Shown here piece after piece: positions 1 to 50,427 of a DNA stretch of 50,427 nt. Numbering within the stretch: the first letter of the stretch is position 1; the number at the start of each line of letters is the position of its first letter. The stretch comes from Candidatus Mediterraneibacter pullistercoris (GTDB lineage: Bacteria > Bacillota > Clostridia > Lachnospirales > Lachnospiraceae): NCBI GenBank assembly GCA_019116885.1, contig DXAU01000061.1, forward strand, positions 1 through 50,427, given 5' to 3'. Position numbers and translations under genes: made by a program. Under the pieces are notes generated by a model, which did not search any database, had not been told where the DNA came from, and was given only the letters and a program-made list of their open reading frames with translations.

Positions 1-56
1 TTGTTTGTCAGGTTGCGGTAAGAGTTCAATGCCGCGATGTTGTGTTGGATTCTCAT
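1..56 (-). CDS. hag: Flagellin, N-terminal fragment cut by window edge
   Basis: Only the first 18 codons are inside the window. They read MRIQHNIAALNSYRNLTN, which matches the highly conserved flagellin N terminus (MRI-HNIAALN) that forms the D0 helix of the filament subunit. The ATG at 56-54 is preceded by a strong AAGGAGG ribosome binding site at 64-70. csrA lies 110 bp upstream on the same strand, the usual arrangement in flagellated Firmicutes. The identification is firm; the rest of the gene is outside the window, so length and variable region cannot be judged. Confidence 0.93.
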   Translation of the reverse strand, partial: MRIQHNIAALNSYRNLTN

Positions 57-61
57 AGAAT

Positions 62-98
62 TACCTCCTTGATTGTCACCGGGACCTTCCTTTGTCCC
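62..98 (-). promoter_or_regulatory. CsrA-type translational control sites in the flagellin leader
   Basis: On the minus strand the leader contains a 5-bp stem GGGAC/GTCCC (81-85 with 94-98) whose 8-nt loop reads AAAGGAAG, so a GGA is presented in a hairpin loop. A second GGA is part of the Shine-Dalgarno AAGGAGG at 64-70. In Bacillus subtilis, CsrA represses hag by binding one upstream hairpin site and one site overlapping the Shine-Dalgarno; the layout here is the same. The hairpin is seen directly; CsrA binding is inferred. Confidence 0.7.
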
Positions 99-166
99 TG
101 TCTCATTGATTAATTTATTTCCTCACACAATCCGCCGGATCCTTGCGGACTGTATGGTGAAACCTC

Positions 167-400
167 TCATGCGGAAACTTTGTCTTTCCCTGCCCTGGAT
201 GGCCGGATCACAGAACTGCGTATCCAGTCCGGGACAGGATGGCTCTTTTCATAGACCTCGCCCCTTAAAACCGAGACTTCCCTGGGAGCATCCACCACCA
301 GCCGCAGGTTTCCGTCTATCTGGGCTACCTGGATAATGATCCTGTTCTCTCCATCCTGAAGTACGATGTATTCACCTGAATTTCTTCCAAGTGAGAGCAT
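167..400 (-). CDS. csrA: CsrA, translational regulator of flagellin
   Basis: This 77-residue protein matches the CsrA family. It starts MLSLGR, keeps the RNA-contacting Arg6, and has the diagnostic core DAPREVSVLRGEVYEK around residues 38-53, including the conserved Arg equivalent to E. coli Arg44. CsrA is a small homodimer that binds GGA motifs in mRNA leaders and blocks translation; in Firmicutes its main target is flagellin mRNA and it is antagonised by FliW, which is not in this window. The C-terminal tail after residue 53 is basic and not conserved. An AAAGGGGAA ribosome binding site precedes the ATG. It is the gene immediately upstream of hag and probably shares its transcript or regulation. 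Confidence 0.93.
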   Translation of the reverse strand: MLSLGRNSGEYIVLQDGENRIIIQVAQIDGNLRLVVDAPREVSVLRGEVYEKSHPVPDWIRSSVIRPSRAGKDKVSA

Positions 401-603
401 GGCGTCTTCCCCTTTCCGCTCTTAGGCGACAGGCTTATTTTCTGATAATTTATCGTATATCCATCTCCTGTCTAATATTAACTTCGACCCCCCCTAAAAT
501 TAAGCTATTTTTTGAATTTTGTTTAATTTCCACAATATTCTTCCTTGCAAAATGACAGCTCTTCTGTATATGCGCACAAAAAAACAGGAAAATCAGGCAA
601 AAT
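401..603 (-). promoter_or_regulatory. Upstream region of csrA, AT-rich with a G7 run
   Basis: This intergenic stretch holds the likely csrA promoter. On the minus strand it has a run of seven G (488-494) followed by TCGAAGT, and nearer the gene TACGATAA (450-457), which shares CGATAA with the sigma-28 (SigD) -10 consensus. I do not find a convincing TAAA -35 box at the right distance from either, so the sigma factor is uncertain. No ORF in it looks real. Confidence 0.35.
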
Positions 604-640
604 GAAAACCGGGTCCGCCAACAAGACAGACCCGGTTTTC
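604..640 (-). terminator. Rho-independent terminator after the GH2 gene
   Basis: A perfect 12-bp stem, GAAAACCGGGTC (604-615) paired with its complement (629-640), lies 13 bp beyond the GH2 stop codon and ends in a T-rich stretch on the minus strand. It closes the seven-gene glycoside operon that starts at 9191. Confidence 0.9.
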
Positions 641-652
641 AAACCCGGATTC

Positions 653-2572
653 TCAATATCCTTTTTTATTAACAAACATGCCGGCCGGAGCCTCATTTAC
701 CGCACGAATGAGCTCCGGGTTCACTTTATATCTGCGGTCTTCTGTCAGAAGCCCGTTCTTCTCCTGCTGTACGTCTGTAAACTGTGTATAGCAGTACCCG
801 CAGACTTCAGGGATACCCCTGATCCCAACCGTCACTTCTCTGAAACGGGCCAGGAATTCTTCTCCGTCTTTCACACTCCTGCCATATCCCCAGTCTTTCT
901 CTCCTTTCTCTGCGAATGCAGCTCCTCCGCACTCGCTGATAATGACTGGCTGCCCATGATAGGAAAATCCTTCCGCAAATGCGCTCCTGTAATTATTATG
1001 ATAAAATCTCCCGGAAAGGATCTCCGCCATCTTATCCAGATACTTTTTCTGCATCTGCACGCCGTCCTCTTCATAGTCGTGCAGAGTTATGATATCCGAC
1101 TCCGTATGCTCCCACCCGTCATTCCCGATGACAGGACGCACCGGATCGAACATCTTTGTCATATGATAGACCATTCGGGAAAAGTCCTGCTGTCTTCTGT
1201 CCGTCTTTATATCCGGCACGCCCCAGGACTCATTCAGCGGCGTCCATGTGATGATGGACGGATGATTATAATGCTGTCTTACAATCTCTTCCCACTCTCT
1301 GGCAAAATCTGCTGCCGCCCGGTCTGAAAAACGATAGAACGACGGAGCCTCCGCCCATACGAGGAGTCCTTTCACATCGCACCAGTATAAAAATCTCTCA
1401 CTCTCTGTCTTCTGATGGATACGCAGGCCGTTAAATCCCATCTCCCGTATCTTCCCGATATCGTCAAGAATATCTTCATCCCGGCAGTTGGTGAGTCCGC
1501 TGTCTGTCCGGTATCCCTGATACAGAATCAGTTTCTGGAAGAGCGGCTGTCCGTTTAAGAGTACATTGGCTCCCTCCGTCCGTATCTCCCGCATGCCAAA
1601 ATACGAAGTGATGCGGTCCACACTGGTTCCCCCGCATATAAGCACGATCTCCAGATCATACAAGTCGGGCGAGTCCGGCGACCACAGAGCAATCCCCCAC
1701 TCTCCCGCTGCCGTATCATAAACCGGAAGACGGGCAGATATACGCCCCTGCTGCACCGGCACAGTAGTCCGGCTGATCACAGCCCCCTGATAGGACACGG
1801 TACACTGCACAGACAGATGACTCATCCCTTGCATCTTCTCATCCTGCGGCTGTCCGCTCTGAGCCTGTACACGCCATCCGGTGATATCAGCCTCCAGTTC
1901 AAGCTCTTTACTGTGGATATCCGGCGTCGTCTTTATATATTGTATATATGCGTCACAGACTTCTCCGGAATCCCCCACAGGCTCCATCCACACACTTTTC
2001 CAGATGCCCGTCGTCTGGACATACCAGCATCCGTAATTTTCTGCAAGCCAGCGCTGTTTCCCCCGCATCTGTTCCTCTGACAGCCTGTCCTCAGCGCGCA
2101 CACAGATATTCAGTGTATCCCCTGCCTGAAGCCTTCCCACATCAAAGGTAAATCTTGCATAGCCGCCGGTGTGGCTCCCGATATAACTTCCGTTTATCCA
2201 TACTTTTGTCCTGTAATCGCATCCGTCAAAATGCAGAAGATATCTCCTCTTCTTCCCGGCCTCCCCGCTGCTCTCCTGGTCTGTGCATCCGGGAAGTGTA
2301 ACTGTGCGCCAGTACCAGACGACAGGGTGAACCTGTCCATCTCTGATCCCGCTCTTTTCTGTTTCATAGCTGTATGGCACGCAAATGGTCCTGCTGCTTT
2401 TTGCATCTGCATCTTCCGAACAGGAAAACCATTTCTCCCGTTCTCCTGCATCTCTGTCGTCGAATGAGAACCGCCATTCTCCGTCCAGGGAGATCCACGC
2501 TTCTCTCACCATCTGCGGCCGGGGATAGCAAGGGAGCGGAGCCTGTGACTCCGCTCTTTTCACCCTCTTCAT
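653..2572 (-). CDS. Glycoside hydrolase family 2 (beta-galactosidase-like)
   Basis: This 639-residue intracellular enzyme has the GH2 layout: N-terminal jelly-roll sugar-binding domain (about 15-200), immunoglobulin-like domain (about 205-330) and TIM barrel (about 335-630). The acid/base glutamate is in LNES (Glu448) and the likely nucleophile in ISECGG (Glu547). The N-x-K pair that recognises the carboxylate in bacterial beta-glucuronidases is not present in the aligned loop (EKNGLL near 604-609), so a neutral beta-glycoside such as a galactoside is more likely than a glucuronide. There is no signal peptide. The start codon overlaps the stop of the preceding dehydrogenase (ATGA), so the two are translationally coupled. 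It is the last gene of the operon. The exact substrate is unknown. Confidence 0.88.
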   Translation of the reverse strand: MKRVKRAESQAPLPCYPRPQMVREAWISLDGEWRFSFDDRDAGEREKWFSCSEDADAKSSRTICVPYSYETEKSGIRDGQVHPVVWYWRTVTLPGCTDQESSGEAGKKRRYLLHFDGCDYRTKVWINGSYIGSHTGGYARFTFDVGRLQAGDTLNICVRAEDRLSEEQMRGKQRWLAENYGCWYVQTTGIWKSVWMEPVGDSGEVCDAYIQYIKTTPDIHSKELELEADITGWRVQAQSGQPQDEKMQGMSHLSVQCTVSYQGAVISRTTVPVQQGRISARLPVYDTAAGEWGIALWSPDSPDLYDLEIVLICGGTSVDRITSYFGMREIRTEGANVLLNGQPLFQKLILYQGYRTDSGLTNCRDEDILDDIGKIREMGFNGLRIHQKTESERFLYWCDVKGLLVWAEAPSFYRFSDRAAADFAREWEEIVRQHYNHPSIITWTPLNESWGVPDIKTDRRQQDFSRMVYHMTKMFDPVRPVIGNDGWEHTESDIITLHDYEEDGVQMQKKYLDKMAEILSGRFYHNNYRSAFAEGFSYHGQPVIISECGGAAFAEKGEKDWGYGRSVKDGEEFLARFREVTVGIRGIPEVCGYCYTQFTDVQQEKNGLLTEDRRYKVNPELIRAVNEAPAGMFVNKKGY

Positions 2573-3606
2573 ACTTCCACTCCCAGTTTCACGCTCGATA
2601 CCGGGTCCTGCTCGATGGCCATATATGCGTCTGCAGCTTCTTCAAGGCTCACTACCGGATCTACGATATTCCCGCATTTGATAAGACCTTGCGCAAGCAT
2701 CTCCCAGCACTCCTCACAGATTCTGTCAAAGCTCCATCTCGGGTACTCTCTGTTCGGTTCGCTGCATGCCCTGGATATCAGGATATTCGGCTGATTAAAG
2801 TGTGCTTCTCTTCCCAGGTTCAGTCCGCCGCGGCACTCTTTGTACCATCCGACCACAGCCACATTTCCATTGTATGCAACACCTCTTATCGCCTGCTGGA
2901 GAGCATTGTAATTTCCGCTCGTCTCGATAATGACGTCGGCTCCTCTTTTATCTGTCAGCTTCTTGATCTCAAGGCCGACATCGGCATTTGCCGAATCGAT
3001 GGCATAGTCCGCTCCGTTATCCAATGCTGCCTGACGGCGTTTCTCGATCGGATCGCACACGATGACCATTCTTGCACCTGCAAGCTTCGCCATCTGTGCA
3101 GCGATCAGTCCGATCGCTCCCAGCCCCGAGATCACGACGTTATCTCCCAGGCGGACATTGCCGTCGCGGATGCCGCCCATTGCGAACTGAGCCGGGTCAT
3201 AGCAGACAGCTTCTTTCCAGCTCATGTTCTCCGGCATGATCAGCGCCTCGCCCGGCTTTAACGTATGCGTGGATTTAAACGGACCATATCCTGCGATCCT
3301 TGTCCCGATTTCAATGCCTTCGGCGCCCTCTCCTTTCTCTGTCACAGTTCCTACCCACATGTTTCCCGGTCTCATGAAATACGGCTTGTCTGCCGCTTCC
3401 TGGCTGGCCAGGAATAATTGATATTCTTCGTCAAATACATTCTCAAGGAACGGATCCTGCCCTCTGAAATGCGTAAATTCTGTCCCGTGTTTCGCCGCTG
3501 CGAATTCTACCTTTGCACGGATCATCCCTTTTTCAAGAGGTGCATCCTCATACTCTCTTACAAACGCTTTCCTCGGTTCCGTGGAAACAACTTCTTTCAA
3601 GCTCAT
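2569..3606 (-). CDS. Medium-chain (MDR) zinc-type dehydrogenase, sugar-linked
   Basis: This 345-residue protein belongs to the medium-chain dehydrogenase superfamily. The nucleotide-binding motif GLGAIG is at 161-166, followed by the beta-alpha-beta fold and an acidic residue (CDPIEKRR) that suggests NAD(H). The usual catalytic GHE motif of zinc alcohol dehydrogenases is not seen; the equivalent N-terminal segment reads KHGTEFTHFRG, so the metal site is altered. Its place between Gfo/Idh and GH2 genes in a glycoside operon suggests oxidation or reduction of a sugar or keto-sugar intermediate, which is inference. A GGAGG ribosome binding site precedes the ATG. Confidence 0.82.
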   Translation of the reverse strand: MSLKEVVSTEPRKAFVREYEDAPLEKGMIRAKVEFAAAKHGTEFTHFRGQDPFLENVFDEEYQLFLASQEAADKPYFMRPGNMWVGTVTEKGEGAEGIEIGTRIAGYGPFKSTHTLKPGEALIMPENMSWKEAVCYDPAQFAMGGIRDGNVRLGDNVVISGLGAIGLIAAQMAKLAGARMVIVCDPIEKRRQAALDNGADYAIDSANADVGLEIKKLTDKRGADVIIETSGNYNALQQAIRGVAYNGNVAVVGWYKECRGGLNLGREAHFNQPNILISRACSEPNREYPRWSFDRICEECWEMLAQGLIKCGNIVDPVVSLEEAADAYMAIEQDPVSSVKLGVEV

Positions 3607-3631
3607 CTTTTTATCCTCCAGATATCATTTA

Positions 3632-4627
3632 TTAAATCTCTACAATCTCACCATTTTTCTTTGACGACTCTACAACACCCGACACCATCTTAAGGCCGGT
3701 AAACCCTGCTTCAATATCCGCAAAAGGCTGATTTTCTCCTTTTATCGTCCCCAGGAAATAGCAGTCTTCCATATATGTAACATCATCGTCTGTCTCAACA
3801 ATTTCTGTTCTCGGTTCTTCCCCGTCCGTATAAATGAAGACCGCATGATTCTGGTCCGTGAATTCTGCAACCATTTTCTCACACACAATCCTGAACTTAC
3901 CGTTCCACTGGTTCTTCACCGCACAGTTTGAACCGGATATGCTGCCGAGCGCCCCACTCTCAAACACGATATTTGAAATGCTCGTATCCTCGATCGTATA
4001 TCCCTCTACATCCTGATGGCACATATTTGCCACAAAGCCTGACACTTCTCTGGGCTCTCCCATGAGATAAATCGACATATCATACAGATGGATCACCTGC
4101 TCGAAGACCTGGCCGCCGCATTTCTCCGCATCCCTCCACCATGGACTGTGCAGACTGTTGCACTCATAATTGGCGGTGTACAGAGTCGGTTTTCCTGCCT
4201 TTCCGTTTTCAATCATTTCCTTGAAGCGCCTTACCGCCCCGCCAAATCTCATTTGATAGCCCACCTGGCTGTGTACATGGTTCTCTCTGACCGCCTTTAC
4301 CATCGACTCTCCTCTCTTTGTATCAAGAGCGATGGGTTTCTCAATAAATACATGGATTCCTTTCTTCGCCGCTGCCTCAAGCTGTCCCTGATGCGCAAAC
4401 GGCGGAAGACATATGTAGAGAATATCCAGATCCTCTTTCTCTATCATCTCGAATCCGTCATCGTATATCCTGCATGAAATACCATGTTCCGCTGCGTATT
4501 TCTCTGCATCATCCTTTGGATAAGAACACAGTGCGCTCAGTTCTACATCCTCCATCTTCAGCATGCTTCCTGCATGCGCCCTTCCCATATTTCCCATTCC
4601 AAGAATGGCTGCCTTATATTTTTTCAT
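3632..4627 (-). CDS. Gfo/Idh/MocA family NAD(P)-dependent sugar oxidoreductase
   Basis: This 331-residue protein has the two-domain Gfo/Idh/MocA structure. The Rossmann glycine motif GMGNMG is at 10-15 and the hallmark EKP is at 96-98; the C-terminal half is the alpha/beta substrate domain. Members oxidise or reduce hydroxyls of sugars, inositols and glycosides with a tightly bound nicotinamide cofactor. The protein has no signal peptide and is cytoplasmic. It sits directly after the GH4 gene and before the MDR dehydrogenase, so it probably works on the same sugar; see the finding on redox-assisted glycoside cleavage. The substrate cannot be read from the sequence. Confidence 0.88.
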   Translation of the reverse strand: MKKYKAAILGMGNMGRAHAGSMLKMEDVELSALCSYPKDDAEKYAAEHGISCRIYDDGFEMIEKEDLDILYICLPPFAHQGQLEAAAKKGIHVFIEKPIALDTKRGESMVKAVRENHVHSQVGYQMRFGGAVRRFKEMIENGKAGKPTLYTANYECNSLHSPWWRDAEKCGGQVFEQVIHLYDMSIYLMGEPREVSGFVANMCHQDVEGYTIEDTSISNIVFESGALGSISGSNCAVKNQWNGKFRIVCEKMVAEFTDQNHAVFIYTDGEEPRTEIVETDDDVTYMEDCYFLGTIKGENQPFADIEAGFTGLKMVSGVVESSKKNGEIVEI

Positions 4628-4684
4628 CGCTGTTTCCCTGCCTTCACCTTATATTTTCCATATCCTGACGCCTGTACAGGTTTC

Positions 4685-6007
4685 TTATCTGTATTCCGGC
4701 ATCCAGTCTTTATGTGCTTCAAGCATCTCATCGCACATATTCCTGATCTCATCCATGGACAGTTCGGCCGCTGTATGCGGATCAAGCATTGCCGCCATAT
4801 ACAGATCTTCTTTCTTTCTGCTTCTCGCCGCCTGGATCGTCATTCTCTGCACATTGATGTTCGTCCTGTTGATGGCCGCGCACTGTTCCGGGAGATCTCC
4901 CACATAGCACGGATGGATTCCCGCGCGGTCTACAAGACACGGCACCTCGACAGTCGCATTGTAAGGAAGATTGGTGATCAGTCCATTGTTCCTTACATTG
5001 CCGTGCACTCTGTAAGGCACATCGTTTTCCATAGCGTTGACGATAAAGGAAGCAAACTCACGGCTCTTCTCATGTGTGATCTTCTCGTTGTTTACAACTT
5101 CTTCTCTCATCTTTGCCCAGTCATCGATCTGCTTGATGCAGCGCCGCGGGTATTCGTCAAGAGGGATATTGTACCGCTCGATCAGCTCCGGATACTTCGA
5201 CTTGATAAACCATGGTGTATACTCTGCATTGTGCTCGGAAGACTCGGTAATATAATAACCAAAGCGCATCATCATTTCGTAACGCACTTTATCTTCTTTA
5301 CTTCCGATATCGGACTCCCCGTCGAGGAAAGCTTTTGCCCTCCGCTTGATCTCCGGATAAAGATCGTTTCCTTTTCCATCCCTGACCTCGAGCAGCCATG
5401 CCTGATGGTTGATCCCGGCGATATCCCATTTTGTCTCCGGAACCAGTTCTTCCATGCCAAGCGCCTCGAAGAGCTGAGGGATGCATACCTGCACGCTGTG
5501 GCAGAGTCCCACGCTGTTGATTCCTGTATATTCCTGAAGATATCCGGTAAGCATTGCCATCGGATTAGAATAGTTGATAAACAGAGCGTCCGGACACACT
5601 TTCATCATATCCCCTGCAAAGTCCTCCAGTACCGGGATGGTCCTAAGCGCTCTGAAAATGCCGCCGATACCAAGCGTATCCGCTATCGTCTGACGCAGCC
5701 CGTACTTTTTCGGTATCTCAAAATCGGTAATCGTACACGGATCGTATCCGCCGACCTGTATCGCGTTTACCACATATTTCGCGTCTTTGAGCGCGTCCAG
5801 TCTGTTCAGATGCGCCTCAATCTTCACCTTTCTTCCTACATTGGCCGCAATGTTTTCCAGCATCCTTCTGGAGTCTTCAAGACGTACAGGATCAATGTCA
5901 TGAAGAGAGATCTCCAGGTCTTTGATTTCCGGTGTCAGGATGCAGTCTCCGAGTACGCTTTTAGCGAATATCGTGCTTCCTGCCCCCATAAATGCAATTC
6001 TCGGCAT
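4685..6007 (-). CDS. GH4 alpha-galactosidase/alpha-glucosidase (NAD+ and metal dependent)
   Basis: This 440-residue enzyme is a glycoside hydrolase of family 4, close in length to MelA. The Rossmann start MPRIAFMGAGS binds NAD+; NYSNP (145-149), GLCHS (167-171) and GINHQAW (198-204) supply the metal-binding Cys and His residues. GH4 enzymes cleave glycosides by transient oxidation at C3 and need NAD+, a divalent metal and often a reductant. I chose the ATG at 6007, not the longer frame to 6082, because the fold begins there and a GAAGGGA ribosome binding site precedes it. The Cys-His-Ser form of the motif suits alpha-galactosidase, but alpha-glucosidase or uronidase activity is not excluded. 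Confidence 0.9.
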   Translation of the reverse strand: MPRIAFMGAGSTIFAKSVLGDCILTPEIKDLEISLHDIDPVRLEDSRRMLENIAANVGRKVKIEAHLNRLDALKDAKYVVNAIQVGGYDPCTITDFEIPKKYGLRQTIADTLGIGGIFRALRTIPVLEDFAGDMMKVCPDALFINYSNPMAMLTGYLQEYTGINSVGLCHSVQVCIPQLFEALGMEELVPETKWDIAGINHQAWLLEVRDGKGNDLYPEIKRRAKAFLDGESDIGSKEDKVRYEMMMRFGYYITESSEHNAEYTPWFIKSKYPELIERYNIPLDEYPRRCIKQIDDWAKMREEVVNNEKITHEKSREFASFIVNAMENDVPYRVHGNVRNNGLITNLPYNATVEVPCLVDRAGIHPCYVGDLPEQCAAINRTNINVQRMTIQAARSRKKEDLYMAAMLDPHTAAELSMDEIRNMCDEMLEAHKDWMPEYR

Positions 6008-6105
6008 AATATTTTCCCTTCTTTCTTGATTTTTTGTATTCCTTATCTGACGCAGCAGACAGATACCAGCTTCCGCGGACATTCAAAACTATTCTGCAGT
6101 CAGGA

Positions 6106-6951
6106 TCAGGCTTTCGTTCCTGTGAGTGCAATGCCCTCTATGATGTGCTTCTGAGCGAACAGATAGACAACAAGCACAGGTATAACCGCGATCGTGGACG
6201 CCGCCATAATCAGCGACCAGTCAACCGTATATTTCCCCTTGAACATATTTAAGAGAAGAGGTACGGTAAATTTATCTTCTGAATTAAGAAAAATAAGCGG
6301 CGTGTAAAAGTTGTTCCAGTTCCACATAAAGGAGAAGATCGCCAGTGAAGCCAGCGCCGGCTTTATCAGCGGAAGGATGATCTTATAAAAGATCCGTCCG
6401 AATCCGGCTCCGTCTATAATCGCCGCTTCCATCAGATCATTTGGAAGTCCCATAATAAACTGTCTGCACAGGAACACTCCCATCGGCATATACGCAACAC
6501 TCATGAGAATGATGCTCAGATGTGTATCGACCAGCCCTGCCCTGCTCATGATAATAAACAGCGGAATAGAAGTCACGGTAGTCGGCACCATCATGACGCC
6601 GATAAATCCGGCGAACACTACTTTGTGTCCTCGAAACTGAAGTTTTCCAAGCGCATACCCGGCCATAGAAGACGTGATCACCTGTCCGATCACGATAATG
6701 ACCGCCAGCTTGATGCTGTTCCAGTATGCATGCGGGAACGGCAGCGCCTCCATCGCTTCTTTGTAGTTCTCCCAGTGGAACACCTCCGGGATGAGCGTAG
6801 GCGGATAGGCAAATGCCTCCTCCGAGCCTTTCAGCGATGTTGAGATCATCCAGATAAACGGAAAGAGCGCGATAAACGCCAGTATAATCAGCACGAGCTG
6901 CAAAATGATCTGCCCGAACGTCTTTCTAGTAAAACGAATTTTTTTCACCAT
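6106..6951 (-). CDS. Sugar ABC transporter permease (MalG type)
   Basis: This protein of 281 residues is the second permease of a CUT1-type sugar importer. It has about six membrane helices and the EAA loop (MEAAIIDGAGFGRIFYKIILPL) that contacts the ATPase. The ATG at 6951 is preferred over one at 6981 because it lies 8 bp after the stop of the partner permease with AGGTG just before it, and the protein then begins MVKKIRF, typical of the family. No ATPase gene is present, so a shared MsmX/UgpC-type ATPase encoded elsewhere is expected. Confidence 0.93.
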   Translation of the reverse strand: MVKKIRFTRKTFGQIILQLVLIILAFIALFPFIWMISTSLKGSEEAFAYPPTLIPEVFHWENYKEAMEALPFPHAYWNSIKLAVIIVIGQVITSSMAGYALGKLQFRGHKVVFAGFIGVMMVPTTVTSIPLFIIMSRAGLVDTHLSIILMSVAYMPMGVFLCRQFIMGLPNDLMEAAIIDGAGFGRIFYKIILPLIKPALASLAIFSFMWNWNNFYTPLIFLNSEDKFTVPLLLNMFKGKYTVDWSLIMAASTIAVIPVLVVYLFAQKHIIEGIALTGTKA

Positions 6952-6959
6952 TTTGTCAC

Positions 6960-7844
6960 CTACTCTCCGTAATGAACCCATTTGTTGGACAGTTTGAACT
7001 GCAACGCGGATATCGCCACAATGACTACGAACAGGAACAGGGAGATCGTGGACGCCTCGCCCATTTCAAATTCACTGAACGCTGTCTGGTATATGTGCAG
7101 CACGATCGTGTATGTGCTTTTTACCGGTCCGCCGCTCGTAAGGAGAAACATCTGGTCAAACACCTGAAATGCATCGATCATTGTCGTGATCGTGACCAGA
7201 AGCGTCGTCGGAGATATGAGCGGCACGGTAATGTGGAAGAATATATCCTTTGACGTCGCCCCGTCAATCTTCGCCGCTTCAACATAAGCAGCCGGTACAT
7301 TTTGCAGCCCTGCCAGAAACAGGACAATGTTATATCCCAGCCCCCACCAGATACTCATGACAATCACGGCTCCCATCGCCGTGGACGGGTCACGGAGCCA
7401 CTCTTTGCCCTCAAACCCGAAAAACCGGAGTATCATATTCAGGATGCCGAACTGCGGCTGGTAGATCCAGGACCAGACCACCGCAATACCGACAGATGTA
7501 ACAACCTGAGGGAGAAAGAATACCGCCCGGTAGAAGAGCTTGCCCGCCACTTTATTTAAGACGACCGCAAGCAGCAGCGCCAGCACAATAGAGCAGGGGA
7601 CATAGATCACAGTATAAACCGCAGTATTCTTTATCGCTGTCCACATATCGGGATCTTTGAGTACCGTGATAAAATTATCTATGCCTATAAACTCAGGGAT
7701 TGTAAATCCGTTCCACTCATAAAAACTCAGTACAAAGGCTATGACGATCGGGATAATTCCAAAACATATCAGGCTTATGAGCTGGGGGAGTATAAAAACT
7801 ACTCCCCACCGCCGCCTTGATACTTCAAGACTTTTTTTCTTCAT
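6960..7844 (-). CDS. Sugar ABC transporter permease (MalF type)
   Basis: This 294-residue protein is the first permease of the importer, with six predicted membrane helices and the EAA loop EAAKIDGATSKDIFF before the last two helices. I take the second ATG of the frame (7844) as start because the AAAGGAA ribosome binding site is too close to the first. It is separated by about 60 bp from the binding-protein gene and by 8 bp from the next permease. CUT1 importers take up oligosaccharides; here alpha- or beta-galactosides or similar are suggested by the GH4 and GH2 neighbours. Confidence 0.93.
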   Translation of the reverse strand: MKKKSLEVSRRRWGVVFILPQLISLICFGIIPIVIAFVLSFYEWNGFTIPEFIGIDNFITVLKDPDMWTAIKNTAVYTVIYVPCSIVLALLLAVVLNKVAGKLFYRAVFFLPQVVTSVGIAVVWSWIYQPQFGILNMILRFFGFEGKEWLRDPSTAMGAVIVMSIWWGLGYNIVLFLAGLQNVPAAYVEAAKIDGATSKDIFFHITVPLISPTTLLVTITTMIDAFQVFDQMFLLTSGGPVKSTYTIVLHIYQTAFSEFEMGEASTISLFLFVVIVAISALQFKLSNKWVHYGE

Positions 7845-7904
7845 AACCATTTCCTTTCTCAGTCATTCCATTCCGAAGTTACAGACTCAGAGTATCCGGA
7901 TATC

Positions 7905-9191
7905 CTACTCTTCCGCCAGCGCTTCCATGGCTGCATACTGCAGATTCTCCTGGGTCGTGGCCACATCCTGCTCACCTACCAGCATCTTTTCCACTTCTTC
8001 ATTGAGCGTGTCTGTAAGTCCGGGATGAGTCGCCTCTGCGCTCGGATAGGTGAAAGAAATATCCACTGCATCCAGGAAATACTGTGCATGTTCCGGTTCT
8101 CCTGTCAGAACAATATCTTCCAGTCCATCAATCGTCGGCACTGCGTTGCCCTGTCCTTCCATTCTGATCCTCTGTCCTTCCTCGCCGCAGTAGAAAGAGA
8201 TGAATTCCCAGACTGCTTCCGGATTCTCTGTGTTCTTATTAATAACCATCGGTGAAGACGGCATTGCGGAGATTACCTGATCCGGCGTCTCATAATAGGG
8301 GAACGGCACTACGTCGTATGTGAAGCTGAGATCTGTAAAATCAGCTACGAACCATCTTCCTGCATATAGCAGGCCTGCCTGTCCTGATACAAACAGAGTG
8401 TCTGCGGATTCGCCGCTCTCCAGTGTGCCGGCATAGGTAAAGGCATCTGACTGGATATTGTCGTTTAACCATGTAAGTCCCTCTGTCACCCGTTCGGAAT
8501 CAAAATATGCCGTCGTCATATCCTCAGAATAGAGGCTGTCCGGATCGGAACTGATGATCGAGTAGATCGGCGCCCAGTAGTTCTCATATACAAATCCTAC
8601 ATTTCCGGCATCTCTAAGCGCCTCTGCAAGCTCCTGCATTGCGGCAAAGTTCCATTCTCCGGCATCATATAGTTCCTGCGGAGTCTCGAGTCCGAGACTT
8701 TCAATGAGGTCTTTGTTGTAGTAGATGACCATTGGATTGCAGTCTACCGGAACACCGTATATATTGTCCTCGTACATGAAATTTTTAAGGATCGATTCCG
8801 GAATGTCCCCGGTCTTAAGTGTTGAATTTTCATCTTCAAGAAATTCTGTGAGATCGAGCAGCATGCCCGAACTTTCAAGTTCTCCGAATGTTGCCTCTTC
8901 TGAGTAGAAGCAGTCCGGAGCCGTCTGCGAGTTCAGCGATGTCACGACTCTCTCGTTATAGTTATCTCCGGGCACGCCCGTCATTTCTACCTGTACAGTG
9001 TCGCTCTGCTCATTGAAAGCAGTAACTGCTTTTTCGTACTGTTCCAGTTCTCCGGCCGAGCCGCCGACCATGAATCTGACAAGTGTCTTCCCATCTTCTG
9101 TCTGCGTCTCCTGCCCGCCGCAGGCAGTAAACAAAGATACTGACATTGTTCCAACTAACGCCGCTGCTGCAAGTCTTTTGATTCTTTTCAT
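7905..9191 (-). CDS. Extracellular sugar-binding lipoprotein
   Basis: This 428-residue protein is a family 1 extracellular solute-binding protein. It has a lipoprotein signal peptide with the lipobox LFTAC (Cys24) and a typical two-lobed binding fold rich in aromatic residues. It delivers sugar to the two permeases encoded downstream. The start has a very strong AAGGAGG ribosome binding site. It is the first gene of the operon and is divergent from the araC-type regulator; the 201-bp interval between them contains promoters for both directions. Confidence 0.94.
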   Translation of the reverse strand: MKRIKRLAAAALVGTMSVSLFTACGGQETQTEDGKTLVRFMVGGSAGELEQYEKAVTAFNEQSDTVQVEMTGVPGDNYNERVVTSLNSQTAPDCFYSEEATFGELESSGMLLDLTEFLEDENSTLKTGDIPESILKNFMYEDNIYGVPVDCNPMVIYYNKDLIESLGLETPQELYDAGEWNFAAMQELAEALRDAGNVGFVYENYWAPIYSIISSDPDSLYSEDMTTAYFDSERVTEGLTWLNDNIQSDAFTYAGTLESGESADTLFVSGQAGLLYAGRWFVADFTDLSFTYDVVPFPYYETPDQVISAMPSSPMVINKNTENPEAVWEFISFYCGEEGQRIRMEGQGNAVPTIDGLEDIVLTGEPEHAQYFLDAVDISFTYPSAEATHPGLTDTLNEEVEKMLVGEQDVATTQENLQYAAMEALAEE

Positions 9192-9281
9192 ACTTCATTT
9201 GCCTCCTTTTCTTACATTTACTGTTTCTTTACACCACAATCACTGAAACGCGTCTCATTTTTCATCGGTGATCTTAACTTT

Positions 9282-9318
9282 ATTTTATCGCAGTCAGATT
9301 TTTTCAAAATAGTATTCT
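9282..9318 (-). promoter_or_regulatory. Possible promoter of the GH4/GH2 operon
   Basis: On the minus strand a TAAAAT -10-like box follows a TTTTGA/TTGAAA region by about 14-16 bp. The match is imperfect, as expected for a promoter that needs the AraC-type activator encoded next to it. No clear activator-binding repeat was recognised. Confidence 0.35.
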
Positions 9319-9340
9319 GTGTTTTCATAATGGACTGATG

Positions 9341-9369
9341 TTGTTTTTTGTAAAATATTATGATATTAT
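9341..9369 (+). promoter_or_regulatory. Sigma-A promoter of the AraC-type regulator gene
   Basis: TTGTTT (9341-9346) and TATTAT (9364-9369) are separated by exactly 17 bp and lie 23 bp before the start codon. The ribosome binding site AGAGGTGA follows at about 9380. Confidence 0.65.
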
Positions 9370-9392
9370 TGCAGATATTAGAGAGGTGATTT

Positions 9393-10226
9393 ATGAAAAT
9401 TGAAGCTTATAACAATCCCAATATTCATTTTGACTTGGAACTTAACTACTGTGGAATGGAAGAATGTGCGCCTGATTTTGTGATGAATCCACATACACGC
9501 GACGGATATCTCATTCACTATATCACACATGGAAGCGGTATTTTCGAGTGTGAATCCAGCACATATGGTCTTCATACAGGCGATGTGTTCATGATCGTAC
9601 CTGACACGCTCGTCAGCTACCGGACACTTCCCGACGATCCTCTCGCTTTCTGCTGGTTCTGCTTTTCCGGAGAGCGTGCAGCGGAGATACTGCCGCGGAT
9701 CGGGCTGTCTCTGCAGTCGCCGGTGCGCCATCTCCACTCCCGTTATTCCATCAACGAACTCATCAAGCAGTGTTCCGACATGTTAGAATCCCCGGCGCCA
9801 TACAACGATTTCATGGTTCAGGCCCTTCTCTGTCATATCCTTTCCAATCTGGCTGATTCATATTCCATGAGCACAGAAGCCGAGACCGGCAGGAAAGATA
9901 TCATAGAAGAGCACATAGAACGCGCGATCGGATATATCCGGTTCAATTACATGAAACCGTTAAGCATACAGGATGTCGCCGGCTATGTAGGGCTGGAGAG
10001 AAGTTATTTTTCTAAAATCTTCCACAAATATACAGGAATAACCGCACAGAAATATCTGCTGCAGGAAAGGCTCCAGCACTCCCGGCAGCTTCTTGAGCGT
10101 ACTTCCTATACACTGAAAGAGATCAGTTCTTACGTGGGAATAAAAGATGAATATTATTTTTCCAGAGTCTTTAAGATGGAGACAGGAATGTCCCCGAGCC
10201 AATACCGTGCGTCGATGCAGGAATGA
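9393..10226 (+). CDS. AraC family transcriptional regulator of the glycoside operon
   Basis: This 277-residue protein has an N-terminal AraC-type cupin sensor (about 10-150; the GDVFMIVPDT stretch is typical) and a C-terminal pair of helix-turn-helix motifs (about 175-275), ending in the conserved family signature DEYYFSRVFKMETGMSPSQYR. It resembles MsmR/RafR-type regulators that sense a sugar and activate a divergent uptake operon. It is transcribed away from the binding-protein gene at 7905-9191, which supports that role. Its 3' end overlaps by about 70 bp the end of the convergent sensor-kinase remnant. Confidence 0.9.
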   Translation: MKIEAYNNPNIHFDLELNYCGMEECAPDFVMNPHTRDGYLIHYITHGSGIFECESSTYGLHTGDVFMIVPDTLVSYRTLPDDPLAFCWFCFSGERAAEILPRIGLSLQSPVRHLHSRYSINELIKQCSDMLESPAPYNDFMVQALLCHILSNLADSYSMSTEAETGRKDIIEEHIERAIGYIRFNYMKPLSIQDVAGYVGLERSYFSKIFHKYTGITAQKYLLQERLQHSRQLLERTSYTLKEISSYVGIKDEYYFSRVFKMETGMSPSQYRASMQE

Positions 10227-10837
10227 CAGGCTCCCGGGCCTTTGCCCGCCGCTATCGCAAAAAGCAGGACGAACAGAACTACATATGACCTGTTAAAGGA
10301 CACCGACTGCGTCGTCATACTGACATACGTCATATAGACGGTATACAGCAGCGCAAGCAGACACATGGCCCACCAGCCCCCTCTGATCTCCTGTCTGAAT
10401 GCATCCACTTTTTTCTTAAAGCAGATCGCATAGAGACACAGGACTCCTGCGTGGAGCGGCGTGCGTATCCATGCTTTCACACGGACGTCTCCTCCGAAAA
10501 ATATCTCTGACACCGCTGCAGACACGAAGATGATGATAAGAAAGAGCTGCACATACGACAGCAGGATAAACATGGTTCTGGGGAAAGATTCCTCTGATAG
10601 AACGAGATACAGTATGGCAGAAATCGCCAGAGTCAGGGCAAACATGCCGTAGACCACCTGCGCTCCGTACGGTTCCAGAAGATCCGCAAAAATCAGAAAA
10701 ACTGCCGACTCCACGACAGCCGTACCGGCGCACAGGAATACCGTCGTCATTTTCTCAAACCGGGATCTGCACAGCAGGTACGCCGCCCACGAATGCAGGC
10801 AATACAATATAATAATACTTTCTGTAAAATATTCCAT
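10154..10837 (-). pseudogene. Sensor kinase remnant: membrane domain only, kinase domain missing
   Basis: The 227-residue frame encodes six or seven hydrophobic helices (about 5-205), like the sensor domain of GHKL (AgrC/LytS-like) histidine kinases that pair with LytTR regulators. After LLFAIAAGK the sequence loses family character and runs into the end of the convergent AraC gene. The coiled coil, phospho-acceptor histidine and ATPase domain, about 200 further residues in intact relatives, are absent. The partner regulator remnant lies just upstream in the normal order. I read this as a gene truncated by a deletion with its junction near 10230-10250. A free-standing membrane protein is the alternative. 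Confidence 0.6.
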
Positions 10838-10893
10838 CTTCTCCTCGCCATCTCCCCTCGTTTTGTTTCACCGGACATGTTCCCGGATGATTC

Positions 10894-11601
10894 TCAGCCG
10901 CTGTCTCCGCAGTAATAGTCAAAGTACTGCTCTCTCAGGCGTCCGTACGCGCCGCGCGGGAGATAGATGATCCTGCCGCTGTCCATTTTCATCTCACGCG
11001 CGTTCAGCTGCTGCAGATGCCGCAGATTTATAATATATGCCACCCCGGCCTTGACGAACTCGGGAAAGGCGGAAAGCTGATCAAACAGCGCCGTCATAGT
11101 CGTATGCAGCCGTATGCTCGTTCCATCTGACAGATATACAGCCTGCGTCTTTCCCTGCGCTTCACAGCAGACGATGTCCTCAAGAGCGACTCTTAAGATC
11201 TTTCCCTCGCTCCTGAACAGAATATGTCTCTGCGTTTCCTTCTCTATCGCTTCCATAAGCCGGTCCATGACTGTGTAAAGTTTCTCTTCTGAGACCGGTT
11301 TTACAAGATACTGTGCCACATCCAGCTCACAGGCCTCCAGCGCGTATTCTCTCGATGTTGTCAGAAATATAATGCTGAGTCTGTCGTTTATGCTGCGCAG
11401 CTCTTTCGCAGCCTCCAGACCGCTCTTTCCTCTCATGTAGATATCCAGCAGCACAAGCTCCGGCATACGGTCGTTGTCCCTTACCGCCGCGAGAAGCTGC
11501 TCCGCGCTTTCATCTTTTTTCTCTCCTGCCGCAGCATGACGGGGGAATCCCCCGGCATGCCCATGTAATATTATATAGTCCCTGAGCAGGCCTGCCGCCA
11601 A
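10894..11601 (-). pseudogene. LytTR response regulator, N-terminally truncated
   Basis: From about residue 30 (position 11514) the frame matches a response regulator: the phospho-acceptor aspartate (Asp53 in LVLLDIYM), conserved Thr-Thr-Ser and Lys101 (YLVKPV), then a LytTR DNA-binding domain (about 135-230, with FVKAGVAYIINLRHL). The first beta strand with its acidic pair, needed for metal binding and phosphorylation, is missing. In its place are about 30 residues encoded by a palindrome and a dispersed repeat. No good ribosome binding site precedes the nominal ATG. With the truncated kinase downstream, this looks like a decayed two-component operon that lost both ends. Confidence 0.65.
11534..11560. 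repeat. 27-bp near-perfect palindrome
   Basis: GCATGACGGGGGA and its inverse flank a single central base, giving a 13-bp stem with one mismatch and almost no loop. It sits just where the response regulator loses homology, so it may mark the deletion or insertion junction. No T-tract follows on either strand, so it does not look like an ordinary terminator. Confidence 0.6.
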
Positions 11602-11644
11602 TGTCTCGGCAGGCCCGGACTTTGGCTCATCGCCCGCGCAAAAA
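11596..11644. repeat. Dispersed repeat, copy A
   Basis: This block of 49 bp matches 14451-14500 at 45 aligned positions with one single-base indel. On the minus strand it begins directly after the T-run of the murA terminator and continues as GCGGGCGATGAGCC, then an extended TGCCG/CGGCA hairpin. Its conserved core is the 16-bp GCCCGGACTTTGGCTC on the plus strand. I do not recognise the family. See the finding on both copies. Confidence 0.75.
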
Positions 11645-11676
11645 AACGCCGGGCCTTACGGCCTCAGCGTTTTTTA
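11641..11676 (-). terminator. Rho-independent terminator of murA
   Basis: On the minus strand, ACGC-GGCC-GTAA-GGCC-GCGT forms a hairpin with short internal mismatches followed by seven T. It begins about 30 bp after the murA stop codon. Confidence 0.85.
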
Positions 11677-11704
11677 CTTCTTCTATGCAGCTTTATCCTT
11701 TTGC

Positions 11705-12997
11705 TCAGCTTACCTTCAATCTGAACTTCTGCGCTTCTTTTTCATTAGTCACTTTTTCAATCACTCCGCCGAGACTCTGCAGTTTCTCCTCGAATCTCTC
11801 ATATCCTCTCTGGATATAGACAATATCGTCCACGATTGTAATCCCATCGGCTGCAAGTCCTGCAATGCACAGAGCCGCTCCCGCTCTCAGATCAGGCGCG
11901 CTCACTCTCGCCCCTGAGAAAGCCAAGACCCCTTCTATAGTGGCAGAGTTTCCGTCCACTTTCACCTGGGCCCCCATGCGTGCCAGTTCTGCAAGATACT
12001 TGAAACGGTTCTCGAAGATACTCTCTGTGATCGTACTTGTTCCGTTTGCCAGAGCAAGCGTCACGCCGATCTGCGGCTGCATGTCCGTTGGATATCCAGG
12101 ATAGGGGAGCGTCTTCACCTGCGTGCTGCGCAGGCGTCCTTTCGCCACCACGCGCACCGCGTCGTCAAACTCTTCGACTTCACATCCGATATCGATCAGC
12201 TTGGAGATTGTAGCATCCAGATGTTTCGGGATTACGTTCATGACTGTGACGTCGCCTTTGGTAGCCGCCGCAGCGAACATAAACGTCCCCGCTTCTATCT
12301 GATCCGGAATGATGGAATACTCTGTCTTGTGAAGGGACTTGACCCCCCGGATCTTAATCACATCTGTTCCGGCACCCCTAATGTTGGCGCCCATGCTGTT
12401 AAGGAAATTCGCCACATCGACGACATGGGGCTCTTTCGCAACATTTTCCATGATCGTAAGGCCGTCAGCCATGGCTGCCGCCATCATGACATTGATGGTC
12501 GCGCCTACGGTTACGACATCGAAATAGAGATGGGTACCTTTCAGATGATCGCTCTCGGCGACGATCTTTCCGTGCTCGATGTCCACATCTGCACCGAGCG
12601 CTCGGAACCCTTTAAGATGCTGGTCTATAGGTCTGCTGCCGATATTGCATCCGCCCGGCAGCGCTACCTCCGCATGGTTGTATTTTCCAAGAAGAGCTCC
12701 CAGCAGATAGTAAGAAGCTCTGATCTTCTTGATATAGTCATACTCAATGTTAAAATCTCTGATCGTACCGCCGTTAATTTTAACTGTATGTCTGTCAACT
12801 CTCTGTACCATCGCTCCGATCTCACTGATCGCCTCGAGCATCACGTTGACATCATTGACATCCGGCAGATTGTCGATCTGGACTGTCTCGTCCGTCATGA
12901 TCGATGCCGCCAGGATCGCGAGAGCCGCATTTTTAGCGCCGCCTATCTCCACCTCTCCCACCAGTGGATTGCCGCCTTTGATCATATATTGCTCCAT
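11705..12997 (-). CDS. murA: UDP-N-acetylglucosamine 1-carboxyvinyltransferase
   Basis: This enzyme transfers enolpyruvate from phosphoenolpyruvate to UDP-GlcNAc, the first committed step of peptidoglycan synthesis. The 430-residue protein has the inside-out alpha/beta barrel repeats of the EPSP synthase fold. The KN pair is at 22-23, and the catalytic cysteine, also the fosfomycin target, is present as Cys117 in PGGCNIGSRPID. The start at 12997 (MEQYMIKGG) was chosen over the longer frame because it matches family length and follows GAGGTG. A good promoter lies about 115 bp upstream and a terminator downstream, so the gene is probably a single unit. Firmicutes often carry two paralogues; which one this is cannot be told. 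Confidence 0.97.
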   Translation of the reverse strand: MEQYMIKGGNPLVGEVEIGGAKNAALAILAASIMTDETVQIDNLPDVNDVNVMLEAISEIGAMVQRVDRHTVKINGGTIRDFNIEYDYIKKIRASYYLLGALLGKYNHAEVALPGGCNIGSRPIDQHLKGFRALGADVDIEHGKIVAESDHLKGTHLYFDVVTVGATINVMMAAAMADGLTIMENVAKEPHVVDVANFLNSMGANIRGAGTDVIKIRGVKSLHKTEYSIIPDQIEAGTFMFAAAATKGDVTVMNVIPKHLDATISKLIDIGCEVEEFDDAVRVVAKGRLRSTQVKTLPYPGYPTDMQPQIGVTLALANGTSTITESIFENRFKYLAELARMGAQVKVDGNSATIEGVLAFSGARVSAPDLRAGAALCIAGLAADGITIVDDIVYIQRGYERFEEKLQSLGGVIEKVTNEKEAQKFRLKVS

Positions 12998-13109
12998 TTT
13001 GCACCTCGACTTTGATCTTATTATCTTATTTGTAGTTCCCCTCTGTATATTCAAGTCTGATATTTCTCGTCCGTGCAAGAAAATCTTAAATGATTATGCT
13101 TGCGCAAAT

Positions 13110-13137
13110 AGTATACCACAAAACATCCTATTTTCAA
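13110..13137 (-). promoter_or_regulatory. Sigma-A promoter of murA
   Basis: On the minus strand TTGAAA (13132-13137) and TATACT (13110-13115) are separated by 16 bp. The leader to the murA ATG is about 110 nt, AT-rich and without an obvious structured element. Confidence 0.75.
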
Positions 13138-13178
13138 ATTCCTTTTTAGGAAAACATAAAATGCTTTCAGCCAAATCA

Positions 13179-13739
13179 CTATTTTAGTTTGCTTTTACGG
13201 GTGTTGTCAAGTTTTTTCCCGGATTCCTCTGCTTTTCTGTACTTTTTTACCGCACTCAGAACATTTTTTATCGTATCCTCGATACGGCAGCCATCCTCGC
13301 ACACGGTAATGTCCGCATATTTTTCAAAGTATGGAACACGCTCGTAATAAAGGTCTTTCAGGCTCTGCCCCTCTCTTAAAACGACTCCCCGTTTTTTCGG
13401 GCTGCGTATCCGCCTTTTTATTGTCTGATAAGATGCTTTTAAATATACGACCGTTCCGATCTTTTTATAATGTTTCATTGCATTTTCACAGTAGATCACA
13501 CTTCCGCCCGGAGATATGACCGCATGTTCCGCTTCTACGGACGCATTGACCTGGTCTTCTATCTTCAGGAACCCTTCCTGCCCCACATCGGCTATGATCT
13601 CGCGGAGCAGCTTGTTCTCTTGCTCCTGGATGAGAAGATCCGTATCGATAAAACGCATCCCCAGACGCTTTGCCACAACGATCCCCACTGTACTTTTGCC
13701 CACTGCAGGCATACCAATAAAAATGAGATTATTTTTCAT
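13179..13739 (-). CDS. Shikimate-kinase-like P-loop kinase
   Basis: This 186-residue protein has the shikimate kinase fold: Walker A GMPAVGKST (9-17), the DTD substrate motif (32-34) and a lid/LID-type arginine region ending YYERVPYFEKYADI. Two family features deviate. The glycine triplet that binds shikimate reads GGS (ISPGGSVIY), and the FR of the GE..FR motif reads FLK. It could be a genuine aroK or a related small-molecule kinase. The C-terminal 20 residues are lysine-rich and not conserved. A sigma-A-type promoter precedes it. It is flanked by murA downstream and an unknown small gene upstream, with no other aromatic pathway genes nearby. Confidence 0.75.
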   Translation of the reverse strand: MKNNLIFIGMPAVGKSTVGIVVAKRLGMRFIDTDLLIQEQENKLLREIIADVGQEGFLKIEDQVNASVEAEHAVISPGGSVIYCENAMKHYKKIGTVVYLKASYQTIKRRIRSPKKRGVVLREGQSLKDLYYERVPYFEKYADITVCEDGCRIEDTIKNVLSAVKKYRKAEESGKKLDNTRKSKLK

Positions 13740-13782
13740 GACATGTTCTCTCTTTGTTTTTGTATTTCAGGAAATTGTCAGC

Positions 13783-13856
13783 GGGACGGCCCCGGTATCC
13801 GGAGACGTCCGCCGTTCCCTCTTAGACAGTATACCACGAATCTGCCAGCTAGTAAA
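13783..13856 (-). promoter_or_regulatory. Promoter and leader hairpin of the kinase gene
   Basis: On the minus strand TTTACT (13851-13856) and TATACT (13828-13833) are 17 bp apart; the -35 box overlaps the stop codon of the upstream gene. The leader then contains the dyad GGACG-CCGG / CCGG-CGTCC (about 13783-13809), which lacks a T-tract and so is not a clear terminator. Confidence 0.6.
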
Positions 13857-14322
13857 ATCTCCGGCATTTCCTCCGGTGATCGCACCGCCGTTTATAAACC
13901 TCCTGATAGAGCATCACCTCTATGAGATCTCTCAGGAAACGTCCGTCTTCTCTCCCCGGATTCCTGTTTCTTCTTGCCTGGCTCTCAGTCTCTCCAGCGT
14001 CCATCTCTCCGTCCTCCATGTCCCTGCCGGACGGCGTATCACTGCCGGAAAATCTGCTGAACAGATCCCTCTCATGACGGAGCGCATTGTCATATGCTCT
14101 CCTGCACATCATTCTGAGCTGCAGTTTATCTGGATACTGGTCATATACCATACTGTTTTCATATTCCATGCGGTCACATTCTTCTTCCACATATGGAAGA
14201 AGACGTTTCGGAATATCAGGATACATGCTCCTCAGATATTCAAGATCCATTCGCTCGCTTCTCTCGTCATCGTAAGAAAACGGCGTGGGATATGCCATAT
14301 AATAAGGCAGTTTTTCGTTCAT
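13849..14322 (-). CDS. Unknown small protein, Tyr-rich N terminus, charged C terminus
   Basis: No function is recognised. The 157-residue protein from the ATG at 14322 starts MNEKLPYYMAYP and contains a compact segment with acidic-aromatic spacing (DLEYLRSMYPDIPKRLLPYV, then EYENSMVYDQYPDKLQLRMM), which reminds me of uncharacterised proteins common in Lachnospiraceae. A hydrophilic Arg/Asp/Glu-rich stretch (about 95-130) follows, then a final cationic helix. The frame remains open upstream to 14583, and residues just before the ATG (GIYYPYNVNPG) look coding too, so the true start may be a non-ATG codon or the 5' end may have been altered by the adjacent repeat copy B. There are no membrane segments or signal peptide. 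Confidence 0.55.
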   Translation of the reverse strand: MNEKLPYYMAYPTPFSYDDERSERMDLEYLRSMYPDIPKRLLPYVEEECDRMEYENSMVYDQYPDKLQLRMMCRRAYDNALRHERDLFSRFSGSDTPSGRDMEDGEMDAGETESQARRNRNPGREDGRFLRDLIEVMLYQEVYKRRCDHRRKCRRFY

Positions 14323-14450
14323 GGGCTGGTTCACTCCCGGATTGACATTATATGGATAGTATATGCCGGCAGAACCGCAGCGGTGAATATACCGTGATGA
14401 CACGCAATCGCCGGAAGTGCCAAAAGTCACATTCCGGGATTGTAAGCGGT

Positions 14451-14500
14451 CGCCAAGGTCTCGGACAAGCCCGGACTTTGGCTCGTCGCCCACGCAAAAA
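14451..14500. repeat. Dispersed repeat, copy B
   Basis: This block matches copy A at 11596-11644, with four substitutions and one extra base. As with copy A, it begins on the minus strand immediately after the T-run of a terminator, here that of the GH65 gene, and lies upstream of the next minus-strand gene. Together with the terminator and the leader of the unknown gene it fills the 217-bp gap between 14323 and 14539. Confidence 0.75.
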
Positions 14501-14524
14501 GAACCGGACCTGTAAAAGGTCCGG
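14495..14524 (-). terminator. Rho-independent terminator of the GH65 operon
   Basis: The 7-bp stem GGTCCGG/CCGGACC (14504-14510 with 14518-14524) is followed on the minus strand by a TTCTTTTT tract. It lies about 16 bp after the stop codon of the fused GH65 gene. Confidence 0.85.
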
Positions 14525-14539
14525 CCCGTCACTTTCTTC

Positions 14540-17533
14540 CTATGCAAAAAGTCCCTGAAGTTCATCCGCGCAGTCCATCTCAAAGTCCGGTTTCTGCGGC
14601 CAGCTTCCTTCGCCTATCGCCGCGCAGTCCATTCCGGCAGCTTTTGCCGCCTCCAGGCCTGCAGGAGCGTCCTCTACTACCAGGCACTCCTCCGGTCTCA
14701 GCCCAAGAGCCTCAGCCGCCTTTACGAACACCTCCGGATCCGGCTTGCTGTGCGTAATCATTGTCCCGTCGCATATTGCGTCAAACGCGTCTTGTGCGTC
14801 AAGCCGCTCCAGAATATAGAGCGCGTTCTTGCTCGAAGATCCCACCGCAAGTTTCAGCCCTTTTGCTCTGAGAGATGAGAGCATCTCTCTGACTGACGGC
14901 TGCATGTCAGACGGAGTCATCCCGGAGAGGAGTTCTCTGTAATAAGCATTTTTCTTTTCTGCAAGTTCCTGTTTTCTCTCTTCCGTCAGCTCCTCGCTGC
15001 ATTTTTCCAGTATGATTTCAAGGCTTTCCATTCTGCTCACGCCGCGCAGTCTGCGGTTTACTGTCTCGTCAAACGGAATTCCCAGCTCGTCGGCGATCTT
15101 CTTCCATGCGAGGTAATGGAATTTATCTGTGTGGCAGAGCACGCCGTCAAGGTCAAAGATCACCCCTTTGTATTTTCCGACATCCGCTCTGTCTGTACTG
15201 TCCGATACCAGCCCGCCTTCTTTCAGGATATACTCTTTCCCGTTCAGTTCAAGAGCAAGCTCCGGCCCCGCCAGATGAGCTGCTGTTATATGTCCCGGCG
15301 TCAGCGTCACTTTGATCTGTGTTCCGCGCCAGCAGATGCTGAATTCCATCTTATTCCACGAAGCAGGGAGGTGGTTTTCCATGGACAGTTTTCCATCTTC
15401 CCACTTCAGACCTGCGAATCCGCATACACCGCACTGCCAGATTCCGCCCATAGCGGCGCTGTGTATTCCTTCATTTGACGACCCGGGATTGGAACCCATA
15501 TCGATGTCGACCGCATGACGGTACATATCAAGCGCCATCTGATCCATTCCCATCCATGCTGACACAACGCAGTGCTGGCCGTGGCTCAGCGAAGAGTCGT
15601 GCAGTGTGCGGGATTCATAGAAGAGGAAGTTCTTGCGCCTTGTGCTGTCGTCGAACAGATCCGGCATGATTCGCAGAAGCATCACCAGATCCGCCTGTTT
15701 CGATACCATGAACCGGTTCATCTGAGCCGGACTGTAATCCTCATATATGGAGGACACGCCTACCTGCTCCCGGTATTTTGTCAGGTCAATCTTCTCCAGG
15801 CTGAGGTACTCGTCATTCTGCGGCACGAGGCCGTCTTCCCTTGGAACAGGCAGGTAGATCCGCTCTGCTTTTTCCAGGAAATCTTTCTGCAGCTTTGCCA
15901 GATCATGGGACGCACCCAGCCTCTTCTTTGCATCCGGCCACTTCTCATCCATAAGGTCGACCGCTTCCGCCGCGATCTTCAGATTATATGCTGCAAGATA
16001 GTTTGTAAACGCATTGTTGTCAACGTCTTCTTTATACTCGTCAGGTCCGATTACTCCGCAGATCTCATACCGCTGAGCATCTTCTTTCCATTCAAGGCGG
16101 CTCGACCAGAACCTGGCAGTCTCGATCAGAAGCTCACAGCCGTACTTTTCCATGAAGTCATCATCTTGTACTGCGTTATAGTACAGCCATACAGCCCATG
16201 CCACGTCCGCTGTAATGTGGTGCTCCCGGATTCCTGTATAGATCGGGATGCTCTCTCCCGTCACCACATCTGCCGCTCCGTAGAGAGGCGTAACTTCGCC
16301 GTCATCCAGCCATGCGCTCTCCCAGGGGAACATCGCTCCTTCATAGCCGCTTTCCTGCGCTTTTCGGTACGCCCCCGGCAGTGTCCGGTAGCGGTACTCA
16401 AGCAGCGTTCTGGCTGCGGACGGGTCTGTCAGGAGGTAATGGGGGAACAGGAACATCTCCGTATCCCAGAATGAGTGTCCTTTATATCCTTCTCCGGTCA
16501 GGCCCTTCGCGCCAATTCCAACGCGGCTGTCCCGTCTCTGAATCATGATATTCAGATGATACAGTGCGAATCTCACTCCAAGCTGGTCTTTCACTTCCGG
16601 GCTTTCGATGACTACATCCATACGTTTCCAGTAATCCGTCCACATCCGAGCTGACTCAGCGAGCAGTTCATCGTAGCTTTTCCCTTTGCACCCGCGGATG
16701 CACGCTTCGCCTGCTTCTGATACAGGCTCTTCCTCTGTAGTTCCTGCCGGATATTCCAAAGTCTCGAACTCCATGTCCCGCCCTGTATGGTAACAGATTG
16801 TCTTCTCCATGCAGAAGCTCTCTTCTGCGTCCGTCGTGAACCGGAATCTTTTAACAAAACGTCTTCTCTCTATTACTGGCAGTTCAAACGCCGGCTCTGT
16901 ATTGAAATGGTGTACGCAGTGTACAGCCACCGGAATGTCAGATTCGCACGTTCTCGTCGTAAGACGCAGAATATCTCCGTCGATCAGTCGCTTATTTCCG
17001 TCCAGACAGTGCTGGGCTCCTGTGTTTGAGCTTCTCGAGCTGATCCCGCTCTCGATCTCGATCTCCACCGGCCCTGACAGGGGCACGATCTCAAGCTGGA
17101 ATGACGCCACATGCAGGCGGGTCAAGGATACGAATCTGCGGAAACAGAATCTTACCCTGTCTTTTGAGGGGCTCTCCCATGTAACCACGCGCACACATTC
17201 TCCGTTTCTCAGATTAAGCCTCCTGGAGTATGACAGCACTTTTCCCCGGTCCATAGAGAACCGTTCCTTATTCACTCTGATTACGAGACCTGTCACGTCC
17301 GGAAGATTGGGCAGCTCTGTCACTTCGTCCGGAGTCGCCTTGTTAAAGGTTCCTGCGATAAAAGTGTCCCTGCATTGCCCTACATAGTCTTCTTCGAGCG
17401 CACACCGGATATTCATATATCCGTTTCCCTGCGCAAATATAGATTCGCATTTCGCCATGCAGCGGGAATCAAATCCCGCTTCCTCGATCATCCACCCGTC
17501 GGGGTCGACATTATAATTCATATGAAAGTTCAT
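14540..17533 (-). CDS. GH65 disaccharide phosphorylase fused to beta-phosphoglucomutase
   Basis: This 997-residue protein joins two enzymes. Residues 1 to about 770 form a GH65 phosphorylase: FWDTEMF at 355-361, and the general acid Glu499 in GPDEY, followed by NNAFTNY. GH65 phosphorylases split maltose, trehalose, kojibiose, nigerose or related alpha-glucosides with phosphate into glucose and beta-glucose 1-phosphate. Residues 787-997 form a HAD-family beta-phosphoglucomutase: DLDGV at 794-798, the RLRGVSR cap segment, SSSKN near 899, KPDPEVF at 930-936 and EDA at 954-956. That half turns beta-glucose 1-phosphate into glucose 6-phosphate, so the fusion couples consecutive steps. A short linker rich in Asp and Ser separates the halves. 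It is the last gene of the LacI-controlled operon. An AAGGAG site sets the start. Confidence 0.93.
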   Translation of the reverse strand: MNFHMNYNVDPDGWMIEEAGFDSRCMAKCESIFAQGNGYMNIRCALEEDYVGQCRDTFIAGTFNKATPDEVTELPNLPDVTGLVIRVNKERFSMDRGKVLSYSRRLNLRNGECVRVVTWESPSKDRVRFCFRRFVSLTRLHVASFQLEIVPLSGPVEIEIESGISSRSSNTGAQHCLDGNKRLIDGDILRLTTRTCESDIPVAVHCVHHFNTEPAFELPVIERRRFVKRFRFTTDAEESFCMEKTICYHTGRDMEFETLEYPAGTTEEEPVSEAGEACIRGCKGKSYDELLAESARMWTDYWKRMDVVIESPEVKDQLGVRFALYHLNIMIQRRDSRVGIGAKGLTGEGYKGHSFWDTEMFLFPHYLLTDPSAARTLLEYRYRTLPGAYRKAQESGYEGAMFPWESAWLDDGEVTPLYGAADVVTGESIPIYTGIREHHITADVAWAVWLYYNAVQDDDFMEKYGCELLIETARFWSSRLEWKEDAQRYEICGVIGPDEYKEDVDNNAFTNYLAAYNLKIAAEAVDLMDEKWPDAKKRLGASHDLAKLQKDFLEKAERIYLPVPREDGLVPQNDEYLSLEKIDLTKYREQVGVSSIYEDYSPAQMNRFMVSKQADLVMLLRIMPDLFDDSTRRKNFLFYESRTLHDSSLSHGQHCVVSAWMGMDQMALDMYRHAVDIDMGSNPGSSNEGIHSAAMGGIWQCGVCGFAGLKWEDGKLSMENHLPASWNKMEFSICWRGTQIKVTLTPGHITAAHLAGPELALELNGKEYILKEGGLVSDSTDRADVGKYKGVIFDLDGVLCHTDKFHYLAWKKIADELGIPFDETVNRRLRGVSRMESLEIILEKCSEELTEERKQELAEKKNAYYRELLSGMTPSDMQPSVREMLSSLRAKGLKLAVGSSSKNALYILERLDAQDAFDAICDGTMITHSKPDPEVFVKAAEALGLRPEECLVVEDAPAGLEAAKAAGMDCAAIGEGSWPQKPDFEMDCADELQGLFA

Positions 17534-17557
17534 AAGTAATCTCCTTTATGCCTTGAA

Positions 17558-18391
17558 TTATCCTTTGATCCCTGTTGACGCCATGCTCACCTGTACCTGT
17601 TCCTGCGCAAATATATAAAGTATGATTCCCGGCAGGACGACGATGGTGAGTGCCGCAAAGAGTTGTGTGTAGTTATACGAAAATTCACTTGTAAAATAGC
17701 TCAGAGCGATTGGGAGTGTTCTCTGTGAGTCCGACATCGTAAGGAGCGATGCAAAGTAGTACTCGTTCCAGTTATTCAGAAACATCAGGATGCCGGCCGT
17801 AGCAAGGGAACCTCTCGCAAGGGGCAGGTTGATGGACCAGAACACCCTCATAAATCCCGCGCCATCCACGATCGCCGCCTCATCCAGCGATTTCGGAATG
17901 GACATGAAGCCCGCCCTCAGGATAAAGATGGACATTGCCATACCCGTTGACAGGTAAACCAGAGTCACGCCCCACAGGTTATCGTAAAGCCCCAGTTCCA
18001 TAATCAGTCTGAAGATCGGCTGTGTCTTGCTGTGAGCAGGCACGAGCAGAGTCACTGTAAACAGCACGAACAGGAGCGTCCGCCCCGGGAAGCGGTATTT
18101 AGCCAGCACATATCCGCCCATCGCGAAGAACAGGAGCGACACGATCGTGGATACCCCCGCTGCCAGCAGTGAATTGAGAAAATACTGGGGGAAATTATAG
18201 TTTTCAAACAAATGTATAAATACATCAAATGAAACAGAGGTTGGCAGAGCCAGCGGATCGCTCAATATCTCCCCGTTTGTCTTAAACGCAGACATAATCA
18301 CCCACAAGATTGGGAAGACAGAAATCACGATGACAAATATTTCCAGAAAATATATAATTCCTTTATTCAATCCTTTTTTTAATGTCAACAT
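17558..18391 (-). CDS. Sugar ABC transporter permease (MalG type)
   Basis: This 277-residue CUT1 permease has six predicted membrane helices and the EAA loop DEAAIVDGAGFMRVFWSINLPL. Its start follows a strong AAGGGGGTG site, and it lies 12 bp after the partner permease and 24 bp before the GH65 gene, so uptake and phosphorolysis are clearly one operon. It probably imports the glucose disaccharide or oligosaccharide that the GH65 enzyme cleaves. Confidence 0.94.
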   Translation of the reverse strand: MLTLKKGLNKGIIYFLEIFVIVISVFPILWVIMSAFKTNGEILSDPLALPTSVSFDVFIHLFENYNFPQYFLNSLLAAGVSTIVSLLFFAMGGYVLAKYRFPGRTLLFVLFTVTLLVPAHSKTQPIFRLIMELGLYDNLWGVTLVYLSTGMAMSIFILRAGFMSIPKSLDEAAIVDGAGFMRVFWSINLPLARGSLATAGILMFLNNWNEYYFASLLTMSDSQRTLPIALSYFTSEFSYNYTQLFAALTIVVLPGIILYIFAQEQVQVSMASTGIKG

Positions 18392-18403
18392 GTATCCACC
18401 CCC

Positions 18404-19315
18404 TTAATAGTCTGTTTCATTCATACGGAACGCCTTGTTAATAATACCCATCATGATCAGTCCGATCACGAACATGAGGACTCCAATCGCATTGGCATAT
18501 CCGTATCTATAGTCGGTCACCGCATTAACCAGAAGGATCGGAAGACTCATCGTGTCATTTCCCGGACCGCCCGCTGTTGTCAGTGAAATTTGTTCATACA
18601 TGGTGATCCTCGATGTAATAGAGGCAATCACTCCCGTTGCAATCGCATTCCGGCACAGGGGGAGCTGGATATAGCGTATAAGCTGCCAGCCTTTCGCCCC
18701 GTCGATCACAGCCGCTTCGTTGAGTTCCTGTGGAATATTCATCAGATCTCCCAGAACCAGGAGTGTGACGATAACCGCATAGAACAGCCATGTAAATGTG
18801 ACCGCCCAGAACGCCCAGGGCGACTGATAGAACCACTGAACGTCAAAGTCAGGATTGAACTTGCGTATAATGGAATTCAGTATACCGAAATCATTGTTAA
18901 AAAAGAATCTGTAGATCATCGCCCATGCAGCCGCACTAATAACATTAGGGATCATGAATACGGCCCGGGTGGCTTTCCATCCTCTTTTACGCTGATAAAG
19001 CACGAAAGCAATCATCGTTCCGAACCCGACATGCAGGAACATGGCAATCAGAGCCCACAGGAGCAGATTCTTCAGCGAAATGAGAAACGCACTGCTTGTA
19101 AACAGGTTCTCATAGTTCTTTAATCCGTTGAAGACCGGCTCATTAAACCCGTCCCATTGTGTAAATGACGTCGCAAACACCTGAACGATCGGAACCAGAT
19201 AGAACATGAGGAAGATAACGGTTGTTGGCAGCAGGAACAGATATATCCATTTATAGTTCTTTTTCTCCCAGTGATTGTTGGACATATATCCCGGCTTTGC
19301 GCCCTTTTTCTTCAT
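18404..19315 (-). CDS. Sugar ABC transporter permease (MalF type)
   Basis: This 303-residue CUT1 permease has a basic cytoplasmic N terminus (about 30 residues), six predicted membrane helices and the EAA loop NEAAVIDGAKGWQLIRYIQLPL. The gene lies about 80 bp after the binding-protein gene, with a GC-rich hairpin between them. As in the other importer of this window, no ATPase gene is linked. Confidence 0.94.
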   Translation of the reverse strand: MKKKGAKPGYMSNNHWEKKNYKWIYLFLLPTTVIFLMFYLVPIVQVFATSFTQWDGFNEPVFNGLKNYENLFTSSAFLISLKNLLLWALIAMFLHVGFGTMIAFVLYQRKRGWKATRAVFMIPNVISAAAWAMIYRFFFNNDFGILNSIIRKFNPDFDVQWFYQSPWAFWAVTFTWLFYAVIVTLLVLGDLMNIPQELNEAAVIDGAKGWQLIRYIQLPLCRNAIATGVIASITSRITMYEQISLTTAGGPGNDTMSLPILLVNAVTDYRYGYANAIGVLMFVIGLIMMGIINKAFRMNETDY

Positions 19316-19340
19316 AAGACAATTTCCTTTCTTTTAGCAC

Positions 19341-19368
19341 GCACGCCCGTCTGTAACGGCGGGCGTGC
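19341..19368 (-). promoter_or_regulatory. Hairpin between binding-protein and permease genes
   Basis: The 9-bp stem GCACGCCCG (19341-19349) pairs with CGGGCGTGC (19360-19368). It lacks a T-run. Such hairpins between a binding-protein gene and its permease genes commonly stabilise the upstream message or reduce read-through so that more binding protein is made; that role is inferred here. Confidence 0.55.
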
Positions 19369-19397
19369 TGGACAGATCTCTGTTCTGCTGTAGGTCT

Positions 19398-20735
19398 CTA
19401 CTCTGCTGTTGCTTCCTGAGCCGCAGTCGTAAGCTGCTCACAGAATTGTTCTGCTGTGAGTGTCCCATCTGCCAGTGACGGAAGCAGTCTGCTCAGATCA
19501 GAAGTTCCCACAGATGACGGAATTACGTCAAGGATACACGGTGCAAATACAGTTTCCTCTGTAGTATCTGCTGCAAGGTCTGCAAGAACCTGAGTCTCTC
19601 CCTGCTGTGCAGTGAAGTCCTCGCTGTATTCCAGGTTCGGAGCGTCTCCGCCCTCTGCCAGAAGATATGCTTCGAGCTCTTCCGGAGTGTAGATGAATTC
19701 GATAAATGCCAGTGCGCACTCTCTCTCTTCTTCTGTAGCTTCCGCAGAGATCCACCACTCGCCGTAGCTCTGTGTCTGAGCGATGCCCACCTGATTCGGG
19801 AAAAGAGATGCTCTTACATTGGCACCGTCAAATCCATTGCTCCAGTTTGCGGAATTAGTTTCTTCAAAGTCTGTTGACATCCACGGACCGTTCGCGATGA
19901 TGGATGCCTGGCCGCTCATAAATGCATTTGCAGCGTCAGGATAAGCCGCTCCGATGGAATTGGAAGAAGCATTGTTCTGGAGCAGGCTCTGGAGTTTCTC
20001 CACAGCGTTTACGATCGGCTCCTGGCTTAAGTCTGTGATCTTCTCGTTGATGCCGCTGTTGAGAAGGTCTACACCGCCCTCTTCATCAGCGATCAGCGCC
20101 GTAAGGAATAAAGCGCTCACCCATGCGTTCTCTGCTGTTGAGAAGGCGATCTTCTGATCTCCTATAAGCTCGATAAACTCGTCCATTGTCATTGCGCTCA
20201 GATCCTGGTCTGCCACATCCCACATTGCGCTGTTGTAGAAGAACCCAGTCGGTCTTACAGTTGCCAGCGGAACGCTGTAGATCGCTCCGTCATCCTCTGT
20301 ACAGTATTCGATCGCATCAGCAAGCATCAGATCTTTGATCTCCTGGTGCTCATCCAGCCATCCGCTTATGTCATATGCCATTCCATTTGGGAATACAACT
20401 GTTCTAAGCCACTCCTTATCTCCACCCTGTACAAGCGGCGGGAGTTCGTTCTGCTGCGCCAGCTGTTTCATCTGATCGTTAAACACATCTTCTGTCACGT
20501 TCTCGAGTTCGATCTGGTACTGTCCTTCATATGCCTCATTGAAGCGCTCTACCTGAGGCTCGAAGAAAGTTGCACCGACATTTTCCCCTGTCTTATATGA
20601 TGGAATCGTAATCGTAATCTCCCCGGAATCTCCACCGTCAGAAGAACTTCCGCCTCCGTTAGACGATGCGCCGCATCCGGTTGAAACAAGCATAATTCCT
20701 GCCATTAATGCTGCTAAAAGTCGTTTCTTTTTCAT
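19398..20735 (-). CDS. Extracellular sugar-binding lipoprotein
   Basis: This 445-residue family 1 solute-binding protein has a lipoprotein signal peptide with lipobox VSTGC (Cys21), then a flexible Gly/Ser-rich tether (about 22-40), then the binding domain. It is the first gene of the importer/GH65 operon. The start has an AAAGGAGAG site. A LacI-type operator lies about 50 bp upstream of the start codon, so the operon is probably repressed in the absence of its sugar. Confidence 0.94.
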   Translation of the reverse strand: MKKKRLLAALMAGIMLVSTGCGASSNGGGSSSDGGDSGEITITIPSYKTGENVGATFFEPQVERFNEAYEGQYQIELENVTEDVFNDQMKQLAQQNELPPLVQGGDKEWLRTVVFPNGMAYDISGWLDEHQEIKDLMLADAIEYCTEDDGAIYSVPLATVRPTGFFYNSAMWDVADQDLSAMTMDEFIELIGDQKIAFSTAENAWVSALFLTALIADEEGGVDLLNSGINEKITDLSQEPIVNAVEKLQSLLQNNASSNSIGAAYPDAANAFMSGQASIIANGPWMSTDFEETNSANWSNGFDGANVRASLFPNQVGIAQTQSYGEWWISAEATEEERECALAFIEFIYTPEELEAYLLAEGGDAPNLEYSEDFTAQQGETQVLADLAADTTEETVFAPCILDVIPSSVGTSDLSRLLPSLADGTLTAEQFCEQLTTAAQEATAE

Positions 20736-20782
20736 AATTTAACTCTCCTTTCATAATGAGGCTGCATATAACAGCCAGTTTA

Positions 20783-20796
20783 CGAAAACGTTTTTG
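20783..20796. promoter_or_regulatory. LacI-type operator before the sugar operon
   Basis: CGAAAACGTTTTTG differs by one base from the perfect palindrome at 21927-21940 in front of the lacI-type gene. The central AAAACGTTTT is typical of LacI-family sites with the central CG step. Confidence 0.8.
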
Positions 20797-20808
20797 AACA
20801 TGTGTCTG

Positions 20809-20865
20809 AAAAAAGCGGCATCTCTAATTTTACCGCTTAACATTCCCCGCATCTGTCGCGGGGAA
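20809..20865 (-). terminator. Terminator region of the LacI-type gene
   Basis: On the minus strand, an 8-bp hairpin TTCCCCGC/GCGGGGAA (20843-20850 with 20858-20865) is followed by a second hairpin AAGCGG/CCGCTT (20813-20818 with 20833-20838) that ends in six T. The second is the better terminator. It separates the regulator transcript from the operon. Confidence 0.75.
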
Positions 20866-20879
20866 CGTCCCTTATACGT

Positions 20880-21905
20880 TTACACATCGAGCTTTTTCAC
20901 ACTGTCACGTATCTCCAGCCTGTGCGGAAGAATACAGTTCTGAGCAGAGCGCGTCCCCTCAATCATATCATACAGAAGATGTGCCGCCTCATATCCTTTA
21001 TCCTTGATGTTCTGATCCACGGTAGTAATTTTAGGATCTGTATATTCGGTGACATAGATGCCGTCGTATCCTACTACAGAGTAATCGTCAGGCACTTTTG
21101 CTCCTGCTTCTTTGAGCGCTTCGATCGTCCCTATCGCGAGCATATCACTCATGCACAGAAACGCTGTTACACGCTCTCTGCCGTATTTTTTCAGGAACTC
21201 TGCGACTCCTGCACTCGCCTCCTCTTTTAAGAAGTTTGTGTAGATGATGAGTTCTTTCGGCAGATCGAGGCCATTCCTCTTCATTGAGATCATGGCGCCC
21301 TCCATCCGGTGTGCTGTGACTGTGGCATTTTCCCTGCCGCACACAAGCGCGATCTTACGATGTCCCTGGTCGATCAGGTATTGCGTCAGCTCCTCAAAAG
21401 CCGCCACATGATCGTTGGTAACATTGCTGACATTTTTCCCGCCGATCTCGACGTCGATCGTCACACAGGGCTTCCTGGTTTTCGCCAGACTTTTAAAATA
21501 CGGGTCTGTACTTTTCAGCCCAAAAATGACGGCGCCCGCAATGTTGTACTCATAGCAGAGCTGCTCATAACTCTTCTCCGCCTGGGTCTTCGTGTTGATC
21601 ACGTACATCGAAATGTCCAGATCGTGTTCGTTTGCGAATTGATAGCAGCCTTTCATCAGCATCGTCTCAAAATCGTTGAACATCACATCCTCTAAAAAAC
21701 CCGAAAGAATCAACGCGATATTCCTCGAATGTTTCGATGACAGGCTCTTTGCCATGAGATTCGGACTATACTGCAGTTCTTTTGCAGCTTCAAGAATACG
21801 CTCTCTTGTCTTTGCACTGATATCCGGATAATTGTTCATGGCTCGTGATACAGTTCCGGCTGAAACTCCCGCCGCTCTTGCCACATCCTGGATTGTTGCT
21901 GCCAT
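20880..21905 (-). CDS. LacI family repressor of the GH65 sugar operon
   Basis: This 342-residue repressor starts MAATIQDVARAAGVSAGTVSRAMN, the standard LacI helix-turn-helix, followed by the hinge (about 50-60) and a periplasmic-binding-protein-like sugar sensor domain (about 62-335). The start at 21905 was chosen over the longer frame because the helix-turn-helix begins there and GGAGG precedes it. A perfect palindrome lies 20 bp upstream and a near-identical copy before the binding-protein gene, so it probably regulates itself and the operon. Inducer is unknown. Confidence 0.94.
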   Translation of the reverse strand: MAATIQDVARAAGVSAGTVSRAMNNYPDISAKTRERILEAAKELQYSPNLMAKSLSSKHSRNIALILSGFLEDVMFNDFETMLMKGCYQFANEHDLDISMYVINTKTQAEKSYEQLCYEYNIAGAVIFGLKSTDPYFKSLAKTRKPCVTIDVEIGGKNVSNVTNDHVAAFEELTQYLIDQGHRKIALVCGRENATVTAHRMEGAMISMKRNGLDLPKELIIYTNFLKEEASAGVAEFLKKYGRERVTAFLCMSDMLAIGTIEALKEAGAKVPDDYSVVGYDGIYVTEYTDPKITTVDQNIKDKGYEAAHLLYDMIEGTRSAQNCILPHRLEIRDSVKKLDV

Positions 21906-21926
21906 AGTTCGCTGCCTCCAAGTTTC

Positions 21927-21940
21927 CAAAAACGTTTTTG
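21927..21940. promoter_or_regulatory. LacI-type operator before the repressor gene
   Basis: CAAAAACGTTTTTG is a perfect 14-bp palindrome placed just downstream of the -10 box of the repressor promoter, where a bound repressor would block transcription. This is consistent with autoregulation. Confidence 0.82.
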
Positions 21941-21948
21941 TTACTTAT

Positions 21949-21977
21949 TTTTTACCATATGTTGATAATTTAGTCAA
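21949..21977 (-). promoter_or_regulatory. Sigma-A promoter of the LacI-type gene
   Basis: On the minus strand TTGACT (21972-21977) is followed after 17 bp by TAAAAA (21949-21954). The operator begins 8 bp after the -10 box. Confidence 0.65.
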
Positions 21978-22017
21978 TTTATTTTTTAGCCATCTCTATA
22001 TTTTCGGAATTTTCGAC

Positions 22018-22056
22018 AAAAAAGAATCACCTATTCCTTGTTGAAGGTGATTCTTT
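22018..22056 (-). terminator. Rho-independent terminator of the FHA gene
   Basis: The 11-bp stem AAGAATCACCT (22022-22032) pairs with AGGTGATTCTT (22045-22055) and is followed on the minus strand by a run of T. It starts about 12 bp after the stop codon. Confidence 0.92.
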
Positions 22057-22066
22057 TTGTGCTTAT

Positions 22067-22630
22067 TTACTCATCGCTTTCTCTTAAGATCCTCTGTACT
22101 TCCAGCCTTGTCTCACCAATTCCGATGATATCATCCCGCTGGATCGCAGCCGGCCTGTCGATCAATTCACCGTTCAGGAAAGTTCCGTTTCTTGAGCCTT
22201 CATCCTGAAGGTAAAGTTTGTCACCTCTATGGATAATGACACAATGCACTTTGGAGATTCTGCCGTCTCCCATGACCGGAAGATATTTCTCATACATGGA
22301 GCCGTCCTTTCCTCTTCCGATCCCGACTGTATCATAGAAAGTAAATGTGTACTTATCCCAACTGTCGATATCCTCCAGAATAATCTTCCACTGGCGCCTC
22401 TTTTTCTTTTTCGGACGGCTGGCCGGGGCTTCTTCCGCTTCCTGTCTGCGCCTGCGTCTCGGCGGTTCATCGTATTCATCGTCTTCGTCGTATTCATCCC
22501 TGCGGCTGCGTCTGCGTTTTCCGCCTGTTTCCGCCGCCAGAGCTTTGGTTTTCTTTATACTGCTAAATGACACTGCCAGCATGACTGCACATCCGGCAAT
22601 AAGCACGAACATCACGATCCAATACCACAT
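22067..22630 (-). CDS. Membrane-anchored FHA domain protein
   Basis: This 187-residue protein has one N-terminal membrane helix (about 3-22, WYWIVMFVLIAG), a highly charged linker (about 35-85) with alternating Arg-rich and Asp/Glu-rich blocks, and a C-terminal FHA domain (about 95-185). The FHA signature residues are all present: GRG, S..H in ISKVHCVI, and GSRNGTFLNG. FHA domains bind phosphothreonine, so it is probably a partner of a Ser/Thr kinase such as PrkC, though no kinase is encoded nearby. The start at 22630 is chosen over a longer frame because GAGAGGAAG precedes it and the membrane helix follows directly. Confidence 0.88.
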   Translation of the reverse strand: MWYWIVMFVLIAGCAVMLAVSFSSIKKTKALAAETGGKRRRSRRDEYDEDDEYDEPPRRRRRQEAEEAPASRPKKKKRRQWKIILEDIDSWDKYTFTFYDTVGIGRGKDGSMYEKYLPVMGDGRISKVHCVIIHRGDKLYLQDEGSRNGTFLNGELIDRPAAIQRDDIIGIGETRLEVQRILRESDE

Positions 22631-22847
22631 TTTGTCTTCCTCTCTTTCAAAGTTTAATAGTACTATACTTTTCTTCCTGGGGCAAGTAAAATGTAGGTTT
22701 TTGTCGAAACAGTCCTGGACTTTGATCCCATAGTAGTAAAACTTTTCCGCCTGTGTTAGAATATTTATGACTGTCATCCAGGAAACGCGAACGCTGTAAT
22801 TCTATGCCGTATCATGCCCGGCATATTAATGAAAAGGAGAACAATAT

Positions 22848-24083
22848 ATGAGTACTATACGCCCTTTTAAAGGGATTCGTCCCAAAGCAGAACTTGCTTC
22901 CGCCATCGCGGCCCTCCCATATGATGTATATAGCAGCGAGGAAGCGAGGAAGATCATTGAGGCCAGCCCGCTGTCTTTTCTCAGGATCGACCGGGCCGAG
23001 ACGCTCCTTCCCAGGGGAACTGATCCATATTCTTCTGAAGTGTATGCGGCGGCACGCCGTACACTGGATCAGATGATAAAGGACGGCTCATTTATACAGG
23101 ATGCCGCCGACTGCTACTATATATACGCCCTCACTATGGAAGGCAGAACCCAGACAGGACTCGTAGGGTGCGCGTCCATAGACGACTATATGAACGGTGT
23201 TATCCTGAAACACGAGAATACTCTGTCGGCAAAAGAGACAGACCGTATCCGGCATGTGGATGCATGCAGCGCGCAGACAGGACCGATTTTTCTCGCATAC
23301 CGGCCATGCAGGGAACTTCGGGAGACACTCGAAGAAATCAAAGGAAACCAGCCTATCTATGATTTCACCAGCGATGACGGGATAAGGCATCAGGTGTGGA
23401 AGATTGACAGCCCTGAGCATATCGATAATATTTCTCACTTTTTTTCCAATCTTCCTCATCTGTATATCGCCGACGGACATCACCGGGCGGCTTCCGCCGT
23501 TAAGGTCGGACTGCAGCGCAGAGCCGGTGATCCGGACTTTTCCGGAAATGAAGAATACAATTTTTTCCTTTCCGTACTCTTTTCCTCAGACGAGCTGAAG
23601 ATCTATGATTACAACCGTGTGGTCGTCGACAGGAATGGGTGTACTTTTTCCACATTCTTTGATAAGATAAGGGATAGATTTCATGTGCAGAAGATTGACG
23701 GCGGGCCTTTCCACCCTGCCCGAAAAGGGGACTTCGGTTTCTACATGGACGGCGTCTGGTATCGTCTGTCTGCCGATTCCGCTCTGTTTACCGGCGATCC
23801 GGTCAGAGATCTGGATGTATCCATACTGCAGGATCATATCCTTGCCCCTGTCTTTGGCATCGATGATCCGAAAAATGATCCCCGCATCCGTTTTGTCGGT
23901 GGAATCCGGGGACTCAAAGCGCTTGAAGAGGCCGCAGACACAGCCTGCGGAGCCGCGTTCTCCATGTACCCGACCTCAATGGACGAACTGCTCTCCGTTG
24001 CCGATGCAGGAAGGCTTATGCCGCCGAAATCCACCTGGTTTGAGCCGAAACTTCGCAGCGGTCTTTTTATCCACCGTTTCTAA
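22848..24083 (+). CDS. DUF1015 family protein (COG4198)
   Basis: This 411-residue cytoplasmic protein matches the uncharacterised DUF1015 family. Family features seen are the start MSTIRPFKGIRP, ALPYDV (about 23-28), the HENTL segment near 125 and the YIADGHHRAAS motif near 208. The biochemical function is not established; in many Firmicutes the gene neighbours serine biosynthesis genes, but here it stands next to map. An AAGGAG site lies 8 bp before the ATG. It is divergent from the FHA gene, with 217 bp between them and no strong promoter that I can assign. Confidence 0.85.
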   Translation: MSTIRPFKGIRPKAELASAIAALPYDVYSSEEARKIIEASPLSFLRIDRAETLLPRGTDPYSSEVYAAARRTLDQMIKDGSFIQDAADCYYIYALTMEGRTQTGLVGCASIDDYMNGVILKHENTLSAKETDRIRHVDACSAQTGPIFLAYRPCRELRETLEEIKGNQPIYDFTSDDGIRHQVWKIDSPEHIDNISHFFSNLPHLYIADGHHRAASAVKVGLQRRAGDPDFSGNEEYNFFLSVLFSSDELKIYDYNRVVVDRNGCTFSTFFDKIRDRFHVQKIDGGPFHPARKGDFGFYMDGVWYRLSADSALFTGDPVRDLDVSILQDHILAPVFGIDDPKNDPRIRFVGGIRGLKALEEAADTACGAAFSMYPTSMDELLSVADAGRLMPPKSTWFEPKLRSGLFIHRF

Positions 24084-24127
24084 GCTGCTGCATATATTAT
24101 TGTATATTTTAGAGGGAGATGTAATTC

Positions 24128-24991
24128 ATGGAAAGAAATGACCTTTGCTGGTGCGGAAGCGGCAGAAAATATAAGAAATGCCACATGCCGATCGAAGAAA
24201 AGATGCTGATCCACGCAGAGAGAGGCGAGATCGTACCTACACGGAAACTTCTCAAAACCCCTGAACAGATAGAAAAGATCAAGACCAGCGCCGCTCTCAA
24301 CACGGCTGTGCTCGACGAAGTGGCAAAGAATATCCGCATCGGCATGAGCACCGGAGAAATAGACGAAATCGTATACCGCTTTACTACAGAGCACGGCGGC
24401 ATCCCCGCCCCCCTGAATTACCAGGGATTTCCCAAAAGCGTGTGTACGTCTCTCAACAATGAGATCTGCCACGGCATACCGGACAACAATATCATCCTTA
24501 AGGAAGGGGATATTATAAACGTAGATGTTTCTACGATTCTTGACGGTTACTTCTCCGATGCTTCCCGTATGTTCAAAATGGGCAGGATCTCAGACCGCGC
24601 CGAGAAACTGGTCCGGGTCACAGAAGAGTGTGTGGAACTTGGTCTTGCCGCCGCAAAACCATGGGGACATCTGGGCGACATTGCCGATGCCATAAACACC
24701 CATGCCCGTGCCAACGGTTACTCTGTTGTTGAGGAGATCGGCGGTCACGGCATCGGCCTTGAGTTCCACGAAGATCCGTTCGTGAGCTATGTCACCCCGA
24801 AAGGAACGGAAATGCTGCTCGTACCGGGTATGATGTTCACGATTGAACCAATGATAAATGAAGGCAGCCCGGATTATTATGTGGACGAAGACAACGGATG
24901 GACCGTATACACGATCGACGACGGTCTCTCAGCGCAGATCGAGTATATGGTGCTCGTAAAAGAGGACGGAATTGAAGTGCTGACCAAATAG
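24128..24991 (+). CDS. map: Methionine aminopeptidase with SEC-C zinc motif
   Basis: This enzyme removes the initiator methionine from nascent proteins. The 287-residue protein has an N-terminal SEC-C motif (DLCWCGSGRKYKKCH, about 5-19), a small zinc-binding module also found on SecA and thought to aid ribosome or protein contact, then a type I pita-bread peptidase. Metal ligands of the family are recognisable in the DVSTILDGYFSDASRMF region, in GGHGIGLEFHEDP and in FTIEPMI. The gene follows DUF1015 by 44 bp on the same strand and is followed by a bidirectional terminator. Confidence 0.95.
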   Translation: MERNDLCWCGSGRKYKKCHMPIEEKMLIHAERGEIVPTRKLLKTPEQIEKIKTSAALNTAVLDEVAKNIRIGMSTGEIDEIVYRFTTEHGGIPAPLNYQGFPKSVCTSLNNEICHGIPDNNIILKEGDIINVDVSTILDGYFSDASRMFKMGRISDRAEKLVRVTEECVELGLAAAKPWGHLGDIADAINTHARANGYSVVEEIGGHGIGLEFHEDPFVSYVTPKGTEMLLVPGMMFTIEPMINEGSPDYYVDEDNGWTVYTIDDGLSAQIEYMVLVKEDGIEVLTK

Positions 24992-25001
24992 TGCACCAAC
25001 T

Positions 25002-25035
25002 GAAAAACTGACGGCCACACGCTCGTCAGTTTTTC
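25002..25035. terminator. Bidirectional terminator between map and the pyridoxal kinase gene
   Basis: A perfect 12-bp stem GAAAAACTGACG (25002-25013) with its complement (25024-25035) carries A-runs and T-runs at both bases, so it can end transcription from either side. The stop codon of the minus-strand kinase lies inside the stem. Confidence 0.92.
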
Positions 25036-25898
25036 ATTCTGTTCTTCTCTGTGAGCATCCACAGATATTTTTCATAATCCACGCCGTCGTTTCTCGGCAC
25101 GCCGTCCCGGACAGAATCCCCGATCGCCTTTTCGATCAATTCCCCCGCCAGTTCGATCGTATCCGCAAGTGCGTCTTCGCGGGCAATCCCGCCCGCGACC
25201 ACTGAAGCAAAGAGATCTCCCGTTCCCGAGTAGCTCTCTCCTATAAACGGACGAACGGAAAACGAAACATCTCTTTTTGTCACCGCGAGATTTCCCATCA
25301 TCTCCTGTCCGGTTTCATCATTGATGGTGCGCAGTCCCGTCACCACCACCGCTCCCGTGCCATCTGACATCAGAATCCTCGCCATCTGTTCCACTGCTGT
25401 TATAAGATGCCGTTCCTCTGTGATCCCCTTTACCCTCCGGTAATCTGTTCCGGTCAGGAGGCATAGCTCTGTCAGATTCGGAGTAATGATATCCGCGTGT
25501 GAGGTAAGTGCTTTCATCTCAGCTTCCATGCGGGAAGTAAAAATCGGAAATCTCTCTCCGTTATCTCCCATCACAGGGTCTACAAGAAGAAACGTGTCTC
25601 TATTATAAAAAATATCAAGAAACTCCATTACTGCCTTTATCTGATGTTCACCAGACAGAAAACCTGTGTAAATACCATCGAAACGGGCTTCCATCTTCTC
25701 CCACTCTCTGTAGATGAACTCCATGCGGTCTGTGTAATCGTCACAGTAATAGCTTGGATACCCCGTCTGAGCGCTTAACACGGCTGTCGGCAGAGGACAT
25801 GGCTGGACTCCCATTGAGGCGATCACCGGGATTGCCGCTGTAAGAGAGCACCTTCCAAAACCTGAAAGGTCATTAATCACTGCTATTTTCTTCGTCAT
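25026..25898 (-). CDS. pdxY: Pyridoxal/pyridoxamine kinase
   Basis: This 290-residue protein is a ribokinase-superfamily vitamin B6 kinase of the PdxY/PdxK type, phosphorylating pyridoxal, pyridoxamine or pyridoxine for PLP salvage. It begins with INDLSGFGRCSLTAAIPV, typical of the family, and has the PDPVMGD-like segment (VDPVMGDNG), TPNLTE, and the anion-hole and catalytic-base motif SGTGDLF near 226. It follows the GH13 gene by 12 bp on the same strand, so the two are probably cotranscribed, although they have no obvious metabolic link. Confidence 0.9.
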   Translation of the reverse strand: MTKKIAVINDLSGFGRCSLTAAIPVIASMGVQPCPLPTAVLSAQTGYPSYYCDDYTDRMEFIYREWEKMEARFDGIYTGFLSGEHQIKAVMEFLDIFYNRDTFLLVDPVMGDNGERFPIFTSRMEAEMKALTSHADIITPNLTELCLLTGTDYRRVKGITEERHLITAVEQMARILMSDGTGAVVVTGLRTINDETGQEMMGNLAVTKRDVSFSVRPFIGESYSGTGDLFASVVAGGIAREDALADTIELAGELIEKAIGDSVRDGVPRNDGVDYEKYLWMLTEKNRMKN

Positions 25899-25910
25899 TT
25901 CTTCATTCCC

Positions 25911-27962
25911 TTAATCCCATGCCGGCCTTACCGGCTTTAACACGGCTGCCGAATGGCGCCCCATATTCAGGACGATCTCGCCATTTTCCACAATATATTC
26001 ATCATAATCTGTCGTATATCCCTCTTCATATGTGTAGATCAGACGTTTCATCCTGCCCTCTCTGGCAACGCCGCAAATCCACACCGGAACGGTGATCTGC
26101 TTTAATTCCTTGCTGTTATTGAGCACGACTACGATCTGCTCATCTTCCTGAAATCTAGCATATGCCAGAACGTTATGTTCTGCATGCAGCATCTTGATCG
26201 AGCCTTTCCTGAGCGGTTTCTCGGTTTTGTGTATCTTTATCATATCTTTATGAAATTCAAGAAGCCCTCTGTCTTCTCTCCCCCATGGATAAGTACGCCT
26301 GTTATCCGGATCAGTAAATCCGCAAAGCCCGGCCTCGTCCCCATAATAGACCGTAGGCGCTCCCACCCATGTCATCTGTACGACCACAGCCTCTCGCATA
26401 ACTGCATGATTGATTCCCTCTTCAGCAGCTTTTGCGCCGACATGTTCTGCACGGCCCACAATATGATTCGTCCTTGTCAGGAATCTGGAATGATCGTGAT
26501 TCGACAGTTCGTTCATTGCCACTTGGAGAGATGGCGTAAGCATGCTTGCCATAAAATGGCGCATTGCTCCGATAAAGTTGTCCGGATTGCCCCACAAATC
26601 GGTGCGGCGTTCATCGCTGTGTTTTTCCATCCCTGTAAGGAACCAGGTCAGCGGCTCCATAAAGGCGTCATAATTCATCACGCTGTCCCACTCATCGCCC
26701 TGCAGCCATTCGACAGGATCTCCGTAATGTTCTGCCAGAATAATCGCCTCCGGGTTCGCCTCTTTCACTTCTTTTCTGAAGCGTTTCCAGAACATATGGT
26801 TATACTCATTGCTGCATCCCAAATCAGCCGCCACGTCCAGGCGCCACCCGTCTGCATTATATGGCGGAGACACCCATTTCTTCCCGATGTCCATAATGTA
26901 CTGTTCCAGCTCCGGCGAGTCCTCATAGGCGAGTTTAGGCAGAGTATCATGCCCCCACCATCCGTCGTAGCTCCCATTGTACGGCCATGCTTCATCACGG
27001 TCATCGTAGAAATGGAAAAATTTTCTGTACGGGCTGTCCGCGCTTACATAAGCGCCTTTCGGATATTCCGGCTGTGGCTCGTAGATCCGCTCCCGATCCA
27101 GCCACTTATTGAAGGACCCGCAGTGATTGAACACTCCGTCCAGTATCACGCGCATCCCCCTTTTATGCATTTCGTCCACCAGGCGGGCAAAAAGTTGATT
27201 GCTCGCCTCCAGATTGCGGATATCTCCCACTCTTTTCCGGTACTTTGCAGCCTGCATATTATCCTGCGCCCCTTCGGGCACAGTCTCGCCGCCGTCCGCC
27301 ACAATCTCTCCGTAATGGGGATCGATATAGTCATAATCCTGTATATCATATTTATGATTGGAGGGAGATACAAAAAGCGGATTGAAATAGATGACCTCAA
27401 TACCGAGTTCCTGTAGATAATCCAGCTTATCCATCACTCCCTTAAGATCTCCGCCATAAAAATTGCGGATATCCAGGGATGCCGGTATCTGTTCCCAGTC
27501 CTCTATCTTCCTGCTTGGCCCGCCAATATAGATATATTCATTATCTTCTACATCATTTGACAGATCTCCGTTATAAAAACGGTCTACGAAGATCTGATAG
27601 ATGACCGCACCCTTCGCCCACTCCGGCGTCTTAAAGCCGGGTACTACAGTATAAGCATAATAGTCCTCTCTGTGATCCGAAACGCCGTACCGGTTGTAGT
27701 AACAAATTTCCGCACCGCTCTTGATCTCAAAGGAATAGCGGAAAGGCTCTGAGTCGAGCTGCCATTCGATTGCATAGAAATCAAAATCATCTGCTATCGA
27801 TATCCTCCACATGGCGTAGCTTCTGTCTCCGGTGAGCAGCTTCACTTCCTCGACGTCATTATGTGCCGTGCGGAATCGCAGCAGAATCTTGTCCCCTGCA
27901 TCCGGCTCTGCAGGAATCACATAGTCCTGCGTTCCGTCACAGAACAGCGCTTCTCTGTTCAT
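25911..27962 (-). CDS. GH13 alpha-amylase family (neopullulanase/cyclomaltodextrinase-like)
   Basis: This 683-residue intracellular enzyme has an N-terminal beta domain of CBM34 type (about 1-110), then the GH13 barrel starting GAVIYQIFVDRF (118-129). Conserved regions are DGVFNHCG (275-282), GWRLDVA with nucleophile Asp376, acid Glu411 in LAEHYG, and the third carboxylate Asp490 in NHDHSRF; a C-terminal beta domain follows from about 600. There is no signal peptide, so it acts on imported maltodextrins, cyclodextrins or pullulan fragments. Only 3 bp separate it from ftsH upstream, so it probably shares that transcript. Confidence 0.92.
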   Translation of the reverse strand: MNREALFCDGTQDYVIPAEPDAGDKILLRFRTAHNDVEEVKLLTGDRSYAMWRISIADDFDFYAIEWQLDSEPFRYSFEIKSGAEICYYNRYGVSDHREDYYAYTVVPGFKTPEWAKGAVIYQIFVDRFYNGDLSNDVEDNEYIYIGGPSRKIEDWEQIPASLDIRNFYGGDLKGVMDKLDYLQELGIEVIYFNPLFVSPSNHKYDIQDYDYIDPHYGEIVADGGETVPEGAQDNMQAAKYRKRVGDIRNLEASNQLFARLVDEMHKRGMRVILDGVFNHCGSFNKWLDRERIYEPQPEYPKGAYVSADSPYRKFFHFYDDRDEAWPYNGSYDGWWGHDTLPKLAYEDSPELEQYIMDIGKKWVSPPYNADGWRLDVAADLGCSNEYNHMFWKRFRKEVKEANPEAIILAEHYGDPVEWLQGDEWDSVMNYDAFMEPLTWFLTGMEKHSDERRTDLWGNPDNFIGAMRHFMASMLTPSLQVAMNELSNHDHSRFLTRTNHIVGRAEHVGAKAAEEGINHAVMREAVVVQMTWVGAPTVYYGDEAGLCGFTDPDNRRTYPWGREDRGLLEFHKDMIKIHKTEKPLRKGSIKMLHAEHNVLAYARFQEDEQIVVVLNNSKELKQITVPVWICGVAREGRMKRLIYTYEEGYTTDYDEYIVENGEIVLNMGRHSAAVLKPVRPAWD

Positions 27963-27965
27963 ACA

Positions 27966-29807
27966 TCAGGCCTCCTCTTTTTCGCCATCCTCAAATAATG
28001 CTTCAAACTCATCTCTTGATATCTTTTCTTTCTCAAGCAGAAGCGCTGCGCATGCATCAAGCACACCATGGTGTTCCTGAATAATGGAACGGGCTTTCAA
28101 ATAACATTCATCAATAATCCTCTTCACTTCTTCATCTATCGTTCCCGCAACTTTTTCGCCGTATCCTCTGGATGTGTGTCCGAAATCGCGGCCGATGAAC
28201 ACTTCATCGCTGTCGTTATCATAGTTGATCAGTCCCAGCCGCTCCGACATTCCGAATTTCGTAATCATAGATTTGGCGATAGCTGTCGCCTGCTTGATAT
28301 CCTGAGATGCTCCTGTCGTGATATCGTCGAATATCTCCTCCTCGGCCACGCGGCCGCCCAGGGATACCGTAATTTCCTGAAGCATCTGCCCTTTTGTATT
28401 AAACATATCGTCTTTTTCCGGCAGAGGCATCGTATATCCGCCCGCGCCTCCTGTCGGTATAATGGATACACTGTACACAGGTCCCACATCTGGAAGTACA
28501 TGGAAGAGTATCGCATGGCCGGATTCATGATACGCCGTGATGCGGCGCTCCTTTTCGGACACAATTCGGCTCTTCTTCTCCGGACCGATACCCACTTTCA
28601 CAAACGCATGGCGGATATCCTGCTGCTGTATATAGACACGGTTGTCTTTCGCCGCAAGGATTGCCGCTTCGTTCAGAAGATTCTCAAGATCTGCACCGGT
28701 AAAACCTGCCGTAGTCTGGGCAATCTGTTTCAGATCAACATCTTCGCCCAGAGGTTTATTTTTCGCATGAACTTTGAGGATCTCCTCCCTGCCGCCCACA
28801 TCCGGGCGTCCCACAATGACATTGCGGTCAAAGCGGCCCGGCCTTAAAATCGCAGGGTCAAGAATATCTTTACGGTTTGTCGCCGCCATGACGATGATCC
28901 CTTCATTTACGCCAAAACCATCCATCTCCACGAGAAGCTGGTTCAGAGTCTGTTCTCTCTCATCGTGGCCGCCGCCAAGGCCGCTTCCCCGTCGTCTCGC
29001 CACCGCATCGATCTCATCAATGAACACGATGCACGGTGCATTCTTCTTCGCATCCTGGAACAGATCTCTCACGCGGGATGCTCCTACGCCGACAAACATC
29101 TCCACGAAGTCAGAACCCGAAATACTGAAGAACGGGACTCCCGCCTCACCTGAGACAGCTTTTGCAAGCAGTGTCTTTCCTGTTCCCGGCGGTCCCTCAA
29201 GAAGAACACCTTTGGGTATCCTTGCGCCCACCTGGACATATTTCTTGGGGGCTTTGAGGAAATCCACGATCTCCTCGAGTTCTTCTTTCTCCTCTTTCAG
29301 TCCCGCAACATCTGCAAACGTGACCTTGATCTCATTCTGGTTCGTCATCCGGGCGCGGCTCTTGCCGAAATTCATCGCTTTAGAGTTCGCTCCGCCGCCC
29401 TGGCGGTTCATCAGATAGAATATGAGCAGCACCCCGCCCAGCGTTATCAGGAGAGGGAGCAGCACCGTCGTAAAGACAGAGTCCTCCGGTACCGCAGATA
29501 TATGGTACTGCACTCCATTATTATCCAGCAGATCCTCAACTTCTCCTACATTGGATACATTGACGATCCTCGCTTCATCTTCTTCGATCAGCACAAAGGA
29601 TACCGTACCTGTAGGCACGGCTTCATTCTGGTCGATATATACTTCTGTCACATTTTCCGCCTGTACTTCGGAGACGAAATCCGCATATGTCATCTCCTGA
29701 CGGTGTATCTGCATCCGGCTTGCCATCCAGAGCGCCGCCACCACGACAACAATGAACATCAGTATCGCAGAGCCGCTGACCCCTCTGTATTTTTTATTAT
29801 TGTCCAA
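27966..29807 (-). CDS. ftsH: ATP-dependent zinc metalloprotease FtsH
   Basis: This 613-residue membrane protease degrades misfolded membrane proteins and short-lived regulators. It has two N-terminal membrane helices (about 13-30 and 113-133) around an extracytoplasmic segment, an AAA+ domain with Walker A GPPGTGKT (205-212), Walker B FIDEID (262-267) and the SRH region, and a zinc protease domain with HESGH (427-431). Its position after tilS and hpt is the same as in Bacillus subtilis. Confidence 0.97.
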
Positions 29808-29822
29808 ATCTTATACTCCTTC

Positions 29823-30350
29823 CTAGTCCAGTCCTTCCACCACACCGATGTAAGGAAGATTTCTGTATTTCTGGGCATAATCAAGCCCGTAGCCCACTAC
29901 AAATTCATCCGGTATCTCGAATCCGCAGTAATCAACTTTTACGTCTTTCACTCTGCGCTCCGGCTTATCAAGGAGCGTGCACAGCTTCATGCCCGCCGGG
30001 TTCCTCTTATTCAGAACATCCATCAGGTAATAAAGTGTGTTGCCCGAGTCGATGATATCCTCTACGATAATTACTTCTTTTCCCTCTATAGATTCATCCA
30101 AGTCTTTGGCGATGCGCACAACACCGCTGGAAGATGTCCCGTCGCCGTAGCTCCCCACACACATAAAGTCCATGGAAACCGGCACGCTGATGCGTTTCGC
30201 CAGTTCGCACATAAAGAATACTCCGCCTTTCAACACACAGATCAGATGAATCTGTCTGCCTTCATAATCTCTGCTGATCTGATTTCCAAGCTCTCTGATC
30301 CTCTCGTCAACCTTTTCCTCCGAAATCAGGACTCTGATCGTCTCTGACAT
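29823..30350 (-). CDS. hpt: Hypoxanthine-guanine phosphoribosyltransferase
   Basis: This 175-residue purine salvage enzyme converts hypoxanthine or guanine and PRPP to IMP or GMP. The PRPP-binding motif VIIVEDIIDSGNTL (about 94-107) and the substrate loop LKGGVFF are intact. Its first 44 bp overlap the 3' end of tilS in another frame; the GGAGAAAG ribosome binding site and conserved N terminus support the start at 30350. The order tilS-hpt-ftsH is the Bacillus order. Confidence 0.96.
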   Translation of the reverse strand: MSETIRVLISEEKVDERIRELGNQISRDYEGRQIHLICVLKGGVFFMCELAKRISVPVSMDFMCVGSYGDGTSSSGVVRIAKDLDESIEGKEVIIVEDIIDSGNTLYYLMDVLNKRNPAGMKLCTLLDKPERRVKDVKVDYCGFEIPDEFVVGYGLDYAQKYRNLPYIGVVEGLD

Positions 30351-31776
30351 TTTCTTTCTCCTCCGTTATCTTTATCTCAAGAATCTTTTTTGTTTTCTCT
30401 CCGATCTGGTATGCATGGCTCATCCTCAGGCCTGGTATCCAGACGATATGCTTTCCGTCGGCGATAAGCGGGATCCTGTCCCTTACTTCCCTCGGAATTT
30501 TCTCGTTAATCAGGCAGTTTTTGAGTTTCTGACGGTTTCCGTACCTGTCTACTGTCAGGTAATCTCCACTCTGCCGTGTCCTCACGGAAAGACCATGTTT
30601 TATTATATCATAATCAATCCATTTCGTGTAACTTTTTTGAGGGATCTCCCTTGCTTCTTCGATGCCGGCTTCCTCTATAAATTTGCAGGTTATCACCATG
30701 TTCTGTTTCTGCAGCCTGGTCTCTCCTGGAATCTTCAGAGTTACTTTCTCTCCCGGAGCTTCACATTGTTCTCGCCTGCGTCTGATGCCTATCCCGCCGT
30801 ACACTCTTTGTGCAGTCACCTTTCCAGGCAGGTCGAGGCTTCTCCCGGTCTGCCGGCCAAAAAGTTCAAGCACTGACAGGATGTGGGCTGTCCCAATGTC
30901 CTTTTCTCCGCCCCGGACTTCCGCAAGGCATCTTTTTATGAGTTGTTTCTGCACTGCTGTTGGTTCCCGGGAAAAAGCCGCGGCATCTATAAAGAGCTCT
31001 GTGCAGCCGTCTGGCGGCTTCTCTGCCCCGTGTACACAGTGTTCCCACGCCTGGCGCGTCCCAAGTTCCAGATACTCCCACAGTTCACGCGCCTGCTCTG
31101 CGAGTTCATCGAGGTGGCGGACCGTTCCCTGATTCACCTGTTCTGTAAGGAGCGGCAGTATATTGCGGCGAATACGGTTTCTCGTATAGATTTCCTCGTC
31201 ATTCGTAGCATCCGTACACCACCTGAGCCCCTGCTCCCTCAGAAAATCCTCAATCTGCGCCCTGTCGGTCCACAGGAGCGGACGGATCCATTTGTCTCTT
31301 GCCGGCCAGATGCCGCACAGTCCTCTCACCCCTGTCCCCCGTGATATGTTCATAAGGACAGTTTCTACATTGTCATCCCGGTGGTGGGCAGTTGCGATCT
31401 TCGTCCCGCCGTTCTCCCGGCACATCCGGAGAAACGATTCCCTGCGGACAGCCCGCCCTGCTTCCTCACAAGATTGTTTCCTTTTTTTTGCAATTGATTC
31501 CACATTTTCGTGAAAAAAGCGGCACTCTGCACCCATCCGGCTGCACAGTTCCCTCACGTACATTTCATCTGCGTCTGCATCCTCTCCGCGCAGGCCGTGA
31601 TTCACATGACATGCCTGTACCTCAAATCCGAGCCTTTCCCTGAGTTCGCAGAGTACAAAAAGCAGGCATACCGAATCCGCCCCGCCCGATACGCCCGCGA
31701 TCACCACGTCTCCTTTCTCTATCATGCCGTGATCTCTTATATATGTTTCTGTCTGTTCCAGTATATTCTTCTTCAT
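30307..31776 (-). CDS. tilS: tRNA(Ile)-lysidine synthase
   Basis: TilS attaches lysine to cytidine 34 of the minor isoleucine tRNA, so that it reads AUA instead of AUG; the enzyme is essential in most bacteria. The 489-residue protein has the PP-loop SGGADS (30-35) that binds ATP, the HVNHGLRG motif near 78-85 and the C-terminal substrate-binding domains. The ribosome binding site is weak, but the start gives the family's usual N-terminal spacing before the PP-loop. The last 15 or so residues overlap hpt and are not conserved. Confidence 0.95.
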   Translation of the reverse strand: MKKNILEQTETYIRDHGMIEKGDVVIAGVSGGADSVCLLFVLCELRERLGFEVQACHVNHGLRGEDADADEMYVRELCSRMGAECRFFHENVESIAKKRKQSCEEAGRAVRRESFLRMCRENGGTKIATAHHRDDNVETVLMNISRGTGVRGLCGIWPARDKWIRPLLWTDRAQIEDFLREQGLRWCTDATNDEEIYTRNRIRRNILPLLTEQVNQGTVRHLDELAEQARELWEYLELGTRQAWEHCVHGAEKPPDGCTELFIDAAAFSREPTAVQKQLIKRCLAEVRGGEKDIGTAHILSVLELFGRQTGRSLDLPGKVTAQRVYGGIGIRRRREQCEAPGEKVTLKIPGETRLQKQNMVITCKFIEEAGIEEAREIPQKSYTKWIDYDIIKHGLSVRTRQSGDYLTVDRYGNRQKLKNCLINEKIPREVRDRIPLIADGKHIVWIPGLRMSHAYQIGEKTKKILEIKITEEKENVRDDQSPDFGGKG

Positions 31777-31812
31777 ATGTAAACTATAACCAATTCATTT
31801 GCAAAAGTAAAG

Positions 31813-33210
31813 TCACCCTTTCCATATCCCGATCACAAGAACCGTCATGTCATCCTCTGGCTCTTTCCCTGTCCAGGCAAGCACCTGCTCCAGAACATGG
31901 TGCGCCATCTCTTTCGGGTTGCGTATATCGCTGCCCTGTATGATCGTCTCCAGGAGGATATCCTGCTCCCCCACAGGCAGGGCGTCGAGCACGCCGTCCG
32001 TCACCATGATGACAAAGTCTCCGTCACCAAGCGTGCGCTTGACAGAGTCTATCTCGATGCGGTTCATGACACCGATGGGCAGGCTCGTGGAACTTAAATG
32101 TTCCACGCTGTCTTTCCTGCGGATAAATGTGGATGAAGCGCCCGCTTTGATGACCTCACACTCACCCGTATACAGATCGAACACTGTCATATCCACAGTC
32201 GAGTAATGGATCTCCTCGCGCCCCATCACGAGCGTCGTGTTGATCATCTGTATCGCTGTCTTCTCAGGGAATCCTGCGCTTAACAGTTCCTCCAAAAGTT
32301 CGATGACAAGGGTGCTTTCCCTGCACGCCTCTTCTCCGGATCCCATCCCGTCGGAGAGCGCTGCCACCTGTCTCCCGCCCGGCATCTCCATGAGAGTGAA
32401 GTTGTCCCCTGATATCTGGGCACATCCTTTTCCGATCCGTGCGGTCCCCTGCATCGTATAAAACGCAGGCCCTTCCATGCATACGATCGTCATGTACTCC
32501 TGTCCGATCATCTGGGCGCTGTCCCCCGGCAGAACAAACTTTCTTCCCGTAGTCTCCGTGACCGCCCTGACAACCTCTTTCACTGTCACTTTCTGCCTCT
32601 TCATGCTCCTGGCTGTAACATGAATTTCATACTTTCCCTCTACATTCATAAAAAAATGAGTATACAGCACACGCACTCCTCTTTTCTTAAGAGTGTTCAT
32701 GAGCCGCTTTTCCAGGCGTTCGTCCGTAAATATGCTGTTCTCCAGCTCTTTTGTGGTATGGCGGATCATATCCGCGAAAGTATCCATCTGGATCGCGCAG
32801 CTCTCCCTGCTCCTTGCCATCCGGTTCACCCATATAATATTCTTGCGCGCATCGTGGAATCCCGAAAGCATCTCCCTTAAGAACCGGGGCGCCATGATGC
32901 ATCTCTGCATCAGTTTCCTTTTTACTTCTGTGTTCAGCTCATTCCCGTATTGATCCACGGCAGAGAGTATCTCGTACCCCATCTGATATGTCAGGATAAG
33001 GTTCTCGCCCCAGCACCATCCACATTTTTCGCACTTTTCGCACACCTTTTCCCTGACCTGCGCAAACATGTCCTCTATCTCCTCGTTTGAGAAAGTTCTT
33101 TTCTTCTCTTCCAGATCAAGAAATGTCTTCGAGAGCTGCTTTAGTGAATCTGCATATTTTTCTATCTGTTCCACATAAGGGCTTCCGTGCATAGCCTGTC
33201 CCTGATTCAT
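31813..33210 (-). CDS. spoIIE: Stage II sporulation protein E, cytosolic form without membrane domain
   Basis: SpoIIE is the PP2C-type phosphatase that dephosphorylates SpoIIAA to release sigma-F in the forespore. This protein has 465 residues: the central regulatory region (about 10-245), including the four-cysteine cluster C57, C60, C63 and C66, then the PP2C domain (about 255-465) with ISGDNF (267-271) and DGMGSG (287-292). In B. subtilis SpoIIE has about 830 residues, the first 330 or so being a ten-helix membrane domain. That part is missing here, and the start is well fixed by AAGGGAG before the ATG at 33210, with a hairpin upstream. Position between divIC and tilS confirms identity. 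How it would reach the septum is unclear. Confidence 0.9.
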   Translation of the reverse strand: MNQGQAMHGSPYVEQIEKYADSLKQLSKTFLDLEEKKRTFSNEEIEDMFAQVREKVCEKCEKCGWCWGENLILTYQMGYEILSAVDQYGNELNTEVKRKLMQRCIMAPRFLREMLSGFHDARKNIIWVNRMARSRESCAIQMDTFADMIRHTTKELENSIFTDERLEKRLMNTLKKRGVRVLYTHFFMNVEGKYEIHVTARSMKRQKVTVKEVVRAVTETTGRKFVLPGDSAQMIGQEYMTIVCMEGPAFYTMQGTARIGKGCAQISGDNFTLMEMPGGRQVAALSDGMGSGEEACRESTLVIELLEELLSAGFPEKTAIQMINTTLVMGREEIHYSTVDMTVFDLYTGECEVIKAGASSTFIRRKDSVEHLSSTSLPIGVMNRIEIDSVKRTLGDGDFVIMVTDGVLDALPVGEQDILLETIIQGSDIRNPKEMAHHVLEQVLAWTGKEPEDDMTVLVIGIWKG

Positions 33211-33234
33211 GCTGTGATCTCCCTTCCGCCGAGA

Positions 33235-33273
33235 CGAACGAAGACTCCGGGGGCTGCCCGGAGTCTTCATTCG
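33235..33273 (-). promoter_or_regulatory. Long hairpin upstream of spoIIE
   Basis: A 17-bp inverted repeat with one mismatch and a 5-nt loop (33235-33251 with 33257-33273) lies in the gap between divIC and spoIIE. No T-run follows on either strand, so it is a weak terminator at best; it may insulate or stabilise the spoIIE message. No Spo0A box was recognised. Confidence 0.55.
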
Positions 33274-33310
33274 TAATCTCATATCATTCTGTTTTCGTTT
33301 CCGCCGCCTG

Positions 33311-33649
33311 TCATTCGGACGACTTGAATATGATCTCATTCGGATCTACAAGGTTTAGTTTTTCCTCTGCCGTGTCTTTGATATAATCGTCCGTCTTGAC
33401 GTATTCCTCAAACTCCTCCACTTCTTTGGAACGCTTCTCCTCTTCTTTGATCTGCGCTGCCAGCTCCTCTTCCTGCGCCTTGTACTCCTCATTTTTAGCC
33501 TGGAGGCTGACCGAACTGACTGCAAGGACGCCCGAAAGTGATACCAGTACCATGCAGATCATCAGGATACTGCGCCTGTAGCGGCGGAGCCTGGAGTTCT
33601 TCTTCCTCTTCTGAGGATTTGCAGCCGCCATCCGTCTTCTTTTGCTCAT
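33311..33649 (-). CDS. divIC: Septum formation initiator DivIC/FtsB family
   Basis: This 112-residue bitopic membrane protein has a very basic cytoplasmic N terminus (1-28), one membrane helix (about 29-50) and an extracytoplasmic coiled coil rich in Glu and Lys (52-85). This is the DivIC/FtsB layout; the protein joins FtsL and DivIB in the divisome and links Z-ring assembly to septal wall synthesis. Gene order yabP-yabQ-divIC-spoIIE matches Bacillus. Confidence 0.9.
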   Translation of the reverse strand: MSKRRRMAAANPQKRKKNSRLRRYRRSILMICMVLVSLSGVLAVSSVSLQAKNEEYKAQEEELAAQIKEEEKRSKEVEEFEEYVKTDDYIKDTAEEKLNLVDPNEIIFKSSE

Positions 33650-33700
33650 AAATACTCACCCATCTTATTTTGATATTTATACCCCTTCAATGAATTTATT

Positions 33701-34033
33701 TTATCTGCTTTTTTTATACTTTTCAAGACTTTTCTCTGCTTTTTTCATAACTTTACTCAGAAAGTGCAAGAATCCGCTGGTCAGAAGCGCCCCGCATACG
33801 GCCCCGAGTATAAAGAACCAGCGGATGCTTCCGTAGGTTGTATCGTACATCTGTCTGAAGACGTAGATGCTCGCCCCGATCCAGAACACCATGTCCTCAA
33901 TCCCGACAGCGATCATGTTGTGACGGAAAAGCCGTCTGAAACAGATCAGAATCCTGTAAGCACACAGTACAGTCACCCCTGTAAGCACTGCATATAGAAA
34001 TATCCCGGCTTCATTCCCTATTCCGAATATCAT
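33701..34033 (-). CDS. yabQ: Spore cortex protein YabQ
   Basis: This 110-residue membrane protein has about three hydrophobic helices and a basic C terminus, like YabQ, a forespore outer-membrane protein needed for cortex formation in B. subtilis. Sequence conservation in the family is low; size, topology and position between yabP and divIC carry the assignment. Confidence 0.85.
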   Translation of the reverse strand: MIFGIGNEAGIFLYAVLTGVTVLCAYRILICFRRLFRHNMIAVGIEDMVFWIGASIYVFRQMYDTTYGSIRWFFILGAVCGALLTSGFLHFLSKVMKKAEKSLEKYKKSR

Positions 34034-34041
34034 AGACCATC

Positions 34042-34326
34042 CTACTTAAACAGTCTCGACAGGAGGCTCTCCCCCTGTTTTCCTGTCGGAGACGCGCTGG
34101 AGTAAGCAATGCTGTCAATATTTCCCGACAGATCCACTTCCCCTTTCTCCACACTCAGCCTGTTGACATGGAGATCCGTTCCTTTCACCATCAGCATCCC
34201 CTGCTCTGTCTCCAGGAGTATCTCATTCAGATCAAATGAGAGGACATCGAGGACGCCGGTGACCATGCTTGTTTTTCTGTTATTCACCACAAGTTTATGC
34301 GCTTTTGCTATCCGCTGTTCTTCCAT
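34042..34326 (-). CDS. yabP: Sporulation protein YabP
   Basis: This 94-residue protein matches YabP/YqfC family spore proteins, with the typical core of a short beta-rich segment (SMVTGVLDVLSFDLNEILLET then MLMVKGTDLHVNRLSVEKGE). YabP is made in the mother cell under sigma-E and is needed for cortex assembly. The gene lies directly before yabQ, 8 bp apart. Confidence 0.93.
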   Translation of the reverse strand: MEEQRIAKAHKLVVNNRKTSMVTGVLDVLSFDLNEILLETEQGMLMVKGTDLHVNRLSVEKGEVDLSGNIDSIAYSSASPTGKQGESLLSRLFK

Positions 34327-34387
34327 ATGTATTCCCTCCCGCTCTGCTTTAAAATATATGAGCGGTCATTCGGATTTATGCATATAG

Positions 34388-34627
34388 TTACAGATATCTG
34401 AACAGCTCTGACGCCTCTTCTTTTTTTGTCGTGTCCTGCAGCTTCAGCACTTCTGCTTTTACGTTCCTCGTCCCGAACTGAATCTCTATCACGTCCCCCG
34501 GCTTGACCTGAGCGGACGCTTTTGCGGGCCTGCCGTTCACCGTGACGCGCCCTGCGTCGCAGGCTTCGTTCGCAACCGTCCGCCGCTTGATAATCCTTGA
34601 TACTTTTAAAAATTTATCCAAACGCAT
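34388..34627 (-). CDS. rqcP: S4-domain RNA-binding protein RqcP (YabO)
   Basis: This 79-residue protein is a single S4 domain (MRLDKFLKVSRIIKRRTVA, then GRVTVNGRPAK and VKPGDVIEI). RqcP works with RqcH on stalled 50S subunits, helping to add alanine tails to incomplete peptides. It is the first gene of the yabP-yabQ-divIC-spoIIE group, as in Bacillus. Confidence 0.93.
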   Translation of the reverse strand: MRLDKFLKVSRIIKRRTVANEACDAGRVTVNGRPAKASAQVKPGDVIEIQFGTRNVKAEVLKLQDTTKKEEASELFRYL

Positions 34628-34656
34628 TTATCCCCGTCTCCTTCCTGTTCTCCGGC

Positions 34657-34694
34657 GAAAAAGGCACTTACAATGTATCCCATCGTAAGTGCCT
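34657..34694 (-). terminator. Rho-independent terminator of the HU gene
   Basis: The stem AGGCACTTAC (34662-34671) pairs with GTAAGTGCCT (34685-34694), extended by a few loop-proximal pairs, and is followed on the minus strand by five T. It separates the HU gene from rqcP. Confidence 0.92.
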
Positions 34695-34735
34695 GTCTTT
34701 TCATTTATATATCCGCTCTCTTCTGCCGCGATCTG

Positions 34736-35008
34736 TTAGTTGATAGCGTCTTTTAAAGCCTTTCCTGCTTTAAATTTCGGAGCCTTGCAAGCTGCGATCT
34801 TCATGGTCTTTCCTGTCTGTGGGTTTCTTCCCTCTCTTGCAGCTCTCTTACTTACTTCAAATGTTCCGAATCCAACAAGCTGAACTTTATCATCTTTTTT
34901 GAGCTGGTCTGTAACAACGTCAATAAAAGCCTTTAATGCCTTTTCAGAATCTTTTTTAGAAATTTCTGCCTTTTCTGCGATTGCTGCGATCAATTCTGTT
35001 TTGTTCAT
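34736..35008 (-). CDS. hup: Nucleoid protein HU
   Basis: This 90-residue histone-like DNA-binding protein has the HU/IHF signature [18 protein letters not shown] in its beta arm region and the typical N-terminal helices ([20 protein letters not shown]). HU compacts DNA as a dimer. It has its own strong promoter and terminator, so it is monocistronic and probably highly expressed. Confidence 0.97.
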
Positions 35009-35107
35009 GGATTAATTCCTCCTCTTTATTGTACGTACATACAATTTCTATTCTTGTTTTAAAAGGGAAAAACGCCCGAACAGCCGCATTTTCCGCCTTT
35101 ATGTATT

Positions 35108-35136
35108 GTTATAACGGTTTATATAAATTTTGTCAA
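35108..35136 (-). promoter_or_regulatory. Strong sigma-A promoter of the HU gene
   Basis: On the minus strand, consensus TTGACA (35131-35136) and TATAAC (35108-35113) are separated by 17 bp of AT-rich DNA. It is the best promoter match in the window. The leader of about 90 nt ends in an AGGAGG site. Confidence 0.9.
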
Positions 35137-35174
35137 GATTTTTCGCCGTTTTTTACACCATTCCTTGAGTATTC

Positions 35175-35207
35175 GCTGAAACCGCCGGTATTTCCGGCAG
35201 TTTCAGC
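35175..35207. terminator. Hairpin after the phosphoglucomutase gene
   Basis: A 14-bp stem with one mismatch (35175-35188 with 35194-35207) and a 5-nt loop lies 15 bp after the phosphoglucomutase stop. There is no good T-run on the minus strand; a short ATTTTC follows on the plus strand. It probably limits read-through into the HU promoter. Confidence 0.6.
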
Positions 35208-35221
35208 ATTTTCACACTGCT

Positions 35222-36904
35222 TTATGCCATAATCGGCCTGAGCGCTTCAGAAAGTTTTTCTTTCTCTTTCGCCGCTTCAGCCAGATCCTTGCCCAGCGTC
35301 GTATAATAGATTTTGATCTTAGGCTCCGTCCCTGACGGCCGGATGATTACAGTCTCTTTATTCTCCAGTCTGCATATGAGAACATTAGCTGCCGGAAGTC
35401 CTGTTTCCTCCGGTTTCTGATAATCTGTCATCTGGGCTACCTTGTATCCCGCGATCTCTGTCAGAGGCTGCTCACGCAGCTTCTGCATGATCCCCGCCAT
35501 CTTATCCATACCGCTCAGACCTGGAAATTCAAAGCTGTCGACTTTGCTGAGATAGCGTCCATACTGTGCATAGATTTCTTCCATCCGCTGTTTCAGCGAA
35601 CTGCCGATACTTCTGTAGTAAGCCGCCATCTCGCAGATCAGCATTGAGCCTATAACTGCGTCTTTATCGCGCACATACGGCCCTGCAAGATATCCGTAGC
35701 TCTCCTCAAACCCAAAGATAAAACGGTCTGTCTCGCCATCTGCTTCAAGCTGTGCGATCTGATCGCCGATCCATTTAAATCCTGTCAGAACATTCCGAAG
35801 CTCCACTCCGTAGTGCTCTGCCACAGCATCTGCCAGGGGTGTGGACACGATGGATTTCACTGCCACAGGCTTGTCCGGCATCGTGCCTTTCTCAATGCGC
35901 CCCGCACAAATATAGTCCAGGAGAAGTACGCCCACTTCGTTCCCACTGACCAGTTCATAAGAACCATCCGGGCATTTCATAGCGATGCCGACACGGTCTG
36001 CATCCGGATCTGTTGCGAGCATCAGATCGGCGCCTGTCTCTTTTGCCAGGGAAAGTCCCTGCTCCAAAGCCTCGAATATCTCGGGATTCGGATAGCTGCA
36101 AGTTGTAAAATAGCCGTTCGGATACTCCTGATCCGGCACAATGGTAATATCTGTAATGCCGATATCTTTTAACACCTGTGTTACCGGAACAAGTCCGGAG
36201 CCATTAAGCGGACTGTAGACAAGCTTAAGTCCTGCGCTCCTGCACAGTCCGGGACGTACCTGCCGGGATTCAATCGCCTCATAGAGCGCATTCTTGCAGT
36301 CGTCGCCCACGAAACGAATCAGCCCCTCTTCAACCCCCTGTGAGAAAGACATATATTTCGCACCGTTCAAAATGTCCGTCTTCTGGATCTCCTCATATAC
36401 AATAGCCGCAGCGTCGTCCGTCATCTGACAGCCGTCCGGCCCGTATGCTTTATATCCGTTATATTTTGCAGGATTGTGGGACGCTGTCACCATGATGCCT
36501 GCATTGCAGTTGTAGTATCTTGTCGCAAAGGAAAGCGCCGGCACCGGCATCAGAGCGTCATAAATTCTTACTTTTATCCCATTGGCAGCCAGCACTCCTG
36601 CCGCGTTCTTTGCAAATACATCACTCTTGATACGGCTGTCATAACTGATTGCAACAGTCTGTGTTCCGCCTTGTGTCTTGACCCAATTTGCAAGCCCCTG
36701 TGTGGCCTGCCTTACCACATAGATATTCATGCGGTTTGTTCCTGCCCCAAGAACGCCTCGCAGTCCTGCGGTTCCAAACTTCAGCGCTACGGCAAAACGC
36801 TCCTTGATCTCATCGTCATTGTCTCTGATTTTCGAAAGTTCCGGTTTCAGGTCCGGATCTTCCAGATCTGCTGTCATCCAGCGCTCATATTCTTTTTGAT
36901 ACAT
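35222..36904 (-). CDS. Alpha-phosphoglucomutase/phosphomannomutase family
   Basis: This 560-residue enzyme interconverts glucose 1-phosphate and glucose 6-phosphate and may also act on mannose or pentose phosphates. It has the phosphoserine loop TASHNP (140-145, Ser142), the metal-binding DPDADR near 300, the sugar-binding GFEESYG and the phosphate-binding RPSGTEPK near the C terminus. The ATG at 36904 with AGGAG 8 bp upstream is preferred over a GTG three codons earlier. It would process alpha-glucose 1-phosphate from glycogen or phosphorylases, complementing the beta-specific mutase fused to GH65. Confidence 0.93.
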   Translation of the reverse strand: MYQKEYERWMTADLEDPDLKPELSKIRDNDDEIKERFAVALKFGTAGLRGVLGAGTNRMNIYVVRQATQGLANWVKTQGGTQTVAISYDSRIKSDVFAKNAAGVLAANGIKVRIYDALMPVPALSFATRYYNCNAGIMVTASHNPAKYNGYKAYGPDGCQMTDDAAAIVYEEIQKTDILNGAKYMSFSQGVEEGLIRFVGDDCKNALYEAIESRQVRPGLCRSAGLKLVYSPLNGSGLVPVTQVLKDIGITDITIVPDQEYPNGYFTTCSYPNPEIFEALEQGLSLAKETGADLMLATDPDADRVGIAMKCPDGSYELVSGNEVGVLLLDYICAGRIEKGTMPDKPVAVKSIVSTPLADAVAEHYGVELRNVLTGFKWIGDQIAQLEADGETDRFIFGFEESYGYLAGPYVRDKDAVIGSMLICEMAAYYRSIGSSLKQRMEEIYAQYGRYLSKVDSFEFPGLSGMDKMAGIMQKLREQPLTEIAGYKVAQMTDYQKPEETGLPAANVLICRLENKETVIIRPSGTEPKIKIYYTTLGKDLAEAAKEKEKLSEALRPIMA

Positions 36905-37006
36905 ACTTACCACTCCTGACGTTTTTTTCTGCTGATCTTTGAAAAAATCATAATGAATACAGTATTAATGATATCATGTTTCCTCCTGAACAGCAACAAA
37001 TCTCTG

Positions 37007-38002
37007 CTAGATGTCAAAAGAAAAAACGTGTTCCAGAAAGGCTCTTTTCTCCTCCTCCTGACGAACTGCAAGCCTTAGTTTTTCAACGTTTTTTTCCGGC
37101 ATCCATGCCTTGTTGGAATGATAATATCCGCTTGCAGTCTTCCAGTACTTCTCAGGATATGCAAGGCGCAGCCCTACGTATTCCCTTTCCACAGACCGGA
37201 GCGGCCGGATATCTTCATATGCTTCCAGAAGTTTCTGTCCAGTTTTTTGTTTCCAAAAATATTTTTCCATTGCTTTTCTAATGAAGTAATATAAATCATG
37301 AACCTGAGTTCCCACGTGCATATGCTCGAAATTCGTCACAGCCATCCCGTTGCCTGTCATGAGGATGTTGTGATAATTATAATCTCCATGCACCAGCGCG
37401 TTTCCCCTGACACTGTCCTTCCAGAGTCCCGTGCATCCCGAGGACTCCATGCGGTCCGAGACTTTCTCTGCAAGCTGATACATTTCCTCAAAACTGTCCA
37501 GAAAAAGATACTCGAACTCATTCTTTGCCACGCGGGCCCGGATAAAACTGCGCACTTTCTTTAATTCCCGGTTGTGTCTTCTTATCTCTTCCACCGGGTC
37601 GCGTCCGGTTCCTGGAATCGGGCAGATCACTTCTCTGTCCGCAAGTTCTGTATGCAGGAGTGCAAGTTGAGCACATGCCCGGAGTGCTTCCGGCTCCTGC
37701 CGTATGTCACACTCCCGTCCATGATACCACTTCTTGAGCATATATACATTCCCCTCACGCGAAGTCACGAGCAGTTCACCTTCGCGCGTAAACACCGGTG
37801 TGTCAACTTTAATATTTCCCCTCTCCTCAAGGCGGCTGAGTACCGCATGCAGTAAAGGGGCGCGCCGCCCGGATATCTTTGTCTCTTTGAGCAGCATCGT
37901 CCCTTCATTTGTATCGCAAAAAAACGCACCCCTTATCCTTCGGGTGCTCCTCACTTCTATATCATACTTCTCCAATACTTCCAGTTCGTATTCTTCTCTC
38001 AT
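37007..38002 (-). CDS. CotS/YtaA-like spore coat kinase-fold protein
   Basis: This 331-residue protein has the aminoglycoside-phosphotransferase-type kinase fold of the CotS spore coat family. The catalytic loop reads HGDYNYHNIL; the following metal site reads NFEHMHVG with Asn where kinases have Asp, which I recall as common in this spore-coat subgroup, so activity is uncertain. Family members associate with the spore coat in Firmicutes. It stands alone between phosphoglucomutase and cca, and its AGGGGG ribosome binding site can pair with an upstream segment. Confidence 0.82.
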   Translation of the reverse strand: MREEYELEVLEKYDIEVRSTRRIRGAFFCDTNEGTMLLKETKISGRRAPLLHAVLSRLEERGNIKVDTPVFTREGELLVTSREGNVYMLKKWYHGRECDIRQEPEALRACAQLALLHTELADREVICPIPGTGRDPVEEIRRHNRELKKVRSFIRARVAKNEFEYLFLDSFEEMYQLAEKVSDRMESSGCTGLWKDSVRGNALVHGDYNYHNILMTGNGMAVTNFEHMHVGTQVHDLYYFIRKAMEKYFWKQKTGQKLLEAYEDIRPLRSVEREYVGLRLAYPEKYWKTASGYYHSNKAWMPEKNVEKLRLAVRQEEEKRAFLEHVFSFDI

Positions 38003-38058
38003 GGCTGCCCCCTGTCACCGCGTATTCTGACTCTCTCTAATCTATGACGGGGACAGCC
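38003..38058 (-). promoter_or_regulatory. Inverted repeat covering the ribosome binding site of the CotS-like gene
   Basis: On the minus strand, GGCTGTCCCCGTCA (38045-38058) is complementary to TGACAGGGGGCAGCC (38003-38017), apart from one wobble pair and one bulge, with a 27-nt loop. The second arm contains the Shine-Dalgarno sequence and ends at the start codon, so folding would hide the ribosome binding site. Confidence 0.5.
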
Positions 38059-38069
38059 CGAGTATGATA

Positions 38070-39404
38070 TTATTTATCAATTTTTTCTATTACATAATTC
38101 CGCAGGATCTCTTTTTCATTTCTCGCCGGATCGTCGATCACATATTCCAGCAGTTCACTGAGCATACTCCCAAGCTCTCTTCCAGGTTTCATCCCCAGTT
38201 CCATCAGGTCACGCCCGCTTACCGCAAGCTGCCGCAGTGTGACGCACTCCTCATCAATCAGAATTTTTTGGTAGAGTTCTCTCATGGCGATGATATTCTC
38301 AATCTTCTCGCGCCTTTTATATGGACTCTGTGCTTTCACGTCTGCCATTCTGACCGCAAGGTAATACGGAAACAAATCCACTCCGATCCGGTTCATAGCA
38401 CGGCGCACGTTTCTGGGCGTCGCCTCAACCCGGTAGTCATGGTAACATACAAGCCGGGTAACTTTCTTTACTGTATCGTTGTCAAATTTGAGACGCCGCA
38501 TGACCTTTCTCGCGGTCTCCTCGCTGACAAGGGCATGCCCTTTGAAATGATCGCATCCTTTTTCATCTGTTGTTTTAACAAACGGTTTTCCCATATCATG
38601 GAAGAGCATGGTCAGGCGGAGTATCTTGTCGCGCTTTATATTCTTCAGCGCATGGAGCGTGTGCTGCGCCACATCATACTTGTGATGCGGCGTGTGCTGT
38701 TCGACGCCTTCCATTGCATCCCACTCCGGCAGGATGACTTTTGTTATTCCCATTTCATATGCGTCCCGTATCTTCTCCGGATGCGGAGATACAAGCAGTT
38801 TGACCAGTTCAGTCTGTATCCTCTCTGCGCTGATGTTTTCCAGTGTCGGAGCCAGTTCTTTGACTGCTTTCTTCGTCTCCGGCTCAATCGGGAAACCAAG
38901 CTGTGCCGAGAAGCGAACAGCCCGCAGAATCCTCAGAGCATCCTCCGAAAATCTCTCAATCGGATCTCCCACGCAGCGGATCAGATGGCGGTTCAGATCT
39001 TTCATCCCTCCGAATACATCTACAAGGCGCACTTCATCATTGTACGCCATCGCATTTATGGTAAAATCCCGCCGGCGCAGGTCCTCCTCCAATTTATTTG
39101 TAAACTGCACCTCCTTTGGATGGCGGTTATCCTCGTACGCTCCGTCTATCCGATAAGTCGTCACCTCATAGCTGTCTTTTCCAAGAACAACCGTCACCGT
39201 ACCATGCTCTATGCCTGTATCTACAGTCCGGCGGAACAACTTTTTAATCTCTTCAGGCTTTGCGGACGTGGTGATATCCCAGTCTTCAGGCCGTCTTGCC
39301 AGTATAGAATCGCGCACGCAGCCGCCCACCGCGTACGCTTCGTACCCGTGGAGCCGGAGATTATTGATGATCATCAGCACTTTTCGCGGCAGATTTATCT
39401 TCAT
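38070..39404 (-). CDS. cca: CCA tRNA nucleotidyltransferase with HD domain
   Basis: This 444-residue class II enzyme adds or repairs the 3' CCA of tRNAs. It has GGCVRD (27-32), the catalytic DWD (41-43), RRDFTINAMAY near 118 and the RNA-binding neck and body. A C-terminal HD phosphohydrolase domain (LFHDMGKP near 265, then HYFK-like HFKGH) is present, as in E. coli Cca and many clostridial enzymes. Confidence 0.95.
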   Translation of the reverse strand: MKINLPRKVLMIINNLRLHGYEAYAVGGCVRDSILARRPEDWDITTSAKPEEIKKLFRRTVDTGIEHGTVTVVLGKDSYEVTTYRIDGAYEDNRHPKEVQFTNKLEEDLRRRDFTINAMAYNDEVRLVDVFGGMKDLNRHLIRCVGDPIERFSEDALRILRAVRFSAQLGFPIEPETKKAVKELAPTLENISAERIQTELVKLLVSPHPEKIRDAYEMGITKVILPEWDAMEGVEQHTPHHKYDVAQHTLHALKNIKRDKILRLTMLFHDMGKPFVKTTDEKGCDHFKGHALVSEETARKVMRRLKFDNDTVKKVTRLVCYHDYRVEATPRNVRRAMNRIGVDLFPYYLAVRMADVKAQSPYKRREKIENIIAMRELYQKILIDEECVTLRQLAVSGRDLMELGMKPGRELGSMLSELLEYVIDDPARNEKEILRNYVIEKIDK

Positions 39405-39431
39405 TTGAAACTCTTCTTTCTTCCTTACTGT

Positions 39432-40913
39432 TTATTTTTGTAAACTATTCAATAACTTCTCTTCTCGCTTATGACAGGTAAATATTATAACCTGCTTTTT
39501 CTGTATGCTCAACCATTTTAATACAGATTCCAGTCTTTTGTCATCATAAAATGCAAACACATCGTCCAAGAGGAGCGGAAGGGACTCTTCCAAAAGTACG
39601 TCAGCCGATGCCATCCGCATGGAGAACCATATCTGCTCCAGTGTTCCTCTGCTCAGACGGTAAGCGGGTATCCGGCGTGTTCCGTCCCACACTGTGATCT
39701 GCCTTCCTCTCTCCGTGTCAATCTTTGTATACCGTCCTCCTGTGATGGCAGAAAAAATCTCTGACGCTCTCTCGTCCACCGCCTGCGCCGTGCGGGCTCC
39801 CGTCTCTTCTGCAGCTTTATGCATTCGTTCTTCTGCCAGTTCCAGCGCATGGTATCTTTTTTCCAGTCTGATCGTTCTGTCTGACTTCCCGGTCTCCTCG
39901 TACTGTTCCTTTCTATCTTCACGCAGAATCTCTTTTTCTCTGTATTCCTGCCGGATGCGCTCCAGTTCCCACTCCCGGCGGCGGCATGCCTCTGAAATCT
40001 CCTGCTCCTGCCGCGCGCGTCCGGCGGATCTCTTCTTTATTCCTATGACAAGAATTGCCAGCCCGGCTGCCGCCAGTATTCCGGCCCCTGCGGCAGGAAA
40101 AAGATATCCCCCGTCCCCTGTCTGCCATCCCCGCAGGAAACACCACAGAAGTCCGGATAGCCCTGGTATGAGCGCTGCGGTTCCGCCGGCCAGTAAAGGT
40201 TTACAGAGCGTTCGCTCTCTTTCCGTCAAATAAGATTCCACTCCTTTTATGTCATCCGCTTCTTCGCTCAGCCTCTGCATGTCCCGCTCAAGATAACGAC
40301 ATTCCTGCAGAAGTCTCTCCCGCTCCGCCGAACATGCAGATTCTTCTTCCCTGAGTTCTCTTGCAGTCTCTTTCTTCTTCTCTTTCAAAATTTTCATAGC
40401 GGTGCTCAGGTCAAACTCTCCCCCGCCCGTCTCATAATAGTTTGCGGCATGGTTTTCGAGAGCTTCTGCCAGATCTGTCCCGGGTTCGGACCGAAGCTGC
40501 CCTACAGACACTGTACTGTCAAAAAGTCCTGGCCGGATACCCCCGAGAAGCATCTCCAGATCACCGTCCCCGACAGAGAGTTCCTCCCCGTCATCCTCAC
40601 AGACAAGATACGCCTGTTTCATAGACCGCGCAAAATTTCTTTCCAGCCTGAAGTTCTTATTCCCGCACATAAACCGCATGACTCCAGCGTAATGCGCAGG
40701 ATCTTCCCACGGCTCATATCTGCTGAAGTCATCAGTTGCAGCAGCCCTGCCGCGCCCTCTCTCCAGACCGAAAAGCATGGCCCGTATGAAAGCGTGAAGG
40801 GTCGTTTTGCCAAATTCATTTTCTCCGCTTATAACCTGCACACCGTTTCTCAGATAGAAATGACGTTCTTTAAACTTGCCGAAACTTCTGATATACAGCT
40901 CTGTTATCACCAT
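39432..40913 (-). CDS. SbcC-like AAA ATPase, short YhaN type with internal membrane pair
   Basis: This 493-residue protein has the split ABC/SMC-type ATPase of the SbcC/YhaN family: Walker A GENEFGKTT (30-38) at the start, a signature-like LSRGTLEQIWFSMRMA and Walker B LPLLLDDVFAFYD near the end, and coiled coils between. Two hydrophobic segments (about 232-252 and 264-287) interrupt the coiled coil and look like a membrane hairpin. B. subtilis YhaN is about 960 residues, so the arms here are much shorter. It is adjacent to the YhaO-like nuclease gene, its expected partner in DNA end processing. Confidence 0.85.
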   Translation of the reverse strand: MVITELYIRSFGKFKERHFYLRNGVQVISGENEFGKTTLHAFIRAMLFGLERGRGRAAATDDFSRYEPWEDPAHYAGVMRFMCGNKNFRLERNFARSMKQAYLVCEDDGEELSVGDGDLEMLLGGIRPGLFDSTVSVGQLRSEPGTDLAEALENHAANYYETGGGEFDLSTAMKILKEKKKETARELREEESACSAERERLLQECRYLERDMQRLSEEADDIKGVESYLTERERTLCKPLLAGGTAALIPGLSGLLWCFLRGWQTGDGGYLFPAAGAGILAAAGLAILVIGIKKRSAGRARQEQEISEACRRREWELERIRQEYREKEILREDRKEQYEETGKSDRTIRLEKRYHALELAEERMHKAAEETGARTAQAVDERASEIFSAITGGRYTKIDTERGRQITVWDGTRRIPAYRLSRGTLEQIWFSMRMASADVLLEESLPLLLDDVFAFYDDKRLESVLKWLSIQKKQVIIFTCHKREEKLLNSLQK

Positions 40914-40925
40914 GATCCATTCCCC

Positions 40926-41978
40926 TTACTCCATGCTCTTCATCAAGGCGTCCACGCCTTCGCACAAAGCCTGGTACTCTGTGCTCCCCTCTTCACACCC
41001 GGCAAACTGCTCCATGAATCTGCCAAGCACCGTATCCTCATTCTCGTGATACAGTCTGCGGAGGTCATAAGCCGGACTCGTCTCATCGGATATCTCCAGA
41101 ATATTTGCCTTTCCCGTCATGCGGTTCACATCAAATACAGTATGGGGATCTCTCTTTCCCTTCAGTATGATCCTGTATATATTCTGCTCTCCATATCCGC
41201 TTGTCTTTTCCTCTATCCTTTTCCTGATGCTCCCGGCTGTGTCCCCCGGTTCTGTCCGGATCTCGAGGCGGACATACTCCCGCAGAGCGAATGGTATCCA
41301 CTGCGTCCTCACTCCCGACTCATCGATCTTTCCTCTGACATACCCGTGAGGTCCGGTGTCATTCTTGTCCACAGGTTCCAGAGCGCCGGGATAGATCATA
41401 TAATCCTCCCTGAGTATGCGGGGCTTATGGATATGTCCCAGAGCGATGTAGTCAAACCCCTGCTTCTCCAGGGCACGGGTGTCAAAAGGGATATGCTTCT
41501 CATCTCCGCCATGGGCAAGCAGTATCTCGAAAGGTTCGGCGCCGCACGCCTTAAGTCCGTCGCAGACCGGATCTGAGATTTCCCTTGTGTGGTAACTCAT
41601 TCCGTACACAGCAGTCCGCAGATCCGGGAAATCCACATACTCCAGCTCTGCCCCGAACAGAGGATAAATATTCTCACTCCACCGAAACGTCAGATATGCG
41701 GAATCTTTTCTGATATAATCATGATTCCCCGCGATAAGGACGACTTTCGTATGGGTCAGCTGAGAGAAAAGATAGTCCGCTTCTCTTAGCTCCCTCAAAA
41801 GAGGCTGACGGTGAAAGAGATCTCCTGCGATGAGCAGCAGATCTGTCTTCTCCTCCTCACAGACGCCGAGTACTCTCTCGAGTGTATCCCACAGTTCCTG
41901 CGGACGTTTCCCGCTGTACAGAGGTCCGGCATCGGGCTGCGCTCCCAGATGTACATCTGCGATATGAATGAATCTCAT
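40926..41978 (-). CDS. SbcD/YhaO-like metallophosphoesterase nuclease
   Basis: This 350-residue protein is a calcineurin-type phosphoesterase of the SbcD/Mre11/YhaO family. It has DVHLG (8-12), GDLFHR (52-57), GNHD (84-87), and LAHGG and GHIHKP motifs that bind two metal ions. It begins at 41978 because the fold starts there and AGGAGAAGGG precedes the ATG. It lies 12 bp upstream of the SbcC-like ATPase gene; together they should form a DNA double-strand-end nuclease complex. Confidence 0.92.
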   Translation of the reverse strand: MRFIHIADVHLGAQPDAGPLYSGKRPQELWDTLERVLGVCEEEKTDLLLIAGDLFHRQPLLRELREADYLFSQLTHTKVVLIAGNHDYIRKDSAYLTFRWSENIYPLFGAELEYVDFPDLRTAVYGMSYHTREISDPVCDGLKACGAEPFEILLAHGGDEKHIPFDTRALEKQGFDYIALGHIHKPRILREDYMIYPGALEPVDKNDTGPHGYVRGKIDESGVRTQWIPFALREYVRLEIRTEPGDTAGSIRKRIEEKTSGYGEQNIYRIILKGKRDPHTVFDVNRMTGKANILEISDETSPAYDLRRLYHENEDTVLGRFMEQFAGCEEGSTEYQALCEGVDALMKSME

Positions 41979-42023
41979 AACCCTTCTCCTGTCTTTCTGT
42001 TCTGAATCGGTACCGGAAATGCC

Positions 42024-42053
42024 AAAAGGGCGCACACTGTAAATGTTACGCCC
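42024..42053 (-). terminator. Possible terminator of asnS
   Basis: On the minus strand GGGCG and CGCCC pair around an AT-rich loop and are followed by TTTT. The stem is short, with internal mismatches. Confidence 0.45.
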
Positions 42054-42089
42054 TCTCTGACTTCCAATGCTCTCTCTTTTCTGCGCCCT

Positions 42090-43481
42090 TTATAACTCGC
42101 AGTTGTTCACAGTACGCGGGAACGGGATCACGTCGCGGATGTTCGACATTCCCGTAAGGTACATAACACATCTCTCAAATCCAAGCCCGAATCCTGCGTG
42201 GCGTGTTGATCCGTATTTCCTCAGATCAAGATAGAAGTCATAATCCTCCTCTTCCAGACCGAGTTCTTTCATACGTGCCCGGAGCTTGTCGTAGTCGTCC
42301 TCTCTCTGGCTCCCGCCGATGATCTCGCCGATACCCGGCACAAGGCAGTCCACGGCTGCAACAGTCTTCCCGTCATCGTTCTGTTTCATGTAGAAAGCCT
42401 TAATCTCTTTCGGGTAATCTGTCACAAATACCGGACGCTTGTACACCTGCTCCGTGAGATATCTCTCGTGTTCTGTCTGCAGGTCACATCCCCAGGACAC
42501 TTTATACTCGAAGTTGTCATTGTTCTTCTCGAGAAGGGAAACAGCCTCTGTGTATGTCACGCGGGCGAAATCAGAATCTGCCACGTTCCGGAGCCTGTCG
42601 AGGAGTCCTTTATCCACGAATGAATTGAAGAAATTCATCTCTTCAGGAGCATTTTCCAGGACATAGTTTATCACATATTTCAACATCGCCTCAGCCAGAT
42701 CCATGTTATCCTCAAGATCTGCAAATGCAATCTCCGGCTCGATCATCCAGAACTCTGCCGCATGGCGCGTTGTGTTGGAATTCTCCGCACGAAATGTTGG
42801 TCCGAAGGTGTAAATGCTGCGGAAAGCCTGGGCATACGTCTCTCCATTGAGCTGTCCGCTCACAGTCAGGCTTGTCTCCTTACCAAAGAAATCTTTTGAG
42901 TAATCCACTGTGCCATCTTCGTTCTTCGGCACGTTTTCCATATCCAGGGTTGTCACCCGGAACATCTCTCCCGCGCCTTCACAGTCACTGCCAGTAATAA
43001 GCGGCGTGTGCACATACACAAACCCTCTCTCCTGGAAAAACTTATGGATCGCATAAGCCGCCAGGGAGCGCACGCGGAACACTGCCTGGAATGTGTTCGT
43101 TCTCGGCCTCAGATGGGAGATCGTCCTTAAATACTCAAAACTGTGGCGCTTCTTCTGCAGGGGATAATCCGGCGCAGAAGCGCCTTCTATCTGCACCTCA
43201 TCCGCCTGGATCTCAAAAGGCTGTTTTGCCTGAGGCGTCGCAACGAGTGTACCGGTAACGATGACCGCCGCCCCCACATTCAGTTTCGAGATTTCCGCAA
43301 AATTGTCCATCTTGTCGTGGTACACTATCTGGAGCGGTTCAAAATAAGAGCCGTCGTTCACCACGATAAACCCGAAAGTCTTAGAGTCGCGCAGGCTCCG
43401 GACCCAGCCTCCAACCGTAACTTTACTGTCCAGATAGCTTTCTCTGTTCTTAAATAATTCCCGGATCGTTATAAGTTCCAT
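42090..43481 (-). CDS. asnS: Asparaginyl-tRNA synthetase
   Basis: This 463-residue class IIb synthetase charges tRNA-Asn. It has the N-terminal OB-fold anticodon-binding domain (about 15-105) and the catalytic domain with motif 2 ([21 protein letters not shown]) and motif 3 ([28 protein letters not shown]). It has its own sigma-A promoter; the leader is only about 30 nt, so there is no T-box. An AAGGAG site precedes the ATG. Confidence 0.97.
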
Positions 43482-43514
43482 TTCATAAACTCCTTATCGC
43501 AATATTCACGTACT

Positions 43515-43543
43515 AGTATAACACTGTAAAACGGCGTCGTAAA
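43515..43543 (-). promoter_or_regulatory. Sigma-A promoter of asnS
   Basis: On the minus strand TTTACG (43538-43543) and TATACT (43515-43520) are separated by 17 bp. Confidence 0.7.
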
Positions 43544-43561
43544 CAAAAGAAATGATGTCAC

Positions 43562-43607
43562 AAAAAAATTCGGAAAGTTCCTGTGCATCTACAGGTCTTC
43601 CCGAATT
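43562..43607 (-). terminator. Rho-independent terminator of the PepSY genes
   Basis: On the minus strand AATTCGGGAA pairs with TTCCGAATT with one bulge, extended by CCTGT/ACAGG near the loop, and is followed by seven T. It ends the transcript that carries the two PepSY-type genes. Confidence 0.85.
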
Positions 43608-43656
43608 TTCCGCCGGCACAAACAGGGCCTTTTTGTGTCCGGACCATCTATATTTA

Positions 43657-43968
43657 TCAGTACCGCCATCCGTCTCCCGTGCCTGATTCGATTCCTTCTA
43701 TCGCACCGAATCCGTTGATCTCGACTTCATACCAGCTGTCTCCGTTTACAATCGTGTACTGGTACTCATTCCACAGGCCTTCACTGCTGACTTCCTGATT
43801 AACAATCTCTCCTCCATTCGTCTGCTGGAGTGCAATGTTCTGTGCCTCTGTCCCGTTGATCCTGAGCGTTAATATCAGAATCAATACAATAATCACAATC
43901 AGCACAACTGCTCCTGCTATAATCCCAATAAGTCCTTTTTTTCCAAGTTTCTTTAACATCTTTACCAT
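43657..43968 (-). CDS. Small membrane-anchored PepSY-like protein
   Basis: This 103-residue protein has a basic N terminus, one long membrane helix (about 10-32) and a short extracytoplasmic domain. That domain contains EAQNIAL near 38, the same helix motif as in the neighbouring PepSY lipoprotein (QAQNIAL), followed by a beta-strand segment with WYEVEINGFG. PepSY domains are thought to inhibit or sense envelope proteases or ligands. The start at 43968 is chosen because its ATG overlaps the stop of the upstream gene and AGAGGAG precedes it; the genes are translationally coupled. Confidence 0.75.
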   Translation of the reverse strand: MVKMLKKLGKKGLIGIIAGAVVLIVIIVLILILTLRINGTEAQNIALQQTNGGEIVNQEVSSEGLWNEYQYTIVNGDSWYEVEINGFGAIEGIESGTGDGWRY

Positions 43969-44597
43969 CTCTCCTCTTCCCATTTCAGGACATTTCCTGT
44001 ATTTGCATCGATCTCAAATTCATACTCCATCCGATTATACAGGATATCCCCCTCATATATATACCATCCGTCATCAAAGTCCAATTTAATGGATATGTTC
44101 TGTGAAGTCGCTCCCGGCACTCTCTCCAGAGCAATGTTCTGGGCCTGTTCCAGGCTTATCGCCACATCTGCTGCAGTTCTGTTTCCCGAAAATCCGCTGC
44201 CTGACTGATTTCCTGCAGAGTTGGAAGCTGTATTGTTGTTCCCGGATGTCTGTCCGAAATTGCCTGCTGTCGTCCCGTTATCTGCTGCAGTGCCGCTGTT
44301 TGTTGTGGTCCCACTGTCTGCCGCCGCGCCGCTGTCTGCTGTGGTTCCTCCACTCGCCGTATTATCAGTTGTTCCAGTACTGTCTGTCGAATCAGCGGAA
44401 TTCTGCTGACTGTTTTTAATTGTGTCAATCTCCTGCTGCAGAGCATCAATCTCTGCCTGAAGTTCCTGTTCTCTGTCAGCGCTGCTGTTTCCTGATGACT
44501 GAGCCGGAACCTGGCCCGCTCCGCCAACGCCGCAGCCGGTAAGCATTACAAATATCAATGCAGCCCCTGCAAGGATTGTCAGATATTTTTTCTTCAT
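43962..44597 (-). CDS. PepSY-domain lipoprotein
   Basis: This 211-residue protein has a lipoprotein signal peptide with lipobox LTGC (Cys22), a short coiled coil (about 40-65, rich in Glu and Gln), a low-complexity Ser/Thr/Gly/Asn/Ala linker (about 66-140, with repeats of TTADSG type) and a C-terminal PepSY domain (about 145-211) with QAQNIAL and the WYIYEGDILYN...YEFEIDANTG core. It is anchored to the outside of the membrane. Its upstream region carries a direct repeat like one before the dlt-like operon. Function is not established. Confidence 0.83.
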   Translation of the reverse strand: MKKKYLTILAGAALIFVMLTGCGVGGAGQVPAQSSGNSSADREQELQAEIDALQQEIDTIKNSQQNSADSTDSTGTTDNTASGGTTADSGAAADSGTTTNSGTAADNGTTAGNFGQTSGNNNTASNSAGNQSGSGFSGNRTAADVAISLEQAQNIALERVPGATSQNISIKLDFDDGWYIYEGDILYNRMEYEFEIDANTGNVLKWEEERW

Positions 44598-44628
44598 CTT
44601 CTGTTCCTCCTCTCTTGATTGTAAGTGT

Positions 44629-44662
44629 ATTCTATATGAGAAAGATTAAAGGAACATTAAAG
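44629..44662 (-). promoter_or_regulatory. Promoter with response-regulator-type direct repeat, PepSY genes
   Basis: On the minus strand two copies of CTTTAAT (62-56 and 51-45 of the 44600s) lie 11 bp apart, one helical turn, just upstream of a TAGAAT/TATAGA -10-like box at about 44629-44636. Direct repeats with 11-bp period are the usual site form for OmpR/PhoB-type response regulators. A similar site is at 50323-50339. Confidence 0.5.
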
Positions 44663-44665
44663 TTT

Positions 44666-45625
44666 TTAATTTTTTATTCTTTTTTTCAACTCTGCCAGAT
44701 ATTTCTCAGCCAGACGATCCCAGTCCTGATATACGGAATCGCCTCTGTGATCCGTCATATCGTACTTTTCATCGATATATTTCCCGAGATAAGCAGTCAC
44801 TTTCTGTGCTCCGAACAGGTTCAGATGGTCGCCTCTGTCGTAGCTGTCTTTCTTCCAGTCTATCCCCAGCTCCTTTGCTTTCAGATTGAGATCGATATAG
44901 TGAAGCCCTTTTGTGCCTGCATATTCCTCGATAGCATTATGTTTCTTATAATTATAGTTCTTCGGAGAAGGAGCGCTGTACAGTACCAACTCCGCCCCGT
45001 TCTTTTTACAGAGATCCATAATCTTTTCCATATACATATGTACAGTTCTGGGAATCTCCGCCTTATCAGTCGTTTCCTTCATGTAGTTCTTTTCTTTGTC
45101 GCTGTCACACCCTTTGACCCCGTCACGAATGGTAAATCCTTTATAGTCGTCGTTAGGCACCCGGCCGTCCAGAAGCATCTTCCACAAATTATGATAGCGG
45201 AACACCGGCATGTGGTACCTTAAAAATTCTGTCAGGCTCGTCTGAATATTTCCGAAGAATCCAGGATTGCGGAACATCAGGTTCGTCTCCATTAGGACCA
45301 CTTTCGGCGACTGTTTCTCCAGCGCATGCCTGAGCATATAATACGTCTCCTGGACTTTCTGCCCCGGCTGGCCGCACACATAGGATGAGTATCCCCTGTC
45401 TGCCCATATCCCGAGCGGAGAGACGGAAGTATAGCTCTCACTGTCTCCCAGCACGATCATATCCACCGAGCCTTCCGGCTCCGCGGCGATCCCCGTGTAA
45501 GTACGGCTGCGCCCTTTCACATACTTTGACATGCTCTGTGCCCGGCTGCTGATCCACGCAGACCCGATCCCGAGCAGGAGCGCAAGTACCACAAAAAATA
45601 TAATACAGCGTCTGATATTCTTCAT
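44666..45625 (-). CDS. Membrane-anchored SGNH-fold protein (DltD/AlgX-like role)
   Basis: This 320-residue protein has one N-terminal membrane helix (about 7-26) and an extracytoplasmic SGNH-type domain with the serine block GDSES (60-64) and the C-terminal acid-histidine pair in DRGDHLN (264-270). It is not a recognisable DltD, but DltD and AlgJ/AlgX are also membrane-bound SGNH-type partners of MBOAT proteins, and here it follows the MBOAT gene by 10 bp. It probably takes part in transfer or removal of the acyl group outside the cell. Start at 45625 is set by AAGGAG 6 bp upstream. It is the last gene of the five-gene operon. Confidence 0.85.
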   Translation of the reverse strand: MKNIRRCIIFFVVLALLLGIGSAWISSRAQSMSKYVKGRSRTYTGIAAEPEGSVDMIVLGDSESYTSVSPLGIWADRGYSSYVCGQPGQKVQETYYMLRHALEKQSPKVVLMETNLMFRNPGFFGNIQTSLTEFLRYHMPVFRYHNLWKMLLDGRVPNDDYKGFTIRDGVKGCDSDKEKNYMKETTDKAEIPRTVHMYMEKIMDLCKKNGAELVLYSAPSPKNYNYKKHNAIEEYAGTKGLHYIDLNLKAKELGIDWKKDSYDRGDHLNLFGAQKVTAYLGKYIDEKYDMTDHRGDSVYQDWDRLAEKYLAELKKRIKN

Positions 45626-45635
45626 CTTCATCTCC

Positions 45636-47225
45636 TTAGAATCCCGCATAGATCATATCCACCGCCTGATATCCGTCTCCATAAGCAGCAAAGATTATTA
45701 CCGCCAGAATGAGTCCATAATACACACACCATCTGGCCGCAACAGGCCTCTCGGCAAATTTCTGCGGGATGTTTTTATTATTTTCCATAATGTGTCCTAC
45801 AATTGCGGCAACAACACATCCTGCCGCTGCCACCGCCAGGTCGCTCCTTGCAAGCCCGAGTTCAAGAAGACTCCCGTCCCACAGACGGCTGAGTCCGAAG
45901 TCCCGGAACATGCTGCGGAACATATGAACCCCGGCCTTTAACCCATCTGCCCGGAAGAAAAGCTCTCCTGTAAAGATAATGACCCATGTCTTAGCAGTCT
46001 GCACAATCCGCCAGCCTGTGGACTCCTCATGTATATGGCATGCGGAAAGTATTTTGTCCCGAAGAGGTTTTACCGCCTCACCAGCCAGAATAAGGACAAA
46101 ATAATACATTCCATAGAATATATAGCTCCATCTTGCGCCGTGCCACAGTCCGTTGCACAGCCATACCGGAAAAAGCGCAGCCGCTGCCACGCCCAGTTGT
46201 GTGGCATATTTTCCCAGATGCTTCCTTCCAAACTGATTCCAGCGCTTCACAATCCCAGACATAGATACCGGATAAAAAATATACGTCTTAAACCATGTTC
46301 CCAGTGTGATATGCCAACGCCGCCAGAATTCTGCCGCGCTCCGCGCGCAGAAGGGCTGTCTGAAGTTCTCCGGCAGACAAACTCCAAAGAGCTTTCCGCT
46401 TCCTATGATGATATCCATACAGCCTGAAAACTCCATATAGAGCTGTATCGTATATGCTACGGCTCCCACTGCGATGAGCACACCGCTGTATTGCGTATAG
46501 TTGTCAAATATGGCCGCTACAGGGACTGCCAGACGGTCCGCAACAATTTTTTTCTTGAACAGCCCCCAGAATATTCTCACATATCCATCCGTCAGATTCT
46601 GATATTTCAGCGGTTCTCCCTGAAAGAGCGTCTTGGCGGTATCTGAGTACCGGCAAATCGGACCTTCCATGATCTGGGGAAAGAATCCGAGGAAAAGAGC
46701 CATCCTTCCAGGTTTCCCCTCCGGCGCTATCTTGCCCCAGTACACATCTGCCATGTACCCGATTGCCTGGAGGGTGTAAAATGAGATGCCGACAGGCATG
46801 ACAAGTTTCTTCTCCTCGAGCGTCAGGGGCAGGGAGATCCAGTCCGGAATCAGATCCATGCTGCGCACAAAAAAATTGTAATACTTAAGATATGCGAGTA
46901 CTGCCAAAAGCAGGATCACCCCCAGCGCCAACGCTTTTTTTCTCCGGCGCTGGTATTTCAGTTTTATCTCTCTCTTCCCGGATCTGTCGGCTTCCGCCAT
47001 CTCTGTTGTTTCTTCCGTCCGGAGCCATGCCAGGGCAATGCCTGTATAGTACGTCAGAAGTGTGGCTCCGATCAAATAGACCAGCAGCGCCCTGCTCAGC
47101 AGGAAGAAGAACGCCCAGCTGAATATGAGCAGAACTTTCCAGCGGTGACGCCGGGGTGTAAACTGATATGCGGCGAGGCACACGGGCAGAAATACAAATA
47201 TATAAAGTATCGCATCATATGACAT
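45636..47225 (-). CDS. MBOAT acyltransferase (AlgI/DltB family)
   Basis: This 529-residue membrane protein has about 11-12 hydrophobic segments and the MBOAT signatures: GISFYTLQAIGY near 146, FRQPFCARSAAEFWRRWHITL (288-308) and the catalytic histidine His362 in NGLWHGA. Its length and motifs are closer to AlgI/PatA types than to DltB (about 400 residues). MBOAT proteins of these types move an acyl group across the membrane to a surface polymer; in the dlt pathway the donor is the carrier-protein thioester. Here the carrier gene lies 3 bp upstream, so this MBOAT most likely takes the aminoacyl group from it. Confidence 0.92.
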   Translation of the reverse strand: MSYDAILYIFVFLPVCLAAYQFTPRRHRWKVLLIFSWAFFFLLSRALLVYLIGATLLTYYTGIALAWLRTEETTEMAEADRSGKREIKLKYQRRRKKALALGVILLLAVLAYLKYYNFFVRSMDLIPDWISLPLTLEEKKLVMPVGISFYTLQAIGYMADVYWGKIAPEGKPGRMALFLGFFPQIMEGPICRYSDTAKTLFQGEPLKYQNLTDGYVRIFWGLFKKKIVADRLAVPVAAIFDNYTQYSGVLIAVGAVAYTIQLYMEFSGCMDIIIGSGKLFGVCLPENFRQPFCARSAAEFWRRWHITLGTWFKTYIFYPVSMSGIVKRWNQFGRKHLGKYATQLGVAAAALFPVWLCNGLWHGARWSYIFYGMYYFVLILAGEAVKPLRDKILSACHIHEESTGWRIVQTAKTWVIIFTGELFFRADGLKAGVHMFRSMFRDFGLSRLWDGSLLELGLARSDLAVAAAGCVVAAIVGHIMENNKNIPQKFAERPVAARWCVYYGLILAVIIFAAYGDGYQAVDMIYAGF

Positions 47226-47228
47226 GGA

Positions 47229-47456
47229 TTAATTCTCCTGTAGTCTCTTTATCATTTCCCATATTGCTTCGGCAGAGTTAAAATTTACCGGAGTCATCTC
47301 TGCCGCCTCTATCGTGACATCAAAAGCGTCTTCAAGCTCAGCGACCAGAGTAATCACTCCAAAAGAGTCAAGCAGTCTGTCGTCAATAAGTGCCTTTTCA
47401 TTTGCATAATCGATACCGTCGTCAATCTCTCTTAATATTTCCAATATCTTATCCAT
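47229..47456 (-). CDS. Acyl/aminoacyl carrier protein (DltC-like)
   Basis: This 75-residue carrier protein is a four-helix bundle type with the phosphopantetheine attachment serine Ser31 in LLDSFG, as in DltC. It is acidic and follows an AGGAGG site. It lies between the PLP decarboxylase and MBOAT genes, consistent with holding the activated amino acid as a thioester for the adenylating enzyme and the MBOAT. Confidence 0.93.
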   Translation of the reverse strand: MDKILEILREIDDGIDYANEKALIDDRLLDSFGVITLVAELEDAFDVTIEAAEMTPVNFNSAEAIWEMIKRLQEN

Positions 47457-47486
47457 GTTTCTTTCCTCCTGTAATTCATTTTTAAT

Positions 47487-48674
47487 TCAGGCGTTTTCCA
47501 CCATATTCATAGGGTAAGTCTCTTTTCTTGCCCGAAGCAGTTCCCATCCGCTTTCTTTACTGTAAGATACTACTTTGGGGAGCGCATGGCTTAAAAACAG
47601 TGCCATCCCTTCCATAGCCGAATATGCTCCGGCTCTCTCGAACACAAGCGTCCTTCCTGTTCTTACTCCAGAGAGGGATACATTCCTGCACAAAATATCA
47701 TTTACACTGCACAGCGAACCGCACACTGTCCATTTATCCTCTCTATCTTCCGGACGCTCCGGAAGCATGCACAGATAAGGTTCGTACATCCCTCTAATCT
47801 GTCCGTCATAGTTCATTTGATGATTTCCGCCATCCACGATACAGTAGTTCGTGCCGCCGTTCGTTTTGACATCGCAGATCCCCGTAAGATAATAGCCGCA
47901 CGTTGCCGCAAAAGCCCGTCCCATCTCGATTGTTATCTCACCGCCCCAGCGCATCCCATCCAACAGATCCGCCAGACGCTCAAAGCCGCTGTCATCATAC
48001 GTCTCCGGTGTCCTGCCCCTGAAGTAGGGAACCGCAATGCCCGGTCCATATTCCAGACATCTGACATCGCATCCTGTTTTGTCCTTGAGTCTGAGTAGGA
48101 AATCATCTATATAATCGATCTCCTTTTTCAGCTGCTCCAGCGACCGTTTCTGTGTGCCGGTAAAATAGTGAAGACCTTCAATCTGCAGATACGGGCTCAT
48201 ATAAATAAGTCCGATAATATTGTAAAATGTGTCTTCATCCATCCCGAACTGATCGCCGCCGCTGAGCCGCAGATAGAGTCGAAGGCTGGTCTCATGGGCG
48301 TCGCTCCACTCTGCCAGATAATGGAACTGCCTGACAGACTCTACGGTGCAGGCACATCTCCCACCGTAGAAATCAAGGATCTCGTTGATATCATCCCTTT
48401 TCTTGACAACACCGGAGATAAGCAGTTTCTCTGGTGGAATTTTAAGTTCTCTGCATATCCTGAATTCACCCATGGAACACACTTCGATGCGGTCCGCCAG
48501 TCCTGCCATCTGTTCTGTGAGAAACGGGTTTGCTTTCATCGCATAGCACAGCTTTGCGCTCCTCCCCAGTTTTTCCCTGATCCTTTCTGTTTCTTCTTTT
48601 AAAATGTCTTTATCAAAGATATAGAGCGGCGTCCCATAACGCGCGATTCCATACTCCAACTGTTCTTTCTTCAT
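47487..48674 (-). CDS. Fold-III PLP-dependent decarboxylase inside dlt-like operon
   Basis: This 395-residue protein belongs to the alanine-racemase-fold decarboxylases (LysA, ornithine and carboxynorspermidine decarboxylase, BtrK). The PLP lysine is Lys47 in YAMKANP; the C-terminal active site has CGSLCSVND (318-326, Cys322) and GAYSAMEG (349-356). It departs from diaminopimelate decarboxylase: HIGSQ is replaced by FTGTQ (171-175) and the glycine loop by EYGPG (208-212). BtrK of butirosin synthesis, in the same fold, decarboxylates a glutamyl group on a carrier protein. Here the gene lies between an adenylating enzyme and a carrier protein, so action on the free or carrier-bound amino acid is inferred. 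A racemase role is the alternative. Confidence 0.85.
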   Translation of the reverse strand: MKKEQLEYGIARYGTPLYIFDKDILKEETERIREKLGRSAKLCYAMKANPFLTEQMAGLADRIEVCSMGEFRICRELKIPPEKLLISGVVKKRDDINEILDFYGGRCACTVESVRQFHYLAEWSDAHETSLRLYLRLSGGDQFGMDEDTFYNIIGLIYMSPYLQIEGLHYFTGTQKRSLEQLKKEIDYIDDFLLRLKDKTGCDVRCLEYGPGIAVPYFRGRTPETYDDSGFERLADLLDGMRWGGEITIEMGRAFAATCGYYLTGICDVKTNGGTNYCIVDGGNHQMNYDGQIRGMYEPYLCMLPERPEDREDKWTVCGSLCSVNDILCRNVSLSGVRTGRTLVFERAGAYSAMEGMALFLSHALPKVVSYSKESGWELLRARKETYPMNMVENA

Positions 48675-48698
48675 ACTGAAATTTTTCCTTTCTCTGTA

Positions 48699-50216
48699 TC
48701 ATTCTGATGCAAGACGCTGAAAATAACTTCTGTCCGTCTTTCCATTCTTATTGAGCGGCATCACCGCTACCTGCTTTATCCTGGACGGCACCATATAGAC
48801 TGGTACTTTGTCTTTCATATACTTTCTTACCTCTGAAGGCTGCGCTTCTCCCATATAGAACCCGGATATCCGGTTCTTCTCCCGGTCAAACACACAGCAG
48901 CTCTTCGTCACGCCTCGGGCCGAATTCATCGCGCTTTCTACTTCCTCCAATTCAATTCGGTGTCCCATATGCTTAATCTGAAAATCTTTTCGGCCTGCAA
49001 ATACCAGATTGCCGCCGTCGTCATAATATCCCAGATCCCCGGTCTTATAGATGCGCTGCCTGTTCTCTCCGCTTACCTGAAAACTGACAAAACGCTCTGC
49101 CGTCTGTTCCCTGTTTCTGTAATATCCCAATGCCAGCGATTCCCCTGCAGCACAGATCTCCCCGGTCTGGCCCGGCGCTGCGATCTCTCGCCCATCCTCA
49201 TCCATAAGAAAGACGGTTCTTCCCGGAAACGCCCGCCCGATCGGTATCTTCTCATCATCTGAATATCTTCTTTCTATCTTATAGTATGTACAGTTGCACG
49301 TCACTTCTGTCGGCCCGTACAGATTCACGAACCTGGCATCCGGAAGGGCGTCCTGCCACACCCTGAGCTGCTTTGGCGGCATTGCTTCCCCGCTGAACAG
49401 TATCTTGTCCACACTTTCCGGCACACGGTAATCCAGCCCTTTCAGAGAAGATACGAGCGTCAGCGCAGACACAGCCCATATCATGGTTGTCACTTCCTTT
49501 TTGCACAGGTAATCAAGGAGCCGGGGCGGAGTCGCAAAATACGTTTTAGGGATCAGCACCAGATCCGCTCCCGTCATGATGCAGGAATAGATATCCTTTA
49601 CCGATACGTCAAAGTCAAAAGGTGCCTGGTTCCCCACCCGGTCCTCATGTGAGATCCCGAAAATGTCCACAAAATGCCCGATAAACCTTAGCACTGCTTC
49701 GTGGCTTACCGCAACGGCTTTCGGCACTCCTGTTGACCCGGATGTAAAAAGCGCATATAGAATGTCCGACTCCCTGCTCTTCTCTCTTATCTCAGCGAGA
49801 AGAGATTCATCCGTTTCCTCTGTCAGAAGTTTCCCCACATCCAGCCGCGCTTTCTCAAATCCTGTGCCGACAAGCATGCCGGCGTTTTCTTGATCCGTTA
49901 CTATGACTGAAGGATCCAGAACCTGTAATATCTTCTTAAGCCGCTGCGGTGGGTTGTCCGGATTGACCGGAACATAGAAGCATCCTGCATACACAGCGCC
50001 CAGCATTGCCGCAAGAGTCAGCGGACTCTTCTCCATGAGCACAGGAACAGGACTTCCCGGCGGTACTCTGCGGGCAAGGCCGCTCCCAATCTGTCTGGCC
50101 TTTTGTACCAGTTCATAATAGGTAAGCGAAGAATTATTATCTTCCACCGCTGTCTTGTTTCTAAAGAGTTCCTGAGTCTGTTCCAAATAGTCAAGAATGT
50201 TGCTTTTTTCTGTCAT
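48699..50216 (-). CDS. Amino-acid adenylating enzyme (DltA-like)
   Basis: This 505-residue protein activates an amino acid with ATP and loads it on a carrier protein. All adenylation motifs are visible: TSGSTG (158-163), FDFDVS near 200-205 with the amino-group-binding Asp, GPTE (301-304), YKTGDLG (390-396), GRKDFQIKHMGHRIE (408-422) and catalytic Lys493 in NKNGK. Length equals DltA. At the position of the D-alanine-selective cysteine of Bacillus DltA (FCGE), this protein has Ser275 (LFSGEA). The ATG at 50216 is preferred over a GTG at 50228, but either is possible. First gene of the operon. Confidence 0.9.
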   Translation of the reverse strand: MTEKSNILDYLEQTQELFRNKTAVEDNNSSLTYYELVQKARQIGSGLARRVPPGSPVPVLMEKSPLTLAAMLGAVYAGCFYVPVNPDNPPQRLKKILQVLDPSVIVTDQENAGMLVGTGFEKARLDVGKLLTEETDESLLAEIREKSRESDILYALFTSGSTGVPKAVAVSHEAVLRFIGHFVDIFGISHEDRVGNQAPFDFDVSVKDIYSCIMTGADLVLIPKTYFATPPRLLDYLCKKEVTTMIWAVSALTLVSSLKGLDYRVPESVDKILFSGEAMPPKQLRVWQDALPDARFVNLYGPTEVTCNCTYYKIERRYSDDEKIPIGRAFPGRTVFLMDEDGREIAAPGQTGEICAAGESLALGYYRNREQTAERFVSFQVSGENRQRIYKTGDLGYYDDGGNLVFAGRKDFQIKHMGHRIELEEVESAMNSARGVTKSCCVFDREKNRISGFYMGEAQPSEVRKYMKDKVPVYMVPSRIKQVAVMPLNKNGKTDRSYFQRLASE

Positions 50217-50322
50217 GTCCTCTGTCACCTCTTATTCTTTTCTGCCTGTGTAATATTTTCCATCCCTTTCTGGGATCGGATTTCATTATGCCACACACTC
50301 TTTAACTGTTCCTGTAGCTATT

Positions 50323-50339
50323 ATTAAGGTAATATTAAA
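50323..50339 (-). promoter_or_regulatory. Response-regulator-type direct repeat before the dlt-like operon
   Basis: ATTAAG and ATTAAA (plus-strand reading) start 11 bp apart at 50323 and 50334. Aligned with the repeat at 44645-44662, 14 of 18 positions agree. It is about 107 bp upstream of the start codon; I cannot place a convincing -10 box. The rest of 50229-50427 shows no gene. Confidence 0.45.
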
Positions 50340-50427
50340 AAGACATAAAGAAAAATGGGTGATAGATTCATATCGCCTTAAGCAAAAAGGTCTTTTCTCA
50401 CTGTAAGAAAATGGAATGCACAAGTTT

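Follow-up and report, generated by a model that had tools for sequence, protein, structure and literature searches.

D-Alanylation is the textbook route to positive surface charge in Gram-positive bacteria. In the Dlt system (DltA, DltB, DltC, DltD and DltX), which D-alanylates teichoic acids, an adenylase, a carrier, an MBOAT and an SGNH protein are combined in one operon, as they are in the locus described here. PatA-PatB and other MBOAT-SGNH pairs rely on an SGNH transferase and an acyl-shuttle hexapeptide, FXYXXF, at the MBOAT C-terminus, as described in PMC12148441. A related carrier chemistry operates in vicenistatin biosynthesis, where VinN, VinL and VinO form the thioester first and decarboxylate afterwards, according to PMC11284099. 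Similarly, both VinN-VinL-VinO and the butirosin trio BtrJ-BtrI-BtrK (the role of BtrK being that of its PDB molecule name) place a dicarboxylate amino acid on a stand-alone carrier, where a PLP enzyme decarboxylates it. To our knowledge, BtrJ is not an adenylase of the family discussed below.

A five-gene cassette and its distribution

The window, a stretch of 50,427 nucleotides from Candidatus Mediterraneibacter pullistercoris (contig DXAU01000061.1), contains a cassette of five genes on the minus strand. The original prediction, a Dlt-like system that includes a decarboxylase, is borne out by the open reading frames, all five of which lie at the predicted coordinates, by family matches and by a structural model of the SGNH protein. 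The features are as follows:

44666-50216, minus strand, five-gene cassette in the order adenylase, fold-III PLP decarboxylase, carrier, MBOAT, membrane SGNH protein
48699..50216, minus strand, stand-alone adenylating enzyme (ADE, P0001), matching PF00501 and TIGR01733
49596..49598, minus strand, codon of ADE K207, a position that is Met in canonical DltA and Arg in class II cassettes
47487..48674, minus strand, fold-III PLP decarboxylase (DEC, P0002), matching PF02784 and PF00278, with BtrK/SbnH-like rather than LysA-like residues
47229..47456, minus strand, stand-alone carrier (ACP, P0003), weakly matching PP-binding, AmcB and DltC models
47364-47366, minus strand, codon of carrier Ser31, within DSFG
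45636..47225, minus strand, DltB-like MBOAT acyltransferase (P0004) of 529 aa, matching PF03062
45639..45656, minus strand, MBOAT C-terminal M-I-Y-A-G-F, the FXYXXF hexapeptide save for its first residue (Met for Phe)
45648-45650, minus strand, MBOAT Tyr526, the Tyr of this hexapeptide
44666..45625, minus strand, membrane-anchored SGNH protein (P0005) with a DltD/PatB-like role, longest open reading frame to 45649

The genes are separated by 24 bp (adenylase/decarboxylase), 30 bp (decarboxylase/carrier), 3 bp (carrier/MBOAT) and 10 bp (MBOAT/SGNH), matching the gaps given previously, provided that the SGNH gene starts at the ATG at 45625. This ATG is preceded by AAGGAG six bases upstream, and the longest open reading frame, from 45649, would overlap the MBOAT gene. 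The spacing alone suggests that the cassette is co-transcribed as a single operon. A promoter search at the cassette gave matches near chance level, and none was assigned.

The predicted gene order recurs in relatives. A close decarboxylase (E <= 1e-120) is present in 13 of 36 same-genus relatives, and the identical five-gene order is found in 12 of these 13, that is, in 12/36; the thirteenth locus is rearranged and interrupted. The genes flanking the cassette mostly differ between these relatives. Across GTDB, the five genes form one same-strand chain in 56/80 loci, these being the best 80 of 571 confirmed relatives. As the relatives were retrieved with two peptide patterns derived from cassette decarboxylases, this sample is biased toward close relatives. 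The chain also occurs at 27 of another 38 decarboxylase loci from Lachnospiraceae, some from genomes shared with the GTDB set. Since some genomes recur among the 80 loci, the relatives of the same genus and a 200-genome set, residue and motif counts were redone on distinct sequences.

Other loci hold parts of the cassette. In five of the best 80 (L128-L132), the decarboxylase is the sole cassette gene detected. Five Lachnospiraceae loci (L224, L231, L242, L247 and L252) carry an adenylase-decarboxylase-carrier chain with no MBOAT in it, and locus L042 has this trio without MBOAT or SGNH genes, together with genes matching radical-SAM and NAD-synthase families. Glycosylation genes are neighbors in few loci and are not decisive for the acceptor. 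In the genome itself, which is 92.4% complete, PF04464 and PF00884 are each matched four times, indicating teichoic acid capacity only.

Putative loading and decarboxylation

ADE scores 356.7 bits against TIGR01733, above the cut-off of 317.4, and 288 bits against the DltA model TIGR01734, for which the cut-off is 559.85. In the tree, it falls in a clade apart from eight DltA-type enzymes. The sub-cut-off score and separate clade led us to reject a canonical DltA identity, and no DltA above cut-off was found anywhere in the genome at its 92.4% completeness. Strict D-alanine specificity, named in the original prediction as incompatible with it, is thus disfavored by the score (288 bits against about 560), at the level of sequence.

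The specificity-pocket residues D203, V204, K207, S275, C307 and N308 are invariant across 13 sequences, including that of the window. The DltA pocket has Met at 207 and Cys at 275, positions occupied by K207 and S275 in ADE. All GTDB and same-genus adenylases in the tree are labeled decarboxylase-positive because their loci were retrieved via the decarboxylase. For the same reason, the link between class II adenylases and the decarboxylase is not independent. Statements on code residues within a code group are true by definition, the groups being named by those residues; position 207 is tested by setting loci that have a decarboxylase against loci that lack one. Lys or Arg occupies this position in 36/36 Lachnospiraceae adenylases near a decarboxylase versus 28/58 without one, and Met in 8/8 DltA-type enzymes. 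The amine-binding Asp is also absent from the class II adenylases (19 distinct sequences).

However, K207 is not specific to decarboxylation, since the DVK code occurs in ten loci without an adjacent decarboxylase, eight of them in genomes without any found at E <= 1e-40; these counts come from stand-alone adenylases hand-picked among the matches listed (to 7.7e-77) and are not a random sample. With Lys at 207 in 18 of the 19 DAK adenylases lacking a nearby decarboxylase as well, K207 alone was rejected as a decarboxylase marker. Inspection of the gene lists by eye revealed no substitute decarboxylase common to the ten DVK loci. A formyltransferase-like gene is present in four of them, two of which also have a WbuX-like amidotransferase.

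The combination of D203 and K207 also fits an ordinary alpha-activated Glu pocket, judged against what we take to be the Glu code, and this counts against decarboxylation on the carrier. A group bound as an alpha-thioester would be out of reach for this PLP chemistry, which would also weigh against that reading if the adenylase is alpha-activating. The pocket of VinN, a beta-amino-acid adenylase, has a loop shortened by one residue (PMC11253843), a shortening that ADE does not have. Segment 300-312 has the DltA length of 13 residues in each of the five groups that were compared, and LgrA aligns to it without gaps. A VinN-type pocket was rejected on this full-length loop.

The carrier would receive the activated group. 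It scores just under the cut-off for PP-binding in Pfam (20.1 versus 20.8 bits) and below cut-off for AmcB (37.7 bits) and DltC (34.8 bits), and its PDB matches include DltC. Ser31 in the DSFG motif is the expected phosphopantetheine site.

The original prediction related DEC to BtrK, and BtrK is indeed its best PDB match, as it is for the one class II decarboxylase compared, whose closest solved relatives by sequence are BtrK and SbnH. K47 is present in 114/114 distinct cassette decarboxylases, and C322 and D326 in 113/114 (one gap). The Glu of LysA (in CExxD) is replaced by Thr or Ser in 113/113 and the LysA Arg by Tyr in 112/114; the window DEC has Ser323 and Tyr289. In a comparison set of 25 other fold-III sequences, Glu is found in 19/25 and Arg in 20/25. 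Thr at the LysA-Glu position also occurs in BtrK and SbnH, whose substrates are amino acids conjugated at the distal end. Based on its catalytic residues and closest solved relative, DEC is probably a carrier-acting decarboxylase of the BtrK/VinO type. Its predicted structure is poor past residue 260 and was taken for fold alone.

A housekeeping LysA identity was rejected. DEC scores 147.3 bits against the LysA model TIGR01048 (cut-off, 297.9), close to its TIGR03099 score and with neither above its own cut-off. A separate LysA-like gene lies at C16 in the genome. Among NCBIfam models it scores highest against lysA, with 267 bits (below 297.9), and it retains the Glu and Arg of LysA, so that DEC does not appear to be the only diaminopimelate decarboxylase candidate of this organism. 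Among the three models put forward in the original prediction, the lack of the LysA Glu and Arg and the similarity to BtrK and SbnH disfavor prior decarboxylation of diaminopimelate as well as racemization, and favor decarboxylation on the carrier.

More generally, a free amino acid might be decarboxylated first, the adenylase then loading the amine-bearing product, such as beta-alanine or GABA, which would go on to the surface. We regard this as improbable. LysA and the ornithine/lysine decarboxylases, which act on free amino acids, are among the fold-III PDB matches of DEC, and the adenylase-decarboxylase-carrier gene order alone leaves the order of steps unfixed. However, the DVK code is shared with the ten cassettes lacking a decarboxylase, the basic pocket residue is kept although a decarboxylated product offers no carboxylate to bind, and BtrK and SbnH, closest among solved proteins to the class II enzyme compared (BtrK also to class I), use conjugated substrates.

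Putative transfer across the membrane

The MBOAT scores 137 bits against the DltB model TIGR04091 (cut-off, 375) and has DltB among its PDB matches. It displays the features of MBOAT-SGNH envelope acyltransferases, namely, the C-terminal Tyr motif and a conserved His (His362, invariant across 14 sequences). A terminal xxYxx[FY] is found in 89/90 distinct MBOATs of decarboxylase loci versus 0/8 canonical DltBs, and the strict FxYxxF in 46/90. The motif is not peculiar to decarboxylase cassettes, as it also occurs in most non-DltA cassettes without a decarboxylase. The 3- to 30-bp gaps of the cassette leave no space for a separate DltX microprotein; here the MBOAT itself carries the motif.

Neither Pfam nor NCBIfam gives a match for the SGNH protein, and none of its sequence matches in the PDB is better than E 0.59. 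With Foldseek, the AlphaFold model of this protein (mean pLDDT, 89.5) retrieves SGNH hydrolases (E ~1e-5; query TM-score, ~0.4), and DltD structures are among the hits. GDSE and DxGDHLN are invariant in 13 sequences, as are Ser70 (in GDS) and His275. The model thus points to an SGNH fold with putative catalytic residues Ser70 and His275. SGNH proteins usually show a DxxH spacing, which is not exactly reproduced here (D271 and D274, with His275).

These membrane genes bear on a further possibility, that the product is a secreted or membrane-associated small molecule or lipid, acylated as in natural product synthesis, and not a modified wall polymer. The six loci with the trio in a chain lacking MBOAT and SGNH genes (L224, L231, L242, L247, L252 and L042) and the same logic in vicenistatin synthesis speak for it. 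We nevertheless deem it quite unlikely, given that MBOAT and SGNH genes lie in the same chain in 56 of the best 80 loci and that such pairs serve envelope polymers (PMC12148441). Finally, racemization or epimerization of a free or carrier-bound amino acid, yielding a surface D-amino acid as in Dlt, is very unlikely: the weak Ala_racemase_N match (26.1 bits, barely above the cut-off of 24.1), the barrel fold common to alanine racemase and a pocket readable as alpha-activating are outweighed by the C-terminal sheet domain PF00278 and by a catalytic Cys and Asp retained in 113/114 distinct sequences, one being gapped.

Proposed pathway and comparison with known systems

On balance, we moderately favor a surface aminoacylation cassette that couples the Dlt/MBOAT-SGNH transfer route to decarboxylation on the carrier. 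For the gene set, order, residues and motifs seen in the sequence, we propose a substrate, an order of steps, an acceptor and a linkage. Judging from its family, the adenylase would activate an amino acid bearing two carboxylates, likeliest L-Asp or L-Glu, via the amine-distal carboxyl and load it onto the carrier phosphopantetheine; the free alpha-carboxylate would be bound by K207, or by Arg in class II. If the PLP enzyme works like its homologs BtrK and VinO, it would then strip this carboxylate on the carrier to give the thioester of an omega-amino acyl group, which would be beta-alanyl if Asp was loaded and GABA if Glu was. The motif and the published PatA/DltX mechanism suggest that the MBOAT carries the acyl group across the membrane to its own Tyr526. 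The SGNH protein may finally hand it to a surface polymer, perhaps teichoic acid or a glycan, which would gain a flexible primary amine.

If this pathway is right, Asp and beta-alanyl are a plausible substrate and product, though at somewhat less than even chances; Glu and GABA are less likely, and another pair is as unlikely as that. GABA esters are prone to cyclize on chemical grounds, and no protecting enzyme is found among the five genes. The pathway predicts that the carrier-bound group becomes 44 Da lighter and that the cell surface bears omega-amino acyl groups. If true, this widespread cassette would give gut Lachnospiraceae surface amines that have not been sought so far and that are likely to influence charge, the stability of the esters, sensitivity to antimicrobial peptides and recognition by the immune system.

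More tentatively, gut Lachnospiraceae may use an interchangeable Dlt-like toolkit of at least five non-DltA codes (DVK, IAR, DAK, SM. and DNL), carriers, self-shuttling MBOATs, SGNH proteins and carrier-acting tailoring enzymes (the decarboxylase, and formyltransferases in some), in which carrier chemistry would set surface chemistry, here beta-alanyl or GABA esters. The original prediction knew of no described pathway with this gene set, and our search of titles and abstract openings, which covered subscription papers thinly, found no published description of the cassette either.

Compared to Dlt, the cassette has an adenylase that differs from DltA in pocket and tree position, an extra decarboxylase and a shuttle Tyr motif on the MBOAT C-terminus in place of a separate DltX. 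Like PatA-PatB and similar pairs, it combines the MBOAT C-terminal Tyr hexapeptide with an SGNH protein. However, those pairs work without a carrier and use acyl-CoA as the donor (PMC12148441), whereas the donor here is likely the carrier protein. The exosortase-A-associated ligase (TIGR03098) and decarboxylase (TIGR03099) families are matched far below cut-off by both cassette proteins (199/592 and 160/478 bits, respectively). In contrast to the Vin and Btr trios, which feed antibiotic synthesis, the trio of the cassette is tied to an MBOAT-SGNH pair and, if our reading is true, joins carrier tailoring of the antibiotic-pathway kind to the acylation of envelope polymers.

The five-gene cassette

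The window equals the entire contig C51 of a 2.45-Mb draft genome (92.4% complete). The five tightly packed genes of the original prediction are present:

44666-50216, minus strand, five-gene cassette: adenylase first, then decarboxylase, carrier, MBOAT, and SGNH protein

The intergenic gaps are 24 bp (adenylase/decarboxylase), 30 bp (decarboxylase/carrier), 3 bp (carrier/MBOAT), and, provided that the SGNH gene starts with the ATG at 45625, 10 bp (MBOAT/SGNH). AAGGAG sits six bases upstream of this ATG. By its TIGR01733 match (356.7 bits; cut-off, 317.4), the first gene encodes an enzyme of amino-acid adenylation; a DltA assignment was rejected (288 bits; NCBI cut-off, 559.85). Both fold-III domains were found in the decarboxylase. 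The carrier is DltC/AmcB-like, with every family score below cut-off, and the 529-amino-acid MBOAT is DltB-like (137 bits; cut-off, 375). The SGNH protein showed no family match, and none of its PDB sequence matches was better than an E value of 0.59. Its predicted model (mean pLDDT, 89.5), compared to known structures, matches SGNH hydrolases (E value of ~1e-5; query TM-score of ~0.4). DltD structures, the Enterococcus and Streptococcus ones among them, rank lower. Elsewhere in the window, a glycoside hydrolase family 65 enzyme is fused to a HAD-type hydrolase (14540-17533), perhaps a maltose phosphorylase with beta-phosphoglucomutase.

Conservation and spread

A close decarboxylase (E <= 1e-120) occurs in 13 of 36 same-genus relatives. 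The gene order, on whose conservation the original prediction depended, is identical in 12 of these 13, and the cassette flanks mostly differ. In the thirteenth relative (G008), MBOAT and SGNH come first and the adenylase and decarboxylase frames are interrupted. In 24 genomes that belong to the same order but to other families, no decarboxylase was found at E <= 1e-40 (best, 3.9e-23). The cassettes at L046, 1723-7399, and L059, 3808-9484 ([Ruminococcus] faecis JCM 15917), are arranged MBOAT-SGNH-adenylase-decarboxylase-carrier; their adenylase and decarboxylase frames are broken and the MBOAT ends differently, reflecting decay or an assembly error.

A wider scan with one genome per species confirmed at least 571 relatives, of which the best 80 were examined. 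By record titles, these 80 are largely Lachnospiraceae and other Clostridia; the named ones are largely Lachnospiraceae, several called Mediterraneibacter. Erysipelotrichaceae, Coriobacteria, and one Treponema are also among them, and five Campylobacterota and Alphaproteobacteria records stand at the weak end. At 56 of the 80 loci, a single same-strand chain contains the full set of five genes; the chain holds part of the set at 17, some cut by contig ends, and the decarboxylase is alone in its chain at seven, two of them at contig ends. Among 200 Lachnospiraceae genomes (completeness >= 90%), some of which are shared with the best-80 set, 39 encode the decarboxylase and six a DltA over cut-off; all five genes share one chain at 27 of 38 decarboxylase loci, the window's own left out.

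A PepSY-domain gene (43962-44597) adjoins the cassette in the window, its neighbors in L033 (10171-12283) encode a histidine kinase and a response regulator, and look-alikes of this pair, judged by eye, flank it in L037 and L043. Regulation by an envelope-sensing system is possible.

Decarboxylase residues and adenylase pocket

In the PDB, the window's decarboxylase and the one class II decarboxylase tested (classes defined below) both have as their best match BtrK, which decarboxylates a carrier-bound glutamyl group in butirosin synthesis. Since LysA and TIGR03099 HMM scores are about equal for the cassette decarboxylase, the argument rests on residues. Among 114 distinct cassette decarboxylases (122 before duplicate removal), the PLP lysine is invariant; the catalytic Cys and Asp are conserved in 113, the remaining sequence having a gap there. 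The LysA substrate-binding Glu position is Thr/Ser in 113/113, and the Arg position is Tyr in 112/114. Other fold-III sequences (n = 25) carry the LysA-type Glu in 19 cases and the Arg in 20. Thr at the Glu position also occurs in BtrK and SbnH, whose substrates are amino acids with a conjugate at their distal end. A Foldseek search with a partly confident predicted model placed SbnH first, with BtrK, several LysA, and ornithine/lysine decarboxylases close behind. The possibility that the cassette enzyme is the organism's only LysA is countered by a separate protein on contig C16 of the same genome, which has both Glu and Arg; judged by sequence, it is likely rather than certainly LysA, because it scores 267 bits with the lysA model against a cut-off of 297.9. 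At L233 (6713-10057), next to a DAK adenylase cassette, a 1,114-amino-acid decarboxylase frame runs on into Ig-like, Rib, and transglutaminase-like domains, which is a fusion or an assembly artifact.

In vicenistatin synthesis, VinN loads 3-methylaspartate onto the stand-alone carrier VinL, and the PLP enzyme VinO decarboxylates the bound group, for which the thioester must form first (PMC11284099). The window's adenylase-carrier-decarboxylase trio has the same parts. By analogy, the adenylase probably activates an acid through its distal carboxyl and loads the carrier, with a basic pocket residue that could hold the alpha-carboxylate; distal activation follows from the requirement of PLP decarboxylation for free alpha-amino and alpha-carboxyl groups. 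The decarboxylase would then probably act on the carrier-bound acid as VinO does, so that the carrier would hold a thioester of an omega-amino acyl group, beta-alanyl if the acid is Asp and GABA if it is Glu. As GABA esters tend to cyclize to the lactam and the cassette contains no protecting enzyme for the group, this chemical argument slightly favors Asp. In genome G019, a second adenylase-carrier-decarboxylase trio, this one without MBOAT (L042, 4200-11358), adjoins genes with radical-SAM and NAD-synthase matches and looks like a small natural-product cluster.

Pocket residues, picked by GrsA numbering, split decarboxylase-cassette adenylases into two groups. Class I, the window's type, has D203-V204-K207 (DVK), and its genes mostly run adenylase-decarboxylase-carrier; in class II, these positions are I-A-R (IAR) and the genes run adenylase-carrier-decarboxylase. 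Usual adenylation domains bind the substrate amine through a pocket Asp, which class II thus lacks. In a tree of 173 adenylases (165 distinct), the 19 class II tips group together with a support of 1.0. Their sister group (0.874) is the main decarboxylase-bearing clade of class I, with 94 tips, of which 92 are labeled with decarboxylase, and a support of 0.979; DltA-type adenylases form a distant clade. In a chosen, nonrandom list of 94 Lachnospiraceae adenylases, a decarboxylase lies near 33/43 DVK, 2/2 IAR, 1/19 DAK, and 0/30 others, and position 207 is Lys/Arg in 36/36 with a nearby decarboxylase versus 28/58 without. It is Met in 8/8 DltA-type adenylases.

Alternatively, D203 and K207 together could form an ordinary alpha-activating Glu pocket, in which case the proposed carrier decarboxylation would fail. 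VinN-type loop shortening is not present in the window-type adenylase. Ten class I adenylases have no adjoining decarboxylase, eight of them in genomes with none found at E <= 1e-40. These weaken the link between K207 and decarboxylation, and also argue against an adenylase that needs the decarboxylase's product. Four of these ten cassettes contain a formyltransferase-like gene:

L192, 6056-6940, Pfam PF00551
L201, 8517-9371, by similarity
L205, 2-850, Pfam PF00551
L217, 6122-7003, Pfam PF00551

In L201 and L217, a WbuX-like amidotransferase (below cut-off) adjoins the adenylase, and the decarboxylase locus L237 shows a weak formyltransferase match as well. Such genes may tailor the amino acid on the carrier in other ways. 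In Lachnospiraceae, many adenylase-carrier-MBOAT-SGNH cassettes that lack the decarboxylase (L164-L206, L218-L222) have other codes (DAK, SM., DNL, and singletons), several without the amine-binding Asp.

Acceptor and likeness to known systems

Teichoic-type polymers are a possible acceptor, given that PF04464 matches four genes of one cluster in this genome and PF00884 also has four matches. In L045 (9346-12398) and L252 (10168-12411), a small, by eye GtcA-like membrane protein (no NCBIfam match for the L045 copy) and a large membrane protein adjoin the cassette, and L045 also has a GT2 glycosyltransferase beside it. These neighbors recall polymer glycosylation systems and hint at the acceptor.

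Each cassette module is already known. In a literature search judged by titles and abstract openings, and covering few subscription journals, no paper described an MBOAT-SGNH cassette that includes a decarboxylase; this combination, and how widely gut Lachnospiraceae carry it, seem to have gone unreported.

In the Dlt pathway, the carrier's acyl group passes to the Tyr of the DltX hexapeptide FXYXXF; in PatA, a hexapeptide of this kind forms a C-terminal fusion with the MBOAT, and the partner SGNH protein accepts the acyl group from it (PMC12148441). The window's MBOAT ends in M-I-Y-A-G-F. Decarboxylase loci encode 90 distinct MBOATs, of which 89 have a terminal xxYxx[FY] (strict FxYxxF in 46); this ending occurs in 0/8 canonical DltBs and in most non-DltA cassettes without decarboxylase. 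The cassette would thus be a hybrid, resembling Dlt in being carrier-fed and PatA in self-shuttling through a Tyr hexapeptide at the MBOAT's own C-terminus.
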